Positions 1 to 64,000 of a DNA stretch of 64,000 nucleotides are shown here, piece by piece (position 1 is the first letter of the stretch; the number at the start of each line of letters is the position of its first letter). Location of the stretch: positions 2,542,001 to 2,606,000 of the forward strand of contig NZ_WKJQ01000001.1 in NCBI RefSeq assembly GCF_009674625.1, written 5' to 3'. Under the pieces are notes generated by a model, which saw only the letters and a list, made by a program, of their open reading frames with translations, did not search any database and was not told the origin of the DNA. Both the position numbers and the translations under genes were made by a program. This DNA comes from Haloferax marinum. Lineage in GTDB: Archaea > Halobacteriota > Halobacteria > Halobacteriales > Haloferacaceae.

Positions 1-724
1 CACGTGTTTCGTGGCCGTCGAACAGCGGTCGCGTCTCGTCGGTGAACGCCGGGTCTTCGATGACGGCGTCCGGGAACCCGGAGACGACGCGCTCGTAGAG
101 TTCCGGGTCGGGCGCTTGGTCCACGTCGGTTCCCTCGTACTTGCCTTTCAGGTCGAGGATTCTGACGCAGTCGTGGTCGGCGAGTGACGCGACGAGGGCG
201 TCGTCCCACTCCGACGTAGGGTCGAGTTTGAACTCACAGTTCGGGTCGCGTTCGAGGAGCATCTCTACGCGGTCGGCAGACGGCGGGTCACCGAGGCGTG
301 TGCTCACGACGAATCGGACCGGGTCGCGTTCGCGGCCAACCGCGGTTGCGAGGTCGGTGCCGTTCTGGCGGAGTGCGAGGTCTAGTCCGGCGGATTCGAG
401 CGCCCACCGCCGATAGTGTCTGGACGGTTCGCGTTCTGGTTCTTTCGTCGGAAACAGGTCGACGTCGTCGAGTGCGGCCGAGAAGTCGGCGAAGGAGTCG
501 TAGGTTCCGTCGATGCCGAACACGTCCTCGGGGGCATCTGCGAGTGCGTCGTGGTCTTCGGCGTCGTAGGTCACGTCTTCACCACGCCCCACGTCGCCGT
601 CGCCTGCGAGCGAGAAGATGGTCGTCTTTCGGAGGAATCCACTCGACGTATCGCTCTCGCGGCGGTCACGAGAGACGGATTCGACGGTGAGTGGCAGGTC
701 AGCCACACGGTCGAAGGTGTTCAT
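1..724 (-). CDS. Enolase-superfamily protein (MLE/mandelate-racemase-like), 3' part cut by window edge
   Basis: The gene starts at the ATG complementary to 722-724, and 241 codons lie in the window before the left edge removes the C-terminus. I see an N-terminal capping-type segment rich in Arg/Asp, then barrel strands with FKLDP, ILDLKGKYEG and VIEDP. The Asp in LDLKGKYEG and the Glu in VIEDP sit where enolase-superfamily enzymes place their first two metal ligands; the third ligand would lie off the edge. Family members remove a proton alpha to a carboxylate, but the substrate cannot be read from this part. No neighbour on the same strand suggests a pathway. The superfamily call is an inference from these motifs and from resemblance to haloarchaeal 'enolase-like domain' proteins. 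Confidence 0.7.
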   Translation of the reverse strand, partial: MNTFDRVADLPLTVESVSRDRRESDTSSGFLRKTTIFSLAGDGDVGRGEDVTYDAEDHDALADAPEDVFGIDGTYDSFADFSAALDDVDLFPTKEPEREPSRHYRRWALESAGLDLALRQNGTDLATAVGRERDPVRFVVSTRLGDPPSADRVEMLLERDPNCEFKLDPTSEWDDALVASLADHDCVRILDLKGKYEGTDVDQAPDPELYERVVSGFPDAVIEDPAFTDETRPLFDGHETR

Positions 725-777
725 TGGAACACAGGTTGGGAACGACAGGGGAAAAACGTGTGCGCCGTATTCGAGGT

Positions 778-1515
778 TCAGACCGCGCCGCGTTCGACTT
801 TCTCGACTCCCGTGGCGAACGCGAGGAACGTGGCGGTCAGCGTCAACACCACGGCACCTGCGGCAGCGAGTTCGTGGGCCGGAGCGACGTGCTGGACGAC
901 GCCATCGACGATTGGTTCGGCCGGGATGAGCGTGTGGTGTGGCGTTCCGACGAGTGGGACGAAGTAATCGACGAGGTCGTTGAACCCGTACCAGACGACG
1001 GCGACGAAGATGGCGACGGTCGGAAACTTCGCGTAGCGCTGGATGAGAAACGCCTCGACGACCATCGCGAGGTGGCTCCAGAAGAGGAAGTTGTACATCG
1101 CCCAGTGGAGGTACGAAAAGTCGCTCTTGAACGCGAGCAGAACGTACGGCGTCCACAGGCCGAGTTTGAGACAGCCGAAGAACGCGAGCGCGTTGAGATA
1201 CTCGTTCGAGCGGCCGAGTTTCCACAGGGCGAGCGAGAGGGCGATAAAGAGCGTCGCGACGGGACTGTCGGGGACGAACGGCCACATCACGAGCGGTTCG
1301 ATACTGAACTGGAAGCCGTAGTACCAAAAGCCGAACGCGGTGCCGACGAGGTTGATGACGACGACCACCCACGCGACGTTGAGGCCGAAGTTCTCCAGCC
1401 ACTCGGGGAGCGGACTCAGCCAGCGGGGGAGCTCCGTCGTCGCGGGGAGACTATCGTCACCAAAGAGTCGTCTGGGGTCGTCGAGTAGTCGGCGCAATCG
1501 CGTCACCGCGTCCAT
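778..1515 (-). CDS. DUF1405-family integral membrane protein
   Basis: This 245-residue protein begins [14 protein letters not shown]. An upstream extension in the same frame lies antisense to pdxS and is not believable, so I start at 1515. After a 45-residue amphipathic N-terminus there are about six hydrophobic segments, including [21 protein letters not shown], a segment near [13 protein letters not shown], and a C-terminal helix [20 protein letters not shown]. Conserved-looking polar residues lie in [17 protein letters not shown]. The length and pattern fit the DUF1405 family, which has no known function. It is divergent from pdxS, with 123 bp between the two starts. Confidence 0.75.
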
Positions 1516-1606
1516 ACCCACGCGAAAGTATGGGGGAGGGAAAGCGATACCGGTCTCCCCCATGAGAGGGAGTGCCGGATGCGAACGACTGCCGTCCGGA
1601 AAGGAC

Positions 1607-1616
1607 TGCTTAAGTG
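1607..1616 (+). promoter_or_regulatory. TATA-like element of pdxS
   Basis: The string TGCTTAAGTG is centred about 27 nt before the pdxS ATG at 1639, the distance expected for a haloarchaeal leaderless transcript. No Shine-Dalgarno sequence precedes the ATG. Confidence 0.5.
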
Positions 1617-1638
1617 TACCCAGTCGCAAGCCCTCGAT

Positions 1639-2547
1639 ATGCCTGAGGAGACCGACCTCGCGGAACTCCGACGTGGGACCGAACTGGTCAAGCGTGGGTT
1701 CGCGCAGATGCAGAAAGGCGGCGTCATCATGGACGTCGTCAACGCAGAACAAGCGAAGATTGCAGAGGAAGCAGGCGCAGTCGCCGTCATGTCGCTGGAG
1801 GCGGTCCCCGCGGACATCCGCAAGCGCGGTGGTGTCTCTCGGATGGCCGACCCCGAACTGGTCAAAGAGATTATCGACGCCGTCTCCATCCCGGTGATGG
1901 GGAAGGCCCGTATCGGCCACTACACCGAAGCCCAGATTCTCGAATCAGTCGGCGTCGACATGGTGGACGAGAGTGAGGTGCTCACTCCAGCGGACAACGA
2001 GTACCACATCGACAAACGAGAGTTCACCGCTCCGTTCGTCTGCGGCGCACGGAACCTCCCCGAGGCCCTCCGCCGCATCAACGAGGGTGCCGCGATGATT
2101 CGCACGAAAGGTGAGGCTGGCACGGGCGACGTGAACCAGGCAGTCACCCACCAGCGCACCATCAAAAACCAGATTCGCACGCTCACCGGACTGAACTTCG
2201 ACGAACGCGAGAAGTGGGCACGCGAGCACGAAGCACCCGCCGAACTCGTCCACGAGACGGCGGAGATGGGCCGACTCCCCGTCGTCAACTTCGCTGCCGG
2301 TGGTATCGCGACGCCCGCCGACGCCGCGCTCATGATGTACCACGAGTGCGACGGTATCTTCGTCGGGTCCGGTATCTTCGGTGCCGAAGACCCGGAGAAG
2401 ATGGGCAAGGCAATCGTCGAGGCAGTCAACAACTGGGACGACCCGGACAAACTCGCAGAAATCGCCTCCGGCATCGGCAAGGGCATGAAAGGCGAAGCGA
2501 ACGTCGACATGCCGGAAGAGAAGAAGATGCAGGGCCGCGGCGTCTAA
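1639..2547 (+). CDS. pdxS: Pyridoxal 5'-phosphate synthase lyase subunit PdxS
   Basis: PdxS builds vitamin B6 (PLP) from ribose 5-phosphate, glyceraldehyde 3-phosphate and ammonia, with the glutaminase PdxT supplying the ammonia. The product is 302 residues, the normal length. The three key residues are visible: Asp32 in IMDVVNAEQ, Lys89 in [10 protein letters not shown] and Lys157 in [12 protein letters not shown]. They equal Asp24, Lys81 and Lys149 of the Bacillus enzyme with a constant offset of 8. The phosphate-binding loop [15 protein letters not shown] is also present. I start at 1639 because the in-frame extension upstream is not conserved-looking and a TATA element sits 27 nt before this ATG. 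pdxT is not in the window. Confidence 0.97.
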
Positions 2548-2723
2548 GCCCACGCCTTCGACTCCGTCTCGGTTCTACGCTCTGTTATTCTCTCTTGCTC
2601 ACCGGTGAGCGCTCCGCTCGCCGCTCTGTCTCGAAAAAGTGTGCCGCTTCGGTGGGTTTAGACGTGTTGCCGCTTCGGTGGGTGTCGACGCGGGTGGTGG
2701 ACCGCGTGTGGGAGCGGTCGAAC

Positions 2724-2782
2724 GGTGGTGGGTCAGCGGTAGGTCGGCGGTGGTGGGTCAGCGGTAGGTCGGCGGTGGTGGG
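2724..2782. repeat. 25-bp direct tandem repeat, about 2.4 copies
   Basis: The unit GGTGGTGGGTCAGCGGTAG plus GTCGGC repeats exactly at 2724-2748 and 2749-2773, and a partial copy starts at 2774. A separate 16-bp direct repeat, TGCCGCTTCGGTGGGT, lies just before it at 2642-2657 and 2669-2684. Both are in the gap between the convergent genes pdxS and the stress protein. No ORF or hairpin explains them. Confidence 0.85.
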
Positions 2783-2818
2783 CCGACAGTGGTGGACCGA
2801 CCGCGACCTGTGGTGTGA

Positions 2819-3328
2819 TTACGCCAGCAGACCTTTCTTCTTCTTCTTTTTCGCGTCCGCTTCGTCTTCGGCGTCGTCTTCGTCTCCGAGGAGGACCGTC
2901 ACCGGGCCGTCGAAGTTGAGCATCAGCGTCTGCGTCAGGTCACGGGTGAGGAGTTTGCCGGCAGGCGACCGACGGCGACCAGAGACGAACAGGTGGTCGC
3001 ACGCTTCCCACTGCGCCGTCTCCAGGACGGTGTCGACTTTCGGTCCGATGTCGGCGACGATGCGGAAATCGACGTCGAGTCCGTCGAACGCCTCTCGGGC
3101 GAGCGTCTTGGCGTCGCGTGTCGCCGATTCGAGCGCCTGGTCGAGTCCGTAGACGACGTCAGACGACCCCACGCTCGCGAGGGCCGAACGCGTCCGCTCG
3201 AACTCGTCTTCGGGCAGGATGGTCAGGACGATGAGTTCCGCTCCGCTCCCGGCGGCGAATTCGCCGGCCTCACGAAGGATTCGATGCGACTGCTCGTCCG
3301 GTGTCACGACGACGAGTGCTCGGTTCAT
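2819..3328 (-). CDS. UspA-like universal stress family protein with lysine-rich tail
   Basis: A 169-residue single-domain protein with the Usp Rossmann-like fold: RALVVVTPDEQSHRILREA at the N-terminus, ELIVLTILPED for strand 2, and DHLFVSGRRRSPAGKLL near the end, where nucleotide-binding Usp proteins carry GxxGxG. That glycine motif is degenerate here, so ATP binding is doubtful. After the final strand GPVTVLLG there is an acidic linker and then six consecutive lysines before GLLA, which is unusual in an acidic halophilic proteome. The gene is convergent with pdxS and transcribed away from thrB. A T-rich element, ACTTTTCTC, lies about 28 nt before the start. Confidence 0.8.
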   Translation of the reverse strand: MNRALVVVTPDEQSHRILREAGEFAAGSGAELIVLTILPEDEFERTRSALASVGSSDVVYGLDQALESATRDAKTLAREAFDGLDVDFRIVADIGPKVDTVLETAQWEACDHLFVSGRRRSPAGKLLTRDLTQTLMLNFDGPVTVLLGDEDDAEDEADAKKKKKKGLLA

Positions 3329-3461
3329 GTTTCGAACTTATCGCGTGTGTGAGAAAAGTCTTCTCGGAATCGTGATAACACGGACCGTGAGGATTCGTTA
3401 CGAAGCTTCAAACGTGCGAAATCCGGGCTTCTGGAGGTGTGGTAACTGTTCTCAACAACGC

Positions 3462-4343
3462 TCAGAAATCGAATACTTCTGCGCCGCTGCCGACACGAGT
3501 CTTGTAGGCTCGAGCGGCCACGCCCGCGTCGTCGAAGGCTTCTATCATCGCGGCGGCGACGCGGGTTCGAGCGTGTGCTCCGCAGACAGCGAGCACCGCC
3601 GGTCCGGCCCCGGAGACGGTGACACCGTCCGCACCTGCGGCGAGTGCGGCGCTTCGAACGTCGTCGTACCCGGTGATGAGTTTCGCTCGCGCTGGCGTGA
3701 CGATTCGCTCGTCCATTCCGGCCCCGACGAGTTTCGGGTCGCGGCGGCACATCCCGACCGAGAGCGTCGCCGCGCGACCGACGGTGTGGACGAGTTCTTC
3801 CATGCTCGCCGTCTCCGGGACGACTCGACGGGCGTCGCGCGTCGAGACGGCGATTTCGGGGAGACAGGCGACGAGCGGGATATCCGCGTCGATGGTGGTG
3901 ACTCGTTCGGGGGTCGCGACGGTGAAGCCGCCGAGAAGCGCGGGGGCGACGTTGTCGGCGTGGGCCTCGCCAGAGACGACTGCTTCACCCTCTGCGGCGA
4001 TTGGGACGAGTTCTTCTCGGGAGAGCCCGCGGTCGTACAGTTCGTTCAGTGCGAGTGCGGCGCCCGCGGAACTCGCGGCCGACGACCCGAGACCGGACGA
4101 CGGGCGGACGCCCTTGTCGATGCGGATGTGTGCCGGTGCGTCGAGCGCCTCCGCGACGGCACCGACGACGTTCCGGCCGGGGTCTGTCGGGATGTACTGA
4201 CTGCCGACACCAGTCACTTCGATTGTTGTGCGGTCCGCTCGTTCGACGTGAACGACGTCTGCCGGGCGGTCGAGAGCCACACCGAAAACGTCGAACCCAC
4301 TTCCGAGATTGGCGCTCGTCGCGGGTGCGCGGACCGTAACCAT
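3462..4343 (-). CDS. thrB: Homoserine kinase
   Basis: ThrB phosphorylates homoserine to O-phosphohomoserine, the precursor of threonine. The 293-residue protein is a GHMP kinase: N-terminal VRAPATSANLGSGFDVFG, the ATP loop RPSSGLGSSAASSAGAA near residues 80-97, and the C-terminal glycine-rich motif VTVSGAGPAVLAV. Length and motif order are those of archaeal and bacterial ThrB. The start at 4343 has TTTTTATC about 27 nt upstream on the minus strand, consistent with a leaderless message. It is followed at 133 bp by the stress protein gene and preceded by the histidine kinase 58 bp away. Other threonine genes are not in the window. Confidence 0.95.
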   Translation of the reverse strand: MVTVRAPATSANLGSGFDVFGVALDRPADVVHVERADRTTIEVTGVGSQYIPTDPGRNVVGAVAEALDAPAHIRIDKGVRPSSGLGSSAASSAGAALALNELYDRGLSREELVPIAAEGEAVVSGEAHADNVAPALLGGFTVATPERVTTIDADIPLVACLPEIAVSTRDARRVVPETASMEELVHTVGRAATLSVGMCRRDPKLVGAGMDERIVTPARAKLITGYDDVRSAALAAGADGVTVSGAGPAVLAVCGAHARTRVAAAMIEAFDDAGVAARAYKTRVGSGAEVFDF

Positions 4344-4400
4344 GCCCCGCAGTTGCCCTATCGCAGATAAAAATGTGGCGAACGTCGAAGCAGACGGGGG

Positions 4401-6179
4401 TCAGTTCCCCGAACTGTCTGTCCGTTCTTCGACCGCCCCCGTTTCGACATCGGTGAACTCGAACCGAGCACCGCCGGACGACGACGACGTCAGTGTGACC
4501 GTCCACCCGTGTGCGTCGGCCACCGACTTGACGATTGGAAGACCGAACCCGGTTCCGTCTTCGTGCGTCGTGTAGCCGCGTTCGAACACGTCTTCGGACT
4601 CCGATTCAGGGATTCCGGGGCCATCGTCTTCGACGTAGAAGCCGCCGGTGATGGGGCCGACGACGACGGAGACGGCGTCGTCAGACGAATCGTGAGTTTC
4701 TGTGGTGCCATGCTCGACGGCGTCGTCAGGCCTTGCCTGACTGCCTGCCGAACCGTGCTCGACCGAGTTCCGAAACAGGTTCTCGAACAGTTGGCGAAGG
4801 CGGCCTCTATCTGCGTCGACCGTCTGGTCGATTCGAGCGTCGAACGTCGCCTCCCCGACGGCGACGCTGTCCCACGCCTCGGACGCGACGGTGGAGAGTG
4901 CGACGGGAGAGCGGTCGGTGAGCGTCTCTCCCTGTCGGGCCAGCGTGAGCAGGTCATCGATAATCGTCTCCATCCGGTCGTGGGCGTCCTCGACGCGGGT
5001 GAAGTAGTCGTCGTCGTTCGTCTCTCGTGCGAGTTCGAGATATCCTCGGGCCACCGTCAGCGGATTTCGCAGGTCGTGAGAGACGACCGAGGCGAACTCT
5101 TCGAGGCGGTCGTTCTGTCGCTCGAGTCGTCGCTCGCGTTCCTTTCGTTCGGTGATGTCACGGACCAAGACGAGCGTCCCGGACGTCGCCGTGTCGTCAC
5201 CGAGCGGAGTCGTGTTCACCAGCAGGTCTCTGTCGTCACCGCCGATAGTCACCGACACCTCAGCGTTCGGAGCGTCGTCGATGGCCGCCACGAGTTCGGG
5301 TTTGAGGACGGATTCGACGGGTCGGCCGTAGGAATCGACGAGTGACCGGTCGAGAACCGACTCGCTGGACGGGTTTGCGTCGAGGACGAGACGTTCGTCG
5401 TCGAGGACGATAGCCGCCCCTTGCATCGACTCCACGGCCGACTCCCACGCGATGGGGACGACGGTGAACAACCGATGTCGGAAGACGCTCCACGCGACGG
5501 CACTCGCGGTGAGAGCGAAGGCCAACGCCGGGAGATTCAATCCGGGGACAGGACTCGCACCGGCGACGTAGACGAGACCACCGACCGCGGGGGCGAGTCC
5601 GCCGACGAGCAATCCGACGGTCTGTTTCCGGTAGATTCCGTCGGCGTGAGAGAGCGTCCGAACGAGGACGGCGAGTGCGACGACGACGAGGATGTACGCG
5701 TAGACGACGAACCCGACGAACGCGATGCCGTGGTCGTTGACGAGGACGACGTAGCCGTCGTGTTCGGTGAGCAATAGGCCGTCCCAGATGAGATTGTGCC
5801 ACCGGTTCGTGAACACGAGTCCGACGGTGACGACGGGCACCGTTCCAAGTGCCGCCCACGCCTCTCGTGGCAGTGAATCGAGGCCAGCGTGGCGAAGCAC
5901 GTACGCCAGCCAGAGCAGCGGGAGCGGTGCGACTCCGAGATAGGCGAGTTGATTCAACAGAACCTTCGCCGCGAAGTCCGTCCGTGAGAGTTCGAGCGCG
6001 TACAGTCCCATCCAGAATCCCGACGCCAACAACAGGAGGGCGCCGAGCGTCGCTCCGGGGACGAGTCGGCGCTCTGTCTGGCGCCGGAGTAAGTAGACGG
6101 CGAGAATCACGAAGAGGCCCGCACCGACTCCGAGCGGAATCGTGTAGGGTGTGACCTGCCAGTGGGGCGCACCGTGCAT
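4401..6179 (-). CDS. Membrane sensor histidine kinase (7TM-PAS-HisKA-HATPase)
   Basis: The 592-residue kinase has an N-terminal block of about seven membrane helices (residues 10-235), resembling the histidine-kinase 7TM sensor region, then a PAS-like domain (240-345) and a dimerisation domain with the phospho-acceptor His368 in VVSHDLRNPL. The ATPase domain carries the N box near LFENLFRNSVEHG (465-476), G1 DDGPGIPE (518-525) and GTGFGLPIV. An acidic insert separates the N and G boxes. I start at 6179 because TTTTAA sits 27 nt upstream; a longer in-frame start would not have this. No response regulator lies nearby, so it is an orphan. The stimulus is unknown. Confidence 0.9.
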   Translation of the reverse strand: MHGAPHWQVTPYTIPLGVGAGLFVILAVYLLRRQTERRLVPGATLGALLLLASGFWMGLYALELSRTDFAAKVLLNQLAYLGVAPLPLLWLAYVLRHAGLDSLPREAWAALGTVPVVTVGLVFTNRWHNLIWDGLLLTEHDGYVVLVNDHGIAFVGFVVYAYILVVVALAVLVRTLSHADGIYRKQTVGLLVGGLAPAVGGLVYVAGASPVPGLNLPALAFALTASAVAWSVFRHRLFTVVPIAWESAVESMQGAAIVLDDERLVLDANPSSESVLDRSLVDSYGRPVESVLKPELVAAIDDAPNAEVSVTIGGDDRDLLVNTTPLGDDTATSGTLVLVRDITERKERERRLERQNDRLEEFASVVSHDLRNPLTVARGYLELARETNDDDYFTRVEDAHDRMETIIDDLLTLARQGETLTDRSPVALSTVASEAWDSVAVGEATFDARIDQTVDADRGRLRQLFENLFRNSVEHGSAGSQARPDDAVEHGTTETHDSSDDAVSVVVGPITGGFYVEDDGPGIPESESEDVFERGYTTHEDGTGFGLPIVKSVADAHGWTVTLTSSSSGGARFEFTDVETGAVEERTDSSGN

Positions 6180-6275
6180 GGAAGGAGTGGGGAGAGGGGG
6201 GTTAAAATTCTCACCGTCGGCGTCCGAGACAGAGCAATCAGAAAGGACTTTCCGACGCCCAGCGAACCCCGGTCT

Positions 6276-7595
6276 ATGATAGGCATCGTCGGCGGCGGCA
6301 TCGCGGGCCTCGCCGCGGCGCACCGACTCCGGAAACGGGGTCACGACGTTCGAGTCTTCGAGGCGTCCGACTCACTGGGCGGCCTCGCAGCAACGTACGA
6401 GACGAGCGGTGACGACATCGAGAAATACTACCACCATCTCTCGAAGTCCGAAGAGACCATCGTCGAACTGGCCGAGGAACTCGGCCTCGGAGACGACTTG
6501 GAGTGGCGTATCGGCAAGAACGCCTACTACGTCGACGGCGTCGTCCACCCGCTGGACACGGCGTGGCAGATTGCGGCGTATCCGCACATGAGCCTCTACG
6601 ACAAGTTCCGACTCGGTATGCTCACCCTCGGAATCGACGTCCGTGGTGGGATTCCCGATTTCGACGCCTACGAAGAACTCGCGGAGTACGAACACACGCC
6701 AATCGAGGAGTTCGTGGTCGAACACACCTCACGGGGCGTCTACGACAACTTCGTGGACCCGCTGCTCGACGGCAAGTTCGGCGAGCGAAAACACGACGTG
6801 TCGGCGGCGTGGTTCCTCGGGCGAGTCCGGTTCCGCGGCGAGCGTGACCTGCTTCGCGGCGAACTCCTCGGCTACTTCGACGGCGGATTCGCACCGCTCA
6901 TCGACGCACTCGTGGACGCTGTCGGCCGCGAGAACATCCAGACTGGGTCTCGTGTGACCGCACTCGACACCGACGGTGACGGTGAGGAAGTCGAGACAAT
7001 CACCGTCGAGACAGCAGACGAAACCGAAGTCTACGACGTCGATTCGGTCGTCGTCGCGGCGATGCCGAACGTCCTCGAAGACCTGACTGGGTTCGAGTGC
7101 GACATCGACTTCCAGGGAGCAGTCTGTGGCCTCGCGACGATGTCCGAGTCGCTGATGGACACCTACTGGCTCAACATCGCGCACGACGCACCGTTTGGCT
7201 CTCTCATCGAGCACACGAACTTCGTCCCGCCCGAGAAGTACGGCGGCGACCACCTGCTCTACGTGGCGAGTTACGTCCAAGGCCCGGAAGAAGACCTCTG
7301 GCAGCTGAGCGACGAGGAAGTCGAAGACGTGTGGTTCGACGAAATCGAGGACATGTTCCCCGACTTCGACCGCTCGGTCGTCGAGGAGTTCAAAATCGCC
7401 CGCAACCCGCGCGCTGGCCCCGTCTACGAACGCGGCTATCTCGACCTCGTGGTCCCCTACGACCTCGCCGACGACGTCGCCGATGGCGTCTACTACGCTG
7501 GGATGGCTTCGGAAGCACAGTACCCAGAACGCTCCCTCAACGGCGGTATCGTCGCGGGCTACGAAGTCGCCGACCGCATCGACGACACACTCTGA
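6276..7595 (+). CDS. FAD-dependent amine-oxidase/protoporphyrinogen-oxidase-like protein
   Basis: A 439-residue flavoprotein beginning MIGIVGGGIAGLAAAHRL, the dinucleotide-binding GxGxxG motif, with the acidic strand end VFEASDSLGG. The C-terminal FAD motif is GVYYAGMASEAQYPERSLNGGIVAG. The overall pattern fits the COG1232 protoporphyrinogen-oxidase-like group, which also contains UDP-galactopyranose-mutase-like and desaturase-like enzymes, so the substrate is open. Conserved-looking YYHHLSKSE may line the active site. The start is the ATG immediately before the glycine motif. It is divergent from the histidine kinase, 96 bp apart. No haem or glycan genes are next to it. Confidence 0.8.
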   Translation: MIGIVGGGIAGLAAAHRLRKRGHDVRVFEASDSLGGLAATYETSGDDIEKYYHHLSKSEETIVELAEELGLGDDLEWRIGKNAYYVDGVVHPLDTAWQIAAYPHMSLYDKFRLGMLTLGIDVRGGIPDFDAYEELAEYEHTPIEEFVVEHTSRGVYDNFVDPLLDGKFGERKHDVSAAWFLGRVRFRGERDLLRGELLGYFDGGFAPLIDALVDAVGRENIQTGSRVTALDTDGDGEEVETITVETADETEVYDVDSVVVAAMPNVLEDLTGFECDIDFQGAVCGLATMSESLMDTYWLNIAHDAPFGSLIEHTNFVPPEKYGGDHLLYVASYVQGPEEDLWQLSDEEVEDVWFDEIEDMFPDFDRSVVEEFKIARNPRAGPVYERGYLDLVVPYDLADDVADGVYYAGMASEAQYPERSLNGGIVAGYEVADRIDDTL

Positions 7596-7736
7596 ACCGA
7601 GCGGCGAGCGCCGAACTCTCCCTCGGTTCTCCCACGCGATTCTCCACTCCGTTCTCTCCCTCGATTCTCTGCTGCTATGTGACCGTCAGTCACGCTTTCC
7701 GGCAATCGACTTCGTATCCGTAACCCCTTTTGGCAC

Positions 7737-7760
7737 CACTGACTGACCAGTCAGTTAGTG
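7737..7760. promoter_or_regulatory. 24-bp palindrome over the start of the TetR gene (likely operator)
   Basis: The segment reads as an inverted repeat over 24 bases; its inner 20 are CTGACTGACCAGTCAGTTAG, with only two mismatched pairs in the whole palindrome. The right arm contains the GTG start codon at 7758. Size and symmetry are typical of a TetR dimer site, and position suggests autorepression of the TetR-MATE pair. Binding itself is inferred. Confidence 0.75.
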
Positions 7761-8423
7761 AGCGCAGACACCGACAACTCGGTCCCCGCCGAGGTCCACG
7801 ACGAGTTGATGCAGGCGACGTATCGGGCGTTGTGCGCCGAAGGGTACGCCGACCTGACGATGCAGCAAATCGCCGACGAGGCAGGCAAGAGCAAGTCGCT
7901 CCTCCACTACCACTACGGGACGAAACGCGAGTTACTCGTCTCGTTTCTCGCCTACCTACTCCAGCGGTTCGAAGAGAAAGTCGACGCAACCGAAGGTGAC
8001 GCTCCCGACGAGCGCCTCCGGTTCCTCCTCGACAAGATGTGCCCCAGTGCAGACGGTGACGACGAGTACGACCGCTTCGGCCTCGCACTGACGGAACTCC
8101 GGGTTCAGGCCCCTCACGACGAGGCGTACCGCGAGCAGGTCGCACGCAACGAGATTGCCATCCGAGAGCGCTTTGCGGATATCATCCGTGACGGCATCGA
8201 CGACGGAACGTTCCGAGCGGTCGACCCCGAGCGGACGGCGTCGCTTCTGTTTGCCGCGCTCGACGGGGCGCGACTCCAGCGCGTCGTCGTTTCCCCGACG
8301 AACGATGACGACTCGCCGGGGGCAGCACACGACGTTCCCACCGACGTTCGTGCCGCGCTCGAAACGTTCGTCGTCTCCGACCTCCTCGCTGACGACGGTG
8401 CCACGACAGAAGGTGCCGAATGA
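7758..8423 (+). CDS. TetR/AcrR-family transcriptional regulator
   Basis: A 221-residue regulator. Residues 12-58 form the TetR helix-turn-helix: VHDELMQATYRALCAEGYADLT, then MQQIADEAGKSKSLLHYHYGTKRELL, with recognition helix KSLLHYHYG. The rest is a helical ligand-binding and dimer domain. The start is a GTG at 7758 inside a 24-bp palindrome, so the protein very probably represses its own operon. The last codons overlap the MATE gene by 4 bp (ATGA), which makes a two-gene operon. The likely role is drug- or metabolite-responsive control of the exporter; the ligand is unknown. Confidence 0.92.
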   Translation: MSADTDNSVPAEVHDELMQATYRALCAEGYADLTMQQIADEAGKSKSLLHYHYGTKRELLVSFLAYLLQRFEEKVDATEGDAPDERLRFLLDKMCPSADGDDEYDRFGLALTELRVQAPHDEAYREQVARNEIAIRERFADIIRDGIDDGTFRAVDPERTASLLFAALDGARLQRVVVSPTNDDDSPGAAHDVPTDVRAALETFVVSDLLADDGATTEGAE

Positions 8424-9898
8424 GCGCCCGCGACGTCGAACTCACCGAGGGCGATATGCTCAAACCGCTGTTGACGCTCTCGGTTCCAATCGTCCTCTCA
8501 CAGCTCATGCAGGTCGGCTACAACCTCGCCGACACCTTCTGGGTGGGTCGCGTCGGTGAAGCGGCAGTCTCCGCGTTGTCCTTTTCGTGGCCGCTGGTCT
8601 TCCTCATGATCTCCATCGGGATGGGGTTCACCGTCGCCGGAACCGTCCTCGTCGCCCAGAACAAGGGCGCGGGCAACCACGACAGGGTCGACCACGTCGC
8701 CGGCCAGACCATCGCGTTCGTCACGCTCCTGTCGATATTCTTCTCGGCCGTGGGCTACCTCCTCGCGCCGGTGATGTTGCCGCTCATCGGGACGACACCG
8801 GGCACAGAAGTCCACAATCTCGCCGTCGAGTACACGCGAACCATCTTCCTCGGCGTCTACTTCATGTTCGGCTTCTTCATCTTCCAGGCGCTCTTGCGTG
8901 GGTGGGGCGACACCCGCACGCCGATGTTCCTCATGGCGTTCGGTGTGGCCATCAACGTCGTCATCGACCCGTTTCTCATCCTCGGGTTCGACACGAACCC
9001 AGTATTCGGACTGCTCGGTCTGGACGCCCTCCAGTCGCAACTCTTTGCCGCGACTGGGTTCACCGGATTCGGCGTACAGGGTGCTGCTATCGCGACGGTG
9101 TTCGCCCGCGGTATCGGCGCACTCGCCGGGTTTTTCTTGCTGTTTTCGGGACGGGTCGGTATCCAACTCTCACTGCGTGACCTCGTGTTGAAAGCGGAGA
9201 CGGTGCGGAAAATCGTCAAAATCGGCGCACCGACGAGCGTCGAACAGTCGACTCGTGCGCTCGGCGTGACTGCGCTGACGGCCCTCGTCGCCTTCGCCGG
9301 GGCCAAAACGGTCGGTGTGGACACCTCTGCGGCAGTCGCAGCGTTCGGTATCGGAATCCGTCTCAACTCGCTCGTCTTCCTGCCGGCGATTGGACTCCAA
9401 CAAGGTATCGAGACGGTGGTCGGTCAGAACCTCGGCGCAGAGAAACCCGACCGCGCAGAACGTGGCGTCCACCTCGGCGCTGGTCTCATCACTGGCGCGT
9501 TGGTCTTCGTCTCTGCGGGGGCGTACTTCTTCGCAGAACCGATATTCTCGGTGTTCATCCCCGGCGAACCGAACGTCATCGCAATCGGTGTGGACTTCTT
9601 GCGAATCGTCGCACCGACGTACATCTTCCTCGGCATCTTCCGGGTCGTCTCCGGCGGATTCCGCGGCAGTGGCTCGACGCGGACGGCCATGATATTCACC
9701 CTCCTCTCGCTGTGGGTGTTCCGCATCCCGCCCGCCTACCTCCTCGTCGAGTACGGCGGGATGGGCGTGTCGGGCGTCTGGTGGGCAATCGCACTGTCGA
9801 GTGTGATATCGGCGGTTCTGGCCTACGCGTGGTTCCTGCGCGGAACGTGGAAAGACAACGTCGTCGACTCACCGCGGATGGCCGCGGCGGACGATTGA
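8420..9898 (+). CDS. MATE-family multidrug/cation exporter
   Basis: A 492-residue inner-membrane protein with about 12 helices in two homologous halves. The first begins ADTFWVGRVGEAAVSALSFSWPL, a typical MATE TM1-TM2 segment, and the second has FGIGIRLNSLVFLPAIGLQQGIETVVGQNLGA, the matching repeat. It would exchange H+ or Na+ for cationic drugs or metabolites. The ATG overlaps the TGA of the TetR gene, so the two are co-transcribed and translation may be coupled. The gene is convergent with the next one at 20 bp. The substrate cannot be predicted. Confidence 0.94.
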   Translation: MSARDVELTEGDMLKPLLTLSVPIVLSQLMQVGYNLADTFWVGRVGEAAVSALSFSWPLVFLMISIGMGFTVAGTVLVAQNKGAGNHDRVDHVAGQTIAFVTLLSIFFSAVGYLLAPVMLPLIGTTPGTEVHNLAVEYTRTIFLGVYFMFGFFIFQALLRGWGDTRTPMFLMAFGVAINVVIDPFLILGFDTNPVFGLLGLDALQSQLFAATGFTGFGVQGAAIATVFARGIGALAGFFLLFSGRVGIQLSLRDLVLKAETVRKIVKIGAPTSVEQSTRALGVTALTALVAFAGAKTVGVDTSAAVAAFGIGIRLNSLVFLPAIGLQQGIETVVGQNLGAEKPDRAERGVHLGAGLITGALVFVSAGAYFFAEPIFSVFIPGEPNVIAIGVDFLRIVAPTYIFLGIFRVVSGGFRGSGSTRTAMIFTLLSLWVFRIPPAYLLVEYGGMGVSGVWWAIALSSVISAVLAYAWFLRGTWKDNVVDSPRMAAADD

Positions 9899-9918
9899 AA
9901 AAGAACGGAACGACGGCG

Positions 9919-10512
9919 TCAGGCCGTCTCTTCGTCGACGTCCTGTAGACCGGGGGCCGCGTTCAAGTCGACGTCCTCCGGTTCTTCTGTGCCCCCGACA
10001 CCGACTTCACCACTCTCGTCTTCGACGTAGACGTCGTCGGCGAAGCCACCCTCTGCGTGTGGGTGTTCTGGGTCGTCCAACTTCTCCATCGTCGCGGGCG
10101 CGTCGGGAATCTCGATAGTCCGGAACTCACCCAGCGGATTCGCGATGTCGATGTCGTAGCGCTCGAAGAACTCCTCGTAGCGCTCGTAGTGTGTTTCGAG
10201 TTCGTCCGTCGGGAACTCCATCATCTCGGTCCACCCGTGATTGTAGAAGTCGAAGTTGGCCTGGATGTGCGTTATCTCGCGGGCCTCCGCTTCCGGGAAT
10301 CCAGCGTCGAGGGCGGCCAGATACGTGTCGAACGTACACTCGAAGAACGCCGCCATGTGGGCTTCGCGCTCTTCGCGGTGGTCGGGGTCCGCGCGTTCGC
10401 CGAAGATACGAACGTGGAGGTCCACCATCTTCTCGGTCGCGATGTCGCCGATGACCGGCATGGTAAGCGCCTTCTTCGTCGCAAAGTGGCGGATGTTCTG
10501 ACGAATCTTCAT
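9919..10512 (-). CDS. Conserved haloarchaeal protein (DUF6149-like)
   Basis: A 197-residue soluble acidic protein, MKIRQNIRHFATKKALTMP at the start. The N-terminal 130 residues are predicted mostly helical and contain VDLHVRIFGERADPDHREER and FDFYNHGWTEMMEFP. The last 50 residues are a disordered acidic tail ending DVDEETA. I recall this as a haloarchaeal DUF6149-type protein, without known function. A TATA-like element, TACGTATATTCG, lies 19-29 nt before the ATG on the minus strand. It is convergent with the MATE gene. Confidence 0.7.
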   Translation of the reverse strand: MKIRQNIRHFATKKALTMPVIGDIATEKMVDLHVRIFGERADPDHREEREAHMAAFFECTFDTYLAALDAGFPEAEAREITHIQANFDFYNHGWTEMMEFPTDELETHYERYEEFFERYDIDIANPLGEFRTIEIPDAPATMEKLDDPEHPHAEGGFADDVYVEDESGEVGVGGTEEPEDVDLNAAPGLQDVDEETA

Positions 10513-10821
10513 TCAGTCGCCCGCTTAGGGTCGAATATACGTAAAGACCACGCCCATGGAGGGTATCGAACGACATCTCACGACCAACTATCGCCGTTTC
10601 CATTTCACGGGCCGATTCATCGTCGTGTACACGTGTGCCTCGTGTGAGGGTCAGACGGTTGGGGTCGTCTCGCTCGACGAGTCGCTGCCCACACGGTCGG
10701 CCCACGCGCCAAAATGTCGACGGGTTTGCATAAATTCGGTACGGTAAGCCGGCTTACAAAAATATCATTCTGCTTACCCTTTTACGGTCTTGGGTCGTCT
10801 CACTAGGTAAGGAGAACGACG
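10513..10821. other. 309-bp intergenic region with operator-like repeats
   Basis: No convincing gene is seen. The left end holds the minus-strand promoter of the DUF6149-like gene. The right half holds a perfect 14-bp palindrome, repeated GCTTAC half-sites, an AT-rich promoter and a GGAG ribosome-binding site for the small membrane protein that starts at 10822. A 63-codon frame at 10556-10747 has no homologue that I recognise. Confidence 0.6.
10744..10757. promoter_or_regulatory. Perfect palindrome GTAAGCC-GGCTTAC upstream of the small membrane protein
   Basis: Fourteen bases are their own reverse complement. A second GCTTAC half-site is at 10772-10777, and a related GGTAAG is near 10806. 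The AT-rich stretch ACAAAAATATCATT (10756-10769) that could be the TATA box directly abuts the palindrome, so a bound regulator would affect transcription. The regulator is unknown. Confidence 0.55.
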
Positions 10822-11175
10822 ATGACTCACGACAACGAACTCGGACTTCCAGACCCACGAGACCAGCACCCCAGTGGGATTGTAACGCTCGCAGACACGG
10901 TATTCGTCGCACTGGCGACGATAGTTGGGGTTCTCGCGGCGGCACTCGCAGCGACGTTGGTGGCCCCACTCGCGCCGGGCCTCGGCCTCGTGACGCTCTT
11001 CGTCGGGTGGCCACTCGGACTCGTCCTCGCGGTGTTCGTGCTTCGAACTGGGGCCGGGGCACTCGTCCGAAGCGGCATCCCTGCGTCCGTCCGGACTGTC
11101 ATCCGACGGGGTCGAACCCCCAAACGCGTCGTTCCAGACGGTGGAACCCCCGACGAAACGGCGTCTCGCTGCTAG
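10822..11175 (+). CDS. Small membrane protein, unknown function
   Basis: A 117-residue protein with a polar N-terminus (MTHDNELGLPDPRDQ), two adjacent hydrophobic helices (LADTVFVALATIVGVLAAALAATLV and a second near GLGLVTLFVGWPLGLVLAVFVL), and a basic, Pro/Gly-rich tail with TPKRVVPDGGTPDE. The positive tail suggests both ends are cytoplasmic. Unusually for this window, a GGAG motif lies about 10 nt before the ATG, fitting a transcript with a short leader. Acidic codon use is weaker than in soluble neighbours, as expected for a membrane protein. No family is recognised. Confidence 0.6.
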   Translation: MTHDNELGLPDPRDQHPSGIVTLADTVFVALATIVGVLAAALAATLVAPLAPGLGLVTLFVGWPLGLVLAVFVLRTGAGALVRSGIPASVRTVIRRGRTPKRVVPDGGTPDETASRC

Positions 11176-11284
11176 AAACTGACCGTTCGCCCCGAATCGC
11201 CCTCTCTTCTCGCTATCCTTTCGGCTGTAAACAATCATGAGAGAGATAGCAATCCACATTAACCCCGAATACAAACCACGGGTT

Positions 11285-12526
11285 ATGAGTCAATCGTACG
11301 TGATCGTCGGCGACGGCATCGCGGGGGCCTCAGCGGCCGAGACACTCCGCGAGGAGGAACCCGATGCCGACATCACAATCATCACGGACGAGGGTGAACC
11401 CCTATACAATCGCATTCTGATCAAAGAATTCGCCAAGGGCAAACTTCCCGCGGCACCCATCTCGATCCACGAAGAATCGTGGTACGACGACCGGGATATC
11501 GACCTCGTTCTGAACACGCTCGTCACGAACATCGACCCTGAAGGGCACACGGTCACCGCCCACGACGGGACCGAATACGAGTACGACAAACTTCTCCTCG
11601 CCATCGGTGGCACCCCGACGCAACTCCCCGTCGAGAACTCCGACGCCGAGGGAATCCACCACTTCTGGACGTTCCAGGACGCTCGCGACATCAAAGAGCA
11701 CATCGAACAGGCCGACAACTCCGTCGTCATCGGGGCCGGTCTCCTCGGTATCGACCTCGCGGCAATCACCGCCGCACAGGACGTCGAAGGCAAGTACCTC
11801 ATGCGCGGCAAGGCCTGGTGGCGCTACGCGCTCTCGCAAGACGGTGCAGAGATTATCCACAACGCGCTCCGCGAGCGCAACGTCGAACCCGTCTTCGACT
11901 CCGGTGTCGACCACTTCGAGATGGACGACGACGGCGTCGTCACGGCCGCAATCGACCCCAACGGCGACCGCTACCCCGCCGACTTCGTCGGCATCGCTAT
12001 CGGCCTGAACTTCAACACCGAAATCGTCGAAGGCACCGATATCGAGTGCGACACCGGCATCCACGTGGACGAGTACATGCGCACGAACCACGACGACATC
12101 TTCGCGGCCGGTGACATCACCGAGTTCCACGACGTCATCCTCGGCGAGCGCGCACAGAACGGTGCGTGGGGCTCTGCCAAAGAACAGGGAACCATCGCGG
12201 CCAAGAACATGGTCGACTACGGCAGCGAGGAGTTCCGCTGGGTCTCGTCGTACTCCATCACGCACTTCGACTTCCCGTTCCTCTCGTTCGGTCACCCGAC
12301 GCTCGGCGACGACAGCGTCGAAGCGAAGTACTCCGACACCGAGTGGCGGCGGCTCGCCATCAAGGACGGCAAAATCGTCGGCGGCGTCCTCATCGGCGAC
12401 CTCTCGCCGCAGACGAAGTACAAGAAACTCATGCGCGAGCAGGTCGACGTCAGTGGTCAGCTAGACACCCTCGTGAAGCAGGACTTCCAACTCGAAGACC
12501 TCGAAGGCGCGGCCGCCGAGCAGTAA
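11285..12526 (+). CDS. FAD/NAD(P)-dependent pyridine nucleotide-disulfide oxidoreductase family protein
   Basis: The 413-residue enzyme has the FAD-binding motif VIVGDGIAGASAAE (residues 6-19), a second NAD-binding motif VVIGAGLLGIDLAA (147-160) and the FAD-pyrophosphate motif DDIFAAGD. This is the ferredoxin/rubredoxin-reductase and NirB-like branch, with no CxxxxC active-site disulphide. It should pass electrons between NAD(P)H and a small partner that is not encoded alongside. I start at the ATG at 11285, just before the glycine motif; an upstream ATG at 11237 adds 16 residues unlike the family. The gene appears monocistronic. Confidence 0.85.
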   Translation: MSQSYVIVGDGIAGASAAETLREEEPDADITIITDEGEPLYNRILIKEFAKGKLPAAPISIHEESWYDDRDIDLVLNTLVTNIDPEGHTVTAHDGTEYEYDKLLLAIGGTPTQLPVENSDAEGIHHFWTFQDARDIKEHIEQADNSVVIGAGLLGIDLAAITAAQDVEGKYLMRGKAWWRYALSQDGAEIIHNALRERNVEPVFDSGVDHFEMDDDGVVTAAIDPNGDRYPADFVGIAIGLNFNTEIVEGTDIECDTGIHVDEYMRTNHDDIFAAGDITEFHDVILGERAQNGAWGSAKEQGTIAAKNMVDYGSEEFRWVSSYSITHFDFPFLSFGHPTLGDDSVEAKYSDTEWRRLAIKDGKIVGGVLIGDLSPQTKYKKLMREQVDVSGQLDTLVKQDFQLEDLEGAAAEQ

Positions 12527-12715
12527 TCGGCTCCCTCCGACGCAGATTTTTGGCGACGGGAGACACGAGAGACACACCCCTCTGAGCCGACGTCGCCTCT
12601 TTGCTGACAGCTTTTCCCCCGACGTCCCCAGTCTCAGCGCTGCCGACGCTCACGACTCGTGTGTTTCCTATCTAGTCATTTTAGCATTTTAGGCTGTGTT
12701 AACGTACCACAAACA

Positions 12716-12750
12716 TTTATACTCTAGAAGGACATGTGTTACCACATGTC
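12716..12750 (+). promoter_or_regulatory. TATA box followed by a perfect inverted repeat over the start codon
   Basis: TTTATA (12716-12721) lies about 27 nt before the ATG at 12746. Between them and over the ATG is a perfect inverted repeat: GACATGTG at 12731-12738, a TTAC spacer, and CACATGTC at 12743-12750. It could be an operator or a 5'-end hairpin that hides the start codon. Confidence 0.65.
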
Positions 12751-12985
12751 ATCGAAGGATGGACGGCCAGCACCGGCGACGGAGTTCAAAGCGTCTCCTG
12801 CCGTCGTGCCAATCACGGACGTACCACCGGGTGCTCGAGTTCGGCATTTCGACGAACTGAGCGACCGAACACAACACGCACTCGCAACCGCCGCACCGTC
12901 GGGTCGCCTCGACATCGACCCGGCGACCACGAGGCTCTCTCGTGGAGACGTGGTCGTGTTTACAGAGTACGTCCGTATCCAGTAA
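12746..12985 (+). CDS. Small haloarchaeal protein, unknown function
   Basis: A 79-residue protein starting MSSKDGRPAPATEF. The core PITDVPPGARVRHFDELSDRTQHALATAAPSGRLDI and the end LSRGDVVVFTEYVRIQ look like a compact mixed alpha/beta domain; the last segment is a strand pair. I choose 12746 because the TATA box is 27 nt upstream; the ATG at 12734 would sit at or before the expected transcript start. No cysteines or helix-turn-helix are seen. It resembles haloarchaeal small conserved proteins without assigned function. Confidence 0.65.
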   Translation: MSSKDGRPAPATEFKASPAVVPITDVPPGARVRHFDELSDRTQHALATAAPSGRLDIDPATTRLSRGDVVVFTEYVRIQ

Positions 12986-13114
12986 CCCCTTCGTCGAGCC
13001 GCTGGCGCTCGACTGAGATTTCTCGTCGTCTCGATTTGGTACTCACCTCGTACGGTTCTCACCGTCCGGAGAGGACCGAAGTGGTTTTCCACGCCTCGCC
13101 GCCTATCGCCGGAC

Positions 13115-13537
13115 ATGGCAGCAGGTGGCGGACAAGGGACGATGACGCTCGCGTTCGAACTAGAGGCACTCAAGCGACTCGCAGAGCCGAGTGCGGCGTT
13201 CGCGGACGCGCGGACGTGGACGAAGTACGTCGGCGTCGTGAGTGAAAAGCCCACGTACGTCGTGACCAACTTCACCCGAAAAGAACGCATCCGTCAGGAC
13301 TTCTTCTCGGGGCCGCGCGGTGTCAAAGAGAGCCTCGAAAACGTGATGGGACAGTTCGACACCGACAGACACGTCTTCGTCGGTACGACCGACGAAGACC
13401 GTTCGCTCGCCGAGCAGACCGACTGGGAGTACCTCCCCGTCGAAGAGGCGGCAGCGGCGGCCGAGTGGCCACTCGCCGGCGACGACGAACCTGTCGAAGA
13501 CCCGTTCGAAGACGATAGCCGGGACGACTGGCCGTAG
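13115..13537 (+). CDS. Haloarchaeal conserved protein (DUF7124-like)
   Basis: A 140-residue protein. The conserved-looking core is MTLAFELEALKRLAEPSAAF, TWTKYVGVVSEKPTYVVTNF and RQDFFSGPRGVKESLENV, followed by an acidic disordered tail ending EDDSRDDWP. I recall this as the DUF7124 type; function is unknown. A T-rich element, GGTTTTCC, about 30 nt before the ATG at 13115 supports that start; an internal ATG at 13142 is the alternative. The last six codons and the stop are the first unit of the 19-bp repeat array that continues downstream. Confidence 0.65.
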   Translation: MAAGGGQGTMTLAFELEALKRLAEPSAAFADARTWTKYVGVVSEKPTYVVTNFTRKERIRQDFFSGPRGVKESLENVMGQFDTDRHVFVGTTDEDRSLAEQTDWEYLPVEEAAAAAEWPLAGDDEPVEDPFEDDSRDDWP

Positions 13538-13699
13538 CCGGGACGACTGACCGTAGCCGAGACGACTGGCCGTAGCCGGGACGACTGGCCGTAGCCGGGA
13601 CGACTGGCTTAGTCGAGACGACTGACCGTAGCCGGGACGACTGGCCGTAGCCGGGACGACTGGCTTAGTCGAGACGACTGGCCCTAGTCGGGGCAACTG
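13523..13699. repeat. 19-bp tandem repeat array, nine units, starting inside a gene's stop region
   Basis: Nine units are visible: 13523-13541, 13542-13560, 13561-13579, 13580-13598, 13599-13616 (18 bp), 13617-13635, 13636-13654, 13655-13672 (18 bp) and 13673-13691, plus a decayed tenth. The consensus is GACGACTGGCCGTAGCCGG. The first unit encodes the last residues and stop codon of the upstream gene (RDDWP, TAG). Two units share the same internal change (CTTAGTCGA), showing that blocks of units were copied together. Confidence 0.93.
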
Positions 13700-13766
13700 G
13701 GCGTCTTCCGCCGATTTTGTTCGTCTATCGAAAGCACTAATCAGCAACAGCACTTCTCTTTCGCTG

Positions 13767-14693
13767 ATGAGTCACCAGTTGCCTGACGTACAGGCCTCTC
13801 AACCGGACGTGACCGTCGGGTTGAGCCAGGTCGGCGTCACAGGCGTCGAGAAGCTCGTCAAGATCGCCCGTGACGGAAAGCGTCCACTCGTCTTGATGGC
13901 GGAGTTCGAAGTCTTCGTCGACCTCCCGAGTGGCCGAAAGGGCATCGACATGAGCCGAAACATGCAGGTCATCGACGAGGTGCTCGAAGCGGCCGTCTCC
14001 GAACCCGCTTACCGAGTCGAGGACATGTGTGGAGACGCCGCCGAGCGCCTCCTCGCAAAACACGAATACACCACGACAGCCGAGGTTCGGATGACCGCCG
14101 AACTCGTCGTGCGTGAAGATACGCCCGCCAGTGGACTGTCTACCCAGAGTACCGCACAGATTATCGCGAGTGCGACGGCGACCGAAGACGGAACCCGTGA
14201 GGAAATCGGGGCCGAAGTCGTCGGGATGACGGTCTGTCCCTGCTCGCAAGGGATGTCGGCGTCCCGCGCCCGAGACGTCCTCGGGGACCTCGCTGTCGAC
14301 GACGACACCATCGAGGAGTTCCTCGACAAGGTTCCCCAACCCGGACACTCACAGCGCGGCCACGCCACGCTCACCGTCGAGACAGAAGGGTCGCCCGACG
14401 TGGACTTGATGGACCTCATAGACATCGCCCGCGACTCGATGTCCGCACGCATCTACAACCTCGCAAAGCGTCCAGACGAAGACCATATGACGTACCACGC
14501 CCACGCGAACGCGAAGTTCGTCGAAGACTGCGTTCGCTCGATGGCGGAGATGGCGGTCGACGAACTCGACCACCTCCCCGACGACGCCGTGGTCCACATG
14601 AAGCAGTCGAACGACGAGTCGATTCACCAGCACAACGCTCACGCAGAGCGTGCAGTGACGCTGGGGCAACTCCGAGGCGAACTCGACGCCTAG
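13767..14693 (+). CDS. mptA: GTP cyclohydrolase MptA (type IB/IV)
   Basis: MptA opens GTP to 7,8-dihydroneopterin 2',3'-cyclic phosphate, the first step of archaeal (methano- or tetrahydro-)pterin and folate synthesis. The 308-residue protein belongs to the FolE2/MptA group and uses Fe(II) or Zn. Visible signatures are [17 protein letters not shown], whose cysteine is the metal ligand, [15 protein letters not shown] and [14 protein letters not shown]. Length is typical. A TATA-like ACTAATC lies about 28 nt before the ATG. It is convergent with the TrmB-type regulator, 62 bp apart. Other pterin genes are not in the window. Confidence 0.95.
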
Positions 14694-14755
14694 CGCGGTA
14701 TCTACCGGGGTAGCCACCCGTTTCGTCGGGTGGCGACGAAAACTACGTCTTTGGG

Positions 14756-15559
14756 TTACAACGGGAGCGGTGCGGCCGCTTCCCACCGGGGGTCGAACGT
14801 CGACCTGAGGTCGGCAGCGAACTCGGGGTCTTTCAGGTCTATCATCGCAAACGCCTGGCCGGGGTCGAGGGGGTTGGGGACCTCGATACAGACTTCGACG
14901 TCGTCGATGAGGTTGAACACACCAGTGAGGTTCTCGGCCGTCCGTACGTGGAACGCGGGATGGTCCGACAGACGCTCCATGTAGCGCTGCCCGACGCTCT
15001 CGGGGAGGCTATCGACGAGGTCCGGCGACATGAGAATCGACACTTCGACGCCCCGTTCGAGCGCCGCCTCCAGTTCTTCGACGACGAGGTCACCGACCAT
15101 CCCGAGGTCGAACTGTGGTGACGGCGTCCCTGCGACCATCGCGAGCGAGTCGTCGGCCGCTGCCAACCGCTCGACGAGGAGGTCGACCGTTTCGTCGTCA
15201 CCGACCGCCGCCGTCCAGAACTGGTCGTGGACCGGTTCTGCGGTGTCGAGTTCGTCGTTCAGTTCGTCGACGACGGCTTCGTACTGCTCCGCCTTCTCTT
15301 CTAACTCCTGTCGCTTGCTCTCTAGGAGACGGTCCAGTGCCATGTCCGGTTCGACGGCGACGTACTTCTTCGGCCGACTCGCCGCCTGGCTCCGGATGAG
15401 GTGGTACTGTTCGAGACTGTTCAACACGTCGTAGATACGCCCCATCGGAACGTCACTCGCCCGCGACAGTTCTTTCGCTGTCGTCGCCCCCGTTCGGAGG
15501 AGTGCGCGGTATGCCCGCGCTTCGTACTCAGAAAGTCCGAGATCTCGAAGACTCGCCAT
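14756..15559 (-). CDS. TrmB-family transcriptional regulator
   Basis: A 267-residue regulator. Residues 3-75 are the TrmB winged helix: LRDLGLSEYEARAYRALLRTG, then TTAKELSRASDVPMGRIYDVLNSLEQYHLI. A coiled-coil-like stretch, LLESKRQELEEKAEQYEAVVDELNDEL, links it to a phospholipase-D-like effector domain containing VELEAALERGVEVSILMSPDLV and DHPAFHVRTA. Family members sense sugars or other metabolites. The start at 15559 is supported by TTATAAC about 27 nt upstream. It lies between mptA (convergent) and the DUF255 gene (same strand, 83 bp upstream). The regulon is unknown. Confidence 0.9.
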   Translation of the reverse strand: MASLRDLGLSEYEARAYRALLRTGATTAKELSRASDVPMGRIYDVLNSLEQYHLIRSQAASRPKKYVAVEPDMALDRLLESKRQELEEKAEQYEAVVDELNDELDTAEPVHDQFWTAAVGDDETVDLLVERLAAADDSLAMVAGTPSPQFDLGMVGDLVVEELEAALERGVEVSILMSPDLVDSLPESVGQRYMERLSDHPAFHVRTAENLTGVFNLIDDVEVCIEVPNPLDPGQAFAMIDLKDPEFAADLRSTFDPRWEAAAPLPL

Positions 15560-15642
15560 GCTCCGTCTATCTCGGTTCTTCGTTATAAACAAACCGGATG
15601 TTTACACAATGTTTCGGTTGCAAGCGAACAGACGAACGCGTC

Positions 15643-17283
15643 CTATGTGACTGAGGACACCGCGTCCATCAACTCGTCGGGAGTGGTTGCTTCGTGTGTA
15701 TCGGACCCGACGCTGACACGTGCGGTCCCAGCGTCGATATCGGCCGCTGGCACGACGAGTGCTTCGTGGTCCGCGACACGGAGTGCTGCGCGGTGGAGGT
15801 CTGACCCTGCTTCGTCACCGATTTCGACGACGAGTGGGTCGCGTAGTAATCGTGCGGCGACGGCACCGTATTCGGCAACTTGGACTCCGATACGGTCCCA
15901 TGCACCTGCGAAGGCACAGATGGTCTGTTCTGCAACGTCGCGGTAGTCGTCGGTCCCCGTGAGCAGTGCGAGGTCGATGAGTGCGTTCGCCATCTCGACG
16001 TTGCCGTCGAGCGGACGGAGTGGTAACGACAAGAGCCCTTCGCCGGTCGCCGGTCCGTCGAGGAACGACCCGTCTTCGAAGAGTTCCTCGATGGCGGCGT
16101 CGGCGACGGCGGTCGCGAACTCGAGGTAGGTCTCGCCCGCGACGGTGTCGTCTCCGAGGACTTGTCGGGCGCGACAGGCGGCGGCGACGACGCGCGCGTG
16201 GTCTTCGAGGAGAAGAGACTCGCCGACTGCGCCGCCCGAGTGGAAGTGGGTCACGACGCCGTCGTCGACGAGGTCTTCGGCGATTCGGTCGAGTGCTCGA
16301 GTGGCGAACTCGCGGGCCTGTTCGTCGTCGGTGAGTCCTGCGAGGACCAACAGTGCGTCAACTGCGAGTGCGTTTCCACCGGCGTAGACTGTGAGGTCGG
16401 TCCGTGGACCAGGGGCGCTCGCTCGTCCTTCTTCGCCGAGTAGGTAGTAGTCTGTCCCGGCCGCTGGGCCCATGCTCCCACCGAATCCTGTGCCGGTCCA
16501 CAGCGAGTCGACGAGGAATCTCGCGGTCCCGGCCGCCGGGTCGAGGTAGGCGTCTTCCCCGGTGTACCGATACCCGTTGGCGAACGCGCGGAGGAGGGCA
16601 GCGTTCGATTCGAGCGTCTTCTCGCGGTTCGGTTTCGACCACCTCGGGTCGTCGGCGTAGCGGAAGAACCCGCCCTCGACGGGGTCGAACAGTCCGTCTC
16701 GAATCGCGTCGAGCGAGCGGAGCGCCCGCGATTGGTCGCGCTTGAGTGCGAACTCGACGGTGCGCGGGAGCGGGAACTTTGCGGCGTCGCCCCACCCGCC
16801 GTTAGCCTCGTCGTAGGTGACTTCTACCTGCCCGGCGAGGTGTGCCTCGATTTGACTGGAGAGTTCGCCGGCGGGCGGGAGGTCGCCCGCGAGTGCGCGC
16901 GGAAGTCGCCCTGCGTCTGCACCCTTCTTCTCCCACACCTCGCGGACGCGGTCGATGACCTGTCGCATCCCATCGGGGCCGATGAACGTCGCGCCCGTGA
17001 TTGGCTTGCCGTCCGGTGCGAGGAACACCGTCGAGGGAAACCCACCCATGTTGTATCGCTCGCGGATGCGTGGGTGGCGGTCCACGTTCACCCGAATGGG
17101 GACGAATCCGTCGTTGAGGTTCGCTGCGATACGCGGTTCTGCGTACGTCTCGGCGTCCATCTCGTGGCAGTCTTCACACCACGTCGCGGTGAGCGACAGG
17201 AGAATCGGCTTGTCCATCGCCGTTGCCTCGGCAAACGCGTCGGCACCCCACTGCCGCCATTCGACGCGCGTCTCGTCAGTCAT
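15643..17283 (-). CDS. DUF255 thioredoxin-like protein (YyaL/SPATA20 type)
   Basis: The 546-residue protein has an N-terminal thioredoxin fold (residues 5-150) with TATWCEDCHEMDAETYAEPRI, where WCEDC is the CxxC active site, and GGFPSTVFLAPDGKPI, with the cis-proline loop. The remaining 400 residues look like an (alpha/alpha)6-barrel of the AGE/glycoside-hydrolase type, with RYADDPRWSKPNREKTLESNA. Family members are widespread from archaea to humans (SPATA20), with roles still unclear; thiol redox and N-glycan or sugar processing have been suggested. The start at 17283 is the ATG just before the conserved MTDETRVEWRQWG. An upstream ATG adds a poor leader. Confidence 0.88.
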   Translation of the reverse strand: MTDETRVEWRQWGADAFAEATAMDKPILLSLTATWCEDCHEMDAETYAEPRIAANLNDGFVPIRVNVDRHPRIRERYNMGGFPSTVFLAPDGKPITGATFIGPDGMRQVIDRVREVWEKKGADAGRLPRALAGDLPPAGELSSQIEAHLAGQVEVTYDEANGGWGDAAKFPLPRTVEFALKRDQSRALRSLDAIRDGLFDPVEGGFFRYADDPRWSKPNREKTLESNAALLRAFANGYRYTGEDAYLDPAAGTARFLVDSLWTGTGFGGSMGPAAGTDYYLLGEEGRASAPGPRTDLTVYAGGNALAVDALLVLAGLTDDEQAREFATRALDRIAEDLVDDGVVTHFHSGGAVGESLLLEDHARVVAAACRARQVLGDDTVAGETYLEFATAVADAAIEELFEDGSFLDGPATGEGLLSLPLRPLDGNVEMANALIDLALLTGTDDYRDVAEQTICAFAGAWDRIGVQVAEYGAVAARLLRDPLVVEIGDEAGSDLHRAALRVADHEALVVPAADIDAGTARVSVGSDTHEATTPDELMDAVSSVT

Positions 17284-17417
17284 GTTCCACCATCCGCGGT
17301 GGATGCGGGTAAGCGCTTCGAGGCCACGTCGCACGGTGATTACTGGCGGGTGACGACGGGTGGCGGATTCTGTGTCGGGACAAAAGGGCTATGGGCCGGG
17401 ACCGGGTAGGGACGACC

Positions 17418-17939
17418 ATGCGAACGCGCACGTTGCTCGCGCTCTTGCTCCTCATCCCCCTCTCTGACGCGTTGTTGCTCGTGGTCGTCGCGCAGTACAT
17501 CGACCTCGTGCCAACCGTCGCGTTAGTGGTACTGACGGGTCTCGTCGGCATGCTACTCGTCCGTGCAGAGGGGCGACACACACTCCGAAATCTCCAGACG
17601 AAGTTCGCTCGAGGCGACCTGCCGACGAACGAACTGATGGACGGTGGACTCCTCATCGCGGCCGGCGCGTTTCTCCTCACGCCGGGCCTCGTCACCGACA
17701 CCATCGGCTTCCTCATCGCCATCCCGGTGACGCGGTATCCCATCCGCGAGGTTCTCAAACGGGTCGTCGTCAAACCCTACCTCGACAAGCAGACCGATGG
17801 CTTCGTCACGGGCAACGTCTGGACGGCTGGGTTCCCGCAAGAAGAGTTCGGTGACGACCGGGCTTACGACACCGGCGGTGACGGCGTCTACGACGCCGAC
17901 CCCGATTCGTACCGGTTCGGCGGCCAGGACTCCGAATAA
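17418..17939 (+). CDS. fxsA: FxsA-family membrane protein
   Basis: A 173-residue protein with four hydrophobic segments in the first 115 residues: LLALLLLIPLSDALLLVVVAQYI, PTVALVVLTGLVGMLLVRAEG, then LMDGGLLIAAGAFLLTPGLVTDTIGFLIAIP. The motif GxLLLxPGxxTDxxG in the last is diagnostic of FxsA, the protein whose overproduction relieves phage T7 exclusion by the F plasmid. The C-terminal 55 residues are a soluble acidic tail. The gene is divergent from the DUF255 gene, with 134 bp between starts. Cellular role in archaea is unknown. Confidence 0.88.
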   Translation: MRTRTLLALLLLIPLSDALLLVVVAQYIDLVPTVALVVLTGLVGMLLVRAEGRHTLRNLQTKFARGDLPTNELMDGGLLIAAGAFLLTPGLVTDTIGFLIAIPVTRYPIREVLKRVVVKPYLDKQTDGFVTGNVWTAGFPQEEFGDDRAYDTGGDGVYDADPDSYRFGGQDSE

Positions 17940-18166
17940 CGCGTCTTCTCTCGTTTCGTTCGGTCCGTCCGAGCGGCAGCGCCCGCACCCAGTCGTCCGT
18001 CTATCCTCGACTTCTGCCAGTTCGCGCTGCGAACGCCCTCGTTTGGTTCCCCTCGTGACCGGAGGGGAATCGACGGACGACGGCGACATTCACTAACACG
18101 CACCAACGCCGGTCCGAAAAGAAAGTCTTAAAATCAACAGCGCACAACGAGTGAATGCGCTTACCT

Positions 18167-18240
18167 GGGCCAATAGCTCAGTCAGGTTGAGCGCTCGGCT
18201 GATAACCGGGAGGCCCGCGGTTCAAATCCGCGTTGGCCCA
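18167..18240 (+). tRNA. tRNA-Ile, anticodon GAU
   Basis: A complete 74-nt cloverleaf without intron. The acceptor stem GGGCCAA pairs with TTGGCCC, followed by discriminator A. The anticodon arm is CUCGG-CUGAUAA-CCGGG with anticodon GAU. The T arm is CGCGG-UUCAAAU-CCGCG. CCA is not encoded. An AT-rich CTTAAAA about 35-40 nt upstream could be its TATA box. An AT-rich islet starts shortly downstream, consistent with tRNA genes being common integration targets. Confidence 0.97.
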
Positions 18241-18271
18241 CTCCCATTGGCAACGATTCGTCGCCGATGCG

Positions 18272-18303
18272 AGTTGGGGCTTGAACTCCCCGGCCACCCA
18301 ACT
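18272..18303. other. Hairpin just downstream of tRNA-Ile
   Basis: AGTTGGG (18272-18278) pairs with CCCAACT (18297-18303), and inside it GGGG can pair with CCCC. On the reverse strand the inner part reads GGGGAGTTCAAGCCCC, resembling a tRNA T arm. It may be a terminator or a decayed tRNA fragment left by an integration event. Confidence 0.45.
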
Positions 18304-18379
18304 TCTGACGAAACTACACCTGAAGAGAAGTATCTTTTTCCGATGAGCTCGACCGTAACACTCCGCCTGTGGTCATGGG

Positions 18380-19320
18380 AGTGACAGAGTTGACAATTTA
18401 TTAACATGTGAAAAATTATAACTATGTTTACTCAGATTGTCGTTTAATGACAGATAGACTCCTTGTTCTTCTCCAAGTAAGTTCATCACCGGTATTAACC
18501 GTGATCCAGGTTGTTGCTTCAATTCTCACTATTCCCCTCGCCGGCATCCAGTTGTACGATTACGTATCGGAGAACGACATATACAATCAGGAATCGGGTC
18601 GAAGTTCAGCAAGTAGAATGAATCAACAATCAGAAATATTTTCTACCAATGAGAATCTCTGGGAGAGGATTCAACGCCAAGAAGACATACGGTATCTGAC
18701 CTTGTCTCTTTTCTCATTTGTCTCTATATCGGTTTCAGCGGTGGTTGACTCGGGGATTTTGACATATCTCTCGGTAGTTCTCGTAGGAACGTTGTTGATA
18801 AATGAATATTCGAACAATATTGCTCGCCCTCTTGGATGGTGGTCGAACCGGAGATTTGTAACGAAATTAATTTTCGGGAATATCTTCTTTGTTTTTGTCC
18901 TCCTTATCGCCAGTCACCTCTCTGAATCTATGGAAATCGGGATTTCAGATTCTCTATTGGCTATCTCTTTTGTCTTCTTACCTGCGGCAATTTGGTTTGG
19001 ATTCACGTCTATTGTCAAAATAATATCCACTGAGGGAAGGCACTCCACAGGCAGATACTGAACGAGCGTCGGCGGCGATACTCGAATAATCGACGTGCAG
19101 AGAGTTTGTTCCTAAATGGCACGAACAGACAAACTCAGTAGAATGAAGAGTAGCCACTTTTGAATACCCGTTTAGCGGGCCGAAATTGTGATTATGGTCT
19201 CTTGTCTCGCCTAACATGGAGTACAATCCGGAATTCAAACTCTTGACCCACCAGCGACCAGCAGGACTTCGATATCGTGTATCACAAAATACATAAGTAA
19301 CTTGGTGACGAATTAGGATT
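18380..19320. other. AT-rich islet next to tRNA-Ile, probable foreign DNA
   Basis: Base use changes abruptly from GC-rich (tRNA and hairpin) to clearly AT-rich from about 18380, and returns to GC-rich near 19320. Runs such as TTTATTAACATGTG and codons such as ATA, TTA and AGA are common here and rare elsewhere in the window. No integrase, transposase or clear copy of the tRNA 3' end was found at the right edge, so the boundaries are approximate. Confidence 0.7.
18447..19061 (+). CDS. Unrecognised multi-pass membrane protein in the AT-rich islet
   Basis: A 204-residue protein starting MTDRLLVLLQVSSSPVLT. I see about five hydrophobic segments: residues 8-32, a pair at about 80-120, one at 137-158 and one at 166-190. 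A polar, Gln/Asn/Ser-rich loop with MNQQSEIFSTNENLWERIQRQED lies between the first and second. The protein is not acidic like its neighbours and uses AT-rich codons. TTTATTA at 18395-18402 may be the TATA box. The frame also opens at an ATG at 18408. No domain is recognised; membrane proteins of similar layout occur as accessory parts of defence islands, but nothing here proves that. Confidence 0.6.
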   Translation: MTDRLLVLLQVSSSPVLTVIQVVASILTIPLAGIQLYDYVSENDIYNQESGRSSASRMNQQSEIFSTNENLWERIQRQEDIRYLTLSLFSFVSISVSAVVDSGILTYLSVVLVGTLLINEYSNNIARPLGWWSNRRFVTKLIFGNIFFVFVLLIASHLSESMEIGISDSLLAISFVFLPAAIWFGFTSIVKIISTEGRHSTGRY

Positions 19321-19641
19321 TGCCGTTGTCAGGGCGCACCCACCTGGCGGATATCACTGTCCACTGATGTCTGCCAAAATCCTCATCCCCGACTGAACGC
19401 CACCCTCCGACGAACCTGCCCACCCATGCGACCGGGTGTGCCCATCAATCGGTAGGGACTGTTCAGAGACACACTCCGCGAACGCGGTCATCCACTGTCC
19501 AAAAATCAGGTGAGGTTGTGTACAAATACGTCATCCCATCTCGAACTCGGTGAAAATCTGTATCTAATCTCTGCGTATATAGTATATCCGAGTGAATATT
19601 GAGCAACGTATAAGACAGACCAGCATCTGTTACCATTTGTC
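19062..19641. other. 580-bp region without a recognised gene
   Basis: The first 260 bp continue the AT-rich islet; the rest returns to genomic composition. I find no frame with a recognisable domain. Small features are ACTGTCCACTG near 19351 and TCCACTGTCC near 19491, and AT-rich promoter-like strings near 19575 and 19605 that belong to the next gene. It is probably decayed DNA at the right edge of an insertion. Confidence 0.5.
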
Positions 19642-19827
19642 ATGCCTTTCACGTTAACTTGTCTCTCAGGTTGTGGATTTAGTACGACTGCCGACTCCCG
19701 AGAAGACGTCGGCGTACTCGTGATGGAACACATGGACGACGAACACGACACGCCAGTCGACCCGTTCGAAGCGGGCGAACTGGCGCTGAAGCGCGACAAC
19801 GGACCTCCAGATATCCGGTCGAACTAA
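19642..19827 (+). CDS. Small Cys/His protein, zinc-finger-like
   Basis: A 61-residue protein, MPFTLTCLSGCGFSTTADS, with Cys7 and Cys11 followed by HMDDEH at residues 30-35. The C-x3-C and H-x4-H spacing and the helix REDVGVLVMEHMDDEH resemble a DUF1059 or C2H2-like zinc finger, a common design among haloarchaeal small proteins. GTATAAG at about 19605-19611 would place the transcript start close to the ATG. The C-terminus is acidic. The zinc claim is an inference from spacing. Partners are unknown. Confidence 0.65.
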   Translation: MPFTLTCLSGCGFSTTADSREDVGVLVMEHMDDEHDTPVDPFEAGELALKRDNGPPDIRSN

Positions 19828-20000
19828 AACGAATCTATCAGGTCACGAGCTGTGTGTGTCTCGAACGACACGAGGTCAGTTCGGTTGGATTGGGCGCTTC
19901 GTCACCCGATTATCCGACTCGTGTCAGCGCAAATTCGGATAAATTTACTCAGTTCTGTATTCCAGTAGTATTAAAGTCGTACACGACATATGAACTGGTG

Positions 20001-20129
20001 ATGCCAACCATCGACGTCTCCGAACACCTGTACCGCCAGCTTCAGTCTGCAGCCGAGGGCGACGACCTCGACGCAACGATGTGGAAGATGGTCGGTCGCT
20101 ACCAGCGCGGTAACACGCCCGGCGACTGA
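20001..20129 (+). CDS. 42-residue protein, ribbon-helix-helix/antitoxin-like N-terminus
   Basis: MPTIDVSEHLYRQLQSAAEGDDLDATMWKMVGRYQ has the pattern of one strand (TIDVS) followed by two helices, as in short CopG/VapB-type antitoxins and related haloarchaeal proteins. AGTATTAAAG is centred about 29 nt before the ATG, so a leaderless transcript is likely, which is the main argument that such a short frame is a gene. No toxin gene lies beside it. An in-frame longer reading from 19854 is not supported. Confidence 0.55.
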   Translation: MPTIDVSEHLYRQLQSAAEGDDLDATMWKMVGRYQRGNTPGD

Positions 20130-20257
20130 GCAGGTTCGAGACACCCCCTCGACCCCCGGCCGCCCTCGCGGTCAACATCAACCCCGCTCGTCGCGACACG
20201 CCCTTTTCGCGACGAGTACATCTACGATTCTATAGCGGCGGCACTGCGCGACCACCG

Positions 20258-20623
20258 ATGTCCTCAGTGTTTCATCTCGCAGATAACCACTTATCCACAG
20301 AGCGCGTCCGAGAGCGTGTGGAAAAAGAGAAGAAAGACCTCTCGTCCATCAGCGGCCTCCCCGACGAACTCGGCATCGACGCCGACCTCTCGAAGGTCGG
20401 ACAGACGCTGTCGATTCGCAAAGACACCCGACGGTACGGCAAACCGATGACCATCGTCTCCGGGTTCACGATGGACCGTGCCGACATCAAGCAACTCGCG
20501 TCGGAACTCAAGCGACGACTGGCCTGTGGTGGAACCGTCGAAGGCAACGAGATAGAACTCCAAGGAAACCACGTCGAACGCGCCCGCGACATCCTCCTCG
20601 AGTTCGGGTACCAGGTCGCCTGA
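20258..20623 (+). CDS. aIF1/SUI1-family protein lacking the zinc cysteines
   Basis: aIF1 guards start-codon choice on the small ribosomal subunit. This 121-residue protein has the SUI1 core: LSIRKDTRRYGKPMTIVSGF, SELKRRLACGGTVEGNEIELQGNH and a final GYQVA. In canonical archaeal aIF1 the N-terminal knuckle reads roughly CPTCGLPxELCVC; here the matching stretch is SISGLPDELGID, so GLPDEL remains but the zinc cysteines are gone. A 30-residue charged helix, VRERVEKEKKD, is added in front. TCTATAG lies 27 nt before the ATG. It is probably a diverged paralogue, with the canonical aIF1 elsewhere. Confidence 0.88.
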   Translation: MSSVFHLADNHLSTERVRERVEKEKKDLSSISGLPDELGIDADLSKVGQTLSIRKDTRRYGKPMTIVSGFTMDRADIKQLASELKRRLACGGTVEGNEIELQGNHVERARDILLEFGYQVA

Positions 20624-20654
20624 GCGTCCTCGAGTACCAGATCGCCTGAGCGTC
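20608..20654. repeat. 26-bp period duplication of the aIF1-like gene's last codons
   Basis: GTACCAGGTCGCCTGAGCGTC (20608-20628), which encodes the end YQVA and the stop, is repeated with one mismatch at 20634-20654 after a 5-bp gap. It is a second small case of 3'-end duplication in this window. Confidence 0.8.
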
Positions 20655-20696
20655 GTAGTTTTCTCGTCGTCCCCCGGCCAGAGAGTTCTCTCTTTC

Positions 20697-21719
20697 TCAC
20701 CCGACGAAGGACGTGACACCGAGGCTCTCGGCGATTAGCCACAGGATGAACAGACCGTACGTTCCGAGGAGGACGAACGACTCGCCGCGGGTCAGCGCCA
20801 TCTCGGTTCGGAGGACGGCGAAGAAGACGATGGACGCACCGGTCAGAAAGCTCATCATCGGCACGACTTCCTGGAAGGCGACGATGGTTCCGCCGGCCAC
20901 GAGGATACCCACCGGGAGGGCGACGAGCAAGGCGAAGACGTTGCTTCCGAAGACGTTTGCCAGACTCATCGGTGCGTTCCCCTGTCGGGCGGCCGTGACG
21001 CTGACGAACGTATCGGGGAGGCTCGTTCCTGCAGCCACGACGGTCAGCCCCCAGAGGAACGGGGAGGTTCCAAACACGTCTCCGAATCCCACTGCCGCCC
21101 GGACGAGCAGTTCTGCCCCGGCGAGGATGATTCCGAGCGACACGACGAGTGTAACCCACTGGCGCCGTGGGTCGATGTCGGAGGCGACCACCGGAACCGT
21201 CGCACGGTGGTCCAGCGTGTCGTGATACTGCATGAAGAGATACAGTCCGTAGAGTGAAAGCGGGATGAGCGCGAGAGAGCGCGTGACGAACCCTTCGAGG
21301 TCGGCCGGACTTCCACTCGGCTGATAGATGACGGCGAGTGAGAACGTGAGGACGAGGACGGCCAGTGCGAGTAGATAGAACTGCGCTTCTTTGTACACTA
21401 AGTCGCGACTCGACGCGAGTCGTTGCCCCTCGCCAGCGAGCGCGGACACCGCTGGAATCACGAGGATGTTGTAGACTGCCGACCCGACGACCGCACCGAC
21501 ACCGATATCGAATGCGCCGTACCGTACCGTGGCGATGATGATACTCGACAACTCCGGAAAACTCGACCCGACGGCGGCGATGACGGCTCCCTGCACGATA
21601 GCCGGGAGGCCGTAGTACGCCCCGAGTCGGTCAGACGCTTGCACGAGGTAGTCACCACCTTTCCACGCGAGGACCGCGCCGACGATGGTGAACACCACGA
21701 GAACTGGAACCGATGCCAC
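20697..21719 (-). CDS. Calcium/sodium antiporter, CaCA superfamily
   Basis: A 340-residue membrane protein with ten or so helices in two inverted halves. The alpha-repeat motifs are GAVIAAVGSSFPELSSIIIA and GLTVVAAGTSLPDTFVSVTAA, each with the GxxxxxxGxSxPE/D signature that coordinates Ca2+/Na+. It fits the YrbG/MaX type. I start at a GTG at 21719 (reading M-ASVPVLVVFTIV), since the in-frame region upstream is not protein-like and a T-rich element, CTTTTTTGTC, lies about 28 nt before this GTG. It is convergent with the aIF1-like gene at 73 bp. Confidence 0.9.
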   Translation of the reverse strand: MASVPVLVVFTIVGAVLAWKGGDYLVQASDRLGAYYGLPAIVQGAVIAAVGSSFPELSSIIIATVRYGAFDIGVGAVVGSAVYNILVIPAVSALAGEGQRLASSRDLVYKEAQFYLLALAVLVLTFSLAVIYQPSGSPADLEGFVTRSLALIPLSLYGLYLFMQYHDTLDHRATVPVVASDIDPRRQWVTLVVSLGIILAGAELLVRAAVGFGDVFGTSPFLWGLTVVAAGTSLPDTFVSVTAARQGNAPMSLANVFGSNVFALLVALPVGILVAGGTIVAFQEVVPMMSFLTGASIVFFAVLRTEMALTRGESFVLLGTYGLFILWLIAESLGVTSFVG

Positions 21720-21752
21720 AGCGGACGTTCGTGTGGTGTGACAAAAAAGCGA

Positions 21753-21788
21753 GTGGTGAAAAGTGCGTGGTGAAAAGTGCGTGGTGGA
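21753..21788. repeat. 14-bp tandem repeat, about 2.5 copies
   Basis: GTGGTGAAAAGTGC is present exactly at 21753-21766 and 21767-21780, with a partial third copy after it. It lies between the antiporter start and the acetyltransferase stop. Confidence 0.75.
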
Positions 21789-21837
21789 GCACGTGTGAGT
21801 CGACGAGGCGGACGCGAGACGAGACGCCGCGGTGCCG

Positions 21838-23055
21838 TCAGAACCGTTCTCTGAGGAAGGTGTCTCGCTCGGTGAACACCTCTGCCAAGCCGTCGAGCGC
21901 GGCGGGTTCGTGGATGGTGAGGGACTCAGTCCGCGCCAGTTCGTCTGCCGACCGTGCACCGACGAGTAGTTGCGAGAGTCCCCCGATTTCGACTGTCGCG
22001 TCCGGGTCGTCAGTCGCCGGTTCGACGGACGCCTCGCCGCCGGTGACGACGACGCGGAACGTGTCGTCGTTCCACGCACAGCGGTCGTCGGAAACGCCGA
22101 GGACGACGTCTGTGTCGGCGTCGGCAGAGAACGTCACTGCTTCGAGCGCCGCTGAAACGTCGACGATTCGAACCATCGGCCCCGGTTTGATCTCGACCGT
22201 CGCCGCCAGTGGGTCGGTCAGGTCGTCGATGAGACGGGTTCGCTCGTGCTCGCGTTGGATGACGACTTCTTCGACCTGTGAGTCGTGGTCGCGGAGGAAC
22301 CGAAGGAGGTGGCCTCGCGCCTCGGCGTCGACGCTGGCCAGTTCGGAGACGTGCATCGTCCGCTCGTTCCAGTCACCGTCCATGCGGTAGACGACGTAGC
22401 CCCGCAAGTCGCCGTCGCGTTCCCACCCGTATACGTACGGGTTAGAGCCCCACCACCGGAAGGTACGGTTTCGCCACCAGCCTTCCGTTCGGTCCAGTCC
22501 GAGGTCTTCGGTGGCCCACTCGGTGTAGACGGCGTCCAGACGCTCCCAATCGTCTGGGCCGAGGCGGACGAACTCACCACTCACGTCCGGACTGACTGCG
22601 GTGAGTGCTTCGGGTGGAACCGTCGTCTTCGCGTAGTCGTTGGTTTTCGCCCATCCGAAGCGACGGTAGAACTCGTATTTGAACGGCCAGAGTGCCGAGA
22701 GATACCGACCGGAGTCGCGGAACTCGACGAGGAGTTCGTCGAGCATGGTCGCGATGTGTCCCTGTCGGCGCGCCTCCGGTGGTGAAGCCACGACGGAGAT
22801 ACCAGGGAGTGGATGCCACGTCCCGCGGGCGCGTGCCGTGAAGTCGTAGAACGCACAGACCGCCACGAGGTCCGACGAATCGAGCGCGTCGGCCGAGACG
22901 TCGGCCGAGGTGTCGTAGAGGCCGCGGGGATAGTAGATATCTGCGTCTGGTGGGCTCGTATCGTCCCAGTCGGGACCGTCTTCGGGACTGAAGGCGTAGC
23001 TGATGAACTCGCGATACGTGTCGCGGTGCTCTTCGGGGAGCGGGTGGAGGTACAT
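21838..23055 (-). CDS. Eis-like GNAT N-acetyltransferase with SCP2-like C-terminal domain
   Basis: The 405-residue protein has the layout of the Eis family: an N-terminal GNAT domain with the acetyl-CoA loop VVASPPEARRQGHIATMLDELL (about residues 88-109), a second GNAT-like domain starting near WERLDAVYTEW, and a C-terminal SCP2 sterol-carrier-like domain ending DATVEIGGLSQLLVGARSADEL. Eis enzymes acetylate amines of small molecules such as aminoglycosides, or proteins. The natural substrate here is unknown. The start at 23055 is the ATG before LHPLPEEHRDTYREF; the upstream frame runs through another promoter. Confidence 0.88.
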   Translation of the reverse strand: MYLHPLPEEHRDTYREFISYAFSPEDGPDWDDTSPPDADIYYPRGLYDTSADVSADALDSSDLVAVCAFYDFTARARGTWHPLPGISVVASPPEARRQGHIATMLDELLVEFRDSGRYLSALWPFKYEFYRRFGWAKTNDYAKTTVPPEALTAVSPDVSGEFVRLGPDDWERLDAVYTEWATEDLGLDRTEGWWRNRTFRWWGSNPYVYGWERDGDLRGYVVYRMDGDWNERTMHVSELASVDAEARGHLLRFLRDHDSQVEEVVIQREHERTRLIDDLTDPLAATVEIKPGPMVRIVDVSAALEAVTFSADADTDVVLGVSDDRCAWNDDTFRVVVTGGEASVEPATDDPDATVEIGGLSQLLVGARSADELARTESLTIHEPAALDGLAEVFTERDTFLRERF

Positions 23056-23178
23056 GTTATCGGTCCGTCGTCTGCCGATATATGTTTTCGGAGACTGTCG
23101 AGACGAGTCGACCAAACGGCCTCTCACGTCGGTTCGAGAACCGTGCGATTCACGTCGTCGCGTCCCTGAGCGGTCACC

Positions 23179-23400
23179 ATGAGCGAGACGCAGAGTTCGT
23201 TTCTGAAGCGCAGGAATCTGCTCCTCATCGCCGTCGTGGCGCTCGGAATCGTCATTCCGGGCATCGCGCGCCGACTCCTCGGCGAGGCAGGATACAACAC
23301 TCTCGGGATGGTCGTGTTCGTCCTCGGGTACGCCGGGATGATACTCCTCGTCTGGTACGGGTGGATTCGCCCACTCGACATCTCTGGACCGTCGCACTAG
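23179..23400 (+). CDS. Small two-helix membrane protein
   Basis: A 73-residue protein, MSETQSSFLKRRNLLLIAVVALGIVI, with two hydrophobic helices (14-31 and 42-61) separated by ARRLLGEAGYN. The short basic segment KRR before helix 1 suggests a cytoplasmic N-terminus. No family is recognised. It is divergent from the Eis-like gene, 123 bp apart. Confidence 0.6.
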   Translation: MSETQSSFLKRRNLLLIAVVALGIVIPGIARRLLGEAGYNTLGMVVFVLGYAGMILLVWYGWIRPLDISGPSH

Positions 23401-23516
23401 CCCCGTCTACTCAGCTGTTCGACACATCACCCAAATATCGCGGGCACCAGGGGGAAATAGCCGAGCGGGAATAACGGAACTTTGATAGTCGATTCGAACC
23501 GACCGAGAAAACAAGA

Positions 23517-23768
23517 ATGCTTCCCCTTCAACTCATAGACAGCTTTCTGCTCAATTACAACATTGGGCAGGCGCTGTTGCTCGTGTTCATCCTGACGACG
23601 GTCGGGGCACTGCCGCTGAAATCCCGGCGCGTCATCGGAGCCAACTCGGTCGTGTTCGGACTCATCTTCCTGCTGACGCCGCAGGCACTGGCGAAGCCGC
23701 ACTACATGTTCCTCGGCATCGCGCTGCTCGTCGTCGGGCCCATCCTCTACGTGACGGGCAACCGCTGA
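23517..23768 (+). CDS. Small three-helix membrane protein
   Basis: An 83-residue protein with three hydrophobic segments: NIGQALLLVFILTTVGALPL, NSVVFGLIFLLTPQALA and MFLGIALLVVGPILYVT. It resembles small conserved haloarchaeal membrane proteins of unknown function. It follows the previous small membrane gene by 116 bp on the same strand, perhaps as a separate transcript. Confidence 0.65.
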   Translation: MLPLQLIDSFLLNYNIGQALLLVFILTTVGALPLKSRRVIGANSVVFGLIFLLTPQALAKPHYMFLGIALLVVGPILYVTGNR

Positions 23769-23852
23769 CCGGCGCTTCGACCACCACCACCGATTCTTTC
23801 ACAGACTCCGAAGAACGCGACGTTTAAACAGTGAGACCCGTAACCCACGGGT

Positions 23853-24383
23853 ATGTCTGAACCGAGCGTTCCCGGCGGACGCGGGGCAGTGTTGGACCTG
23901 CCCTGTGGCGAACAAAAGCGCGTCCGGGAACTCGACTTGGGCAAACGAGAGTTCGACTGTTCCTGCGGCGGTAGTCACGCCGTGGTGATGGACGTTCACC
24001 CACCGGACCGGTTTCTCCCGGAGTTCCTCGTCGACATTCTACAGAGCACCATCGAGACGACGAGCGAGGACATGCCCGAGTTCGGCACGGCACATCTGAT
24101 GGGAATCGTCCTCGAAGAGTTCCCGCAATCGGTCGTCTCCGAAGACGTCTCCGACGACGGCGAACTCGGCGCGGGCATCGTCTGGGTCACCGACTTCGAT
24201 TCTCGAAGACTCCACGAGATAGTCGTGGAACTCGTCGTCGAACTCATGGAACACGCCGTCAGCCACGCAGAAGACGACGGCGTCATCTCGGAGTTCGAAT
24301 CCAAGATGCTCCAGTTCGACGTGAGCGAGTTCGTCGACGAGTATCGCGCCCAGCGCGATTTAGACCCCGAACCGTACATGTAA
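23853..24383 (+). CDS. DUF5815-like haloarchaeal protein
   Basis: A 176-residue acidic protein. The N-terminus holds LPCGEQKRVRELDLGKREFDCSCGGSHAVVMDVHPP, with Cys residues (C, CSC) and His that could bind a metal. The rest is helical, with RLHEIVVELVVELMEHAVSHAEDDGVISEFESKM. I recall this as DUF5815, without function. GTTTAAAC about 30 nt before the ATG supports a leaderless start at 23853. It is convergent with the S66 peptidase gene. Confidence 0.72.
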   Translation: MSEPSVPGGRGAVLDLPCGEQKRVRELDLGKREFDCSCGGSHAVVMDVHPPDRFLPEFLVDILQSTIETTSEDMPEFGTAHLMGIVLEEFPQSVVSEDVSDDGELGAGIVWVTDFDSRRLHEIVVELVVELMEHAVSHAEDDGVISEFESKMLQFDVSEFVDEYRAQRDLDPEPYM

Positions 24384-24427
24384 CGGCGGGGCCGTGAGGC
24401 CCTCTCGTTACGCTCAGCGGAGTTCTG

Positions 24428-25450
24428 CTACGCTACTCGGACTTTTTCAGCACTCGGGTCGAGCGTCGCCCTCGCGCCGAGCGGAAGCGGCACGCTCGGG
24501 GCCGCGTGGCCGAACTCGACGTCGAACACGGCAGTCGCATCCGGGTTGTACTCACTGAGAACAGACAGCACCGCTTCGCGGAGTTGCTCACCGTAGTCCC
24601 CTGGCGGTTCCCACTCTAATCCAGGTGAGTACGTTTGGGGACGGCCCACGACGAGTCCGTCGAAGCGTTCGAGCAATCCACGCTCGCCCATCGTTCGCAA
24701 CGTGTATCTGACCTCACGCGGGAGCGGCACGTCTTCAGAGGTTTCGAGCGCCAGTATCGACCCGTCGAGTTCGTCCATCTCTGGGAGATAGCGGTCGGTC
24801 TGGAGGTGCCACTTGACGATGCTGAAGCACCCGCCCCAAAGTGTTCCAGAGACGCGTTCGTCGCCGTACCACGTCCGACCGGGATTGTCTCGCCACTCGC
24901 GGGGTTCCTCGGTGTCGAAGTCGAACCACTCGTCGGTCCACTCGGTGGTCTGTTCGACCACGCCGAGTGAGTCGTCGAAGAACGCGCGTCGCAGATAGCG
25001 CTCGACGTAGGGGTGTATCTCGGGGTCCACAGTGAGCGTCGGATGGAGGGTCGCCCCGTAACTCACGATACCCTGATTCCAGAGGTAGAGCCGGAGATTG
25101 TCGTTGTCGCTGTAGCCGTAGAACCGCGTCGGGTTTGCGGTCAGCCGTTCCGGGTCGAGATAGTTGAGGACGCGAATCTGGTCGTCACCACCAGTCGTGG
25201 CGATGATGCCGTCGATTTCGGGGTCCTCGAACGCATCCATCACATCCTCTGCGCGTGCCCGCGGGTTGTCGCTAAGCCACTCCCACTCGCGTCGGGCCGT
25301 CTCGAAGACGACGGGGTCGAGGTCGAACGTCTCTCTGAGGCGACTGCACGCTCGGTCCAACTTCGACTCGTCGATTGGTCGCGATGGGGCGACGACTGCG
25401 ATTCGACTTCCGGGTTCGAGTGGTGGCGGGGCCGTGGGCACACGGGACAT
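24428..25450 (-). CDS. S66-family LD-carboxypeptidase-like protein
   Basis: S66 peptidases cut LD bonds in murein peptides (LdcA) or act on antibiotic conjugates (MccF). The 340-residue protein carries the expected triad: the nucleophile Ser in FYGYSDNDNLRLYL, Glu in ILALETSEDVP and His in EFGHAAPSVPLPLG, plus the N-terminal RIAVVAPSRPIDESKL. Archaea with no murein keep such enzymes with unknown targets; the MccF-like branch is more likely. I start at the ATG at 25450; a GTG two codons upstream is possible. GGTTTTCAAG lies about 27 nt upstream. It is divergent from carB. Confidence 0.87.
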   Translation of the reverse strand: MSRVPTAPPPLEPGSRIAVVAPSRPIDESKLDRACSRLRETFDLDPVVFETARREWEWLSDNPRARAEDVMDAFEDPEIDGIIATTGGDDQIRVLNYLDPERLTANPTRFYGYSDNDNLRLYLWNQGIVSYGATLHPTLTVDPEIHPYVERYLRRAFFDDSLGVVEQTTEWTDEWFDFDTEEPREWRDNPGRTWYGDERVSGTLWGGCFSIVKWHLQTDRYLPEMDELDGSILALETSEDVPLPREVRYTLRTMGERGLLERFDGLVVGRPQTYSPGLEWEPPGDYGEQLREAVLSVLSEYNPDATAVFDVEFGHAAPSVPLPLGARATLDPSAEKVRVA

Positions 25451-25562
25451 AGACACGGAGTCGTCTCACGTGCTTGAAAACCCTTCCCCGGCCCGTAGAC
25501 GGACGCTCGGCAACTTTTTCGATATTCGCAATACAGCTTCGTACCTCGTAATTTTTCGCCGG

Positions 25563-25571
25563 ACTTATTAC
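25563..25571 (+). promoter_or_regulatory. TATA box of carB
   Basis: ACTTATTAC is centred about 28 nt before the carB ATG at 25595. With no leader sequence, this points to leaderless transcription. Confidence 0.6.
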
Positions 25572-25594
25572 GATGTGCGGATTGGATTGCATCG

Positions 25595-28500
25595 ATGACC
25601 GACGAGGACACCACACCCGGGACTCAGACAGGAACCGAGGACCGGACGATTTTGCTCATCGGAAGTGGCCCAATCCAAATTGGACAGGCGGCCGAATTCG
25701 ACTACTCCGGCGCGCAGGCCTGCCGCGCGCTCCGAGAGGAAGGCGCACGAGTTGTCCTCGTCAACTCTAACCCCGCGACGATTATGACCGACCCCGAGAT
25801 GGCCGACAAGGTCTACATCGAACCTATCACGACCGAGGCTATCTCCGAAATCATCCGGAAGGAACGCCCCGACGGCGTCATCGCCGGACTTGGCGGCCAG
25901 ACGGGGCTGAACGTCACGGCCGAGTTGGCGGAAGAAGGTGTCCTCGACGAGTTCGACGTCGAAATCATGGGGACGCCGCTGGACACCATCTACGCGACGG
26001 AAGACCGCGACCTGTTCCGTCAGCGCATGGAGAAGATTGGACAACCCGTCCCACGTTCGACGACCATCTCCCTCGAAGAAGGCGAGAAAGTCTCGAACAT
26101 CACCGAATCAGCCCTCGAAGGACGTGTCGAGGACGCCGTCGACGAAGTCGGCGGCCTCCCCGTCATCGCCCGCACGACCTACACGCTCGGTGGGTCCGGG
26201 TCTGGCGTCGTCCACGAGATGGACGAACTCGTCGCCCGCGTCCGCAAAGGACTCCGCCTCTCGCGCAATAGCGAAGTGCTCATCACGGAGTCCATCTCCG
26301 GATGGGTCGAACTCGAATACGAGGTGATGCGCGACGCAAACGACTCGTGTATCATCATCTGCAACATGGAGAACATCGACCCGATGGGGATTCACACCGG
26401 CGAGTCCGTCGTCGTCACCCCATCGCAGGTGATTCCGGACGAAGGACACCAAGAGATGCGCGACGCCGCATTGGAAGTCATCCGTGAACTCGGTATCCAG
26501 GGTGGCTGTAACATCCAGTTCGCGTGGCACGACGACGGCACGCCCGGCGGCGAGTACCGCGTCGTCGAGGTGAACCCCCGTGTCTCTCGTTCCTCTGCAC
26601 TCGCCTCGAAGGCGACTGGGTACCCGATTGCCCGCGTGACCGCCAAAGTCGCCCTCGGCAAGCGTCTCCACGAGATTACCAACGAGATTACCGGCGAGAC
26701 GACGGCGGCGTTCGAACCCGCAATCGACTACGTCGTCACGAAGGTTCCCCGGTGGCCCAAGGACAAGTTCACCGACGTCGACTTCACGCTCTCGACGGCG
26801 ATGAAGTCCACCGGTGAGGCGATGGCTATCGGCCGGACGTTCGAGGAGTCGCTGATGAAGGCGCTTCGCTCCTCCGAGTACGAACCCGCCGCCGATTGGG
26901 ACGAGGTGTCCGACGAAGAACTCGAAGCAGCGTACCTCGAAAAGCCGACTCCTGACCGCCCGTACGCCATCTTCGAGGCGTTCGAACGCGGCTACACCAC
27001 GGAAGACGTGGTCGAACTCACCGGCATCGAAGCGTGGTACGTCGAGCGCTTCGGACGCATCGTCGAATCCGTCGAATCCGCATCGGAAGGCGACTTCGCC
27101 GCCGCCGCGAACGCCGGCCACACGAACGCTAGCATCGCCACGGCGACCGGAACGACCGTCGACGAAGTCGAACAGAACGTCCCCGGCCGCACGTACAAAC
27201 AGGTCGACACCTGTGCTGGCGAGTTCGCCGCACAGACGCCGTACTACTACTCCGCCCGCAAACCGGAGTTCTTCCGTGGCCCGTTCGAAGGCGACGCCGC
27301 AGGCAACGAACTCCGTGTCGACCGTGACATGGAGAGCGTCGTCGTGGTCGGTGGTGGCCCCATCCGCATCGGACAGGGTGTCGAGTTCGACTACTGTTCT
27401 GTCCACGCCATTCAGGCGCTCCGCGAACTCGGTATCGACGCGCACGTCGTCAACAACAACCCCGAGACGGTCTCGACCGACTACGACACCTCCGACGGCC
27501 TGTTCTTCGAACCCATCACGGCCGAGGAAGTCGCAGACGTCATCGAGGCAATCGACGCCGACGGCGTGATGCTCCAGTTCGGTGGACAGACCTCGGTCAA
27601 CATCGGTCACCCGCTGGAATCCGAACTCGAGCGCCGTGGCGTAGACTGTGAGATTCTCGGCACCACCATCGACGCGATGGACCTCGCCGAGGACCGTGAC
27701 CGGTTCAACCGCCTGATGGACGACCTCGGGATTCTGCAACCGCAGGGAGGGTCTGCAACCAGCGAGTCCGAAGCGCTCGGCCTCGCGAACGACCTCGGCT
27801 ACCCCGTCCTCGTCCGCCCCTCGTACGTCCTCGGTGGCCGTGCGATGGAAGTCGTCTACTCCGACGCAGAACTCAAAGAGTACATCGAGGAAGCAGTCCG
27901 CGTCTCGCCGGACAAACCCATCCTCATCGACGAGTTCCTCGCCGACGGCGTCGAACTCGACGTGGACGCCGTCTCCGACGGCGAACGCGTCCTCATCGGC
28001 GGCGTGATGGAACACGTCGAGGCCGCGGGTGTCCACTCCGGCGACTCGGCGTGTATGATTCCGCCGCGCTCGCTCGACGACGAGACACTGACCCGCGTCC
28101 GCGAAGTCACAGAAGACATCGCGAAAGCGCTCGACACGGTCGGCCTGATGAACGTCCAACTCGCCGTGAAAGACGGTGAGGTGTACGTCCTCGAAGCCAA
28201 CCCGCGTTCGTCGCGCACGGTCCCGTTCGTCTCGAAGGCGACGGGCGTCCCGATCGCGAAAGTCGCAGCGAAGGTCATGGCCGGCCACACGCTGGACGAA
28301 CTCGACGTACACGAACAGATTCCCGACCAGGTGTCTGTCAAGGAAGTCGTCCTGCCGTTCGACCGCCTGCCGGGTTCGGACCCGCGTCTCGGTCCGGAGA
28401 TGAAGTCCACCGGCGAGGTCATGGGCACGGCGACGACGTTCGGCAAGGCGTACGAGAAAGCCCAAGAGGCAGCAAACGACCACATCCCGCGCGACGGCAC

Positions 28501-28828
28501 CATCTTCGTGGACCTCACCGATGCGGAGTTCCCCGAGGCCGACAGCGAGGCGGGTCAAGCGCTCCTCGACGGGTACGAAGAGTACTACGAGGTGCTCACT
28601 CCCGGCGACGTCGACGACCTGCTCACTGCACTCCGCGAGGGTCACATCGACTTCGTCGTCTCTCGGAACCGCGAGACGCTCATCGACTGCGTGGAAGAAG
28701 AAGTGGGCTACTTCTCCACCTACGCCTCCGCGAACGCAGCACTCGAAGCGCGTGGCGCGAAAGACGAAGATATCGACGTTCATCCCATCTCCGAGCGTAA
28801 GCGGACGGTCGCCAACTGGGGTCGGTAA
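25595..28828 (+). CDS. carB: Carbamoyl-phosphate synthase large subunit
   Basis: CarB makes carbamoyl phosphate from ammonia, bicarbonate and two ATP, for arginine and pyrimidine synthesis. The 1077-residue protein contains the two homologous halves: ILLIGSGPIQIGQAAEFDYSG near residue 19 and VVVVGGGPIRIGQGVEFDYCS near residue 583, each starting a pre-ATP-grasp and ATP-grasp unit. The glycine loops TYTLGGSGSGVVH and SYVLGGRAMEVVY follow. The C-terminal MGS-like allosteric domain is present (FVVSRNRETLIDCVEEEV). Length is normal. The partner carA is not adjacent, so the two subunits are encoded apart. Confidence 0.98.
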   Translation: MTDEDTTPGTQTGTEDRTILLIGSGPIQIGQAAEFDYSGAQACRALREEGARVVLVNSNPATIMTDPEMADKVYIEPITTEAISEIIRKERPDGVIAGLGGQTGLNVTAELAEEGVLDEFDVEIMGTPLDTIYATEDRDLFRQRMEKIGQPVPRSTTISLEEGEKVSNITESALEGRVEDAVDEVGGLPVIARTTYTLGGSGSGVVHEMDELVARVRKGLRLSRNSEVLITESISGWVELEYEVMRDANDSCIIICNMENIDPMGIHTGESVVVTPSQVIPDEGHQEMRDAALEVIRELGIQGGCNIQFAWHDDGTPGGEYRVVEVNPRVSRSSALASKATGYPIARVTAKVALGKRLHEITNEITGETTAAFEPAIDYVVTKVPRWPKDKFTDVDFTLSTAMKSTGEAMAIGRTFEESLMKALRSSEYEPAADWDEVSDEELEAAYLEKPTPDRPYAIFEAFERGYTTEDVVELTGIEAWYVERFGRIVESVESASEGDFAAAANAGHTNASIATATGTTVDEVEQNVPGRTYKQVDTCAGEFAAQTPYYYSARKPEFFRGPFEGDAAGNELRVDRDMESVVVVGGGPIRIGQGVEFDYCSVHAIQALRELGIDAHVVNNNPETVSTDYDTSDGLFFEPITAEEVADVIEAIDADGVMLQFGGQTSVNIGHPLESELERRGVDCEILGTTIDAMDLAEDRDRFNRLMDDLGILQPQGGSATSESEALGLANDLGYPVLVRPSYVLGGRAMEVVYSDAELKEYIEEAVRVSPDKPILIDEFLADGVELDVDAVSDGERVLIGGVMEHVEAAGVHSGDSACMIPPRSLDDETLTRVREVTEDIAKALDTVGLMNVQLAVKDGEVYVLEANPRSSRTVPFVSKATGVPIAKVAAKVMAGHTLDELDVHEQIPDQVSVKEVVLPFDRLPGSDPRLGPEMKSTGEVMGTATTFGKAYEKAQEAANDHIPRDGTIFVDLTDAEFPEADSEAGQALLDGYEEYYEVLTPGDVDDLLTALREGHIDFVVSRNRETLIDCVEEEVGYFSTYASANAALEARGAKDEDIDVHPISERKRTVANWGR

Positions 28829-29137
28829 CTGCGCTGAACACCGCCTCACCAGCCTCACACACCTACCCTCACCAGCCTCACACACCTACCCTCACCAGCC
28901 TCACACACCTACCCTCACCAGCCTCACACACCTACCCTCACCAGCCTCACACACCTACCCTCACCAGCCTCACTACTTCTCCTCTCGCTGACCGCTGACT
29001 CCCTCCAGCTCTCGCCTTCGGCCTGCCACTCCTCGTGTGTCCTCGTCTCGTCGTAGACGTACCTTGTCACCACCTCTCTGTGACCGGACTTTTGACACCA
29101 TCACGAAGGTTAATGACTCTCGTCTCTATGCGCGAGT
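28829..29137. other. 309-bp gap after carB with a tandem repeat array
   Basis: There is no gene in this gap. It holds the 23-bp repeat array at 28844-28973, then a pyrimidine-rich stretch, and the promoter of the next gene (GTTAATGA near 29108, about 27 nt before the ATG). Confidence 0.7.
28844..28973. repeat. 23-bp tandem repeat, 5.7 perfect copies
   Basis: The unit CCTCACCAGCCTCACACACC plus TAC repeats exactly at 28844-28866, 28867-28889, 28890-28912, 28913-28935 and 28936-28958, with a partial copy to 28973. The plus strand is almost free of G. The array starts 15 bp after the carB stop codon. The exact identity of the units indicates recent expansion. Confidence 0.97.
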
Positions 29138-29863
29138 ATGACACGGAAGCGCGGTCGCGTCCTCGTCGCTGGAGCGACGGGTCGGACGGGCCGACTGGTC
29201 CTCGATGCGTTGGCGGATACTCCATTCGTGGTTCGGGCCCTCACTCGCGACTCCGACGCGGAAGACGGACTTCGAGCACGGGGCGCGGACGAAGTCGTCG
29301 TCGGTGACCTACTCGACCGAGACGACGCGACGAAAGCGGTCCTCGACGTCGACGCAATCATCTCGACTGTCGGCGTCGCCGCGGGTCTCGAAACGATTCG
29401 TGGTGACCTCGTCGATGGCGCCGGTGTCGTGAACCTCGTCGACGCGGCGACTGCCGGCGGCGTCCAGCGATTCGTCCTCACGTCGTCTATCGGCGTCGGA
29501 GATTCGAAAGGTGGCCTCCCGCTTTCCCTCCGCGCGATTCTCACGGCCGCCGGCGTTCTCTCTGCAAAAGAACGGGGTGAAGAACGACTCCGAGACGCCC
29601 CACTCGACCACACGATTATCCGACCGGGGGCGCTGACCGACGCTCCGGCGACCGACGACGTTCTCGTCGGCGAAGGCGGTGACTCCGTCTGTGGAAGCAT
29701 CTCGAGAGCGGACGTCGCGAACGTCCTCGTCCGGTCGCTGTTCACGACGTCGACGGAGAACCGGACGTTCGAAATCGTCTCTCGCCCTGGACTTCGCGGC
29801 CGGCCGAACCATCTCGTCGATATCCAGTGGGAACCGGTGCCGCGCGTCGAACCCGCCGACTAG
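29138..29863 (+). CDS. NmrA-like atypical short-chain dehydrogenase
   Basis: A 241-residue Rossmann protein: RVLVAGATGRTGRLVLDAL gives the GxxGxxG NAD(P) motif of atypical SDRs, followed by VRALTRDSD, where the Arg suggests NADP(H). VVGDLLDRDDATKAVLDVDAIIS and RFVLTSSIGVGDS are further family segments. The usual catalytic YxxxK is not clear; AKERGEERL occupies that area, as in NmrA-like members that act as redox sensors or reductases. The substrate is unknown. Its stop overlaps the convergent nadK stop by 4 bp. Confidence 0.85.
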   Translation: MTRKRGRVLVAGATGRTGRLVLDALADTPFVVRALTRDSDAEDGLRARGADEVVVGDLLDRDDATKAVLDVDAIISTVGVAAGLETIRGDLVDGAGVVNLVDAATAGGVQRFVLTSSIGVGDSKGGLPLSLRAILTAAGVLSAKERGEERLRDAPLDHTIIRPGALTDAPATDDVLVGEGGDSVCGSISRADVANVLVRSLFTTSTENRTFEIVSRPGLRGRPNHLVDIQWEPVPRVEPAD

Positions 29864-30681
29864 TCGAGTTTTCCGAGCGCTTCGAAGAAATCAGACGTCG
29901 GGCCAGCGAGTCGAACTGGCGAATCTGACCGCTCGATTCGAATCTCGGTCGGCGACGAGATGGTCCGTCTGGTTCGGCCGTCACCGACGACGACGGCAGA
30001 TTCGGCATCTGTGACCGTCACAGTCACCGTCGCGTCGAGTGGGACGACGAGCGAGGGCATCCCCTCTCGTGCGGCCATCTCGGTGACGACGAGTCCTTCG
30101 ACGCCGGGATGGACGAGTGGTCCACCCTCGCTGAGATTGTAGGCGGTGCTTCCCGCGGGTGTCGTGACGAGTACACCGTCGGCGTGTCCACCGGAGTAGA
30201 GCGACCCATCGACGCGGACTTCTACCCCTACACCGCCGCCGTGGCCCCGCCGCGGGCCGTGGACGACGACTTCGTTCATCGAGGGGTCCATCTTCCAGTC
30301 GTCGCTCTGTGCGACGATTCGAGGGACCTCGCGGACTGATTGGGTTCCATCTCGATATGCGGAGACTTCGGCGAGTACCTCGTCGATCGCGTCGTCGGGT
30401 GAGACTGCGTTCAAGAACCCAACCTCGCCGAGGTTGACGCCGAGGATAGGGACGCCGTCACCTCCCCGTGCGGCGTAGAGAAACGTCCCGTCTCCACCGA
30501 TGCTCACGATGAGGTCACACTCGTCGAACGATTCGACGGGAACCCCGTCGACACCGAGTTCGTCTGCCGTCGCCGCATCGACAACCGCTTCGACATCGAC
30601 GGCCGCCAGCGCCTCACCCATGTCTGCGGCGAGGTACGCGGCCCGACTGTTGCCCTTCTGCGCGACGATGCCGACCTTCAT
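29860..30681 (-). CDS. nadK: NAD kinase
   Basis: NadK phosphorylates NAD to NADP. The 273-residue protein has the diagnostic GGDGTFLYAAR motif (about residue 62-72), with the catalytic Asp in GGDG, then VNLGEVGFLN, the NE motif in DPSMNEVVVHG and the glycine-rich SGGHADGVLVTTPAGSTAYNLSEGGPLV. Length and order are standard for archaeal enzymes. The start at 30681 is the ATG directly before KVGIVAQKGN. It faces the NmrA-like gene, whose end overlaps by 4 bp, and lies 147 bp from the divergent KaiC-like gene. Confidence 0.96.
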   Translation of the reverse strand: MKVGIVAQKGNSRAAYLAADMGEALAAVDVEAVVDAATADELGVDGVPVESFDECDLIVSIGGDGTFLYAARGGDGVPILGVNLGEVGFLNAVSPDDAIDEVLAEVSAYRDGTQSVREVPRIVAQSDDWKMDPSMNEVVVHGPRRGHGGGVGVEVRVDGSLYSGGHADGVLVTTPAGSTAYNLSEGGPLVHPGVEGLVVTEMAAREGMPSLVVPLDATVTVTVTDAESAVVVGDGRTRRTISSPTEIRIERSDSPVRLAGPTSDFFEALGKLD

Positions 30682-30828
30682 AATCCGCGATTTGACGCCA
30701 CTGGGCAAAAGCCCACCGTCACGTCACCAGAAAGTACTGACACGGGAAACGTTCATCACAGTCGCTGCCGACGTTGAACTGATGGCAGGTACGGGCGTCG
30801 GCTACCCGCAAGAACAGTGGTGGTCATC

Positions 30829-31899
30829 GTGAGCGACGAAGACGACTGGTTCGAGCGGGCGCTCCGCGAGGAGAGTGACGACGCAGACGACACCGGTGAG
30901 GGAACCGAACCGGACACGGCCGACCCTGGAAGCGGTACGGACTCCACCGACGTCGCCGAGGACACTGAACCACCCGAACACACCGACACCGAACTACCGG
31001 GTCCCGACGGGTCGGCGGACGCCGCCGCCGACCCATTCGCAACGAGTTTCGCGGAGGCTCTGTCGAACGCGCCACTGCCGGATATCGGCGATGACGGCGA
31101 GCGGGGACACACGCCAACTGACGACGTAAACAACGAGTTTCGGTCGGGCGGTACCCAGAGCAGTGACTCACTCCAGTTCGACGACGAGGAGTTCGAGTCG
31201 GACATCGACCGCATCGACATCGGAATCGGCGGCCTCGACGAGATGATTCTCGGCGGGGTTCCAAAGCGGTCGCTCATGGTAACAATCGGGAGCGCCGGGA
31301 CCGGGAAGACGACGTTCGGGCTTCAGTTCCTCTACGAAACCCTCCAAAACGGCGGTTCTGGCGTCTTCATCACGCTCGAAGAGAGTCGCCGTCGCATCCT
31401 CGACACTGCCGACGAGAAAGGCTGGGAGTTCTCGGCGTACGAAGCCGACGGCCAGTTGGCTATCGTCGATTTGGACCCGGTCGAGATGGCAAACAGTCTC
31501 GCGAGCATTCGCAACGACCTGCCGCGTCTCGTCGAAGAGTTCGGCGCGGACCGCCTCGTCCTCGACTCCGTCTCGCTCTTGGAGATGATGTACGACCACC
31601 CCTCGAAGCGTCGAAGTGAGGTCTTCGAGTTCACGCGCTCGCTGAAAGACGCCGGCGTGACGACGATGCTGACCTCCGAGGCGGACCAGTCGAACCCCTA
31701 CGTCTCCCGACACGGTATCGTGGAGTATCTCTCAGACGCGGTGTTCGTCCTTCAGTACGTCCGCCCCGACGACTTCCGCGAGACACGACTGGCAATCGAG
31801 ATTCAGAAGATACGCGACGCCAACCACTCTCGGGAGACGAAACCGTACGAACTCACGAACGACGGAATCAGCGTGTATCGACAGGCGAATATTTTCTAA
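30829..31899 (+). CDS. KaiC-like RecA-superfamily ATPase with acidic N-terminal tail
   Basis: A 356-residue protein from a GTG at 30829 (a GTG at 30817 would add four residues). The first 120 residues are Asp/Glu/Pro-rich and predicted disordered, with a Cys-free, extremely acidic composition. The KaiC-like domain begins IDIGIGGLDEMILGGVPKRSLMVTIGSAGTGKTTFGLQFL, with the Walker A GSAGTGKTT, then ITLEESRRRIL and the Walker B-like DRLVLDSVSLLEMM. Single-domain haloarchaeal KaiC-like proteins often act in signal transduction with gas-vesicle, motility or light systems; the specific role is not readable. It appears monocistronic. Confidence 0.85.
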   Translation: MSDEDDWFERALREESDDADDTGEGTEPDTADPGSGTDSTDVAEDTEPPEHTDTELPGPDGSADAAADPFATSFAEALSNAPLPDIGDDGERGHTPTDDVNNEFRSGGTQSSDSLQFDDEEFESDIDRIDIGIGGLDEMILGGVPKRSLMVTIGSAGTGKTTFGLQFLYETLQNGGSGVFITLEESRRRILDTADEKGWEFSAYEADGQLAIVDLDPVEMANSLASIRNDLPRLVEEFGADRLVLDSVSLLEMMYDHPSKRRSEVFEFTRSLKDAGVTTMLTSEADQSNPYVSRHGIVEYLSDAVFVLQYVRPDDFRETRLAIEIQKIRDANHSRETKPYELTNDGISVYRQANIF

Positions 31900-31964
31900 C
31901 CCACCTTTTTCCGGTTCGGGTTCGCTCCGCTCACCCTCACCGCAAAAACCTGGAGGGAAAAAGG

Positions 31965-31989
31965 CCGAACCTCGCTTCGCTCGGTTCGG
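31965..31989. terminator. Hairpin CCGAACC-N11-GGTTCGG after the KaiC-like gene
   Basis: A 7-bp perfect stem at 31965-31971 and 31983-31989 encloses TCGCTTCGCTC, which can pair further internally. It is followed by GCAGTAAAC and lies 66 nt after the stop. It resembles the recurrent GGTTCG/CGAACC hairpins between haloarchaeal genes and could end transcription or be a dispersed palindromic repeat. Confidence 0.5.
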
Positions 31990-32123
31990 TGCAGTAAACT
32001 TGTAGATTACTCGAGAGCAGCAGTACTCAGCAGGTGGGAATGGTACGTTGAGTGCAACCGCTCACGACCTGAACGGCGGGAAAAGAGGGGAGAGAGGAAC
32101 GTGCGCGAGGCGACTGTCTGGCG

Positions 32124-32795
32124 TCAGTCGTCAGCAGGTGCGGCAGCGAGTTCTCGCTCCGGCGCGAACTCCTCGTAGTGGACGACTTCGTCCACGGGGC
32201 GGCGGTACTTCGCGTCGGCCTGCAGTTCGCCGGCGTCTTCGGCGGGGATACCCATCGTCAGGAGCATCACCGGTTCGTACTGGTCGCCGTCGATGTCGAA
32301 CGCGTCGAGGACGGCGTCGGGGTCGAAGCCACCGATGGGGCAGGTTGCGACACCTTCGTCCCACGCGGCGTGCATGAGAGACATGGCGACGAGTGACGTC
32401 GAGCGGACGGTCCAGACGCGGCGCTCCTGTTCGGGCAGGTCGGCCATCCCGGCGATGTTGCCGAGGATGTCGTCACGGACCTCCTCGCTCGGGAGGTAGC
32501 CCTTCTCCAGCATGTCGTCGGCGACGGTTTCGGCGTGTGCTTCGGGGTCTTTGTTGCCGAGGATGATGACCGACGCTGCGGCACCGCTGACGTGTTCTTG
32601 GTCGTAGGCGGCCGCACGGAGCGCCTCTTTGGTCTCGTCTTCGCGGAGTACGACGAACTCCCAGGGCTGGAGATTGTAACTCGACGGGGCCTGGATGGCC
32701 TTCTCGAAGATGGTCTCGAGCGTCTCGTCGTCGAGCGGTTCGTCGGCGTACTCGTGAATCGAGCGGCGGGTCGTAACGACCTCAGTGAATTCCAT
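32124..32795 (-). CDS. Nitroreductase-family protein
   Basis: A 223-residue FMN-dependent enzyme. N-terminal VVTTRRSIHEYADEPLDDETLETIFEKAIQAPSSYNLQPWEFVVL is the classic nitroreductase opening: the RRS binds FMN phosphate and APSSYNxQPW is the conserved substrate-side motif. Further on, TSLVAMSLMHAAWDEGVATCPIGGFD contains the FMN-contacting GxGG-like turn, and LTMGIPAED ends the core. It reduces nitro groups, quinones or enones with NAD(P)H; the natural substrate is unknown. The start at 32795 precedes the conserved MEFTEVV; an ATG 8 codons upstream is weaker. Confidence 0.92.
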   Translation of the reverse strand: MEFTEVVTTRRSIHEYADEPLDDETLETIFEKAIQAPSSYNLQPWEFVVLREDETKEALRAAAYDQEHVSGAAASVIILGNKDPEAHAETVADDMLEKGYLPSEEVRDDILGNIAGMADLPEQERRVWTVRSTSLVAMSLMHAAWDEGVATCPIGGFDPDAVLDAFDIDGDQYEPVMLLTMGIPAEDAGELQADAKYRRPVDEVVHYEEFAPERELAAAPADD

Positions 32796-32928
32796 CGTTC
32801 CCTTCCAAGGACGACACAATAATAGGGTGATGCAAACCGGGCGAAACCGCCGATTTCAGTGTGCTCGCAGTACTCATTCCACCGATTTCACCAGGTGGCA
32901 TCGGTGTTACTGAGTGGTCAAATTAGGT

Positions 32929-33363
32929 TCATCTCACGATGGTGACCGGCACGGGTGCGCGTCTGACGACTTCTTCTGCGACACTGCCGAGAAGGATTCG
33001 TGAGACGCCAGTCCGCCCGTGACTCCCCATCACGACGTGGTCGTAGTCGGCGTCGTCGGCTTTCAACAGGTCGATGATGACCTTCGCTGGGCTACCCACA
33101 CTGATCGTCTCGTCGACGACGTCCTCGCCATCGACCAATCCAACCTCGGCTTTCGCTTCGGCGAACGTCTCCCGCGCTTCGCGTTTCTCCTCTTGGTACC
33201 ACTCTTCTGACCCACTGAGCGCACGTTCTCGGTAGTCGGCGTCGGCAGGGTTGATGACCTTCACGAGTGTGAACTGGGCGTCTGGCCACTCTGCTGTGGC
33301 AAATCGAAGTGCAGCGACCGACTGAGGAGACCCATCGACGGGGACGAGAACGTGTTCGGCCAT
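32929..33363 (-). CDS. UspA universal stress protein
   Basis: A 144-residue single Usp domain: EHVLVPVDGSPQSVAALRFA at the start, and VVMGSHGRTGVSRILLGSVAEEVVRRAPVPVTIVR at the end, containing the full GxxGx9G(S/T) ATP-binding loop (GSHGRTGVSRILLGS). It should bind ATP and dimerise. GTTTTTGTC about 28 nt before the ATG supports the start at 33363. It lies 56 bp after the herA start region on the same strand but probably has its own promoter. Confidence 0.93.
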   Translation of the reverse strand: MAEHVLVPVDGSPQSVAALRFATAEWPDAQFTLVKVINPADADYRERALSGSEEWYQEEKREARETFAEAKAEVGLVDGEDVVDETISVGSPAKVIIDLLKADDADYDHVVMGSHGRTGVSRILLGSVAEEVVRRAPVPVTIVR

Positions 33364-33419
33364 AGTACACACTACTCAGGGGTGGGACAAAAACCCGCCC
33401 GGCGATACGGGGTTCGTGG

Positions 33420-35312
33420 TCAGTCTCCGTGTCGGGTCACACAGGTCGAGAGCCCTTTCAGTTCGACCGGTTCGGAGTTGTCCGGCGAGTAGACGACCAT
33501 CTGCCCTTTCTCCATGTACGGTACCTTGTCTTCGAGGTTCGGCGGGATGTTGACGCTCTTGATGGCGTCTTCGTCACCGAGGTTGAGGACGACTTTCGTG
33601 TTGACTTGCTTGAACACCGGGTCGGCGATATCCTGTGGGTCCTGCGTGATGAGGAACAGTCCGAGTCGCTCTTTTCGGCCCTGTTTGGCCGCGTCGGTGA
33701 ACTTCTCGATGACTTTCTTCGCCTGTACGGTGTCGGCGTTGGTCAGGAAGTTGTGCGCCTCGTCCATCCCCAGGACCAGCGGCGTCTCTTTGATGCGTTC
33801 GCTCGACGGGTCGTTCGAGAGTTTGTCGTCGATGAGCATCGTGGAGACGGCGAGGACGAACAGTTCTTTCGCCCGACTCGACGAGAGGTGGTAGGTCGGC
33901 ACGACGGTCAGGCCGCCGGGGCGGACGAGTTCGTGGTCGAGTTCCGTGATGGGGCGTGCGTCCTGGTCGAACACGCCGTTGGGAACACCCCGGACTCGAC
34001 GTTTCACCGCGTCGAACGTCGCTTCGTGGACGTCACCCGATTCGTCGAGTTCCTCTTTGAGTGCTCGGTCGTCGAGGAACGTCAGGAACTCTCGGTAGGT
34101 GCCGCCGCCGCCGTAGTTGCGGAAGAATCGGTTCAGCAGTTCGAGGAGTGCAGCGTACTGGTTGTCGTTGAGACTACTGCCGGCGACCAACCACGGCATA
34201 TCGCTCGCCATCGAGAAGGGGATGGTGAACTCCAACTGCTCTGCACGGTGGTTCGACCCAGGGTACGACGCGCCGCCCATCTTCGGAACGAGCGCGAGTG
34301 TGTCGTCGTGGCCACCGTGAGCGATGCCCTCGCGTTCGTAGCGCCGGGCGATGTCAGTCTCCATGTCGGGGTTGTCGTCGTGCATCTGTGCGTACTCGTC
34401 TTGCGGGTCGAACTGCACGACTGCGGCCTGAACCTCGCGCCCGTCGTCCATCTCGTAGGTTCGGTCCGACGAGAGATACTGTCGAAGGATGTTCTTCGAC
34501 GCGTGCGTCTTTCCGGACCCCGTGCCACCGGCGACGAGCGTGTGTCGGAATACGAGTGGGTCTCCCTCCGTGTAGTCGTCTTTGAGTCGGTAATCGATGG
34601 TCGGCGGTTGTGCCGCGGTTCGAACTTTCTCACCACCGACAGAGAGGTGACCGAGGAAGACGCCCTCTTCTGGAATCTTCAGTCCGGTCTTGATCTGTGT
34701 CGCGTCGTCGGCCTCACCGACCGTCGCACCCGGTTTGGGGACGCGGTCGACCATCCGGCGTTTGAGTTCGCCGCCGTCAGAAAAGAGGACGGCGATAGGT
34801 TCGAGTTCGGCCATGAACTTGTAGTCGCGCTCTTCGAACTCGTCGACGGGTCTGCGCATCGCCCGGCGGGCGTGAATCTCGGTGGCGTCGTCGGCCTGGA
34901 ACTCCTGGCCGTATTCGAGACCGACGATTCGGCAGAACAGCAACTCGTCGTCGGGGTAGGGAACGATGAGATACTTTCCGAGACGGACGTGTTCACGGTT
35001 TCCGGCCGTGACGAAGGCCCGGAGCGTCGTCCGTTCGTGGTCTTCTGAGACGCGGAGGCCCTGCGAGACTGCGATCGCGCCGATGCCACGTTCGGTCCCG
35101 ATCGGGTCTGCGTCGTACTCGTCGAACTGGAGTCCGCGTTCGTCGCCTGTCGTCGCGCCTGCCGTGGTCGAGTTCGACCCGCTATCACCGTCTCGTCGCG
35201 GGGTCTCGTCGCTCTCGGTACTCCCCGAGGAACGTCGACCCTCGCGTTCGCCTCGGTCTGTTTCGTCGGCGTCGTCTCCGACGAAGTCGCTAAAGTCCCC
35301 CAGGTCAGTCAT
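33420..35312 (-). CDS. herA: HerA-like hexameric ATPase for DNA end resection
   Basis: HerA is a FtsK-like DNA translocase that works with the nuclease NurA and Mre11-Rad50 to produce 3' single strands for recombination. The 630-residue protein has a disordered acidic N-terminus (1-70), an OB/HAS-barrel-like region (75-190), and the ATPase core with Walker A LVAGGTGSGKTHASKN near residues 254-269 and Walker B PLVLGMDEAHNFL. RKERLGLFLITQDPQDIADPVF follows, the sensor region of the family. ATTTTTACTC lies about 29 nt before the ATG. nurA is on the same strand upstream, but another gene on the opposite strand lies between them. Confidence 0.9.
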   Translation of the reverse strand: MTDLGDFSDFVGDDADETDRGEREGRRSSGSTESDETPRRDGDSGSNSTTAGATTGDERGLQFDEYDADPIGTERGIGAIAVSQGLRVSEDHERTTLRAFVTAGNREHVRLGKYLIVPYPDDELLFCRIVGLEYGQEFQADDATEIHARRAMRRPVDEFEERDYKFMAELEPIAVLFSDGGELKRRMVDRVPKPGATVGEADDATQIKTGLKIPEEGVFLGHLSVGGEKVRTAAQPPTIDYRLKDDYTEGDPLVFRHTLVAGGTGSGKTHASKNILRQYLSSDRTYEMDDGREVQAAVVQFDPQDEYAQMHDDNPDMETDIARRYEREGIAHGGHDDTLALVPKMGGASYPGSNHRAEQLEFTIPFSMASDMPWLVAGSSLNDNQYAALLELLNRFFRNYGGGGTYREFLTFLDDRALKEELDESGDVHEATFDAVKRRVRGVPNGVFDQDARPITELDHELVRPGGLTVVPTYHLSSSRAKELFVLAVSTMLIDDKLSNDPSSERIKETPLVLGMDEAHNFLTNADTVQAKKVIEKFTDAAKQGRKERLGLFLITQDPQDIADPVFKQVNTKVVLNLGDEDAIKSVNIPPNLEDKVPYMEKGQMVVYSPDNSEPVELKGLSTCVTRHGD

Positions 35313-35422
35313 GTTCCAACGCTTGCAGTCAGCGAGTAAAAATCCTCACGTCGCGTCGTCGCCACGGCGACCAACTCACGTCGCCTACTCGCGGACAACT
35401 TTTCTGTGTCGCTCCCCTATGG

Positions 35423-35785
35423 ATGTCTATGCTGTTGGTCCGCGGACACGGTGGAGGGACGGCGCTCACGGGAACGATATTCGAGCGGGGTGAAGAACCA
35501 CCGACGTACCGTGGCGCGCCCAACGAAGCGGCACCGTACGTCTGGGTCTGCGACGAGTTCTATCAGGTCGAAAGCGGAGGTTCCGAAACCGAAATCGACG
35601 GGCAGTCCATCAGAGTGGCGTTCGACACGCCGATGCCCCGCGGATTCGACACGCGCGAGCAGGCGCTCGAGGCCGCGAAAGAACACATCCGTACGCAGTT
35701 CGCGCGCGTCGGCGTCTCCACCGACGACGTTCGCATCGAAGTAATCAGACCAGACGAAGAGGGGCAACCCGAAGAGACGGCGTAG
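35423..35785 (+). CDS. Haloarchaeal protein (DUF7113-like) between herA and nurA
   Basis: A 120-residue protein: MLLVRGHGGGTALTGTIFERGEEPPTYRGAP then APYVWVCDEFYQVESGG and a C-terminal helix GFDTREQALEAAKEHIRTQFARVGV. It looks like one compact alpha/beta domain. I recall it as a DUF7113-type protein of unknown function. ACTTTTCTG lies 28 nt before the ATG at 35423. It is divergent from herA (110 bp) and its stop is 1 bp from the nurA stop, so it is wedged into the repair pair on the opposite strand. A link to repair is only positional. Confidence 0.75.
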   Translation: MSMLLVRGHGGGTALTGTIFERGEEPPTYRGAPNEAAPYVWVCDEFYQVESGGSETEIDGQSIRVAFDTPMPRGFDTREQALEAAKEHIRTQFARVGVSTDDVRIEVIRPDEEGQPEETA

Positions 35786-35786
35786 G

Positions 35787-37061
35787 TTACTCGTCGGCGT
35801 CGGCCCAGCGGACGTTGTCGTAACTCTTCATCGGGTCCGACGAGAGTCGGTCCGAGAGTTTTCGTCTGAGTGCGGCTTTCTCACCGACGCTCACCCGCGC
35901 CAACTCGTCGGCTTTCTCGACTGCGAGTGGTGGGCCGCGAGTGGCGGCTACGTCGCGGACGACGTGGTGCATCAGGTTCTCGCGGGTCTCTGGGTCTTTC
36001 GTGAACGCGTAGGGTGCTTCGACTCGATAACAGACGTCGGTCCGCGGGTCGTACAGGACGAAGAACGTCACCGTGTACGATTCGGGGTCGAGCGAGCGGT
36101 CGATACCGAAGGCGTCGCCGTCGGCGCTCATCTGCCGGTCTGACCCACCGCGTGAGACGAACCAGTTCGTGAACGTCAGCGCTTCTGTTCGCCGGTCTTC
36201 GCGCTCCGGTCCGTCGCGTCGTTCGAGCAGGTTGACGAAGAAGGAGGCGTCGTCGACCCACGGAATGTCGCCCGACCCGTCCTCTCGGAAGTGTTGCTGG
36301 AGGGTTCGGACGATGTGTTTCGCGCCAGGGTTTTTGACGAACCCGGCGAGTGGAACGTCGCGCTCGACGAATCGCTCGACGAGACGGACGTAGTTCTCGA
36401 CGATTGCCTTCGGTTTCGCCTCGCGGGCGAGGTCTTTGAGTTCCGCGTCTCGGTCGCGCCAGTTGAGGAGTTCTTTCGGATACACTGGCCCGTCGAGGAT
36501 GAGGAGGTCAGAGACACGGTCGGCGTGGTAGAGTGCGTGTTCGCTCTCGGCGAGGTACAGAGAGAGCGCGTGGACGACTCCCTCGGCGTATCGATTGACT
36601 CGTGGTGCGCGAAGGATGCGCTTGCGGACGTATCCCTGGTCAGACTTCAACCACTCTCCGGTGTCGAACACCGAAAACGAGTCGCGGGTGTGGGCCGTCA
36701 TGACGATCGATCGAGCGCGATGCAGGTCGAGGTCCGATGGCTCGGCCGCCATCGCGGCGTGTGCCACGTCGAGAACGAGGCCGTTTTTGAACGTCGTCGG
36801 GTTGATAGTCCCCGAGTCGAGGCCGTGGACGGTCGGAAACGGCGTGTCGGTGAGTGCGATATCGTCCACGTCGGCGGCGTTGAGTCGTTGCTCACCGAGT
36901 GGTTCGATAATCGGACGACCCCCACCGGGCGGCGAGAGCGGGTCGAGCCACGATTCCCAGACCGTCCGCGCGATGTCCTCGTAATCGGTGTCGTCGACCG
37001 AGTCGGCGATGGAACTCGCCATCGAGGCGATGTCGTCCACGTGGACGGGGTCGAGAGTCAT
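35787..37061 (-). CDS. nurA: NurA 5'-3' nuclease
   Basis: NurA is the nuclease that pairs with HerA in archaeal double-strand-break resection. The 424-residue protein has TVHGLDSGTINPTTFKNGLVLDVAHAAMA, whose Asp begins the RNase H-like nuclease core, then LLILDGPVYPKELLNW with the second acidic residue (LDGP), IVENYVRLVERFVERDVPLAGFVKNPGAKHIV, and a C-terminal part EAPYAFTKDPETRENLMHHVVRDVAATRG. These match the NurA layout. The start at 37061 has GATTTTTCACC about 30 nt upstream. It is transcribed in the same direction as herA, separated by the opposite-strand DUF7113-like gene. Confidence 0.9.
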   Translation of the reverse strand: MTLDPVHVDDIASMASSIADSVDDTDYEDIARTVWESWLDPLSPPGGGRPIIEPLGEQRLNAADVDDIALTDTPFPTVHGLDSGTINPTTFKNGLVLDVAHAAMAAEPSDLDLHRARSIVMTAHTRDSFSVFDTGEWLKSDQGYVRKRILRAPRVNRYAEGVVHALSLYLAESEHALYHADRVSDLLILDGPVYPKELLNWRDRDAELKDLAREAKPKAIVENYVRLVERFVERDVPLAGFVKNPGAKHIVRTLQQHFREDGSGDIPWVDDASFFVNLLERRDGPEREDRRTEALTFTNWFVSRGGSDRQMSADGDAFGIDRSLDPESYTVTFFVLYDPRTDVCYRVEAPYAFTKDPETRENLMHHVVRDVAATRGPPLAVEKADELARVSVGEKAALRRKLSDRLSSDPMKSYDNVRWADADE

Positions 37062-37164
37062 ATCTCGGCGTCGTCCCCGACGGTGAAAAATCCGCCCGTC
37101 TCCCGACGTGTCGGTCCAGCGCCTGTTCCCGGCATGCTCATGTCGGTTCGTTACCAACCAGTCG

Positions 37165-37830
37165 ATGACGATGTCTGTCAGCGCGGTCGGGTTCGACCTC
37201 GACTACACACTCGCCGTCCCGACGAGGGACCGCGAGACAATTCTTTCGGAGGCTGCGGCGGCAGCAGGTGCACCGCCACTGTCTCGGGAGGCGTATCTCC
37301 GAGCACACCAGAATAACCTCACGGGGGAGACCCGGACGCCTATCTTCGAGTCCCTCCTCTCAGAACACGACTCACCAGTCGACCCTGAACACGTGGCGAC
37401 TGCGTACCGTGAGCGCATCACGGACGCCGTCGTTCCAGTCGATGGCGTCGAAGCGATGCTCACTGGCCTCCGGACGACCTACCGTGTCGGCTTACTCACC
37501 AACGGACCGGTCGTCGCACAGGAGGACAAAATCGACAAACTCGGGTGGCGAACCCACTTCGACACGGCGCTCGTGACCGGGTCGCTCCCCGCCGGAAAAC
37601 CGGACGTCCGAGCGTTCGAAGCGCTCCTCGACGGACTCGGCACGTCACCAGAAGAGACCGTCTACATCGGGGATAGTGTTCACCACGACATCGCCGGTGC
37701 GCACGACGCCGGGATGATTCCGGTGCAGGTGGTCGGACCGGACTGTGACGACCCAGACCCACGTGCAATCGCGCACATCCCCCGCGACGTGTTGCCGACG
37801 AAACTCCCCGAACTACTCGCAGACCTCTAA
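37165..37830 (+). CDS. HAD-superfamily hydrolase
   Basis: A 221-residue phosphatase-like protein with the four HAD motifs: I, VGFDLDYTLA (DxDxT, first Asp nucleophile); II, VGLLTNGPVV; III, the Lys in LPAGKPDVRAF; and IV, VYIGDSVHHDIAGA. The helical cap of about 70 residues between motifs I and II is the C1 type of phosphoglycolate-phosphatase-like enzymes. The substrate is unknown. The ATG at 37165 and the one at 37171 are both possible; the family core begins right after. It is divergent from nurA. Confidence 0.92.
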   Translation: MTMSVSAVGFDLDYTLAVPTRDRETILSEAAAAAGAPPLSREAYLRAHQNNLTGETRTPIFESLLSEHDSPVDPEHVATAYRERITDAVVPVDGVEAMLTGLRTTYRVGLLTNGPVVAQEDKIDKLGWRTHFDTALVTGSLPAGKPDVRAFEALLDGLGTSPEETVYIGDSVHHDIAGAHDAGMIPVQVVGPDCDDPDPRAIAHIPRDVLPTKLPELLADL

Positions 37831-37916
37831 GCACGCAGTTCGTTTGCGTCTCGTTTTCACCGCGCCAGTCTCCGTCTCGTGTTCGTCGCTTCGGCTCCCG
37901 GCTATCTCTCACCGAT

Positions 37917-38324
37917 TCAGACTTCGTTCTCGTCGCCTTCGTCGTCTCTCTCGAGCGCCTCGACCAGTGCACGAAAGGCAGGAAGTATCCACTTCACCTG
38001 GGCACCGTCTTCGACGAAGACGAGCGTTCGTGGAGGGCGCACTGCTTTTGGGCGGACTCGAAGGTCCTGCTCACTCGCTGCGTCGGCGGTCACGTCCGGA
38101 TGTGTGAGGAACTCGACGCGCGCACGGTCTGGTTGGACGTACACCTCTGCGACTCGGTCGTCGTTGGCGGCGACGGCGTAGGCGAGTGCGCCATCGTCGG
38201 TCGGTTCCACGTCGGTGTCGGCATCGACGACCGAGAGCAGCGCGAACGTCTCTTCGTGACCGGTCAGTTCGGAAGCGAGCAGTTGTGCGATTCGCTTTCC
38301 ATCGGCGAGTCTGTCGACGACCAT
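37917..38324 (-). CDS. Conserved haloarchaeal protein, unknown function
   Basis: A 135-residue acidic protein: MVVDRLADGKRIAQLLASELTG, then a central mixed strand region ALAYAVAANDDRVAEVYVQPDRARVEF, then KAVRPPRTLVFVEDGAQVKWILPAFRALVEALE with an acidic tail. No domain name is certain. The upstream in-frame extension overlaps the neighbouring promoter and is not protein-like. It is convergent with the HAD hydrolase at 86 bp and on the same strand as the DUF2240 gene 100 bp upstream. Confidence 0.65.
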   Translation of the reverse strand: MVVDRLADGKRIAQLLASELTGHEETFALLSVVDADTDVEPTDDGALAYAVAANDDRVAEVYVQPDRARVEFLTHPDVTADAASEQDLRVRPKAVRPPRTLVFVEDGAQVKWILPAFRALVEALERDDEGDENEV

Positions 38325-38424
38325 ACTCGTAGTATACTGGGGGATGGTTTCGGCGTGTCGTTTCGTCGGACGACTGTCCTCCTCGCCGGCACCTCCTCCG
38401 GTGACGATGGAGCGTCGAATCGCG

Positions 38425-38871
38425 CTACTCAGACAGGCCGTGTTTCGCCTTCGTGGCCGCCTCGTCCACGTCGACACCGTTTTCACGGGCAAAGAGGACC
38501 GCGGCGGCCTCTGCGGTCACGCCGAGTGTCGACTGTCGTTCGTTTATTCCGGCGACTGCGTCCTGTTTCGTGAGGCCGGCAGCGACACACGCGTCGAGAA
38601 TCTGTTCGAAGGCGGACTGCTCGCGGAGCACCGACGCGTCGGGTTCGAACTCTTCGGGTATCTGTACGTCTGCGGGGTCGAACGTCGCAACGACGTCGTC
38701 GTCGTCGCGTTCGACGAGGCCGCGACCTGCGGCCAGGTCGATGAGACGCTGTGCCTGGTCGGGTGAAAACCAGTCGCGGTCGAGGGACAGGGCGACGACG
38801 AACTCGCCTTCACCGAGACGAGTTGTCCCGTGCTGGCGGAACGGAACGGCGACGGTAACGTCGAGACTCAT
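38425..38871 (-). CDS. DUF2240-family protein
   Basis: A 148-residue archaeal protein: MSLDVTVAVPFRQHGTTRLGEGEFVVALSLDRDWFSP, then QAQRLIDLAAGRGLVERDDDDVVATFDP, which reads as a winged-helix-like segment, and a C-terminal helical pair FEQILDACVAAGLTKQDAVAGINERQ. The family is conserved in Euryarchaea without assigned role; the helix pattern suggests nucleic-acid or protein binding. The start at 38871 is chosen because the longer frame begins in a non-conserved extension. It is divergent from rps8e. Confidence 0.8.
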   Translation of the reverse strand: MSLDVTVAVPFRQHGTTRLGEGEFVVALSLDRDWFSPDQAQRLIDLAAGRGLVERDDDDVVATFDPADVQIPEEFEPDASVLREQSAFEQILDACVAAGLTKQDAVAGINERQSTLGVTAEAAAVLFARENGVDVDEAATKAKHGLSE

Positions 38872-38999
38872 CGGTTCGACGGCGGGTGCGAGTGACCTAA
38901 ACGGTTTGTGTTGCTCGCGGCGCGACCGCATGTCGTGTGACACCCACCGACGAGAGCCGATTCGAGCGATTCAAGTAGTCACCGACGTTTTTACCCCGT

Positions 39000-39377
39000 A
39001 TGAAGGACCAAGGACGCTCCAAGCGGAAGCGGACCGGTGGACGGCTCAAACCGGCATCGAACAAGAAGCGCTACCAGCTGGGTCGTGAACCCGCCGCCAC
39101 GACGGTCGGCGAACCTCGATTCCAGGTCATCGACTCCCGCGGTAACAACGAGAAGTTCCGCACGCTCTCGACCAACGTCGCACAGGTCGCTGACGGTGCA
39201 GAGGTCACGCAGGCCGACATCGAAGGCGTCATCGACAACCCGTCGAACGTCAACTACGCACGCCGGAACATCATCACGAAGGGCTCCATCATCGACACGA
39301 GCGCCGGTCAGGCCCGCGTCACGTCCCGCCCCGGACAGGACGGTCAGGTCAACGCAGTCCTCATCGACGAGGAATAA
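39000..39377 (+). CDS. rps8e: Small ribosomal subunit protein S8e (eS8)
   Basis: A 125-residue ribosomal protein unique to archaea and eukaryotes. The start MKDQGRSKRKRTGGRLKPASNKKRYQLGREPA is the conserved basic opening of S8e, followed by TVGEPRFQVIDSRGNNEKFRTLSTNVAQV and NYARRNIITKGSIIDTSAGQARVTSRPGQDG, all close to family consensus. It binds 16S rRNA in the small subunit. The acidic end LIDEE is typical of halophiles. The gene stands alone. Confidence 0.98.
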   Translation: MKDQGRSKRKRTGGRLKPASNKKRYQLGREPAATTVGEPRFQVIDSRGNNEKFRTLSTNVAQVADGAEVTQADIEGVIDNPSNVNYARRNIITKGSIIDTSAGQARVTSRPGQDGQVNAVLIDEE

Positions 39378-39431
39378 CTCTCTTTCACCGCGTCGGTTCT
39401 CGGCGCGGACCCTCCGTTCGACACTCATAGA

Positions 39432-39581
39432 GCAACAGCAGTCGGTGTGTGATGCAACAGCAGTCGGTGTGATTCGAGTCGGTGCACACACGCGACGAAT
39501 TCCTACCCCTAGCGGGTCGGACAGTGCCGAAATAGAACAATCAGCAGAACAACCAACAGAACAATCAACAGAACAATCAGC
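39432..39581. repeat. Two short tandem duplications at the 3' side of the AbrB-PhoU gene
   Basis: GCAACAGCAGTCGGTGTG occurs at 39432-39449 and 39454-39471 (22-bp period). Farther on, a 12-bp unit, AGAACAATCAGC, repeats four times at 39534-39545, 39546-39557, 39558-39569 and 39570-39581, with one or two changes in the middle units. They lie between the rps8e and AbrB-PhoU stops, which are convergent. Confidence 0.85.
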
Positions 39582-39608
39582 GCAAAGATATCGGTCGAAC
39601 CGCGTGAA

Positions 39609-40610
39609 TCAGGGTGTCGGTGCGGCTTTCTGGAGTGCCGTCTCGGCGATGTTCCCACCGTAGTCGGCGCTCCGAGAGATGGAGTCGACGATGAGTCCAA
39701 GTAGTTGGGCACGGGCGGGGTCGAGGTCACGGAGTAGTTCGTCGATGCTGCGGGCGCGTTCGTCGATTGCCTGGACGGACTCTCGCGCTTCGTTCGCGAG
39801 ACTGGCCGCCTCGGTGCTGTCTTCGGCGAAGAGGGCGTCCATCCCACCGTTGACGACTTTCTCGGATTCTTCGAACAGTTCTTCCATCGCTTCGATGATG
39901 TCCTCACCGACCGGTTGTTCGAAGTTCAACGAGAGGTGGGCAATCTTCGTCGCGTGGTCCGCGATGCGCTCGAGTTGGCGCGCGGCGGACTGGTAGTCGA
40001 AACACACCTCACGGGGTAAGCCGAGTTCTTCTGCCGCCTTCGGGGTGCGGAGCGTGGCGCGGAAGATACGCGAGACGACCATCCAGAGCCGGTCGACGTC
40101 GTCGTCACGTTGGATGACGTCGTGTGCGAGGTCTTCGTCCATCTCCGCGATGGCGGCGATGGCGTCTTCGAGCATCGAGAGTGCGATGAGGCGCATGCGC
40201 GTCACTGCGTTGTGAATCGAGAGTTCCGAGGAGTCGAGCAAGTCGCGGATGACGACTCGGTCACGAGTCTCTTCGAGAACTTCGAGGCCGACGAGACTCT
40301 GTGTCGCCTCACGGATGGTTCGTCGCTGGTCGGTCGTGATTCGACCACTCTCCAATGCGATGATGTCGAACCCGCTGACGTACATCGTCATGACCGCACG
40401 CGTGAGTTCGTCGCCTTCGAGGTTCGAGATGTCGAGGGTGCCTTCGGTTCGTTCCTCTTCAGACCGTGGGGTCAAGAACAACGAGTCACCCTCGGGATAG
40501 AACTCGACTTCGCTCCCGGCGGAGACGCCGTTCTCGGTCGCCCAATCTTTGGGAATAGAGACAGTGTAGGTGGAACCGCCCGTCACCTGCACCTTTCGGG
40601 TTTCGACCAT
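39609..40610 (-). CDS. phoU: AbrB/SpoVT DNA-binding domain fused to PhoU domains
   Basis: The 333-residue protein joins an N-terminal swapped-hairpin AbrB domain (residues 1-50: RKVQVTGGSTYTVSIPKDWATENGVSAGSEVEFYPEG) to a long helical PhoU-type region with two copies of the E/DxxxD motif: IAEMDEDLAHDVIQRDDDVDRLW and QLERIADHATKIAHLS. PhoU proteins relay phosphate status from the Pst transporter; here the AbrB part would let the protein bind DNA directly. It is divergent from pstS, with TTTTATTG 27 nt before the ATG. This suggests a dedicated phosphate regulator in a lineage without PhoB/PhoR next to the pst genes. Confidence 0.9.
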   Translation of the reverse strand: MVETRKVQVTGGSTYTVSIPKDWATENGVSAGSEVEFYPEGDSLFLTPRSEEERTEGTLDISNLEGDELTRAVMTMYVSGFDIIALESGRITTDQRRTIREATQSLVGLEVLEETRDRVVIRDLLDSSELSIHNAVTRMRLIALSMLEDAIAAIAEMDEDLAHDVIQRDDDVDRLWMVVSRIFRATLRTPKAAEELGLPREVCFDYQSAARQLERIADHATKIAHLSLNFEQPVGEDIIEAMEELFEESEKVVNGGMDALFAEDSTEAASLANEARESVQAIDERARSIDELLRDLDPARAQLLGLIVDSISRSADYGGNIAETALQKAAPTP

Positions 40611-40950
40611 ACGGGCCTCTGGTGCTCAGCACACAATAAAACTGTCTATCACTATATATCAGGTGGCCAAAATACTATCTTGTCGTTGGTTGATTCGGAA
40701 CAAAACGTGTTTGCGGGATAGTACCTCTGCCTCTGGAGTTTTCTCAGTATCTCCGGTGGTGGGCTCCCCGTCCGTCCTACACGTACTGTGTCATCGGTTT
40801 ACGTACGATGTTCTGCCCATGGTGCTGTTTTATTCTCTCTCGGTTGGGAGGCCGCTCGTGTGAAATATCCGCATGACACACATTACAAAATGTAGCACTA
40901 TATAGTTGTCATAGCAGGGTATTTACCCGTAACTCGACTCGAAATTGGTG
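40611..40950. promoter_or_regulatory. Divergent promoter region of AbrB-PhoU and the pst operon
   Basis: This 340-bp gap holds no gene. Near the left gene is the minus-strand TATA (TTTTATTG in 40636-40643) and an AT-rich stretch CTATATATCAGG (40651-40662). Near pstS are an inverted repeat ACATT-ACAA-AATGT (40880-40893), a perfect palindrome ACTATATAGT (40897-40906) around a TATA box, and a second TATA-like GTATTTAC (40918-40927) that would give a leaderless pstS transcript. These are good candidates for the phosphate-responsive elements. Confidence 0.65.
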
Positions 40951-41982
40951 ATGACGCGTAACTCGGATGTCTTGTCCCGGCGTAAATTCCTAATTGCTTC
41001 GGGTGCGGCCGGTCTCGCTGGTCTGGCTGGCTGTACCGAGAGTAACGAAGGCGGCTCGGACGGCGGTTCTGGCGACTCCGACGACTCGGGTTCCGACGGA
41101 AGCGGAGAGCTCTCGGGAGCAATCGACATCGCGGGCTCGTCGACCGTCTTCCCCCTCGCGACGGCGATGGCCGAACGCTTCCAGAAAGAGAACACGGGAG
41201 TCAACATCAACATCCAGTCCACTGGCTCCGGTGGTGGCTTCGCGAACTACTTCTGTACCGGCCAGACGGACTTCAACAACGCGTCGCGTCCCATCAAATC
41301 CGAAGAAGAAAGCCAATGTTCCAGTGAGGACATCAACCCGGTCGAACTGAAGGTCGCGACCGACGCGCTGACGGTCATCGTCAACAACGACAACGACTTC
41401 ATCGGCGAGGGCCTCACCATCGAGCAACTCGAGACCATCTTCTCTGCCGAGACGGCACCCACGACGTGGGCAGACGTCAACTCCGAGTGGCCTGACGAAG
41501 AAATCGAAATCTTTGGTCCCACTGACGCCTCCGGTACCTACGACTACTTCATCGAGGCAATCCTCGGCGAAGAAGGGCCGGACCACCGGCAAGACTACTC
41601 CGCAACCGAACAGGACCGCACCATCATCCAGGGTGTCGAAGGCTCCGAGTTCGCCATCGGCTACATGGGCTACGCCTACTACAGCGAAAACACCGACGCT
41701 GTCCAGGCGGTTGCTATCGAGAACGACGCCGGCGAGTTCGTCGCCCCGTCGCTCGACACCGCGCTCTCTGGCGAGTACAACCCGCTGTCGCGCCCGCTGT
41801 TTACCTACCCCGCCCAGGAATCGCTCGCAGAGGACCACGTCGCCGCGTTCGCACGCTACTGGATGGAGAACTCTACGAGCAAAGAAATCGTCGCCGACGA
41901 AGTCGGCTACGTCCCCCTGAGTGAAGACGAGCAGTCCGAGATGCTCGACAAACTCGATTCGGCTATCGAAGCGGCTAACTGA
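40951..41982 (+). CDS. pstS: Phosphate ABC transporter substrate-binding protein PstS
   Basis: The 343-residue lipoprotein captures inorganic phosphate outside the cell. It has a twin-arginine signal, SRRKFLIASGAAGLAGLAGC (Arg10-Arg11), and a lipobox Cys28, then a Gly/Ser/Asp-rich linker. The mature part shows IAGSSTVFPLATAMAERFQ, FNNASRPIKSEEES, VTDALTVIVNND-type strand and IFGPTDASGTYDYF, all phosphate-site segments of the family. I start at the ATG at 40951; TTG and GTG codons just before it are also in frame. It is the first gene of pstSCAB-phoU. Confidence 0.97.
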   Translation: MTRNSDVLSRRKFLIASGAAGLAGLAGCTESNEGGSDGGSGDSDDSGSDGSGELSGAIDIAGSSTVFPLATAMAERFQKENTGVNINIQSTGSGGGFANYFCTGQTDFNNASRPIKSEEESQCSSEDINPVELKVATDALTVIVNNDNDFIGEGLTIEQLETIFSAETAPTTWADVNSEWPDEEIEIFGPTDASGTYDYFIEAILGEEGPDHRQDYSATEQDRTIIQGVEGSEFAIGYMGYAYYSENTDAVQAVAIENDAGEFVAPSLDTALSGEYNPLSRPLFTYPAQESLAEDHVAAFARYWMENSTSKEIVADEVGYVPLSEDEQSEMLDKLDSAIEAAN

Positions 41983-42044
41983 CGCTCTACTGGAAGAATA
42001 GGCTAACGAAGTGCTTTTTCCACATCCCACAATCATACAAAGCA

Positions 42045-43004
42045 ATGAGTACAGATGACCTCGAAACCGACCTCACGCGGAAGACCGAGAACTCACCGCG
42101 TGAGTTGCTGACGCGGTCGTTTTTCTTCTTGTGCGCGGCGTTATCCGTCGTGACGACCGTCAGCATCGTCGCACTCCTCGTCACCGAGGCGGCGAAGTTC
42201 TTCAGTATCACCGCCCCGTTGATGGGTGTGACGGGCGAAACAGCCTCTCTCGTCGACTTCCTCACGGGAACGACGTGGCAGATTCACAACCAAGAGTTCG
42301 GTGTGCTAGCGCTCGTCTCGGCCACGTTGATGATCACCATCGGGTCGGCAATCATCGCGCTCCCACTGGGTGTCGCGACGGCGATTTACCTGAGTGAGTA
42401 CGCGAGCAAACAGGCTCGTTCCGTTCTCAAGCCCGCACTGGAGATTCTCGCCGGTGTCCCGACTGTCGTCTACGGGTTCTTCGCACTCATCTACATCACA
42501 CCCGCGCTCGGGGTCGTCTTACCTGGCATCGGGACGTTCAACATCCTCTCGGCGAGCATCGTCGTCGGCATCATGATTATCCCCATGGTCGCGTCCATCT
42601 CGGAAGACGCGATGTCCGCCGTCCCGGACGACCTCCGACAGGCGGGCTACGGCATGGGTGCCACGAAGTTCGACGTCTCGACCGGAATCGTCGTTCCGGC
42701 CGCGCTCTCTGGCATCTTCTCGTCGTTCATCCTCGCCCTCTCGCGGGCGATTGGTGAGACGATGGCCGTCACCGTCGCGGCAGGTGCGCAAGCGAAGTTC
42801 CTCAACCCACTCGACCCCACCTCGTATCTCGAAGGTGCGCTGCCGATGACGGCGGCGATGGTCCAACTGCTCACCGGTGACATCACCGGCGGTGGCCTGG
42901 CCTACCGCAGTCTGTTCGCGATCGGTCTCGTCCTCTTCGTCATCACGCTCATCATGAACATCATCAGCGACTACGTCGCACAGAAATACCGGGAGGCGTA
43001 CTGA
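42045..43004 (+). CDS. pstC: Phosphate ABC transporter permease PstC
   Basis: A 319-residue permease with six membrane helices. The signature is the EAA loop DDLRQAGYGMGATKFDVSTGIVVPAALSGI, preceded by VGIMIIPMVASISEDAM. The helix around ILAGVPTVVYGFFAL matches the PstC pore region. Length is normal. It follows pstS by 62 bp and its stop is 1 bp before the pstA start. Confidence 0.95.
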   Translation: MSTDDLETDLTRKTENSPRELLTRSFFFLCAALSVVTTVSIVALLVTEAAKFFSITAPLMGVTGETASLVDFLTGTTWQIHNQEFGVLALVSATLMITIGSAIIALPLGVATAIYLSEYASKQARSVLKPALEILAGVPTVVYGFFALIYITPALGVVLPGIGTFNILSASIVVGIMIIPMVASISEDAMSAVPDDLRQAGYGMGATKFDVSTGIVVPAALSGIFSSFILALSRAIGETMAVTVAAGAQAKFLNPLDPTSYLEGALPMTAAMVQLLTGDITGGGLAYRSLFAIGLVLFVITLIMNIISDYVAQKYREAY

Positions 43005-43005
43005 G

Positions 43006-44628
43006 ATGGCAACCCAAAGTGACACCATCGAAGGATTCGGTCAAGTCAGCCGCCGGGCCGGCATCATCTTCCGATACCTGCTGATGGGTGCGACGATGTT
43101 CGGCATCGTCACGCTCGCCATCCTCCTCGTCTACGTCGCAAACGACGCACTGCAACCACTCACCGCAGACCCCGGTTGGTACCTCGTCTTCTTCGCCACG
43201 CTCGTCGCACCTGCGACGCTCGTCGGCGCGTACCTCGCTCGGACGAACCTCGATGCGCTCAAACTCGGCGCACTCGTCGTCGGGACGTTGGCGGTGACAC
43301 TGATGTTCAGCGGCGGTGCGGCTATTCTCTTCGTGGACATCGTCCCACCACTCGTCAGTCTCTCGTACGCTGTTGGACTCGTCGTCCCATTCGCGGCAGT
43401 CGTCCTCATGACGAAGTACGAAGACCAGATTCCGTTCACCGTGCGTGTCGCGGCGACCGGTGCCATCTTCTTCCTCTCGCTGTTCGGCATTCCGGGCTAC
43501 TACCACAGCATCCCGGAGATGGTGCAGAAGATTCCGGTCGTCCCAACCGAATGGGTCATCGTCACGTTCCTCCTCGGCGGTGGTGTCTCCGTCGTCGTCG
43601 GTCTCTACTTCGCTCGCCTCCGTGAGAACACGCGGGCGGGAGTCGTCGCAGGCGTCGCGGCGCTCGCGGCGACCGGTCTGTTCGCTGTTTCGGGTCTTTT
43701 CACGGGCGTCAACCCGACGGCGCTCGCCGTCGTCACCGCGGGCGCGTTCGTCCCGACTGCGGCGTACGCCGGCGGGGCCGCACTGACCCGTGAACACGAG
43801 CGAGTTGGACTGCTCTTCGCGGCGGTCGTTATCTTCGGGGCACTCGTCGGTGCTGTCGCTGTCGACGTGCTCGGATTCGCCGGCCCACAGTCGTGGGTCG
43901 ACTGGCAGTTCCTCACGAGTTCCCACAGCGGGACCGCCGAGAACGCCGGTCTCTACCCCGCTATCGGGGGCTCGATTCTGCTCATGATTACCGTCGCAGC
44001 ACTGTCGTTCCCGCTCGGTGTGGGTGCGGCGGTGTACCTCGAAGAGTACGCACCGGACAACGTCTTCACCCGCTTTATCGACGTCAACATCTCGAACCTC
44101 GCTGGCGTCCCCTCTGTCGTCTACGGACTGCTCGGACTGGGTGTGTTCGTCACCTACCTCGGCCAAGCCACGGGGACAGTTCTCATCGGCGGGGCGACGC
44201 TCGCACTGCTCATCTTACCAATCGTCATCATCTCCTCTCGCGAGGCAATTCGCTCCGTTCCGAGCGACATGCGACAGGCGTCGTACGGGATGGGCGCGAC
44301 CCGGTGGCAGACCGTCAAGAACGTGGTCCTTCCCGAGGCGTTCCCCGGTATCCTCACCGGGACGATTCTCGCACTGGGCCGGGCAATCGGTGAAACCGCA
44401 CCGCTCATCATGATCGGCGCGCCCAACGTCCTGTTCAGCCTGCCGACCGAACTCAGCTCGAAAGTGAGCGCGATGCCACTGCAGGTGTACGCGTGGTCGA
44501 GTCTGTTCGCCAGCGAGGACTTCTACACGAAGGCGGTACCGGCGGGCGTCGTGGTGTTGCTCGCGGTTCTCCTCGCGATGAACTCGGTTGCAATCGTTCT
44601 CAGAAACAAGTTCGAAAGTGAAAGCTAA
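43006..44628 (+). CDS. pstA: Phosphate ABC transporter permease PstA with long N-terminal membrane extension
   Basis: The 540-residue protein is almost twice the usual PstA length. The normal permease domain spans residues about 320-535: GGSILLMITVAALSFPLGVGAAVYLEEYAPDNVFTRF, VPSVVYGLLGLGVF and the EAA loop DMRQASYGMGATRWQTVKNVVLPEAFPGI. Before it lie about eight extra hydrophobic segments (residues 22-290), such as LMGATMFGIVTLAILLVYVAN and VVPFAAVVLMTKYEDQIPF. Similar extended PstA proteins occur in haloarchaea; the role of the extension is unknown. The start is 1 bp after the pstC stop. Confidence 0.95.
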   Translation: MATQSDTIEGFGQVSRRAGIIFRYLLMGATMFGIVTLAILLVYVANDALQPLTADPGWYLVFFATLVAPATLVGAYLARTNLDALKLGALVVGTLAVTLMFSGGAAILFVDIVPPLVSLSYAVGLVVPFAAVVLMTKYEDQIPFTVRVAATGAIFFLSLFGIPGYYHSIPEMVQKIPVVPTEWVIVTFLLGGGVSVVVGLYFARLRENTRAGVVAGVAALAATGLFAVSGLFTGVNPTALAVVTAGAFVPTAAYAGGAALTREHERVGLLFAAVVIFGALVGAVAVDVLGFAGPQSWVDWQFLTSSHSGTAENAGLYPAIGGSILLMITVAALSFPLGVGAAVYLEEYAPDNVFTRFIDVNISNLAGVPSVVYGLLGLGVFVTYLGQATGTVLIGGATLALLILPIVIISSREAIRSVPSDMRQASYGMGATRWQTVKNVVLPEAFPGILTGTILALGRAIGETAPLIMIGAPNVLFSLPTELSSKVSAMPLQVYAWSSLFASEDFYTKAVPAGVVVLLAVLLAMNSVAIVLRNKFESES

Positions 44629-44637
44629 TTCAGACAC

Positions 44638-45528
44638 ATGAGCCAAAAAGACAAATCAGCAGCGGTCGAAACGTCAGCTATGACCGGGACAGAGGACCCG
44701 ACGAACGACGATATGCTCGTCCAGACGGACGTCAGCGATGGACTGTCGGCGTCCGCGTCGGGTGGGGCAACGAGGGCAAAGACGATAATCCGAGCAGAAG
44801 ACGTCAACGTCTGGTACGGTGACGAACAGGCGCTTCAGAACATCTCGATGGAGATTCCCGAAAACAGTGTCACTGCGATGATTGGCCCATCGGGGTGTGG
44901 GAAGTCCACGTTCCTCCGGTGTATCAACCGGATGAACGACCTCATCGACGTCGCACGCGTCGAAGGGAAACTGTCGCTCCGTGGAAAGAACGTCTACGAC
45001 GACGACGTCGACCCGGTCGCACTCCGTCGCCGCGTCGGGATGGTCTTCCAGAAGCCGAACCCGTTCCCGAAGAGCATCTACGAGAACGTCGTCTACGGAC
45101 TGAAGATTCAGGGCATCGACGCCGACTACGACGAAGTCGTCGAGGAGTCGCTGAAGCGAGCCGCTCTCTGGGACGAAGTCAAAGACCGGCTCCACGAGTC
45201 CGGTCTCGACCTCTCCGGTGGCCAACAACAGCGTCTCTGTATCGCCCGTGCTATCGCGACCGACCCGGAAGTTCTCCTGATGGACGAACCGGCGTCTGCA
45301 CTCGACCCGGTTGCCACCTCGCAAATCGAGGACCTCGTCGAAGAACTCGCCGAAGACTACACCGTCGTCATCGTCACGCACAACATGCAGCAAGCCGCAC
45401 GTATCTCGGACAAGACCGCCGTGTTCCTCACGGGCGGTGAACTCGTCGAGTTCGACGACACGCAGAAAATCTTCGAGAACCCCGAGAGCGACCGGGTCGA
45501 AGATTACATCACTGGCAAGTTCGGATAA
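44638..45528 (+). CDS. pstB: Phosphate ABC transporter ATP-binding protein PstB
   Basis: A 296-residue ATPase with Walker [10 protein letters not shown], the signature [14 protein letters not shown] and Walker [14 protein letters not shown], all as in PstB, and [17 protein letters not shown], the PstB-specific Q-loop region. It has an N-terminal acidic extension of about 45 residues before the core [17 protein letters not shown]. It starts 9 bp after pstA. Confidence 0.97.
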
Positions 45529-45629
45529 TCCCCTCCCTCGGTCGCTCGCGTCGCCGCGTTGGAGTCCCGAAATTCTCCACCACTGAGACCAGCACAAGTA
45601 ATTTTACCACCCCTAACTGAACATAAAAT

Positions 45630-46310
45630 ATGGCCCGCAACACATACCAAACCCGACTCACGGAACTCGAAGAGGACGTCCTCTACCTCAGCGAACTCGT
45701 CGCAGAGCGCGTTCGATTCGCGCTCGACGCGCTCGAAGACAAGGACACAGACAAAGCACAGGAAGTCATCCAGGGCGACCACGAAATCAACCAACTCTAC
45801 TTGGACCTCGAAAAAGACTGTATCGACCTGCTCGCGCTCCAGCAACCCGTCGCAGGTGACCTCCGATTTATCACCGCCTCGTTCAAGATTATCACCGACC
45901 TCGAACGCATCGGTGACCTCGCGACGAACCTCGCTGGCTACGCCATCGACGCCGAAAAAGACGTCTACCCAGAGGTCGACATCCGCCGAATCGGTGACGC
46001 CGCACTCGACATGGTCGACCAGGCCATGGACGCCTACGAGAGCGAAGATTCGGACCTCTGTCGGTCGGTCGCAGAACGCGACGACAACATCGACGAGATG
46101 TGTTCGAACGCCTCGCAAACCGTCGTCCGTGACCTGATGACGGGCAGCGACTTCGAAGGAGACGGTGACCTCGAACCGGAGGAGTTCCTCGTCGACGTTC
46201 GTCGGCTCCTCTTGACGATTCGTGACCTCGAACGCATCGGTGACCACGCGGTCAACGTTGCGGCGCGGACGCTCTACATGATCGACAACGACGACTCGCT
46301 GCTCTTCTAA
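45630..46310 (+). CDS. phoU: Phosphate signalling protein PhoU
   Basis: A 226-residue helical protein with both PhoU repeats: LYLDLEKDCIDLLALQQPVAGDLRFITASFKIITDLERIGDLATNLA and its second-half match LLLTIRDLERIGDHAVNVAARTLYMI. The DLERIGD motif in each repeat binds metal. It shuts down uptake and signals phosphate status together with PstB. GTAATTTTACC about 28 nt before the ATG suggests an additional promoter of its own, though it follows pstB by only 101 bp. Confidence 0.95.
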   Translation: MARNTYQTRLTELEEDVLYLSELVAERVRFALDALEDKDTDKAQEVIQGDHEINQLYLDLEKDCIDLLALQQPVAGDLRFITASFKIITDLERIGDLATNLAGYAIDAEKDVYPEVDIRRIGDAALDMVDQAMDAYESEDSDLCRSVAERDDNIDEMCSNASQTVVRDLMTGSDFEGDGDLEPEEFLVDVRRLLLTIRDLERIGDHAVNVAARTLYMIDNDDSLLF

Positions 46311-46416
46311 CCCCGACACGGCCGTTCCGGGTGAGCGTTTCTCGGCCGGTATCATCACTGCTCGGCGAGAACGAAGACGGTAAAAAAGCGGTGTGACTCG
46401 CGCGAGGGCGTCCGGG

Positions 46417-48645
46417 TTACTGGAAGCCGAGACGGCCGTCGCGGGTGTCGGGCGAGAGTCCCTCGCGGGCCCCGCCTTTGAACTGGTCTTGTATCTGTTC
46501 GTAGTACTGCATCAGGTCCTCGGTGATGGTCGGCCGGACCGACTCCATCGCCTTGCGGAAGTGCCGCATCTCGATTTCTTTGGCATCTCCATCTTCTCTG
46601 AGTGCCTCGATGGCGGCCTCACGGCAGATGGACTCGAGGTCGGACCCGACGTAGCCGTCGGTAATCTCTGCAATCTCGCGGAGACTCACGTCGGGGGCGA
46701 GCGGACTCTCTTGGGTGTGGATGTCGAGAATCTGCTCGCGGCCTTTCTCTTCGGGTTGGCCGATGAGGACGAGACGGTCGAAGCGACCCGAACGGATGAG
46801 TGCAGGGTCTATCATGTCCGGGCGGTTCGTCGCCGCGATGACCATGACGTTCCCGGCGTCTTCGAGGCCGTCTAACTCCGTCAAGAGTTGGTTGACGACG
46901 CGCTCGGAGACGTTGTTGCCCATGTCTTGTCCGCGAGCGGGCGCGAGTGCGTCCAACTCGTCGAAGAAGATAATCGTCGGCGAGACCTGCCGCGCCTTGC
47001 GGAACGTCTGCCGAATCGCCTTCTCTGACTCACCGACCCACTTCGACAGCAGTTGCGGGCCACGAACCGAGATGAAGTTCGCGTTCGTCTCGTTGGCGAC
47101 CGCTTTCGCAATCAGGGTCTTCCCGGTCCCTGGCGGGCCGTAGAGGAGGACTCCTTTTGGCGGTTCGATGCCCATCCGAACGAACTTCTCGGGCGTGGTC
47201 AACGGCCACTCGACGCTCTCTTTGACCTTCTGCTTGGGGTCTTCGAGGCCGCCGACGTCCTCCCACGTGACCTTCGGAATCTCGACGAGCACCTCGCGCA
47301 TCGCCGACGGTTCCACCTCGCCGAGTGCACCGCCGAAGTCGTCGTTCTTGACGACCATCCGGTCGATGAGACTCGGTGGGATGTCCTCGCGGTCGAGGTC
47401 GATTTCGGGGAGGTAGCGCCGGAGCGCTTTCATCGCGGCCTCTTTGGTGAGCGCCTCGATGTCGGCACCGACGAACCCGTGCGTGTCGTCCGCCAGGTCG
47501 TCTAAGTTCACGTCGTCCGACAGCGGCATACCGCGGGTGTGAATCTGGAGAATCTCCTTGCGGCCTTCCTCGTCTGGGACGCCGATTTCGATCTCACGGT
47601 CGAACCGACCGGGGCGGCGAAGCGCGGGGTCCACGGAGTCGACGCGGTTCGTCGCCGCGATGACGATGACCTGACCACGTGCCTCGAGGCCGTCCATCAT
47701 CGTCAGTAGTTGGGCGACGACACGGCGTTCGACTTCGCCGGTCACGTCCTCGCGCTTCGGTGCGATAGAGTCGAGTTCGTCGATGAAGATGATACTCGGT
47801 GACTCCTCTTTCGCGTCTTCGAATATCTCGCGGAGTTGTTGTTCGGACTCGCCGTAGTACTTCGAGATGATTTCGGGGCCAGCGATAGAGAAGAAACTGG
47901 CAGACGTCTCGTTGGCGACTGCGCGGGCGAGAAGTGTCTTCCCGGTGCCCGGCGGACCGTGCAGAAGCACCCCTTGCGGCGGTTCGATGCCGAGTTTCTT
48001 GAATATCTGCGGGTGCTTCATCGGCAGTTCGACCATCTCGCGGACGCGCTGAATCTCGTTGGTCAGGCCACCGATATCTTCGTAGGTGATGCCGCCGCCG
48101 GTCTTCTCGAATCCGGAGATTGGCTCCTCACGGAGTTCGACGTCGGTGTCCTCGGTGACGAGTGCGACACCGTCCGGTTTGGTCTCGACGGCGATGAGCG
48201 GAATCGCCTGTCCGGGCGACCGCATGAACGGGTGGTTCGTACTCGACATCACCGGGACGATGTCGCGTTCGACCACTGGCCGTTTGAGAATCTGCCGTTT
48301 GACCATTCCGGCCGCGTCGGACCCGAACTGGACACTCGCCTCTTCCGGCGGTGCCAACACGAGTTTGTCGGCCTTCTTCGCGTCTGCTTTGCGGATGGTC
48401 ACGCGCTCGCCGATGCTCACGTCGGCGTTCTGCCGAGTGAATCCGTCGATGCGGACCGTATCCGTGTTCCAGTCTTGCCGGTCTGCCCGCCACACCTTCG
48501 CGGCGGTCGTCTTTCCTCCCTCGATCTCGATGATGTCTCCCGGCGAGAGCTTGAGATGGAGCAAGGTGTCCGGGTCAAGACGGGCGATACCGCGCCCCGA
48601 GTCGTTCGGGTACGCTTTCGCCACTTCAAGTTGGACTTCGTTCAT
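46417..48645 (-). CDS. cdc48: CDC48/VAT-type AAA+ ATPase
   Basis: The archaeal p97/VAT unfoldase extracts and unfolds proteins, feeding the proteasome. The 742-residue protein has the N domain ([22 protein letters not shown], residues 3-24) and two AAA modules: D1 with [23 protein letters not shown], and D2 with [23 protein letters not shown]. Walker B motifs are [15 protein letters not shown] and [15 protein letters not shown]. The second module carries the arginine fingers after [12 protein letters not shown]. The start at 48645 gives the standard length; an upstream ATG adds nothing conserved. It is convergent with phoU. Confidence 0.97.
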
Positions 48646-48842
48646 ATGATTACCTCGCGGGGATGCTGATACCTGTGGGAGGCCATCGGATAAGTCCTTC
48701 CCCGGTCTGACCGGGGCGGCGTTTCCCGCGGGTGACAGCTTAGCACACAATAGGGCGGGTGGCTACTAATCCCTACCGACTAAACTGATTTCGCCACGGC
48801 GATGGCGGGCGTTTTTACCTCTACACGCCGACCAGTAGTACC

Positions 48843-50285
48843 ATGAGACTCCTCGCGTTCGACGGCCGGATGGGTGCGAGCGGAGACATGCTCCTCGGAG
48901 CGCTCGTTTCCGCTGGTGCTGACCCATCGGTTCTCGACCCCGTCGAAGACGCACTCGACATCGAATACCGAGTCCACGAAGTAGACAAAAACGGCATCGT
49001 CGCCACCAAAGTAGACGTCCTCGTCCCCGAGACAGACGGTGGTGACCCGCGTGGCGAAGGCCACGGCGACGACCACGGACGGGACACCGACGACGGACAG
49101 ACCGCCCACGACGACGGAGACGACGGTTCCACAGGGACGAGGCGACATCGCGTGCGTGGGACGCTCTCTTCGGACGACGGCCATTCGCACTCTTCGGACG
49201 ACGGCCATCACCATAGCCACGACCACTACCACTCACACGACCACTCACACGACCACTCACACGACCACGAACACACACACGCCGAGGGTCACGGCCCCCA
49301 CCGAACCTACCCCGAGGTGGTCGAACTCGTCGAATCGATGTCTCTCCCGGCGGGTATCGTCGACGACGCGACTGCCATCTTCCGCGTCCTCGGAGAGGCC
49401 GAAGCCGAGGTTCACGGGACCGACCTCGAAGACACTCACTTCCACGAAGTCGGTGCCGACGACGCGATTGCCGACGTGGTCGGGACCTGCCTCCTTCTCG
49501 ACGACCTCGACGTCGACCGGGTCGTGACTGCACCAATCTCTGTCGGTGGCGGTGAGACGACGATGAGCCACGGAACCTACCCGATTCCCGCACCTGCGGT
49601 TCTCAACGTAGTCGAGCGGGCAGACTGGGCCATCCGTGGCGGCCCCGTCGAGGCGGAACTGCTCACGCCGACCGGAGCGGCTATCCTCGCACACGTCGCG
49701 GAGGGTGTCGAGACACTTCCCTCTCTGTCCGTCGAGTCGTCGGGCTACGGTGCCGGTGGGTGGGACTTCCCCGACCACCCGAACGTCCTTCGGGCCATCG
49801 TCGGTGACGGCGGGTCGCGACTCGTCCGCGACGAGATTTCGGTCCTCGAGACGAACCTCGACGACGCGTCACCCGAGATACTCGGGAGTCTACAGGAGAC
49901 GCTGAAAGACGCCGGCGCGCGCGACGTCTCTATCATCCCCACGACGATGAAGAAGGCCCGCCCCGGCCACCTCGTCAAAGTCGTCGTCAAACCAGAAGAC
50001 GTCGAGCGCGTCGCCTACCGTCTCGCCGTCGAGACGGGGACGCTGGGAATCAGAGAACACGGTGCGGGCCACCGCTGGACTGCCCACCGCGAGTTCGAGA
50101 CGGCGACCCTCGACATCGACGGCGACACCTACGAGGTGACGGTGAAAGTCGCCAGCGACGCAGACGGTGTCGTCTACGACAGAAGCGCCGAGTACGACGA
50201 CGCACTCGCCGTGGCGAAAGAGACGGGAGTCGCGGTTCGTGAGGTCATGCGGCGAGCAGTGGATGCGGTCGCGACAGACGAATAA
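48843..50285 (+). CDS. larC: LarC-family nickel insertion protein with histidine-rich insert
   Basis: LarC inserts nickel into the pincer cofactor of lactate racemase, a CTP-dependent step. The 480-residue protein has MRLLAFDGRMGASGDMLLGALV at the start and HFHEVGADDAIADVVGTCLLLDDL, followed by SGYGAGGWDFPDHPN and the C-terminal LETNLDDASPEILGSLQE, all LarC motifs. Between residues about 70 and 155 is an insert rich in His and Asp, ending in repeated HDHS/HSHD units, a plausible nickel-binding site. Three 12-bp DNA repeats (CACTCACACGAC at 49230-49265) encode part of it. TTTTTACC lies about 28 nt before the ATG. No larA, larB or larE is present in the window. Confidence 0.9.
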   Translation: MRLLAFDGRMGASGDMLLGALVSAGADPSVLDPVEDALDIEYRVHEVDKNGIVATKVDVLVPETDGGDPRGEGHGDDHGRDTDDGQTAHDDGDDGSTGTRRHRVRGTLSSDDGHSHSSDDGHHHSHDHYHSHDHSHDHSHDHEHTHAEGHGPHRTYPEVVELVESMSLPAGIVDDATAIFRVLGEAEAEVHGTDLEDTHFHEVGADDAIADVVGTCLLLDDLDVDRVVTAPISVGGGETTMSHGTYPIPAPAVLNVVERADWAIRGGPVEAELLTPTGAAILAHVAEGVETLPSLSVESSGYGAGGWDFPDHPNVLRAIVGDGGSRLVRDEISVLETNLDDASPEILGSLQETLKDAGARDVSIIPTTMKKARPGHLVKVVVKPEDVERVAYRLAVETGTLGIREHGAGHRWTAHREFETATLDIDGDTYEVTVKVASDADGVVYDRSAEYDDALAVAKETGVAVREVMRRAVDAVATDE

Positions 50286-50326
50286 GGGACTGCTCTCACG
50301 TTGGTCGCCGAAGAGGATGGACCGAC

Positions 50327-50731
50327 TCAGTCGGCTGTCAATCGTGGGTACGCGACTTCCCATAGATGGCCGTCCGGGTCGGCAAAGTACCCCGAGTAGC
50401 CACCCCAGAACACCTCTTGTGCCGGCTTGACGATTCGACCGCCGGCCGCCTTCGCTTCCTCGAGCACCTCCTCGACGGCCGCTTTCGTGGAGACGTTGTG
50501 CGCGAGTGTGACTCCGGAGAAATCGCCGCTAACTTCGTCCGGGACAGTCGCATCTTCGGCGAGTAACTCCCGCGGGTAGAGCGCTAACCACGTCCCTTCG
50601 AGCGTGAAAAAGGCGATATCACTGTCCGGTTCCCGGTCACGGAGCGGTAAGTCGAGGCCGTCACGATAGAACCGAATCGAGTCGTCGAGGTTCGAGACGC
50701 CGAGGGTCACGACTGTGATACGAGGGTCCAT
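50327..50731 (-). CDS. VOC-superfamily (glyoxalase-like) protein
   Basis: A 134-residue protein of two paired beta-alpha-beta-beta-beta units: ITVVTLGVSNLDDSIRFYRDGLDLPL begins the first, and GGYSGYFADPDGHLWEVAYP ends the second. Glu in LWEVAYP is a typical metal ligand. VOC members include glyoxalase I, dioxygenases and antibiotic-binding proteins; the pairing of one metal ligand only makes the enzyme class uncertain. It is convergent with larC, 41 bp away. Confidence 0.87.
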   Translation of the reverse strand: MDPRITVVTLGVSNLDDSIRFYRDGLDLPLRDREPDSDIAFFTLEGTWLALYPRELLAEDATVPDEVSGDFSGVTLAHNVSTKAAVEEVLEEAKAAGGRIVKPAQEVFWGGYSGYFADPDGHLWEVAYPRLTAD

Positions 50732-50910
50732 TCGACGACAGTCGCTGGGACTGGTGATAAATTCATCCGGGGCTTCACGTCCCTCACAAGTTCACGAGGG
50801 AGTACGTTTCTCACAACTCTACGAGGTCGTCCCGAACCTGCGGTGCGAGGTCAGTCCCGCGTCAGTTTTGAGGTCGGTACGAAAAGCTGAGTGACCGAAT
50901 CACCCGACAC

Positions 50911-51462
50911 TCACGGGTTGAATAGCCGGCGTGGGTTGCTGTGGTAGAAGTACCCCGCCGGGTTGTGGGTGTGGACCCACACGTGGAGCGCCCAAACCAG
51001 GAAGGATTCCCCATTCTCACCCAGGTCGACGACTTCCCAGTGTTCGTGGTTCCCGCTGTCGTGGTCCGGGTCGTCGTGTGCGAACAGGTCCGGCGGCGAG
51101 TTCGCGTACGGCCCCGCTTTCGGGACGAGGTACTCGATGGAACCGAGGACTGGTTGCCCGTCTGCTGCTTGTCCGTACGTCAGTGCCTGCGGTTTCGTGC
51201 GGTCGAGCGTCCCGACGAGGTCGAACTTTGCGTAGTGATAGCCTTGTCCGGGGTAAAACGGCGTCACCTGCACGTACCCGTCTGCCAGTGCGTTCTTCAG
51301 ACTGTTGTAGCTCGCAGTGGCCGACCTGACTTCTGCGAGTTCGCTCTTGAGTCCACCTCCATGTGCGGCCACCGACCCGGAGAAACCCCCCACAGCGAGT
51401 GCCCCTACGCCGAGAGATTTCAGATATGCTCTGCGCCCAACCGCGTTCGTTTGTAATCTCAT
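50911..51462 (-). CDS. Tat-exported protein of unknown function, His-rich C-terminus
   Basis: A 183-residue protein with a twin-arginine signal GRRAYLKSLGVGALAVGGF (Arg10-Arg11), so it is exported folded. The signal lacks a lipobox Cys and cleavage is likely after SVAAHG. The mature protein contains FYPGQGYHYAKFDLVG, PDLFAHDDPDHDSGNHEHWEV and WALHVWVHTHNPAGYFYHSNPRR, with many His and aromatic residues. It may bind a metal cofactor. Similar secreted haloarchaeal proteins exist without function. It has no operon partners. Confidence 0.75.
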   Translation of the reverse strand: MRLQTNAVGRRAYLKSLGVGALAVGGFSGSVAAHGGGLKSELAEVRSATASYNSLKNALADGYVQVTPFYPGQGYHYAKFDLVGTLDRTKPQALTYGQAADGQPVLGSIEYLVPKAGPYANSPPDLFAHDDPDHDSGNHEHWEVVDLGENGESFLVWALHVWVHTHNPAGYFYHSNPRRLFNP

Positions 51463-51572
51463 GCCTGTGGCTTCTGGAACGCGACACGGACGGTTAGGTA
51501 TGAACTAGCGACCCAGTGTCTCGCGAATTGGTGTTCTGTTTACCAGAGAATTATCGTCCCTGCGGAATGTCC

Positions 51573-52508
51573 TTACTTGTAATCATGTCCTCTCGCAAGA
51601 AACTCCCGAACCAGCGGCACGAGGTCAGCGCCGAACTCCTCTTGGACGTCGTGGCCCACACCGTAGAGTCGGACTGTCTTGGAGTCTTCGAACAATCCCT
51701 CGAACGTCCGTAACTCGGCCGGCCTGAAGGCAGCGTCGTCCATACCCCAGACGAGTCGCGTGGGGATGTCGGCGATGTTCTCTCGGCGTTGCCAGAGCGA
51801 CGAGAGCCACGCCTGTGACCCGATAATCTCACGTGGGAAGACACCCGTTCCGGTGCGCCCGGCACGGTTGGCGGCGAGATATTGCTGGCGTGCCGCCTCG
51901 GTGAACTTCGAGCGGTCTGCGAAGCCCAGTGGCATAATCACCCGCGTGAGCAGGTCGAATCGTTCACAGAGTTCGCGGCCGATTCGTCCCCCGACGAGTC
52001 GGGAGTAGCGCGCGAAGTGCGGGTCGTCGTTGACGGGCCACAGCCACGTGTTCATGACGACGAGGCCGGCGACGTTCTCAGGATGTTCGATGGCGTACGA
52101 GAGACCGATTGGTCCGCCCCAGTCCTGAACGACGAGGACGACGTCTTCGAGTCCGAGTTCGTCGACGAACTCCTCGACGACGCTGGCGTGGTCTTCGGGT
52201 CGGTACGAGAAGTCGGGTGGGCGCTCAGAGAGACCGAATCCGAGATAGTCGATGGCGAGACAACGGTATTCGTCGCGGAGGCCACGAATCAAGTGGCGGT
52301 AGATAAACGACCACGTCGGGTTCCCGTGGAGCATCAAGAGCGTCGCCTTCCCACCGTCGTCGGGTCCTTCGTCGACGTAGTGGACTGCACCGGCGGAGAG
52401 ACCGAGACATTTCGATTCGAACGGATACGCGGTTCGGTCGACCCATCCCGTGTTGGTGTGTGCCATCGAGATAGCGCCGTCTATCGTGGCCGGACTGATG
52501 GAAGTCAT
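51573..52508 (-). CDS. Alpha/beta-hydrolase, haloalkane-dehalogenase-like
   Basis: The 311-residue protein shows the dehalogenase/epoxide-hydrolase layout: oxyanion HGNPTWSF (about residue 60-67), nucleophile Asp in VVQDWGGPIGLS (elbow D-W-G-G), a helical cap, an acidic residue in VWGMDDAAF and the catalytic His in YGVGHDVQEE. HGNPTWS and VQDWGG are strongly shared with haloalkane dehalogenases (DhlA/LinB group), though true substrate cannot be read. The start at 52508 has TTTTATG 26-30 nt upstream; an internal ATG at 52466 is less supported. Confidence 0.87.
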   Translation of the reverse strand: MTSISPATIDGAISMAHTNTGWVDRTAYPFESKCLGLSAGAVHYVDEGPDDGGKATLLMLHGNPTWSFIYRHLIRGLRDEYRCLAIDYLGFGLSERPPDFSYRPEDHASVVEEFVDELGLEDVVLVVQDWGGPIGLSYAIEHPENVAGLVVMNTWLWPVNDDPHFARYSRLVGGRIGRELCERFDLLTRVIMPLGFADRSKFTEAARQQYLAANRAGRTGTGVFPREIIGSQAWLSSLWQRRENIADIPTRLVWGMDDAAFRPAELRTFEGLFEDSKTVRLYGVGHDVQEEFGADLVPLVREFLARGHDYK

Positions 52509-52660
52509 GGACGAACTACGCGCGCAATCGGCATAAAATACGAACAGGTCGAGACTCCCGTTTCGGCCGTTTCGGGTGCTAAGCGAACGATTAACGCCTG
52601 TTTCGACTGTGGCGCGGGAACCGTATATGGTCGATATAGTGCTATCGCTGGTGGTCGTCG

Positions 52661-53398
52661 CTAGGTCTGTCGCGTCCGGTGTTCGTCCAGTGCCTCGTCG
52701 ATACTCAGTTCCCCGCCGGCGACCCGGCGAGCGAGTTCGTCGTCGATAGCTCGGTTATCGTCCGAGACCTCGCGCGAGCGAGATTTGATGCGCTGGAGTT
52801 CGCCTTCGGTCGGTTCTATCTCTCGGGACTCGATTCGCTCACCTTTCATCCGGGCGATGTTGACTGCGGCGAGAACGTCTCCCATCCCGCGAGCGCCAGA
52901 GCCGAGATACGGTGTCGTCCCTGTCTCGTCTACGAGTTCGACCGGAATATCGTCGAGTTCGTTTATCAGTTTCGCGCCCTGCAGGCGTGCGCCATCTCCG
53001 ATTCGGACCACTGGGTCGACGGCGTCACGGGTCTCGCGTCGGATGACGTCGACCGCATTCGCCAGCGGCACGTGGAACGCGGCGACGACCGTCGTCCCAG
53101 AGAGAATCGCGATGCCCGGCCTCGTTCCGGGGTCGACGCCGACGACCGTCCGTCCGCCGCCGCCACGAAGCGTTGCGAGTGCTTCGTCCACGGCGCGACG
53201 CGCTTCGTCGCCAGTTGCCGTCACCCGCGAGACAGCGGCGTCTCTCTCGACGTCGTCGTCCTGCCCGGTGATGAGGACACGTGCCTGTTCGGGGAGTGGG
53301 TCACCCGGTTCGATGGTCGTGAAGGTGACACCTCGACTCCGTAATTCTGCCACGGCTTCGTGGTAGAGTTCGAAATCCGTGGTCGCGACGACTATCAC
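52661..53398 (-). CDS. RuvC/RNase H-like predicted nuclease next to radB
   Basis: A 245-residue protein from a GTG at 53398, chosen since the frame above it is radB antisense. Residues 1-80 form a small Rossmann-like domain starting MIVVATTDFELYHEAV. The RNase H-like core starts RTVVGVDPGTRPGIAILSG, with the first catalytic Asp, and ends GMGDVLAAVNIARMKGE, which resembles the last acidic helix (DALA) of RuvC. VELVDETGTTPYLGSG is between. It fits the archaeal YqgF/RuvC-like or DUF460-related group, proposed for DNA repair or rRNA processing. It is divergent from radB with 105 bp between start codons. Confidence 0.75.
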   Translation of the reverse strand: MIVVATTDFELYHEAVAELRSRGVTFTTIEPGDPLPEQARVLITGQDDDVERDAAVSRVTATGDEARRAVDEALATLRGGGGRTVVGVDPGTRPGIAILSGTTVVAAFHVPLANAVDVIRRETRDAVDPVVRIGDGARLQGAKLINELDDIPVELVDETGTTPYLGSGARGMGDVLAAVNIARMKGERIESREIEPTEGELQRIKSRSREVSDDNRAIDDELARRVAGGELSIDEALDEHRTRQT

Positions 53399-53503
53399 GA
53401 GTGGGGGTTGGCGACGGTGACGAATAAAGCGTGTTGCGTCGGTCGGGACACTGCTGTGGGGTGGACCGAGGACTTTTTCGGTCGGTGGCGCACACTTCCG
53501 TCC

Positions 53504-54193
53504 GTGACAGACCCAGTCTCCACCGGATGTGCCTCGCTCGACGACCTGCTCGACGGTGGGTTCGAACGCGGTACCGTCACGCAGGTGTACGGACCGCCCG
53601 CTGCCGGCAAGACGAACGTCGCGCTCTCTGCGGCCGTCCACGTCGCCGCCGCAGGCGGTACCGTCGTCTACATCGACACAGAAGGGTTGTCGGTCGACCG
53701 CTTCCAGCAACTCGCGGAAGCCGTCGCCCCCGCCGACGTGGAGACTGTGACCTCGCGGTTGATGATTAGCGAGGCGTACGACTTCGAAGACCAAGAAGAG
53801 GCCGTCCGCGACGCTGCCGAGTTCGTCGACCGCGCCGATTTGATCGTCCTCGACTCCGCGACTGGCTTCTACCGACTCGAACGAACCGCCGAAGGAGACG
53901 GCGGTGAGTCGCTCCGCCGTGTCGCCCGGCAGGTGACACACCTCCTGTCGCTGGCGCGGAAACACGACCTCGCCGTCCTCCTCACGAATCAGGTCTACTC
54001 CGACCCCGAGAGCGACCGGACGCGCGCACTCGGCGGCCACACACTCGAACACTGGACCGGCACCGTCGTCCGACTCGACCGGTTCCGCGGTGGCAATCGC
54101 CGAGCGACGCTCGAAAAACACCGCGCGAAACCTGCCGGTGAGACGGCGACGTTCAAGATAACGGACCGCGGGCTCGCCGGCACGGACTTATAA
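53504..54193 (+). CDS. radB: DNA repair and recombination protein RadB
   Basis: RadB is the archaeal recombinase paralogue that helps RadA. The 229-residue protein has only the RecA core without the N-terminal helix-hairpin-helix domain: VSTGCASLDDLLDGGFERGTVTQVYGPPAAGKTNVALSAA (Walker A GPPAAGKT), VVYIDTEGLSVDRFQQLAE and ADLIVLDSATGFYRLE (Walker B). The length agrees with RadB, not RadA. I start at a GTG at 53504; ACTTTTTCGG about 28 nt upstream supports a leaderless transcript. It is divergent from the RNase H-like gene. Confidence 0.95.
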   Translation: MTDPVSTGCASLDDLLDGGFERGTVTQVYGPPAAGKTNVALSAAVHVAAAGGTVVYIDTEGLSVDRFQQLAEAVAPADVETVTSRLMISEAYDFEDQEEAVRDAAEFVDRADLIVLDSATGFYRLERTAEGDGGESLRRVARQVTHLLSLARKHDLAVLLTNQVYSDPESDRTRALGGHTLEHWTGTVVRLDRFRGGNRRATLEKHRAKPAGETATFKITDRGLAGTDL

Positions 54194-54271
54194 AAGAGGT
54201 CGACGGGGCCGAACGCGGTCGGCCCGGTGTGGTTCAGGGTCTATTCGAACGGTTGTGAACGTGGTGTCCGA

Positions 54272-55414
54272 TTACAGTTCGTTCAGTTTTCGCAGTAGTT
54301 GGCCGCGGTAGCGTTCGTCGGCTTCGAAGCCTTTCACCTCGAGCACGTTGCGTTCGAGTTTGTCGAGTGCGACGTGGAACGCGTGTTCCGAACCGTAGCC
54401 TTCGCCACTTCCGGCCAGTTGGCCGTGACTCGTGCGGAGGCGAATCTGGCACTGGATGAGCGGCGTTCCGCGGAGTTTCTCTTTGTGTTCGTGGAAGCGG
54501 ACGTGGGCGTGAAGGACGCTCATCCGCTGGTATTTGTCCGCCACCTCGGTGATGGCCGAGATGATGTCCTGGCGACTCAGCGTCTCCAAGAGACCGATGT
54601 TCGTGACCTGCACGTCCATCCGCTCTTCTTCCGTGTAGGTGAGCGCGCGGAGCACGTCGGTCTTCGTCAGCACGCCGAGCACCTCACCATCGTCGTCTTC
54701 GGGGGTGACGACGAGACCAGCGATATCGTTTTCGAGCATCCGAGCGACTGCGTCGCGGACGGTCTCTCCGGGCGACGCCGTGAGCGCCGGACTGGTCATC
54801 AGGTCGTAGACCGGCAGGTCTAACATCCGGTCGGTGTCTCCGCGGCGGTCCTGTTTGCCCTGGCGGCCCTCGTCGCGAACCATGAACTCGACGAGGTCGT
54901 AGGTGGTGAGAACACCCGCGAGCCGGCTGTCCGTGTCGACGACCGGGAGGCGCGAGATGCCGTGTTCACGGAGTTTGTTGATAGCCTGTCCGAGGTGGTC
55001 ACGCTCGCCGATGGTGACCACGTCGTCGGTGTAGATTTGTTCGACAGTCAGTGCGTCGAGATTTTCGAGGACGGCTTCGAGGATGCCGTTCTGGGTGACG
55101 ACACCGTACTGTTGTTCGCCCTCGTAGACGGGGGCGACTTTCGTATCTCCCTCGACGAGCATCCGCGCGACTTCACGCACGTTCTCGTGTCGGTCGATTT
55201 TGGGGACCGCCTTCGTCAGTGCGGCCGCCTTGGTGTTGTCTTCGACGTGCGAGTTGATGAGTTGCTTCTCACCGATGACGCCCGCGTACTCGCCGTCTTC
55301 CATGACGATAATGGCTTTAGGGTTTTCCCGCTCGAAGATGGAGCGGACTTTGCCTAATCGCTCGTTAACGTCGACCTCGATGAAATCAGGAGTGGCGATA
55401 TCAGCAATATCCAT
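54272..55414 (-). CDS. Four-CBS-domain protein with ribosome-hibernation-factor-like C-terminus
   Basis: The 380-residue protein has four tandem CBS domains, starting MDIADIATPDFIEVDVNERLGKV and repeated near KAVPKIDRHENVREVARML, LTVEQIYTDDVVTIGERDHLGQA and YDLMTSPALTASPGETVRDAV. CBS pairs sense adenosyl nucleotides. The last 100 residues read VTNIGLLETLSRQDIISAITEVADKY, HAHVRFHEHKEKLRGTPLIQCQIRLRTSHG and ALDKLERNVLEVKGF, which resembles the HPF/RaiA fold that occupies the ribosome's A and P sites. An energy-sensing ribosome-hibernation protein is the inference. The start at 55414 is before the conserved CBS opening. Confidence 0.8.
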   Translation of the reverse strand: MDIADIATPDFIEVDVNERLGKVRSIFERENPKAIIVMEDGEYAGVIGEKQLINSHVEDNTKAAALTKAVPKIDRHENVREVARMLVEGDTKVAPVYEGEQQYGVVTQNGILEAVLENLDALTVEQIYTDDVVTIGERDHLGQAINKLREHGISRLPVVDTDSRLAGVLTTYDLVEFMVRDEGRQGKQDRRGDTDRMLDLPVYDLMTSPALTASPGETVRDAVARMLENDIAGLVVTPEDDDGEVLGVLTKTDVLRALTYTEEERMDVQVTNIGLLETLSRQDIISAITEVADKYQRMSVLHAHVRFHEHKEKLRGTPLIQCQIRLRTSHGQLAGSGEGYGSEHAFHVALDKLERNVLEVKGFEADERYRGQLLRKLNEL

Positions 55415-55792
55415 AATACATCCTGATATACAACGCGTCCTATCTTGAAACTTCGTCCCGTTTCCAGTGGTCAAGAAGCACCGAAATCGCAAGGCGACGG
55501 TGACCAGCAACGGCCGTATTCCGACGAATGACGGCCTGTGTTGGTGTTTAGCACACATATGGCAATTGATAACATGGCGCTACAGAGACATCACGCCGGC
55601 CACCGTTCGAATCGCTGCGCGCGGTTTTCCCCGAATCACAGCGGATTTCGGTCCGGACACCGATCGACCACAGCATAATCACTCATTGAATATTCTCCTA
55701 ATTCGGCGGGTAGGAGTATCCTAACGCTACGATTCCAAACATCTAGCCTCTCCATACTTACACGCTTTCCAACCGTTCTCCTTTTCGAGAGT
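55415..55792. other. 378-bp region between CBS-HPF gene and the pil operon
   Basis: No convincing gene. A frame at 55467-55724 of 85 codons has basic, Trp/Cys-rich content unlike halophile proteins and no recognisable domain. The region is the upstream side for both divergent genes: an AT-rich element lies near 55440 for the minus-strand gene, and CATTGAATATTCTCC near 55683-55697 is a candidate for the pil operon promoter. No inverted repeats stood out. Confidence 0.5.
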
Positions 55793-57934
55793 ATGGTGAC
55801 TCCTGACAAGAACTCTGAAACAGCTCGCCACGACGGCGAAGAATCGGTCCGAGCAGACGGCTCGGGACGTGCAGAACTGGTCCCGACGACCGGCTTTAGC
55901 GCAATGGCTACGCGTGCAATGGAGCTTCCAGTTGCACAGACAGACCGTATCGAGTATGGGCCGTCCGAGGTGCAAACCGAGGACGAAGAAGCGGTAGACG
56001 AAGAACCACCAGAGACGCTCCGCGAGGCAGTCCTTCGCGAGGTCAAGGCGTTCTTCGCGGACCTCGACGAGGAGACGGCCTTCGCGCCGGCACCGAGCGA
56101 GGAGTTCATCGAAGCGAACTTCTTCGACTTCTCGTTCCTCGAAGGCGTCCAGGATATCGAGCACTACTGGGTGAACAAACCCTTCGCGTTCGTCTCTATC
56201 CTGTACGACCACACCCAACGCGAGTACCGCTACCACGTGAGCGAACCCGTTCTCGACCACTTCGAGACGTTCGTCCGCGACGACCTGACGAAGATTCTCC
56301 GAAACAGCTTGCTGTACCGTGATTTGGACCACGATGGAGACCGAGAAGACGTCTTCGACGACGAAGCACGGGATATCATCTCGGAACACGCCGCGACGGT
56401 CGAAGACGGCTCTCTCTGGAAGTTGTTCTACTTCTTGCTCCGCGACTTCATCCACTTCGGCCGTGTCGACCCGGTGATGCGTGACCCCGGCATCGAAGAT
56501 ATCTCCTGTGACGGTGACGGCGTGCCGGTCTACATCTTCCACGGTGTCTACCGCGACATGCCGACGAACGTCGTCTTCGACGACGGCGACCTCTCGTCGT
56601 ACACCATCCGCCTCGCACAGCGTGCAGGCAAGCAGGTGACCGTCTCCGACCCACTCGTCGACGCGAGTCTCCCGGACGGGTCTCGTGTCCAACTGACGCT
56701 CGGGTCCGACATCGCGACCCGCGGGTCGAACTTCACGATTCGGAAGTTCGCTGACGAACCGCTGTCGCCAGTCGACCTCGTCCGCTGGAACACCTTCAGC
56801 GTCGAACAGATGGCGTACTTCTGGCTCGCCATCGAGAACAACCGCTCGCTCATCTTCGCGGGCGGGACGGGGTCCGGGAAGACCACGTCGATGAACGCGG
56901 TGTCGTTCTTCGTCCCTGGATACGCGAAAGTCGTCTCCATCGAAGACACCCGCGAAATCACCCTGCCGCACGACAACTGGATTCAGTCGGTCACGCGTGA
57001 CACCTTCACGGCCGACGGCCGCGGCGAAGTGTCGATGTACGCGCTCCTGCAGGCCGCGCTCCGACAGCGCCCCGAGTACCTGCTCGTCGGTGAGATTCGG
57101 ACGGAAGAACGCGTCGCTCTGACGTTCTTCCACTCGATTGCGACTGGCCACACCGCCTACACGACGTTCCACGCCGACTCCTCGGAGGGCGTGGTCCACC
57201 GGATGCGGAACGAACCGCTCGGCGTCCCCGCACAGATGCTGTCGGACCTCGATATCATCTCCGTCCAGAAACAGATCCACCTCGAAGGAGACCGGACTCG
57301 CCGCAACATCGCGGTCACCGAAGTCGTCGGCGTGGACGAAGACGGAGAGGTCCAACTCCGAGACGTGTTCAAACGGAACCCGACCAACGACGTGCACGAA
57401 CGAGTGGGCGACTCGAAGGTTCTCGACGACATCGCGGCCGAACGTGGCTGGACCAAGGCCGAACTCCAGTACGAACTGGACGTTCGCGCCGACGTCCTCC
57501 GGTACATCGCCGCACAGGGTATCGAAGACTACCGTGCGGTGTCTGCGATGATTCGCCGCTTCGAGCGTGACCGCGAGGGCCTCCTCGCTCGTGTCTACGA
57601 AGAGACCGACCTCGTGACCGTCGAAGCAGACGACGACGTTGCAGGCGACGACTCCGACGAACCAGCCGACGAGAGCAAACTCGCAGAAGAGGCCGAGGAG
57701 ATTCTCTCCGACCTCTTCGACATCGAAGTTGGCGACACGACCGAATCGAGCGACGATGCCGACGGTGAGGCTGCAGACACCGACGACGCCGACAGCGACG
57801 ATGAGGCTGCAGACACCGACGACGTCGACGCCCACAGCACGGCGACCGACAACACGTCCGAGGAAGACGCTGACGCGTCTGCTGATGAAGACGTGACCGA
57901 CGAAAGCGATTCGGAGGAGTCCGATGCCCGCTGA
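55793..57934 (+). CDS. pilB: Type IV pilus/secretion ATPase, PilB/GspE (TadA) family
   Basis: The 713-residue hexameric ATPase powers pilus assembly or export. After an N-terminal region (1-200) with a WKLFYFLLRDFIHFG segment, the core shows VDPLVDASLPDGSRVQLTLG and FTIRKF, Walker A IFAGGTGSGKTTSMN near residue 358, the Asp box EDTREITLPHDNW and Walker B LLVGEIRTEERVA. HTAYTTFHADSSEGVVHRM is the His box. The last 90 residues are a very acidic, Asp/Ser/Thr-rich disordered tail. The sequence overlaps the pilC start by 11 bp, so the two are translated together. Confidence 0.93.
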   Translation: MVTPDKNSETARHDGEESVRADGSGRAELVPTTGFSAMATRAMELPVAQTDRIEYGPSEVQTEDEEAVDEEPPETLREAVLREVKAFFADLDEETAFAPAPSEEFIEANFFDFSFLEGVQDIEHYWVNKPFAFVSILYDHTQREYRYHVSEPVLDHFETFVRDDLTKILRNSLLYRDLDHDGDREDVFDDEARDIISEHAATVEDGSLWKLFYFLLRDFIHFGRVDPVMRDPGIEDISCDGDGVPVYIFHGVYRDMPTNVVFDDGDLSSYTIRLAQRAGKQVTVSDPLVDASLPDGSRVQLTLGSDIATRGSNFTIRKFADEPLSPVDLVRWNTFSVEQMAYFWLAIENNRSLIFAGGTGSGKTTSMNAVSFFVPGYAKVVSIEDTREITLPHDNWIQSVTRDTFTADGRGEVSMYALLQAALRQRPEYLLVGEIRTEERVALTFFHSIATGHTAYTTFHADSSEGVVHRMRNEPLGVPAQMLSDLDIISVQKQIHLEGDRTRRNIAVTEVVGVDEDGEVQLRDVFKRNPTNDVHERVGDSKVLDDIAAERGWTKAELQYELDVRADVLRYIAAQGIEDYRAVSAMIRRFERDREGLLARVYEETDLVTVEADDDVAGDDSDEPADESKLAEEAEEILSDLFDIEVGDTTESSDDADGEAADTDDADSDDEAADTDDVDAHSTATDNTSEEDADASADEDVTDESDSEESDAR

Positions 57935-60059
57935 TTCGCCGGCCTCGGTCCCGCTGCCCGACTACGAAGTCGAGCAGTACTTCCCACGCGAACACTTCGA
58001 CGAATCGCCAGAAGACGTTCGTCGGCTCCGTGCCCGCTACGGGTACGTCCGAACGTACTTCAAGCGCCACCCGGCAGGTCACCGCGACCTCCAGCGCTGG
58101 CTGAACCAATCCCGCGTCGGGATGACCTACGACGAGTATCTGACCGACTCGGTCAAGTTAGCGTTCGTCGCTGCTGTCGTCGGGTCGCTCATCGGTGTCG
58201 GTGTGACGTACCTCCTCACCCAGATGGGCGTGCTGGCTAACGCCAGTAGCCCAGTGAGCTTTGGCGTTGGCTACAACCTCATCGCCCCGCTCCTCCCGTA
58301 CAAGGTTCCCATCCTCGGCACACTGCTCGTACTCGCCCTCAGCGGCCTGTTCGGTGCAGGGACGTACTACACGCGGTACTACCTCCCGAAACAGCGTGCC
58401 GAGATGCGCGGTCGGAGCGTCGACATCCTGCTCCCGCACGCCATCGTCTACATGTACGCGCTCAGTCACGGTGGGATGAGCTTCCTCGAAGTCATCCGCT
58501 CTGTGGCAGACGCCCCCGACTACGGAGAGGTGTCCCGCGAGTTCGAGATGATCGACCGCGACATGGACCTGTTCGGGAACGACCTGTTCACGGCCCTCCG
58601 CAACGCGCGGAACCTCACGCCGTCTCTCAACTTCGAACAGTTCCTCGACGACTTACTGTCGGTTCTCGACTCCGGTGGCGACGTCTCCGCGTTCTTGGAC
58701 CGCGAGTCGTCGACCTACCTCGAAGAAGCACGTGACGAACAAGAGGACTTCATCGAGACGCTGTCGATGCTCTCGGAAGTGTTCGTCGCGGCGTTCGTCG
58801 CCGCACCACTGCTGCTCATCGTCACGCTGATGGTCATCAGTTTCCTCGGCGGCGACACCATCGGTCAGCTCTACGCCCTGAACTACCTCATCTTCCCGCT
58901 GGGGATGCTGTTGTTCTTGCTCCTCATCGACGTGCTGTCGGCACCGTACACGCAGGACACGGTTCGGACGAAACACGACGTGACCATCGTCGAAGAGATT
59001 CGCACGGCTATCGTGAACTTCGGTCGCATGGTCCGACGCGAAATCGAACGCGCCCGCGAGACCCGGTGGGGAACGAACACGGACGTCGCTTCCGACGGCG
59101 GCGTCGTAGACGCCCGCCTCGACCACTACCGCCGAGCGAACGTCGTCTACGACCTCCGCAGACTCATCGGGAATCCTCTCGACATCATGCAGCGACAACC
59201 GTACCTGTCGGCGATTATCACCGTGCCCATCGCCATCGCGGCACCCTTCGTCGCCATCAGCCTCGGTCTCGCGACGCCGAGCATCGACGCCATGCTGGCC
59301 GACCCGTACAACACGACGGTTTGGCTCGTCGTCCTCCCGTTCGCCATCGTCGCTGTCCCACTCACCGTGTTCCACGAACTGCGAACGCGCAGAGAACGGA
59401 CGCTCGAACGGCGCTTCCCCGACACGCTCAACCTGCTGTCGAGTGCGAACCAGATGGGCATCCCACTCGTCGAAGCACTGGCACTCGTCTCGCGATGGTC
59501 GAGTGGTATCCTGGCAGACGAACTCCGCTCGCTCCGAAACGACATCCGCTGGAACTACGACGCCCACTCGGCGCTCATGGCATTCGCCGGTCGCCTCGGC
59601 GTCCCGCAACTCTCGCGGGTCATCCGCCTCATCGCGAGCGGTGGCCGAACGAGTGGTGACCTCTCGCGAGTCCTCAGCGTCGCTGCCGAAGACACGCGGA
59701 ACCGCTACAAACTCGAGAAATCCCGACGTCGCGCGATGGGTTCGTACATCGCCATCGTCGTCATGGGATACCTCGTCTACCTGTTCGTCATCCTCATGCT
59801 GGGTGCGAGTTACCTCGCTCCCCTCGCCGAGATGTCTGCGAGCGGGCAGACGGGTGGCGTCAGCGGGCAGGGACTCCCCATCGGACTCTCTGCTGTCCCG
59901 CTGGCTAACTTCCACGTGGTGTTCTTCCACTCCGCGCTCATCCAGGCGGTCGGCAGTGGTCTCCTCGCAGGAAAACTCGCAGACAACAGTGCCCTCAGTG
60001 GCCTGAAGTACGCACTCGGACTGTCCGCGCTGGCGCTCGTCGCCTTCGCATTGGTGTAA
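57924..60059 (+). CDS. pilC: Type IV pilus membrane platform protein, PilC/TadC (T2SSF) family
   Basis: The 711-residue protein has an N-terminal soluble region (1-75) followed by about nine or ten membrane helices arranged as two T2SSF modules. The first module's cytoplasmic loop contains GGMSFLEVIRSVADAPDYGEVSREFEMIDRDMDLFGNDLFTALRNARNLTPS, and the second QMGIPLVEALALVSRWSSGILADELRSLRNDIRW and LSRVIRLIASGGRTSGDLSRVLSVAAEDTRNRYKLEKSRR. Archaeal platforms usually carry both modules, as here. It starts 11 bp before the pilB stop and ends 3 bp before the next gene. Confidence 0.93.
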   Translation: MPADSPASVPLPDYEVEQYFPREHFDESPEDVRRLRARYGYVRTYFKRHPAGHRDLQRWLNQSRVGMTYDEYLTDSVKLAFVAAVVGSLIGVGVTYLLTQMGVLANASSPVSFGVGYNLIAPLLPYKVPILGTLLVLALSGLFGAGTYYTRYYLPKQRAEMRGRSVDILLPHAIVYMYALSHGGMSFLEVIRSVADAPDYGEVSREFEMIDRDMDLFGNDLFTALRNARNLTPSLNFEQFLDDLLSVLDSGGDVSAFLDRESSTYLEEARDEQEDFIETLSMLSEVFVAAFVAAPLLLIVTLMVISFLGGDTIGQLYALNYLIFPLGMLLFLLLIDVLSAPYTQDTVRTKHDVTIVEEIRTAIVNFGRMVRREIERARETRWGTNTDVASDGGVVDARLDHYRRANVVYDLRRLIGNPLDIMQRQPYLSAIITVPIAIAAPFVAISLGLATPSIDAMLADPYNTTVWLVVLPFAIVAVPLTVFHELRTRRERTLERRFPDTLNLLSSANQMGIPLVEALALVSRWSSGILADELRSLRNDIRWNYDAHSALMAFAGRLGVPQLSRVIRLIASGGRTSGDLSRVLSVAAEDTRNRYKLEKSRRRAMGSYIAIVVMGYLVYLFVILMLGASYLAPLAEMSASGQTGGVSGQGLPIGLSAVPLANFHVVFFHSALIQAVGSGLLAGKLADNSALSGLKYALGLSALALVAFALV

Positions 60060-60062
60060 ACA

Positions 60063-62339
60063 ATGACCCACAAACAACCCTCCAAACACATACTGTCGCC
60101 ACTCAGGCACGTATCGCGCGAGCTCGCTGCCCGCTTCGGCAGCGACCGCTCGCACCTCCGAACTGACGACCGAGGCGCGTCCGCGATTCTCGGGACGATG
60201 TTCGCGTTCGCGCTCGTCGTCTCCGTCGTCGCGATGGTGCAGGTCTCGGCGGTTCCCGCGTGGAACCAGCAGACTGAGTTCGAACACCTCCAGACCGTCG
60301 AGGGAGAGTTCGCCACGTTCGACGAACGTATCGCGAAAGCCTCGTCGGGAACGCCCAGCAGGGTGTCCCTCGAAGCGGGTGTCGACTACCCGACTCGCGC
60401 GCTGTTCGTCTCTCCCGCTGCAGGGTCAGGGACGATTCGGACGACCGACCCTGCGACGGTGACGATTCGAAACGCCAGGGCCATCGATGAGCCCACGAAA
60501 GAGTACTGGAACGGTGACGCCCACGAGTTCGACTCGCAGATGCTCCTGTACCAGCCCGACTACCGCTACCTGCAGAACGACCCCGTCCTCACCCACGAGG
60601 GCGTCGTTCGCTACACGAAGTACGAGTCGGGTGAGGTCGGTGCGTCCCAGTCGCTAATCGATGGGAAGCGCATCTCGCTCGTCCTGTTAGAGGGAGACCT
60701 CGACGTCGGTGTGAAAGACGCCACGACGTTCAGCGTCGTTCCGCTGAGTGCCGGCACTGAGTACATCAGTGTCAACAGCAACGGGACGCCGATTCAGATT
60801 TCGGTTCCGACCCATCTCTCGAACGAGACGTGGTCCGACCTGCTCGAAAGCGAGCGGTACGCCGACGTCGTCGACTACAACGACACGACCGGGGCCGACT
60901 ACAACCTCGTTACCGTCGAGCTCGTCGGCGGGCCGGTGTACGACCTGCACATCGCTCGCGTGGGTATCGATACGCCTGGGACGCCGCAACCCCCCGAGTA
61001 CATCGTCGACATATCCGGGAACGGAGATACTGTGCCAGCAAACGCACGGCACCTCGCCGTCGTGGAAGTCCGCGACGCACAGAACAACCCCGTCGCGAAC
61101 GCACCCGTCGTGGCCGGGACGATACTCACCGACCCCGCAGCGAACGTCGAAGCACACGATACCGGTACTTCGACAACCGTGACCGACGAGAACGGCCGTG
61201 CGACGTTCGAATACACGTATCTGGGCTCGCCAGACGGTATCGTCGACGACCAGTTCGACGTTCACGTGATGAACTCGTCTGGCCCGGACGCGTACGTCGT
61301 CGACACGGTGACGTTCACGGTCGAGATTCGGGAGAGCAACGAGGAGTCCATCCCGCGCGGATTCAAGACGAAAGCTGCTGGTTCGACTCCCTACGCCGAC
61401 CTGAACGGTAACGGACTCTACGATGGTCCGAACGAATCTGTCACGCCTGTCAGTCGGAAGATTGGCAAGGAAACGTATGTGGCGTACGATGCAGGGTCGT
61501 CACGACTCGTGGTTCCCTCAGACATCGGGACGGTCGTCGCAACCGACGGCCTCCTGCTGGAAGGCAACGGTGTCTCGCTACACACTGACCTCGTCTCGAC
61601 GAGCGGAGATATCTGGATTAACGGAGGAAGTGGACCGGTCCACGCCGTCGGAACCCGGATGACTGCAATTGGCTCGAACGGTGATATCACCATCGAGACG
61701 GACGATTCGATCGATTTCACCGGTGCGTCGGTTATCTCACAGGGTGACGTCACGATCTACTCGAAGCAGGAGATGACGCTCGACAAAGCCGGCATCACGT
61801 CTGAGAAAGATGGTGGCGTCCTGAGCGTCACGTCCGACAGTGCCATCTCTGGAATCGATGCAGACATCTCTGGGAAGGGTTCAGTCTCCGTCGCCGGAAG
61901 CGAAGTCGACCTCTCGGGTGCTGGAATCTCGTCCACGAAGGACACCCAGATTCTCGAGGTGAAGTCGACGAGTGGGGGCCTCACCCTTACTGGCGTCGTC
62001 ATGGACGGCGATGGTGGTATCTCACTCGACTCTGCCGACGTCGTCGAACTGCGAGGCGGAAGTCTCGCGTCGTCCAAGACGGGGTCCGATATCGTGGTCC
62101 AAGCCGACAACTCGATAAACGGTGAAGAAGTCTCCATCGTCGCCACCCGTGACGTCAAGTTACTCGCAGGAACGTACGTCTACCTCGAGACTGCGACGAT
62201 TGTCGCAGATAGCGACAGTTCGAACGATGGGAAAGGCGGGAACAAAACTAACAAGGGAGATGTCACAATCTCACCCACCGGTGCCGATTGCACTGGTGCG
62301 ACCATCTCACCCGCCGTCGACCCAGGAGTGTGTACGTGA
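60063..62339 (+). CDS. Large pilin-like surface protein with Big-1 and beta-helix-like parts (DUF7289-type)
   Basis: A 758-residue protein with a basic cytoplasmic N-terminus, then TDDRGASAILGTMFAFALVVSVVAMVQVSAVP (residues 34-65), the layout of an archaeal class III (pilin-like) signal peptide and helix. It then resembles DUF7289 (about 70-310), with an Ig/Big-1-like domain AVVEVRDAQNNPVANAPVVAGT through GRATFEYTYLG (about 325-400). The last 320 residues have repeating short strands (GDVTIYSKQEMTLDKAGIT, SGKGSVSVAGSEVDLSGAGIS, GGISLDSADVVELRGGSLA), as in a beta-helix or bactofilin-like stalk. Only the first 3 bp separate it from pilC, so it is probably a structural client of the pilus machine. 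Confidence 0.75.
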   Translation: MTHKQPSKHILSPLRHVSRELAARFGSDRSHLRTDDRGASAILGTMFAFALVVSVVAMVQVSAVPAWNQQTEFEHLQTVEGEFATFDERIAKASSGTPSRVSLEAGVDYPTRALFVSPAAGSGTIRTTDPATVTIRNARAIDEPTKEYWNGDAHEFDSQMLLYQPDYRYLQNDPVLTHEGVVRYTKYESGEVGASQSLIDGKRISLVLLEGDLDVGVKDATTFSVVPLSAGTEYISVNSNGTPIQISVPTHLSNETWSDLLESERYADVVDYNDTTGADYNLVTVELVGGPVYDLHIARVGIDTPGTPQPPEYIVDISGNGDTVPANARHLAVVEVRDAQNNPVANAPVVAGTILTDPAANVEAHDTGTSTTVTDENGRATFEYTYLGSPDGIVDDQFDVHVMNSSGPDAYVVDTVTFTVEIRESNEESIPRGFKTKAAGSTPYADLNGNGLYDGPNESVTPVSRKIGKETYVAYDAGSSRLVVPSDIGTVVATDGLLLEGNGVSLHTDLVSTSGDIWINGGSGPVHAVGTRMTAIGSNGDITIETDDSIDFTGASVISQGDVTIYSKQEMTLDKAGITSEKDGGVLSVTSDSAISGIDADISGKGSVSVAGSEVDLSGAGISSTKDTQILEVKSTSGGLTLTGVVMDGDGGISLDSADVVELRGGSLASSKTGSDIVVQADNSINGEEVSIVATRDVKLLAGTYVYLETATIVADSDSSNDGKGGNKTNKGDVTISPTGADCTGATISPAVDPGVCT

Positions 62340-63580
62340 CGCCGATTGCCTCTCTCGGTGAGGGCCGTGCGACCTCCGAAATCCTCGGACTCGTATTCGC
62401 GTTCGCTCTCGTCATCTCGGTTATCGCGACGGCACAACTGGCTATGACGCCAGTGTTGACCGCCGGTGACGAAGCAGACCACCAGCATCGGGTCACGTCC
62501 GACCTCGCCGAGTTGGATGCCGCGCTCTTCACCGCCGCCGGTACCGACGCGTCTGGCCGTGTCGCTGTCGAGACAGACGTCGTGTACCCAGAGCGATACC
62601 TCATCGTTTCACCGCCGCAAGCGACCGGCACCTTCGACACCACGGTGAGTGGCACTGTCACAGTCTCGAACGCCACGGCCCTCGGCTCTTCGAAGGTCTA
62701 CTGGGATGGGTCGAAGCGTCCGTTCACCACGAAAGCGCTCGTCTACCATCCGAACTACGCCGAACGGAACACGGAGACGCTGTACGTCGAATCGGGCGTC
62801 TCCTACCTCCGCACCAACGACGGAACGGAGGTCGTCCACCGGCAGTCGCTCGTCCGCGGGAACGACATCACGTTGGTCCTCATAGACGGTGAACTCGAGG
62901 GTCAGACCGTCGCCGGACAGACAGTCGGGTTCACCCCGGTCACAGCGAGTGAGCGAACGCTGATGGTCCAATCGACGACAGACGAGAGACTCACCATCGA
63001 AGTCCCGACTACCCTCTCGAACGTGACCTGGACGAGACTCCTCCTCGACGACGAGAACTCGACGGTCTACTCGGTCAACGTTACGCAGGAACCGGGGAAC
63101 GACTACAATACCCTCACGGTCGTCCTCGAACCTGGTCTCTACGACCTGCACATCGCCCAGGTGAGTGTCGGAACACCCCCCGCTGGTGAAGGGGTCGGAG
63201 TCATGGGTGCCGGTCCGGGTGTCCCTGTCGACCCAGACGACGCCAACGCCTCCGTCGCGTATCTCGTCCTCGAATCAGCCAACGGGACGTGGGTACCGAC
63301 CGGCGGAAGCGAGAAATTCGTGGTTCGAGCGCTCGACGAGTACGGTTCCCCGGTCGCTGGTGCGACACTCAACGCGACCGACGGAACGTTCGGTGCGGTG
63401 ACAGCGTCGAACGGTGCGGTCACGAACGAAGACGGGGTCGTCACCTTCCGGTACACCCCCGACGGAGACAAGATGGACAAGGACGCTACTCTCGCCGACG
63501 ATACGGTCAGCATCTCCATCGGAATGGGTGCGTCGAAGAAGGAGGTACTCGTCGAGTTCGAGATTCGACGCTTCGGCTGA
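62336..63580 (+). CDS. Second pilin-like surface protein, DUF7289-type with Ig-like C-terminus
   Basis: A 414-residue protein. I use the GTG at 62336, since GTGA overlaps the upstream TGA by 4 bp and gives MTPIASLGEGRATSEILGLVFAFALVISVIATAQLAM at the N-terminus: a short head, a cleavage-like GR/ATSE site with Glu near the mature start, and one hydrophobic helix. The next 300 residues parallel the upstream protein (LDAALFTAAGTDASGRVAVETDVVYPERYLIVSPP), and the C-terminus has an Ig-like domain FVVRALDEYGSPVAGATLN through GVVTFRYTPDG. It is a short paralogue lacking the beta-helix part, co-translated with the large one. Confidence 0.72.
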   Translation: MTPIASLGEGRATSEILGLVFAFALVISVIATAQLAMTPVLTAGDEADHQHRVTSDLAELDAALFTAAGTDASGRVAVETDVVYPERYLIVSPPQATGTFDTTVSGTVTVSNATALGSSKVYWDGSKRPFTTKALVYHPNYAERNTETLYVESGVSYLRTNDGTEVVHRQSLVRGNDITLVLIDGELEGQTVAGQTVGFTPVTASERTLMVQSTTDERLTIEVPTTLSNVTWTRLLLDDENSTVYSVNVTQEPGNDYNTLTVVLEPGLYDLHIAQVSVGTPPAGEGVGVMGAGPGVPVDPDDANASVAYLVLESANGTWVPTGGSEKFVVRALDEYGSPVAGATLNATDGTFGAVTASNGAVTNEDGVVTFRYTPDGDKMDKDATLADDTVSISIGMGASKKEVLVEFEIRRFG

Positions 63581-63655
63581 ACCCGTTTTTCTCCCCCCAC
63601 CCAGTCACCATACCTTGGGGGAAGATTAACACGCCTCTTTTCGTACTATTCTCTC

Positions 63656-64000
63656 ATGTCATTCGACCCAACTCGCGTTTCGACCGTCACCTTCGACTCC
63701 TACAGCACGCTCGTCGACGTCGACGCCGCCGAGAAGGCGCTCGCAGACCGCGTAGACGACCCAGAACCCGTCTCGAAACTCTGGCGGTCTCGCTCACTGG
63801 AGTACACCTTCGTCGGAAATCACGTCGACGAGTATCGCCCCTTCTACGAGGTGAATCGCGACGCGCTCCAGTACGCACTCGACGCGCACGACGTGCCAGT
63901 CTCCGAGGCTGAACGAGACGAGATTCTCGCCGTCTACCACGAACTCGACGTGTTCGACGACGTTCGTGACTCCATCGAGCGACTGCGTGATGCAGGCTAC
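63656..64000 (+). CDS. HAD hydrolase, haloacid-dehalogenase type II-like, 3' part outside window
   Basis: The first 115 residues are present. MSFDPTRVSTVTFDSYSTLVDVDAAEKAL contains HAD motif I as FDSYSTLVD (DxYxT), which is typical of L-2-haloacid dehalogenase-like members. WRSRSLEYTFVGNHVDEYRPFYEVNRDAL then matches the start of their helical cap, and DDVRDSIERLRDAGY leads toward motif II, which is cut off. The substrate cannot be stated. GTACTATT lies close upstream of the ATG. The gene is 75 bp after the pil operon. Confidence 0.88.
   Translation, partial: MSFDPTRVSTVTFDSYSTLVDVDAAEKALADRVDDPEPVSKLWRSRSLEYTFVGNHVDEYRPFYEVNRDALQYALDAHDVPVSEAERDEILAVYHELDVFDDVRDSIERLRDAGY

Follow-up and report, generated by a model that had tools for sequence, protein, structure and literature searches.

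The window analysed here is a 64-kb stretch of a Haloferax genome (G000:C1:2542001-2606000), in which the gene for a 79-amino-acid protein, probably leaderless and hereafter called gene A, occupies positions 12746–12985 of the plus strand. It is preceded by a gene encoding an FAD-dependent reductase and followed by a DUF7124 gene and mptA; a tandem array of about 10 copies of a 19-bp unit, also showing a period of 56, extends across the DUF7124 stop codon (13516–13704). Gene A is present in all 15 Haloferax genomes and in 103 of 170 genomes of the family, and the nearest named relatives, judged by the 79-amino-acid protein, are H. elongans (85%) and H. larsenii (82%). We take its H. volcanii counterpart to be HVO_2346, a guess obtained by counting back from mptA as HVO_2348. 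Acidic and basic residues number 10 each in the protein, which matched no Pfam or NCBIfam family; two homologues and one diverged homologue were likewise without a match in Pfam. Its predicted structure is a strand-strand-helix-strand-strand arrangement of moderate confidence (pLDDT 74), for which a fold search returned 18 matches, the best with an E-value of 3.1; there was no PDB match, and no known DNA-binding fold was seen in the model. Gene A is thus not an obvious self-regulator, which supports, as far as family searches and the model reach, the view of the initial annotation that the protein has no helix-turn-helix and that an operator at this place would need a separate regulator. No description of gene A or of the element in front of it was found in literature searches that covered neither supplementary files nor subscription journals.

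The inverted repeat GACATGTG-TTAC-CACATGTC lies at positions 12731–12750, with no strand assigned. Direct reading of the Haloferax genome bears out what had been noticed at the outset, namely two perfect 8-bp arms (12731–12738 and 12743–12750), a TTAC loop (12739–12742) and the ATG of gene A (12746–12748) within the right arm. Upstream, on the plus strand, lies the promoter block AAACATTTATA (12711–12721), whose TATA-like TTTATA (12716–12721) occupies -30 to -25 relative to the ATG. Perfect arms alone prove nothing: the window contains 16 inverted repeats that combine perfect 8-bp arms with a loop of 3–8 nt, compared with a mean of 15.7 in 20 dinucleotide shuffles of the 64 kb. The repeat could then be a functionless palindrome arisen by chance, and in line with this its arms are perfect only in this genome among the 15 Haloferax, the other 14 carrying two or three mismatches in the 8-bp arms. 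Conservation therefore had to decide.

The region upstream of gene A has diverged in Haloferax except for two blocks at constant spacing, AAACAYTTAT and RTGTGTTAYCAY-ATGTCATC, and the spacing of the promoter block is kept in 15/15 genomes. Several of the nine neighbouring genes that served as controls are also broadly conserved upstream, so that the distinctive feature is the sharp footprint within a diverged region rather than conservation per se. The element itself is conserved in all 15 Haloferax, and the loss in close relatives that the initial annotation had named as evidence against it was not observed. The surroundings of gene A were then obtained for all 103 family genomes and 112 loci were aligned. 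Eleven of these were excluded: one with runs of N (L093), two with no element (L143 and L145, the latter a second copy in G067), one that is displaced (L026), one with no start codon at the site (L121) and six from genomes already counted (L024, L025, L028, L031, L106 and L080). The remaining 101 aligned sites, 99 of them distinct, define an element from -17 to +7. Its most constant columns among the 99 are T at -16 (96), G at -15 (97), G at -8 (92), T at -6 (95) and C at -3 (98), the T at -16 being lost in this genome; codon 2 of gene A is NCA in 90/99 sites, and 98/99 score at least 8 bits on a 17-bp part, on what is their own training set. In the window, the corresponding 24-bp dyad element, a putative operator, spans 12729–12752 (no strand assigned), with its axis between 12740 and 12741, and the perfect inverted repeat sits on this axis. 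In one locus (L042, from G104), gene A looks frameshifted relative to its relatives, with the promoter element intact.

A coding origin of the conserved block was also considered, in which it would encode an N-terminal extension of gene A (MCYH) from an upstream start. An in-frame ATG or GTG is indeed found at -12 in 15/15 Haloferax, and changes in the two variable columns are synonymous. Outside Haloferax, however, other genera have in-frame stops between the -12 position and the ATG (L032 and L042), which refute the extension there and uphold the start codon of the 79-amino-acid protein. A start at -12 would moreover lie too near the TATA, and the same block precedes an unrelated gene described below, which makes the extension scarcely tenable.

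When all axes from -20 to +9 were scored on the consensus of the 99 sites, the best was -5.5, exactly the axis of the initial annotation, its sum over 14 pairs being 11.75 and that of the runner-up 4.37; none of 2000 column permutations was as good, their maximum being 11.22. An arrangement tried earlier, RTGNTA-N5-TANCAY centred at -9, was dropped, as it reached 0.21 compared with 11.75. The axis at -5.5 also came top for Haloferax alone (13 distinct sites, 0/500 permutations). In this genome 10 of the 12 pairs are symmetric, a value reached by only one other of the 99 sites; the 13 distinct Haloferax sites have 7–10 (7–9 in the other Haloferax) and the gene-A sites average 6.6, compared with a background mean of 3.17. 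Four hexamers fit RYGNYR, two on the plus strand at -17 and -10 and two mirrored at -6 and +2, in 78, 58, 91 and 86 of the 99 sites, respectively, the background being 3% per position. In the window these half-sites are H1, AGGACA (12729–12734, -17 to -12, plus strand), degenerate in this genome; H2, GTGTTA (12736–12741, -10 to -5, plus strand); H3, GTGGTA (12740–12745, -6 to -1, minus strand); and H4, ATGACA (12747–12752, +2 to +7, minus strand), which falls inside codons 1–3. No covariation between partner positions was detected on either axis tried, nor at the variable pair -14/-4 of the gene-A sites, so that the symmetry is a feature of the consensus that compensation does not prove; covariation is not something a protein-binding site must show.

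The same repeat could act in RNA, where a transcribed left arm would fold over the ATG and control translation. The 24-nt strand does fold to -11 kcal/mol (z -2.9, with 1/200 shuffles as good), and 73.8% of the cells on the two arms form standard pairs in the 112 sites. However, the arm positions do not covary (385/500 shuffles reach the score), and the promoter geometry points elsewhere. An archaeal TATA at about -30/-29 implies initiation near the ATG. Since the first TATA-like match begins at -30 in 73/99 sites and at -29 in 20/99, initiation near the ATG is expected, which places the left arm upstream of the start of the message. In H. volcanii, 72% of protein-coding transcripts are leaderless (PMC4983044). 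Two loci (L030 and L026) have their start codon 8–9 nt further downstream, and the distance between element and TATA is unchanged; the element thus tracks the TATA and not the start codon, and in L030 the +3 position, freed from being the third base of an ATG start, is A, as symmetry predicts. TATA spacing and the moved start codons favour a DNA operator, and the hairpin appears quite improbable.

The initial annotation had proposed a search for the same motif in front of other genes. The exact palindrome has one hit in all in this genome; with up to three mismatches there are 63 hits per strand, below the 107 of a reversed control, and the core TGTGTTACCAYATG with up to two mismatches gave 16 hits compared with 14 in its control. 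A sequence-only model (R1) was built from 89 of the 99 distinct gene-A sites, after exclusion of ten whose TATA was shifted or which fitted poorly. In 14 of the 15 Haloferax genomes, its next-best hit after gene A precedes a gene for a 68-amino-acid zinc-ribbon protein unrelated to gene A, which is the third hit in the remaining genome (G013). The element abuts the ATG of this gene and lies at the same place as in gene A in 15/15 Haloferax, so that the motif does occur before another gene, of the HVO_0649 family. Two of the zinc-ribbon proteins were scanned and matched NF041911, the NCBIfam entry for HVO_0649 family zinc finger proteins, with 99.7 and 104.2 bits (cut-off 70). In this genome a second HVO_0649-family copy (L302, G000:C1:1562157-1562348) stands without the element.

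At an E-value of 0.02, R1 matched 115 of 167 family genomes, leaving 52/167 without a match. By eye, 15 of 40 further places precede an HVO_0649-family protein (one of them in Haloferax), 10 precede diverged gene-A homologues, all with DUF7124 downstream, and the remaining 15 are either scattered or without a clear gene. Across the order, the zinc-ribbon family was found in 174/293 genomes, and 50 loci were examined; a site of at least 8 bits lies within 67 positions in 35 of them, compared with 1.4% of 494 control windows from Haloferax, and 15/50 have no 8-bit site. The axis at -5.5 ranked first in both zinc-ribbon sets: in the 27 sites from the family with P 0.036, and in the 22 from the order sample, where it is nearly tied with -8.0, with P 0.056. 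The half-sites at -17, -10, -6 and +2 fit RYGNYR in 24, 21, 16 and 1 of the 27 family sites, respectively, H4 being the one that fits a single site. With a dyad conserved on the same axis and a second gene sharing the element, a chance palindrome is very improbable.

A second model (R2), restricted to the element and trained on both genes, gave no further consistent target in Haloferax other than a weak one, an element-like site before an ABC substrate-binding gene (L249) in 8/15 genomes (E 0.27–0.30). Element-like sites were also seen before a TrkA-like gene in two g6 genomes (L251 and L252) and before a gene for a 173-amino-acid membrane protein in two g21 genomes (L222 and L223). In many f7 zinc-ribbon genes (L260, L271 and L258) the element is present twice in tandem, with 15 bp between the copies and the upstream copy overlying the TATA region; in L262, L263 and L264 this upstream copy is the only one kept.

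These searches bear on another explanation, in which the element is an unusually strong initiator or -10 region, a class of core promoter read by a general factor or by a TFB/TBP variant and needing no specific regulator. Such a class would show the fixed position that the element has where transcription is expected to start, and half the symmetric positions touch the ATG. Nevertheless, the models find only two genes consistently in Haloferax, the element is a 24-bp dyad and it occurs in tandem in f7, so that we regard a core-promoter class as unlikely.

Conservation, the symmetry of the consensus, sharing by two genes and the fixed spacing to the TATA are all directly established. The inverted repeat is this genome's copy of a 24-bp DNA element that is conserved and is probably a repressor site. 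We favour, with a probability of about 0.7, an operator that spans some 24 bp (-17 to +7), at which an unnamed regulator would repress a two-gene regulon in Haloferax. Between the operator and the hairpin left side by side in the initial annotation, conservation, the two genes, the fixed TATA spacing and the symmetry favour the former, and the TATA geometry and lack of covariation disfavour the latter. On the operator reading, a dimeric or tetrameric regulator would bind up to four RYGNYR half-sites, two per arm, 7 bp apart and symmetric about -5.5. With transcription presumably starting at or near the ATG of gene A, the operator would lie across the start site and the opening codons, and a regulator bound there would keep RNA polymerase off the start; it is from this position that we infer repression. 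Gene A and the HVO_0649-family zinc-ribbon gene would form the Haloferax regulon under one common regulator, protein binding being likewise an assumption of the operator reading. Against an operator speak the missing covariation, the poor fit of H4 and the weak axis at the zinc-ribbon gene, the T at -16 lost here, and the 15/50 zinc-ribbon loci and 52/167 family genomes left without an 8-bit site or an R1 match, respectively. A more detailed version, to which we give slightly less than even odds, would have all four half-sites spread over both the transcription start and the ATG, with the ATGNCAY of gene A as part of the operator, and a regulon of about two genes extending over several haloarchaeal families under an undescribed regulator.

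An operator in a promoter is ordinary in kind; this element is real, old and common to two small-protein genes. It would tie two small proteins with no annotated function into one old circuit, would reach into the opening codons of a leaderless gene and offers a bait sequence for finding the regulator in a tractable archaeon. For one of the two proteins, Table 2 of a H. volcanii study lists a swarming defect upon deletion (PMC6562870).

Several candidate regulators and known sites were compared with the element. A TrmB-type DUF7436 gene lies nearby (14756–15559), and DUF7436 is found in 156/167 family genomes, a near universality that makes it uninformative; one genome, 99% complete (G129), has the element and no DUF7436 match, and this gene is not supported as the regulator. 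The OxsR motif is CG-rich, and OxsR was rejected. Elsewhere in the window, a second palindrome, TGACTGACCAGTCAGTTA (7740–7757), kept in 15/15 Haloferax, resembles the gene A element in lying between a TATA and a leaderless start, a GTG at 7758. It differs in sequence, and the downstream gene, which we take from its sequence to be of TetR type, looks like its own repressor, so that this palindrome looks like a self-regulating TetR operator.

CdrS of H. volcanii is a small conserved haloarchaeal regulator with a symmetric motif, and ribbon-helix-helix proteins can read steps of 7–8 bp; however, 15 of its 18 sites lie 41–110 nt upstream of the start, unlike this element, and CdrS was rejected as the regulator, HVO_0649 being absent from the ChIP-seq targets in Table 1 (PMC8406309). 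The H. volcanii CsmR motif TATCA-N4-TGATA shares with the element a similar pentamer half-site adjacent to the TATA in a haloarchaeon, but its half-sites are in the opposite order and CsmR has 65 peaks compared with two genes here; the main text of that paper makes no mention of HVO_0649 (PMC13286277). By eye, the CsmR motif is also absent from the gene-A consensus. In Thermococcales, TrmBL1/Tgr binds the glycolytic motif TATCAC-N5-GTGATA (PMC4158304), likewise an archaeal inverted repeat near promoters, and the half-site GTGATA/TATCAC of this motif resembles the RYGNYR of the element described here. In that system, binding downstream of the TATA represses (PMC10817205). The order of the half-sites is again opposite, since RTGNTR comes first and YANCAY last in the consensus described here, and whereas the Thermococcales motif serves sugar genes, this element extends over 24 bp, has up to four half-sites and stands before two genes for small proteins.

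Follow-up and report, generated by a model that had tools for sequence, protein, structure and literature searches.

The hibA locus

The window, a stretch of 64,000 nucleotides from the genome of Haloferax marinum, encodes on its minus strand a 380-amino-acid protein in which four CBS domains are followed by a domain of the HPF/RaiA fold. This gene is the counterpart of Haloferax volcanii HVO_2384, as judged by the genus, the protein family and the neighbouring radB (HVO_2383 in H. volcanii; PMC7776575). Named Haloferax orthologs of the protein are 90-94% identical to it.

54272..55414, minus strand: hibA, core type, 380-aa protein with four CBS domains and an HPF/RaiA-fold domain, counterpart of H. 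volcanii HVO_2384
54641..55414, minus strand: N-terminal CBS module, residues 1-258, four CBS domains (four Pfam CBS stretches)
54821..54883, minus strand: short loop between CBS3 and CBS4, residues 178-198, 21 residues
54275..54622, minus strand: C-terminal HPF/RaiA-fold domain and tail, residues 265-380
53360..54193, plus strand: radB, recombination mediator (Pfam Rad51, E 6e-31), tail to tail with hibA

The codons of hibA run from 55414 down to 54275, with the stop codon at 54272-54274. The start was placed at 55414 because the reading frames of seven Haloferax loci (L014-L020) begin just three codons ahead of the equivalent methionine; a longer form starting from an ATG at 55558, up to which the frame is open in the window, was ruled out because the upstream region is closed in these orthologs. 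A search for a structured element between the convergent hibA and radB genes found stability no greater than that of shuffled sequences.

Divergent from hibA lies a gene for a PilB3-like type II/IV secretion ATPase (55793-57934, plus strand), which is a neighbour of hibA in all Haloferax loci seen and is overlapped by a gene for a T2SSF membrane protein (57924-60059, plus strand), the two belonging to an archaeal pilus system. A conserved haloarchaeal protein is encoded at 52661-53400 (minus strand), its start lying antisense to the 5' part of the radB ORF; the product has no Pfam match at 1e-4, yet the gene is kept beside radB in most loci. At 48843-50285 (plus strand), a nickel insertion protein (Pfam PF01969) carries a long His/Asp-rich insert that is likely to be a metal store.

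The HibA family was described in April 2026 (Nat Commun) as a fusion of four CBS domains with an HPF/RaiA domain, with Pab0961 of Pyrococcus abyssi and TERMP_00697 of Thermococcus barophilus as the members studied, and was found in 47% of archaeal genomes (PMC13324472). On the ribosome, HibA occupies the mRNA channel of the 30S subunit and three positions on the 50S subunit; in Thermococcales, it inhibits translation, and deletion of hibA in T. barophilus lengthens the lag phase and reduces stationary-phase 70S ribosomes by about 60% (PMC13324472). The suspicion in the initial annotation that CBS-containing hibernation factors had been reported in other archaea was thus accurate. HVO_2384 itself was noted in 2025 (mBio), when it co-purified with a Pat2 variant and was described as having tandem CBS domains and a hibernation-factor domain at the C terminus (PMC12607858). 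The architecture of the window protein is therefore already known and was correctly spotted in the initial annotation. As an identified gene, the window hibA is an ordinary ortholog of a published factor; the interest that is left lies in the split between core and accessory copies in haloarchaea and in what the CBS site and RadB contribute.

Fusion of a CBS module and an HPF/RaiA-fold domain

Four CBS stretches (PF00571) are readily recognized at the N terminus by a Pfam search (E 4e-40). The resemblance of the C-terminal domain to bacterial HPF at the level of sequence is marginal. Pfam Ribosomal_S30AE matches residues 286-361 with 19.6 bits (E 0.0016), under the cut-off of 23.7 bits, and NCBIfam yfiA scores 13.4 bits, under its cut-off of 40.9 bits; a profile comparison of the C-terminal alignment with E. 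coli RaiA (a sequence that matches PDB RaiA over its full length) aligned 39 columns in the correct register at 34.8% probability. A whole-genome S30AE search yielded no standalone HPF above the cut-off, and hibA was not listed either, so that such a search is weak for this family. The protein is, accordingly, not classed as a bacterial-type HPF; the modelled domain nonetheless has the HPF fold.

The full-length AlphaFold model consists of a CBS module and a C-terminal domain, and because the best 50 Foldseek matches to it were all CBS proteins, the C-terminal domain was modelled separately (residues 265-380, the last 116; 18-row alignment; pLDDT 83.5). In both models, this domain has the order strand-helix-strand-strand-strand-helix. 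The comparison of a predicted structure with RaiA/HPF that the initial annotation had proposed gave a uniform result: all 22 Foldseek matches in the PDB at E<=0.001 are of the HPF/RaiA/YfiA type, namely, HPF, RaiA/YfiA/protein Y, chloroplast factors of the same family, or RafH, at 10-23% sequence identity.

The window protein is also homologous over residues 3-377 to the ribosome-bound HibA of P. abyssi (9sr9_H; phmmer, 174 bits, E 4e-50), and its alignment with chain a of 9l96 (235 bits) is in two segments. Among the folded parts of the protein, conservation is highest in the HPF domain (0.82 compared to 0.74-0.75 for CBS), with H310, E312, R315, L319, R325 (R/K), E338, G341, R355 and K361 showing little or no variation across core, accessory and non-halophile sequences. 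It could be argued from the S30AE score below the cut-off that this is an unrelated CBS regulator with a chance likeness to HPF at the C terminus; given the fold search, the full-length homology to ribosome-bound HibA and the conserved residues, we consider this extremely improbable and reject it. The fusion of four CBS domains to an HPF/RaiA-fold domain proposed in the initial annotation is confirmed far beyond chance, and the homology to HibA supports its view of the protein as a hibernation factor.

Core and accessory HibA in haloarchaea

Besides the window copy, the H. marinum genome contains two further HibA genes, at C1:1332301-1333449 and C1:2004718-2005860, making three in total. The presence of this layout in haloarchaea, which the initial annotation had singled out for checking, is general: the window-type, or core, HibA was found in 60 of the 60 sampled genomes of the haloarchaeal family, at 64-100% identity. 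In addition, 29 of these genomes carry one to three accessory copies each, 45 loci altogether, that are about 33-50% identical to the window copy; 26 of these loci are on a different contig from the core gene, several of the assemblies being drafts. The accessory loci of the same genome are:

L030:3218-4456, minus strand: accessory HibA paralog
L031:3719-4927, plus strand: accessory HibA paralog

Directly upstream of the L031 copy, there is an integrase-like ORF (L031:2354-3385; identified by eye).

The loop between CBS3 and CBS4 consists of 21-22 residues in core proteins and 19-22 in those of non-halophiles, whereas in nearly all accessory proteins it is Gly-rich and extends over 35-46 residues. 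The accessory tail is of the YGWWL/KRFGWxLE type, unlike that of the core. The phylogenetic tree splits the two types, with 43 rows and one long branch on the core side (support 92) and 45 rows plus L115 on the accessory side (support 96); these are SH-aLRT values obtained with a fast search, and the branching order is provisional. L062, a long branch with a short loop, groups weakly with the core. L115, the sole HibA found in its genome (G169), combines a long Gly-rich loop with a core-like tail and is basal among the accessory sequences, possibly as an intermediate between the two types.

Copies similar to that of L031 occur on 42 PLSDB plasmid records, and a core-like HibA on a single one (Natronorubrum bangense, 60.8% identical). 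The L031 copy is about 90% identical to plasmid copies in several haloarchaeal genera, which suggests recent transfer.

An accessory HibA appears to be present in ribosomal structures already deposited. A Haloferax-like uL5 chain was found in eight PDB entries (9l94, 9l95, 9l96, 9l98, 9l9c, 9l9j, 9l9k and 9l9v) and matches the uL5 of this genome over all 172 residues with 352 bits, the next haloarchaeal chain scoring 270. The CBS chain in 9l96, 9l98, 9l9c and 9l9v is placed within the accessory clade, next to a copy from a different Haloferax genome, and matches L099 with 689 bits. Thus, judging from the sequences, four of the eight apparently Haloferax large-subunit structures contain an accessory HibA. 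A PDB search with the uS7 of this genome retrieved no haloarchaeal entry, so these structures seem to be large subunits and are uninformative on the docking of the HPF domain to the 30S subunit.

The main text of the HibA paper does not discuss core and accessory copies in haloarchaea (PMC13324472); the split is an addition beyond that text, with priority uncertain. We tentatively put forward, at somewhat less than even chances, a two-tier organization of haloarchaeal HibA, with a universal core protein, maybe tied to RadB/RadA, and accessory copies with another 50S grip or another trigger. Under this two-tier scheme, the doubled Gly-rich loop and the new aromatic tail of accessory proteins would let them hold the large subunit, perhaps as free 50S, in another way or respond to another trigger.

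The predicted adenylate site and possible energy sensing

The adenylate-binding motif S/T-x-x-D is found in CBS3 (T170-D173) and CBS4 (T250-D253) of the window protein and is absent from CBS1 and CBS2. Among 89 haloarchaeal sequences, it is intact in both CBS3 and CBS4 of all 44 core and all 45 accessory proteins, never complete in CBS1, and complete in CBS2 in only 3 of the 44 core and 14 of the 45 accessory proteins. This pattern fits the single nucleotide site of P. abyssi HibA, which lies between CBS3 and CBS4, in a CBS module that binds AMP, ADP and ATP with Kd of 12 uM, 65 uM and 113 uM, respectively (PMC13324472).

The initial annotation went further and proposed a direct silencing of ribosomes according to the energy state, one polypeptide being both sensor and effector. 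In such a scheme, AMP binding (or loss of ATP) at the CBS module would drive HibA onto the ribosome. The invariance of the motif and the affinities measured in P. abyssi speak for such a switch. In the same protein, however, saturating AMP or ATP caused no clear change in ribosome binding or in the distribution of states, the conformations were largely unchanged by nucleotide, and native complexes contained none; the tests were performed at equilibrium, with competing tRNA and mRNA absent (PMC13324472). Because AMP and ATP had no clear effect there, the direct switch is a hypothesis that the architecture does not imply, and we regard it as unlikely. Hence, of the initial reading, the domains, the hibernation factor and the archaeal precedent stand, whereas a direct control of ribosome silencing by the energy state has yet to be established.

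A possible link to RadB

Pab0961 co-purified with RadB and GINS23, and interaction of HVO_2384 with RadA and RadB in vivo is mentioned as a personal communication (PMC3820547). Core HibA might therefore, mainly or additionally, work with RadB/RadA (and with GINS in Thermococcales), sensing adenylates and linking the energy state to recombination or the restart of forks; perhaps this partner withholds HibA from ribosomes. The arrangement of the genes is independent of these reports: hibA and radB are tail-to-tail neighbours in the window, in every other Haloferax locus seen and at 6 loci from other genera, and radB is within about 4 kb in 2 more. This adjacency is weak support because the genes are convergent, which precludes a common transcript, and because a search of the flanks did not find radB at 6 of the 14 haloarchaeal loci from other genera or at the six non-haloarchaeal loci. 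Abundant ribosome-bound proteins are, furthermore, frequent contaminants of pull-downs. The strong conservation of the HPF domain argues against a role in recombination, and HVO_2384 is unmentioned in the 2017 RadB paper. We regard a recombination role as unlikely.

Proposed action of core HibA

We conclude with high confidence that the window gene encodes the core haloarchaeal form of the archaeal ribosome hibernation factor HibA. By analogy with Thermococcales, where the same action is documented, we infer that in stressed or stationary Haloferax cells the HPF/RaiA domain at the C terminus would occupy the small-subunit mRNA/tRNA channel and the module of four CBS domains would move into vacant tRNA sites on the large subunit, so that translation would be blocked and 70S ribosomes protected until regrowth. 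A single adenylate is likely to bind between CBS3 and CBS4, as the motif suggests, and may tune the availability of HibA or its binding to partners rather than turn ribosome binding on or off. Several observations count against this hibernation model: the ribosome-bound Haloferax chain is of the accessory type, not the core copy, and seems to come from large subunits; sequence similarity to bacterial HPF is marginal; and partners reported for the protein, RadA/RadB and Pat2, hint at different or additional functions. Because Haloferax is amenable to genetics and has core and accessory HibA together, CBS sensing and the retention of several copies are addressable there.

Comparison with known systems

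HVO_2384 (D4GWN2) shares the architecture and the adjoining radB, and is expected to differ only at the species level. The HibA of Thermococcales has the same four CBS domains followed by HPF/RaiA, aligns over the full length and has, in the alignment, a similarly compact CBS3-CBS4 loop; its adenylate site at CBS3/CBS4 is predicted in the window protein from the motif. It is distant in sequence (non-haloarchaeal members of the phylum are 27-36% identical), and the neighbours differ, with the window hibA located beside radB and Pab0961 near GINS23. The accessory proteins (L030, L031 and 9l96 chain a) have the same domains and conserved HPF residues and are about 42% identical to the core, but differ in the longer Gly-rich loop, the tail, and a patchy, often plasmid-borne distribution.

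CBS modules also occupy archaeal ribosomes in the case of Dri (Pyrobaculum) and of SriA-D, standalone CBS proteins on Methanosarcina ribosomes (PDB 9znf, 9zng and 9zni). Unlike HibA, these proteins lack an HPF/RaiA domain: Dri consists of two CBS modules, whereas the window protein combines one CBS module with an HPF-fold domain. Conversely, bacterial HPF/RaiA (YfiA) has the fold of the window HibA domain, and KLER occurs in the final helix of both, but it has no CBS module, the structural matches being as distant as 10-23% identity.
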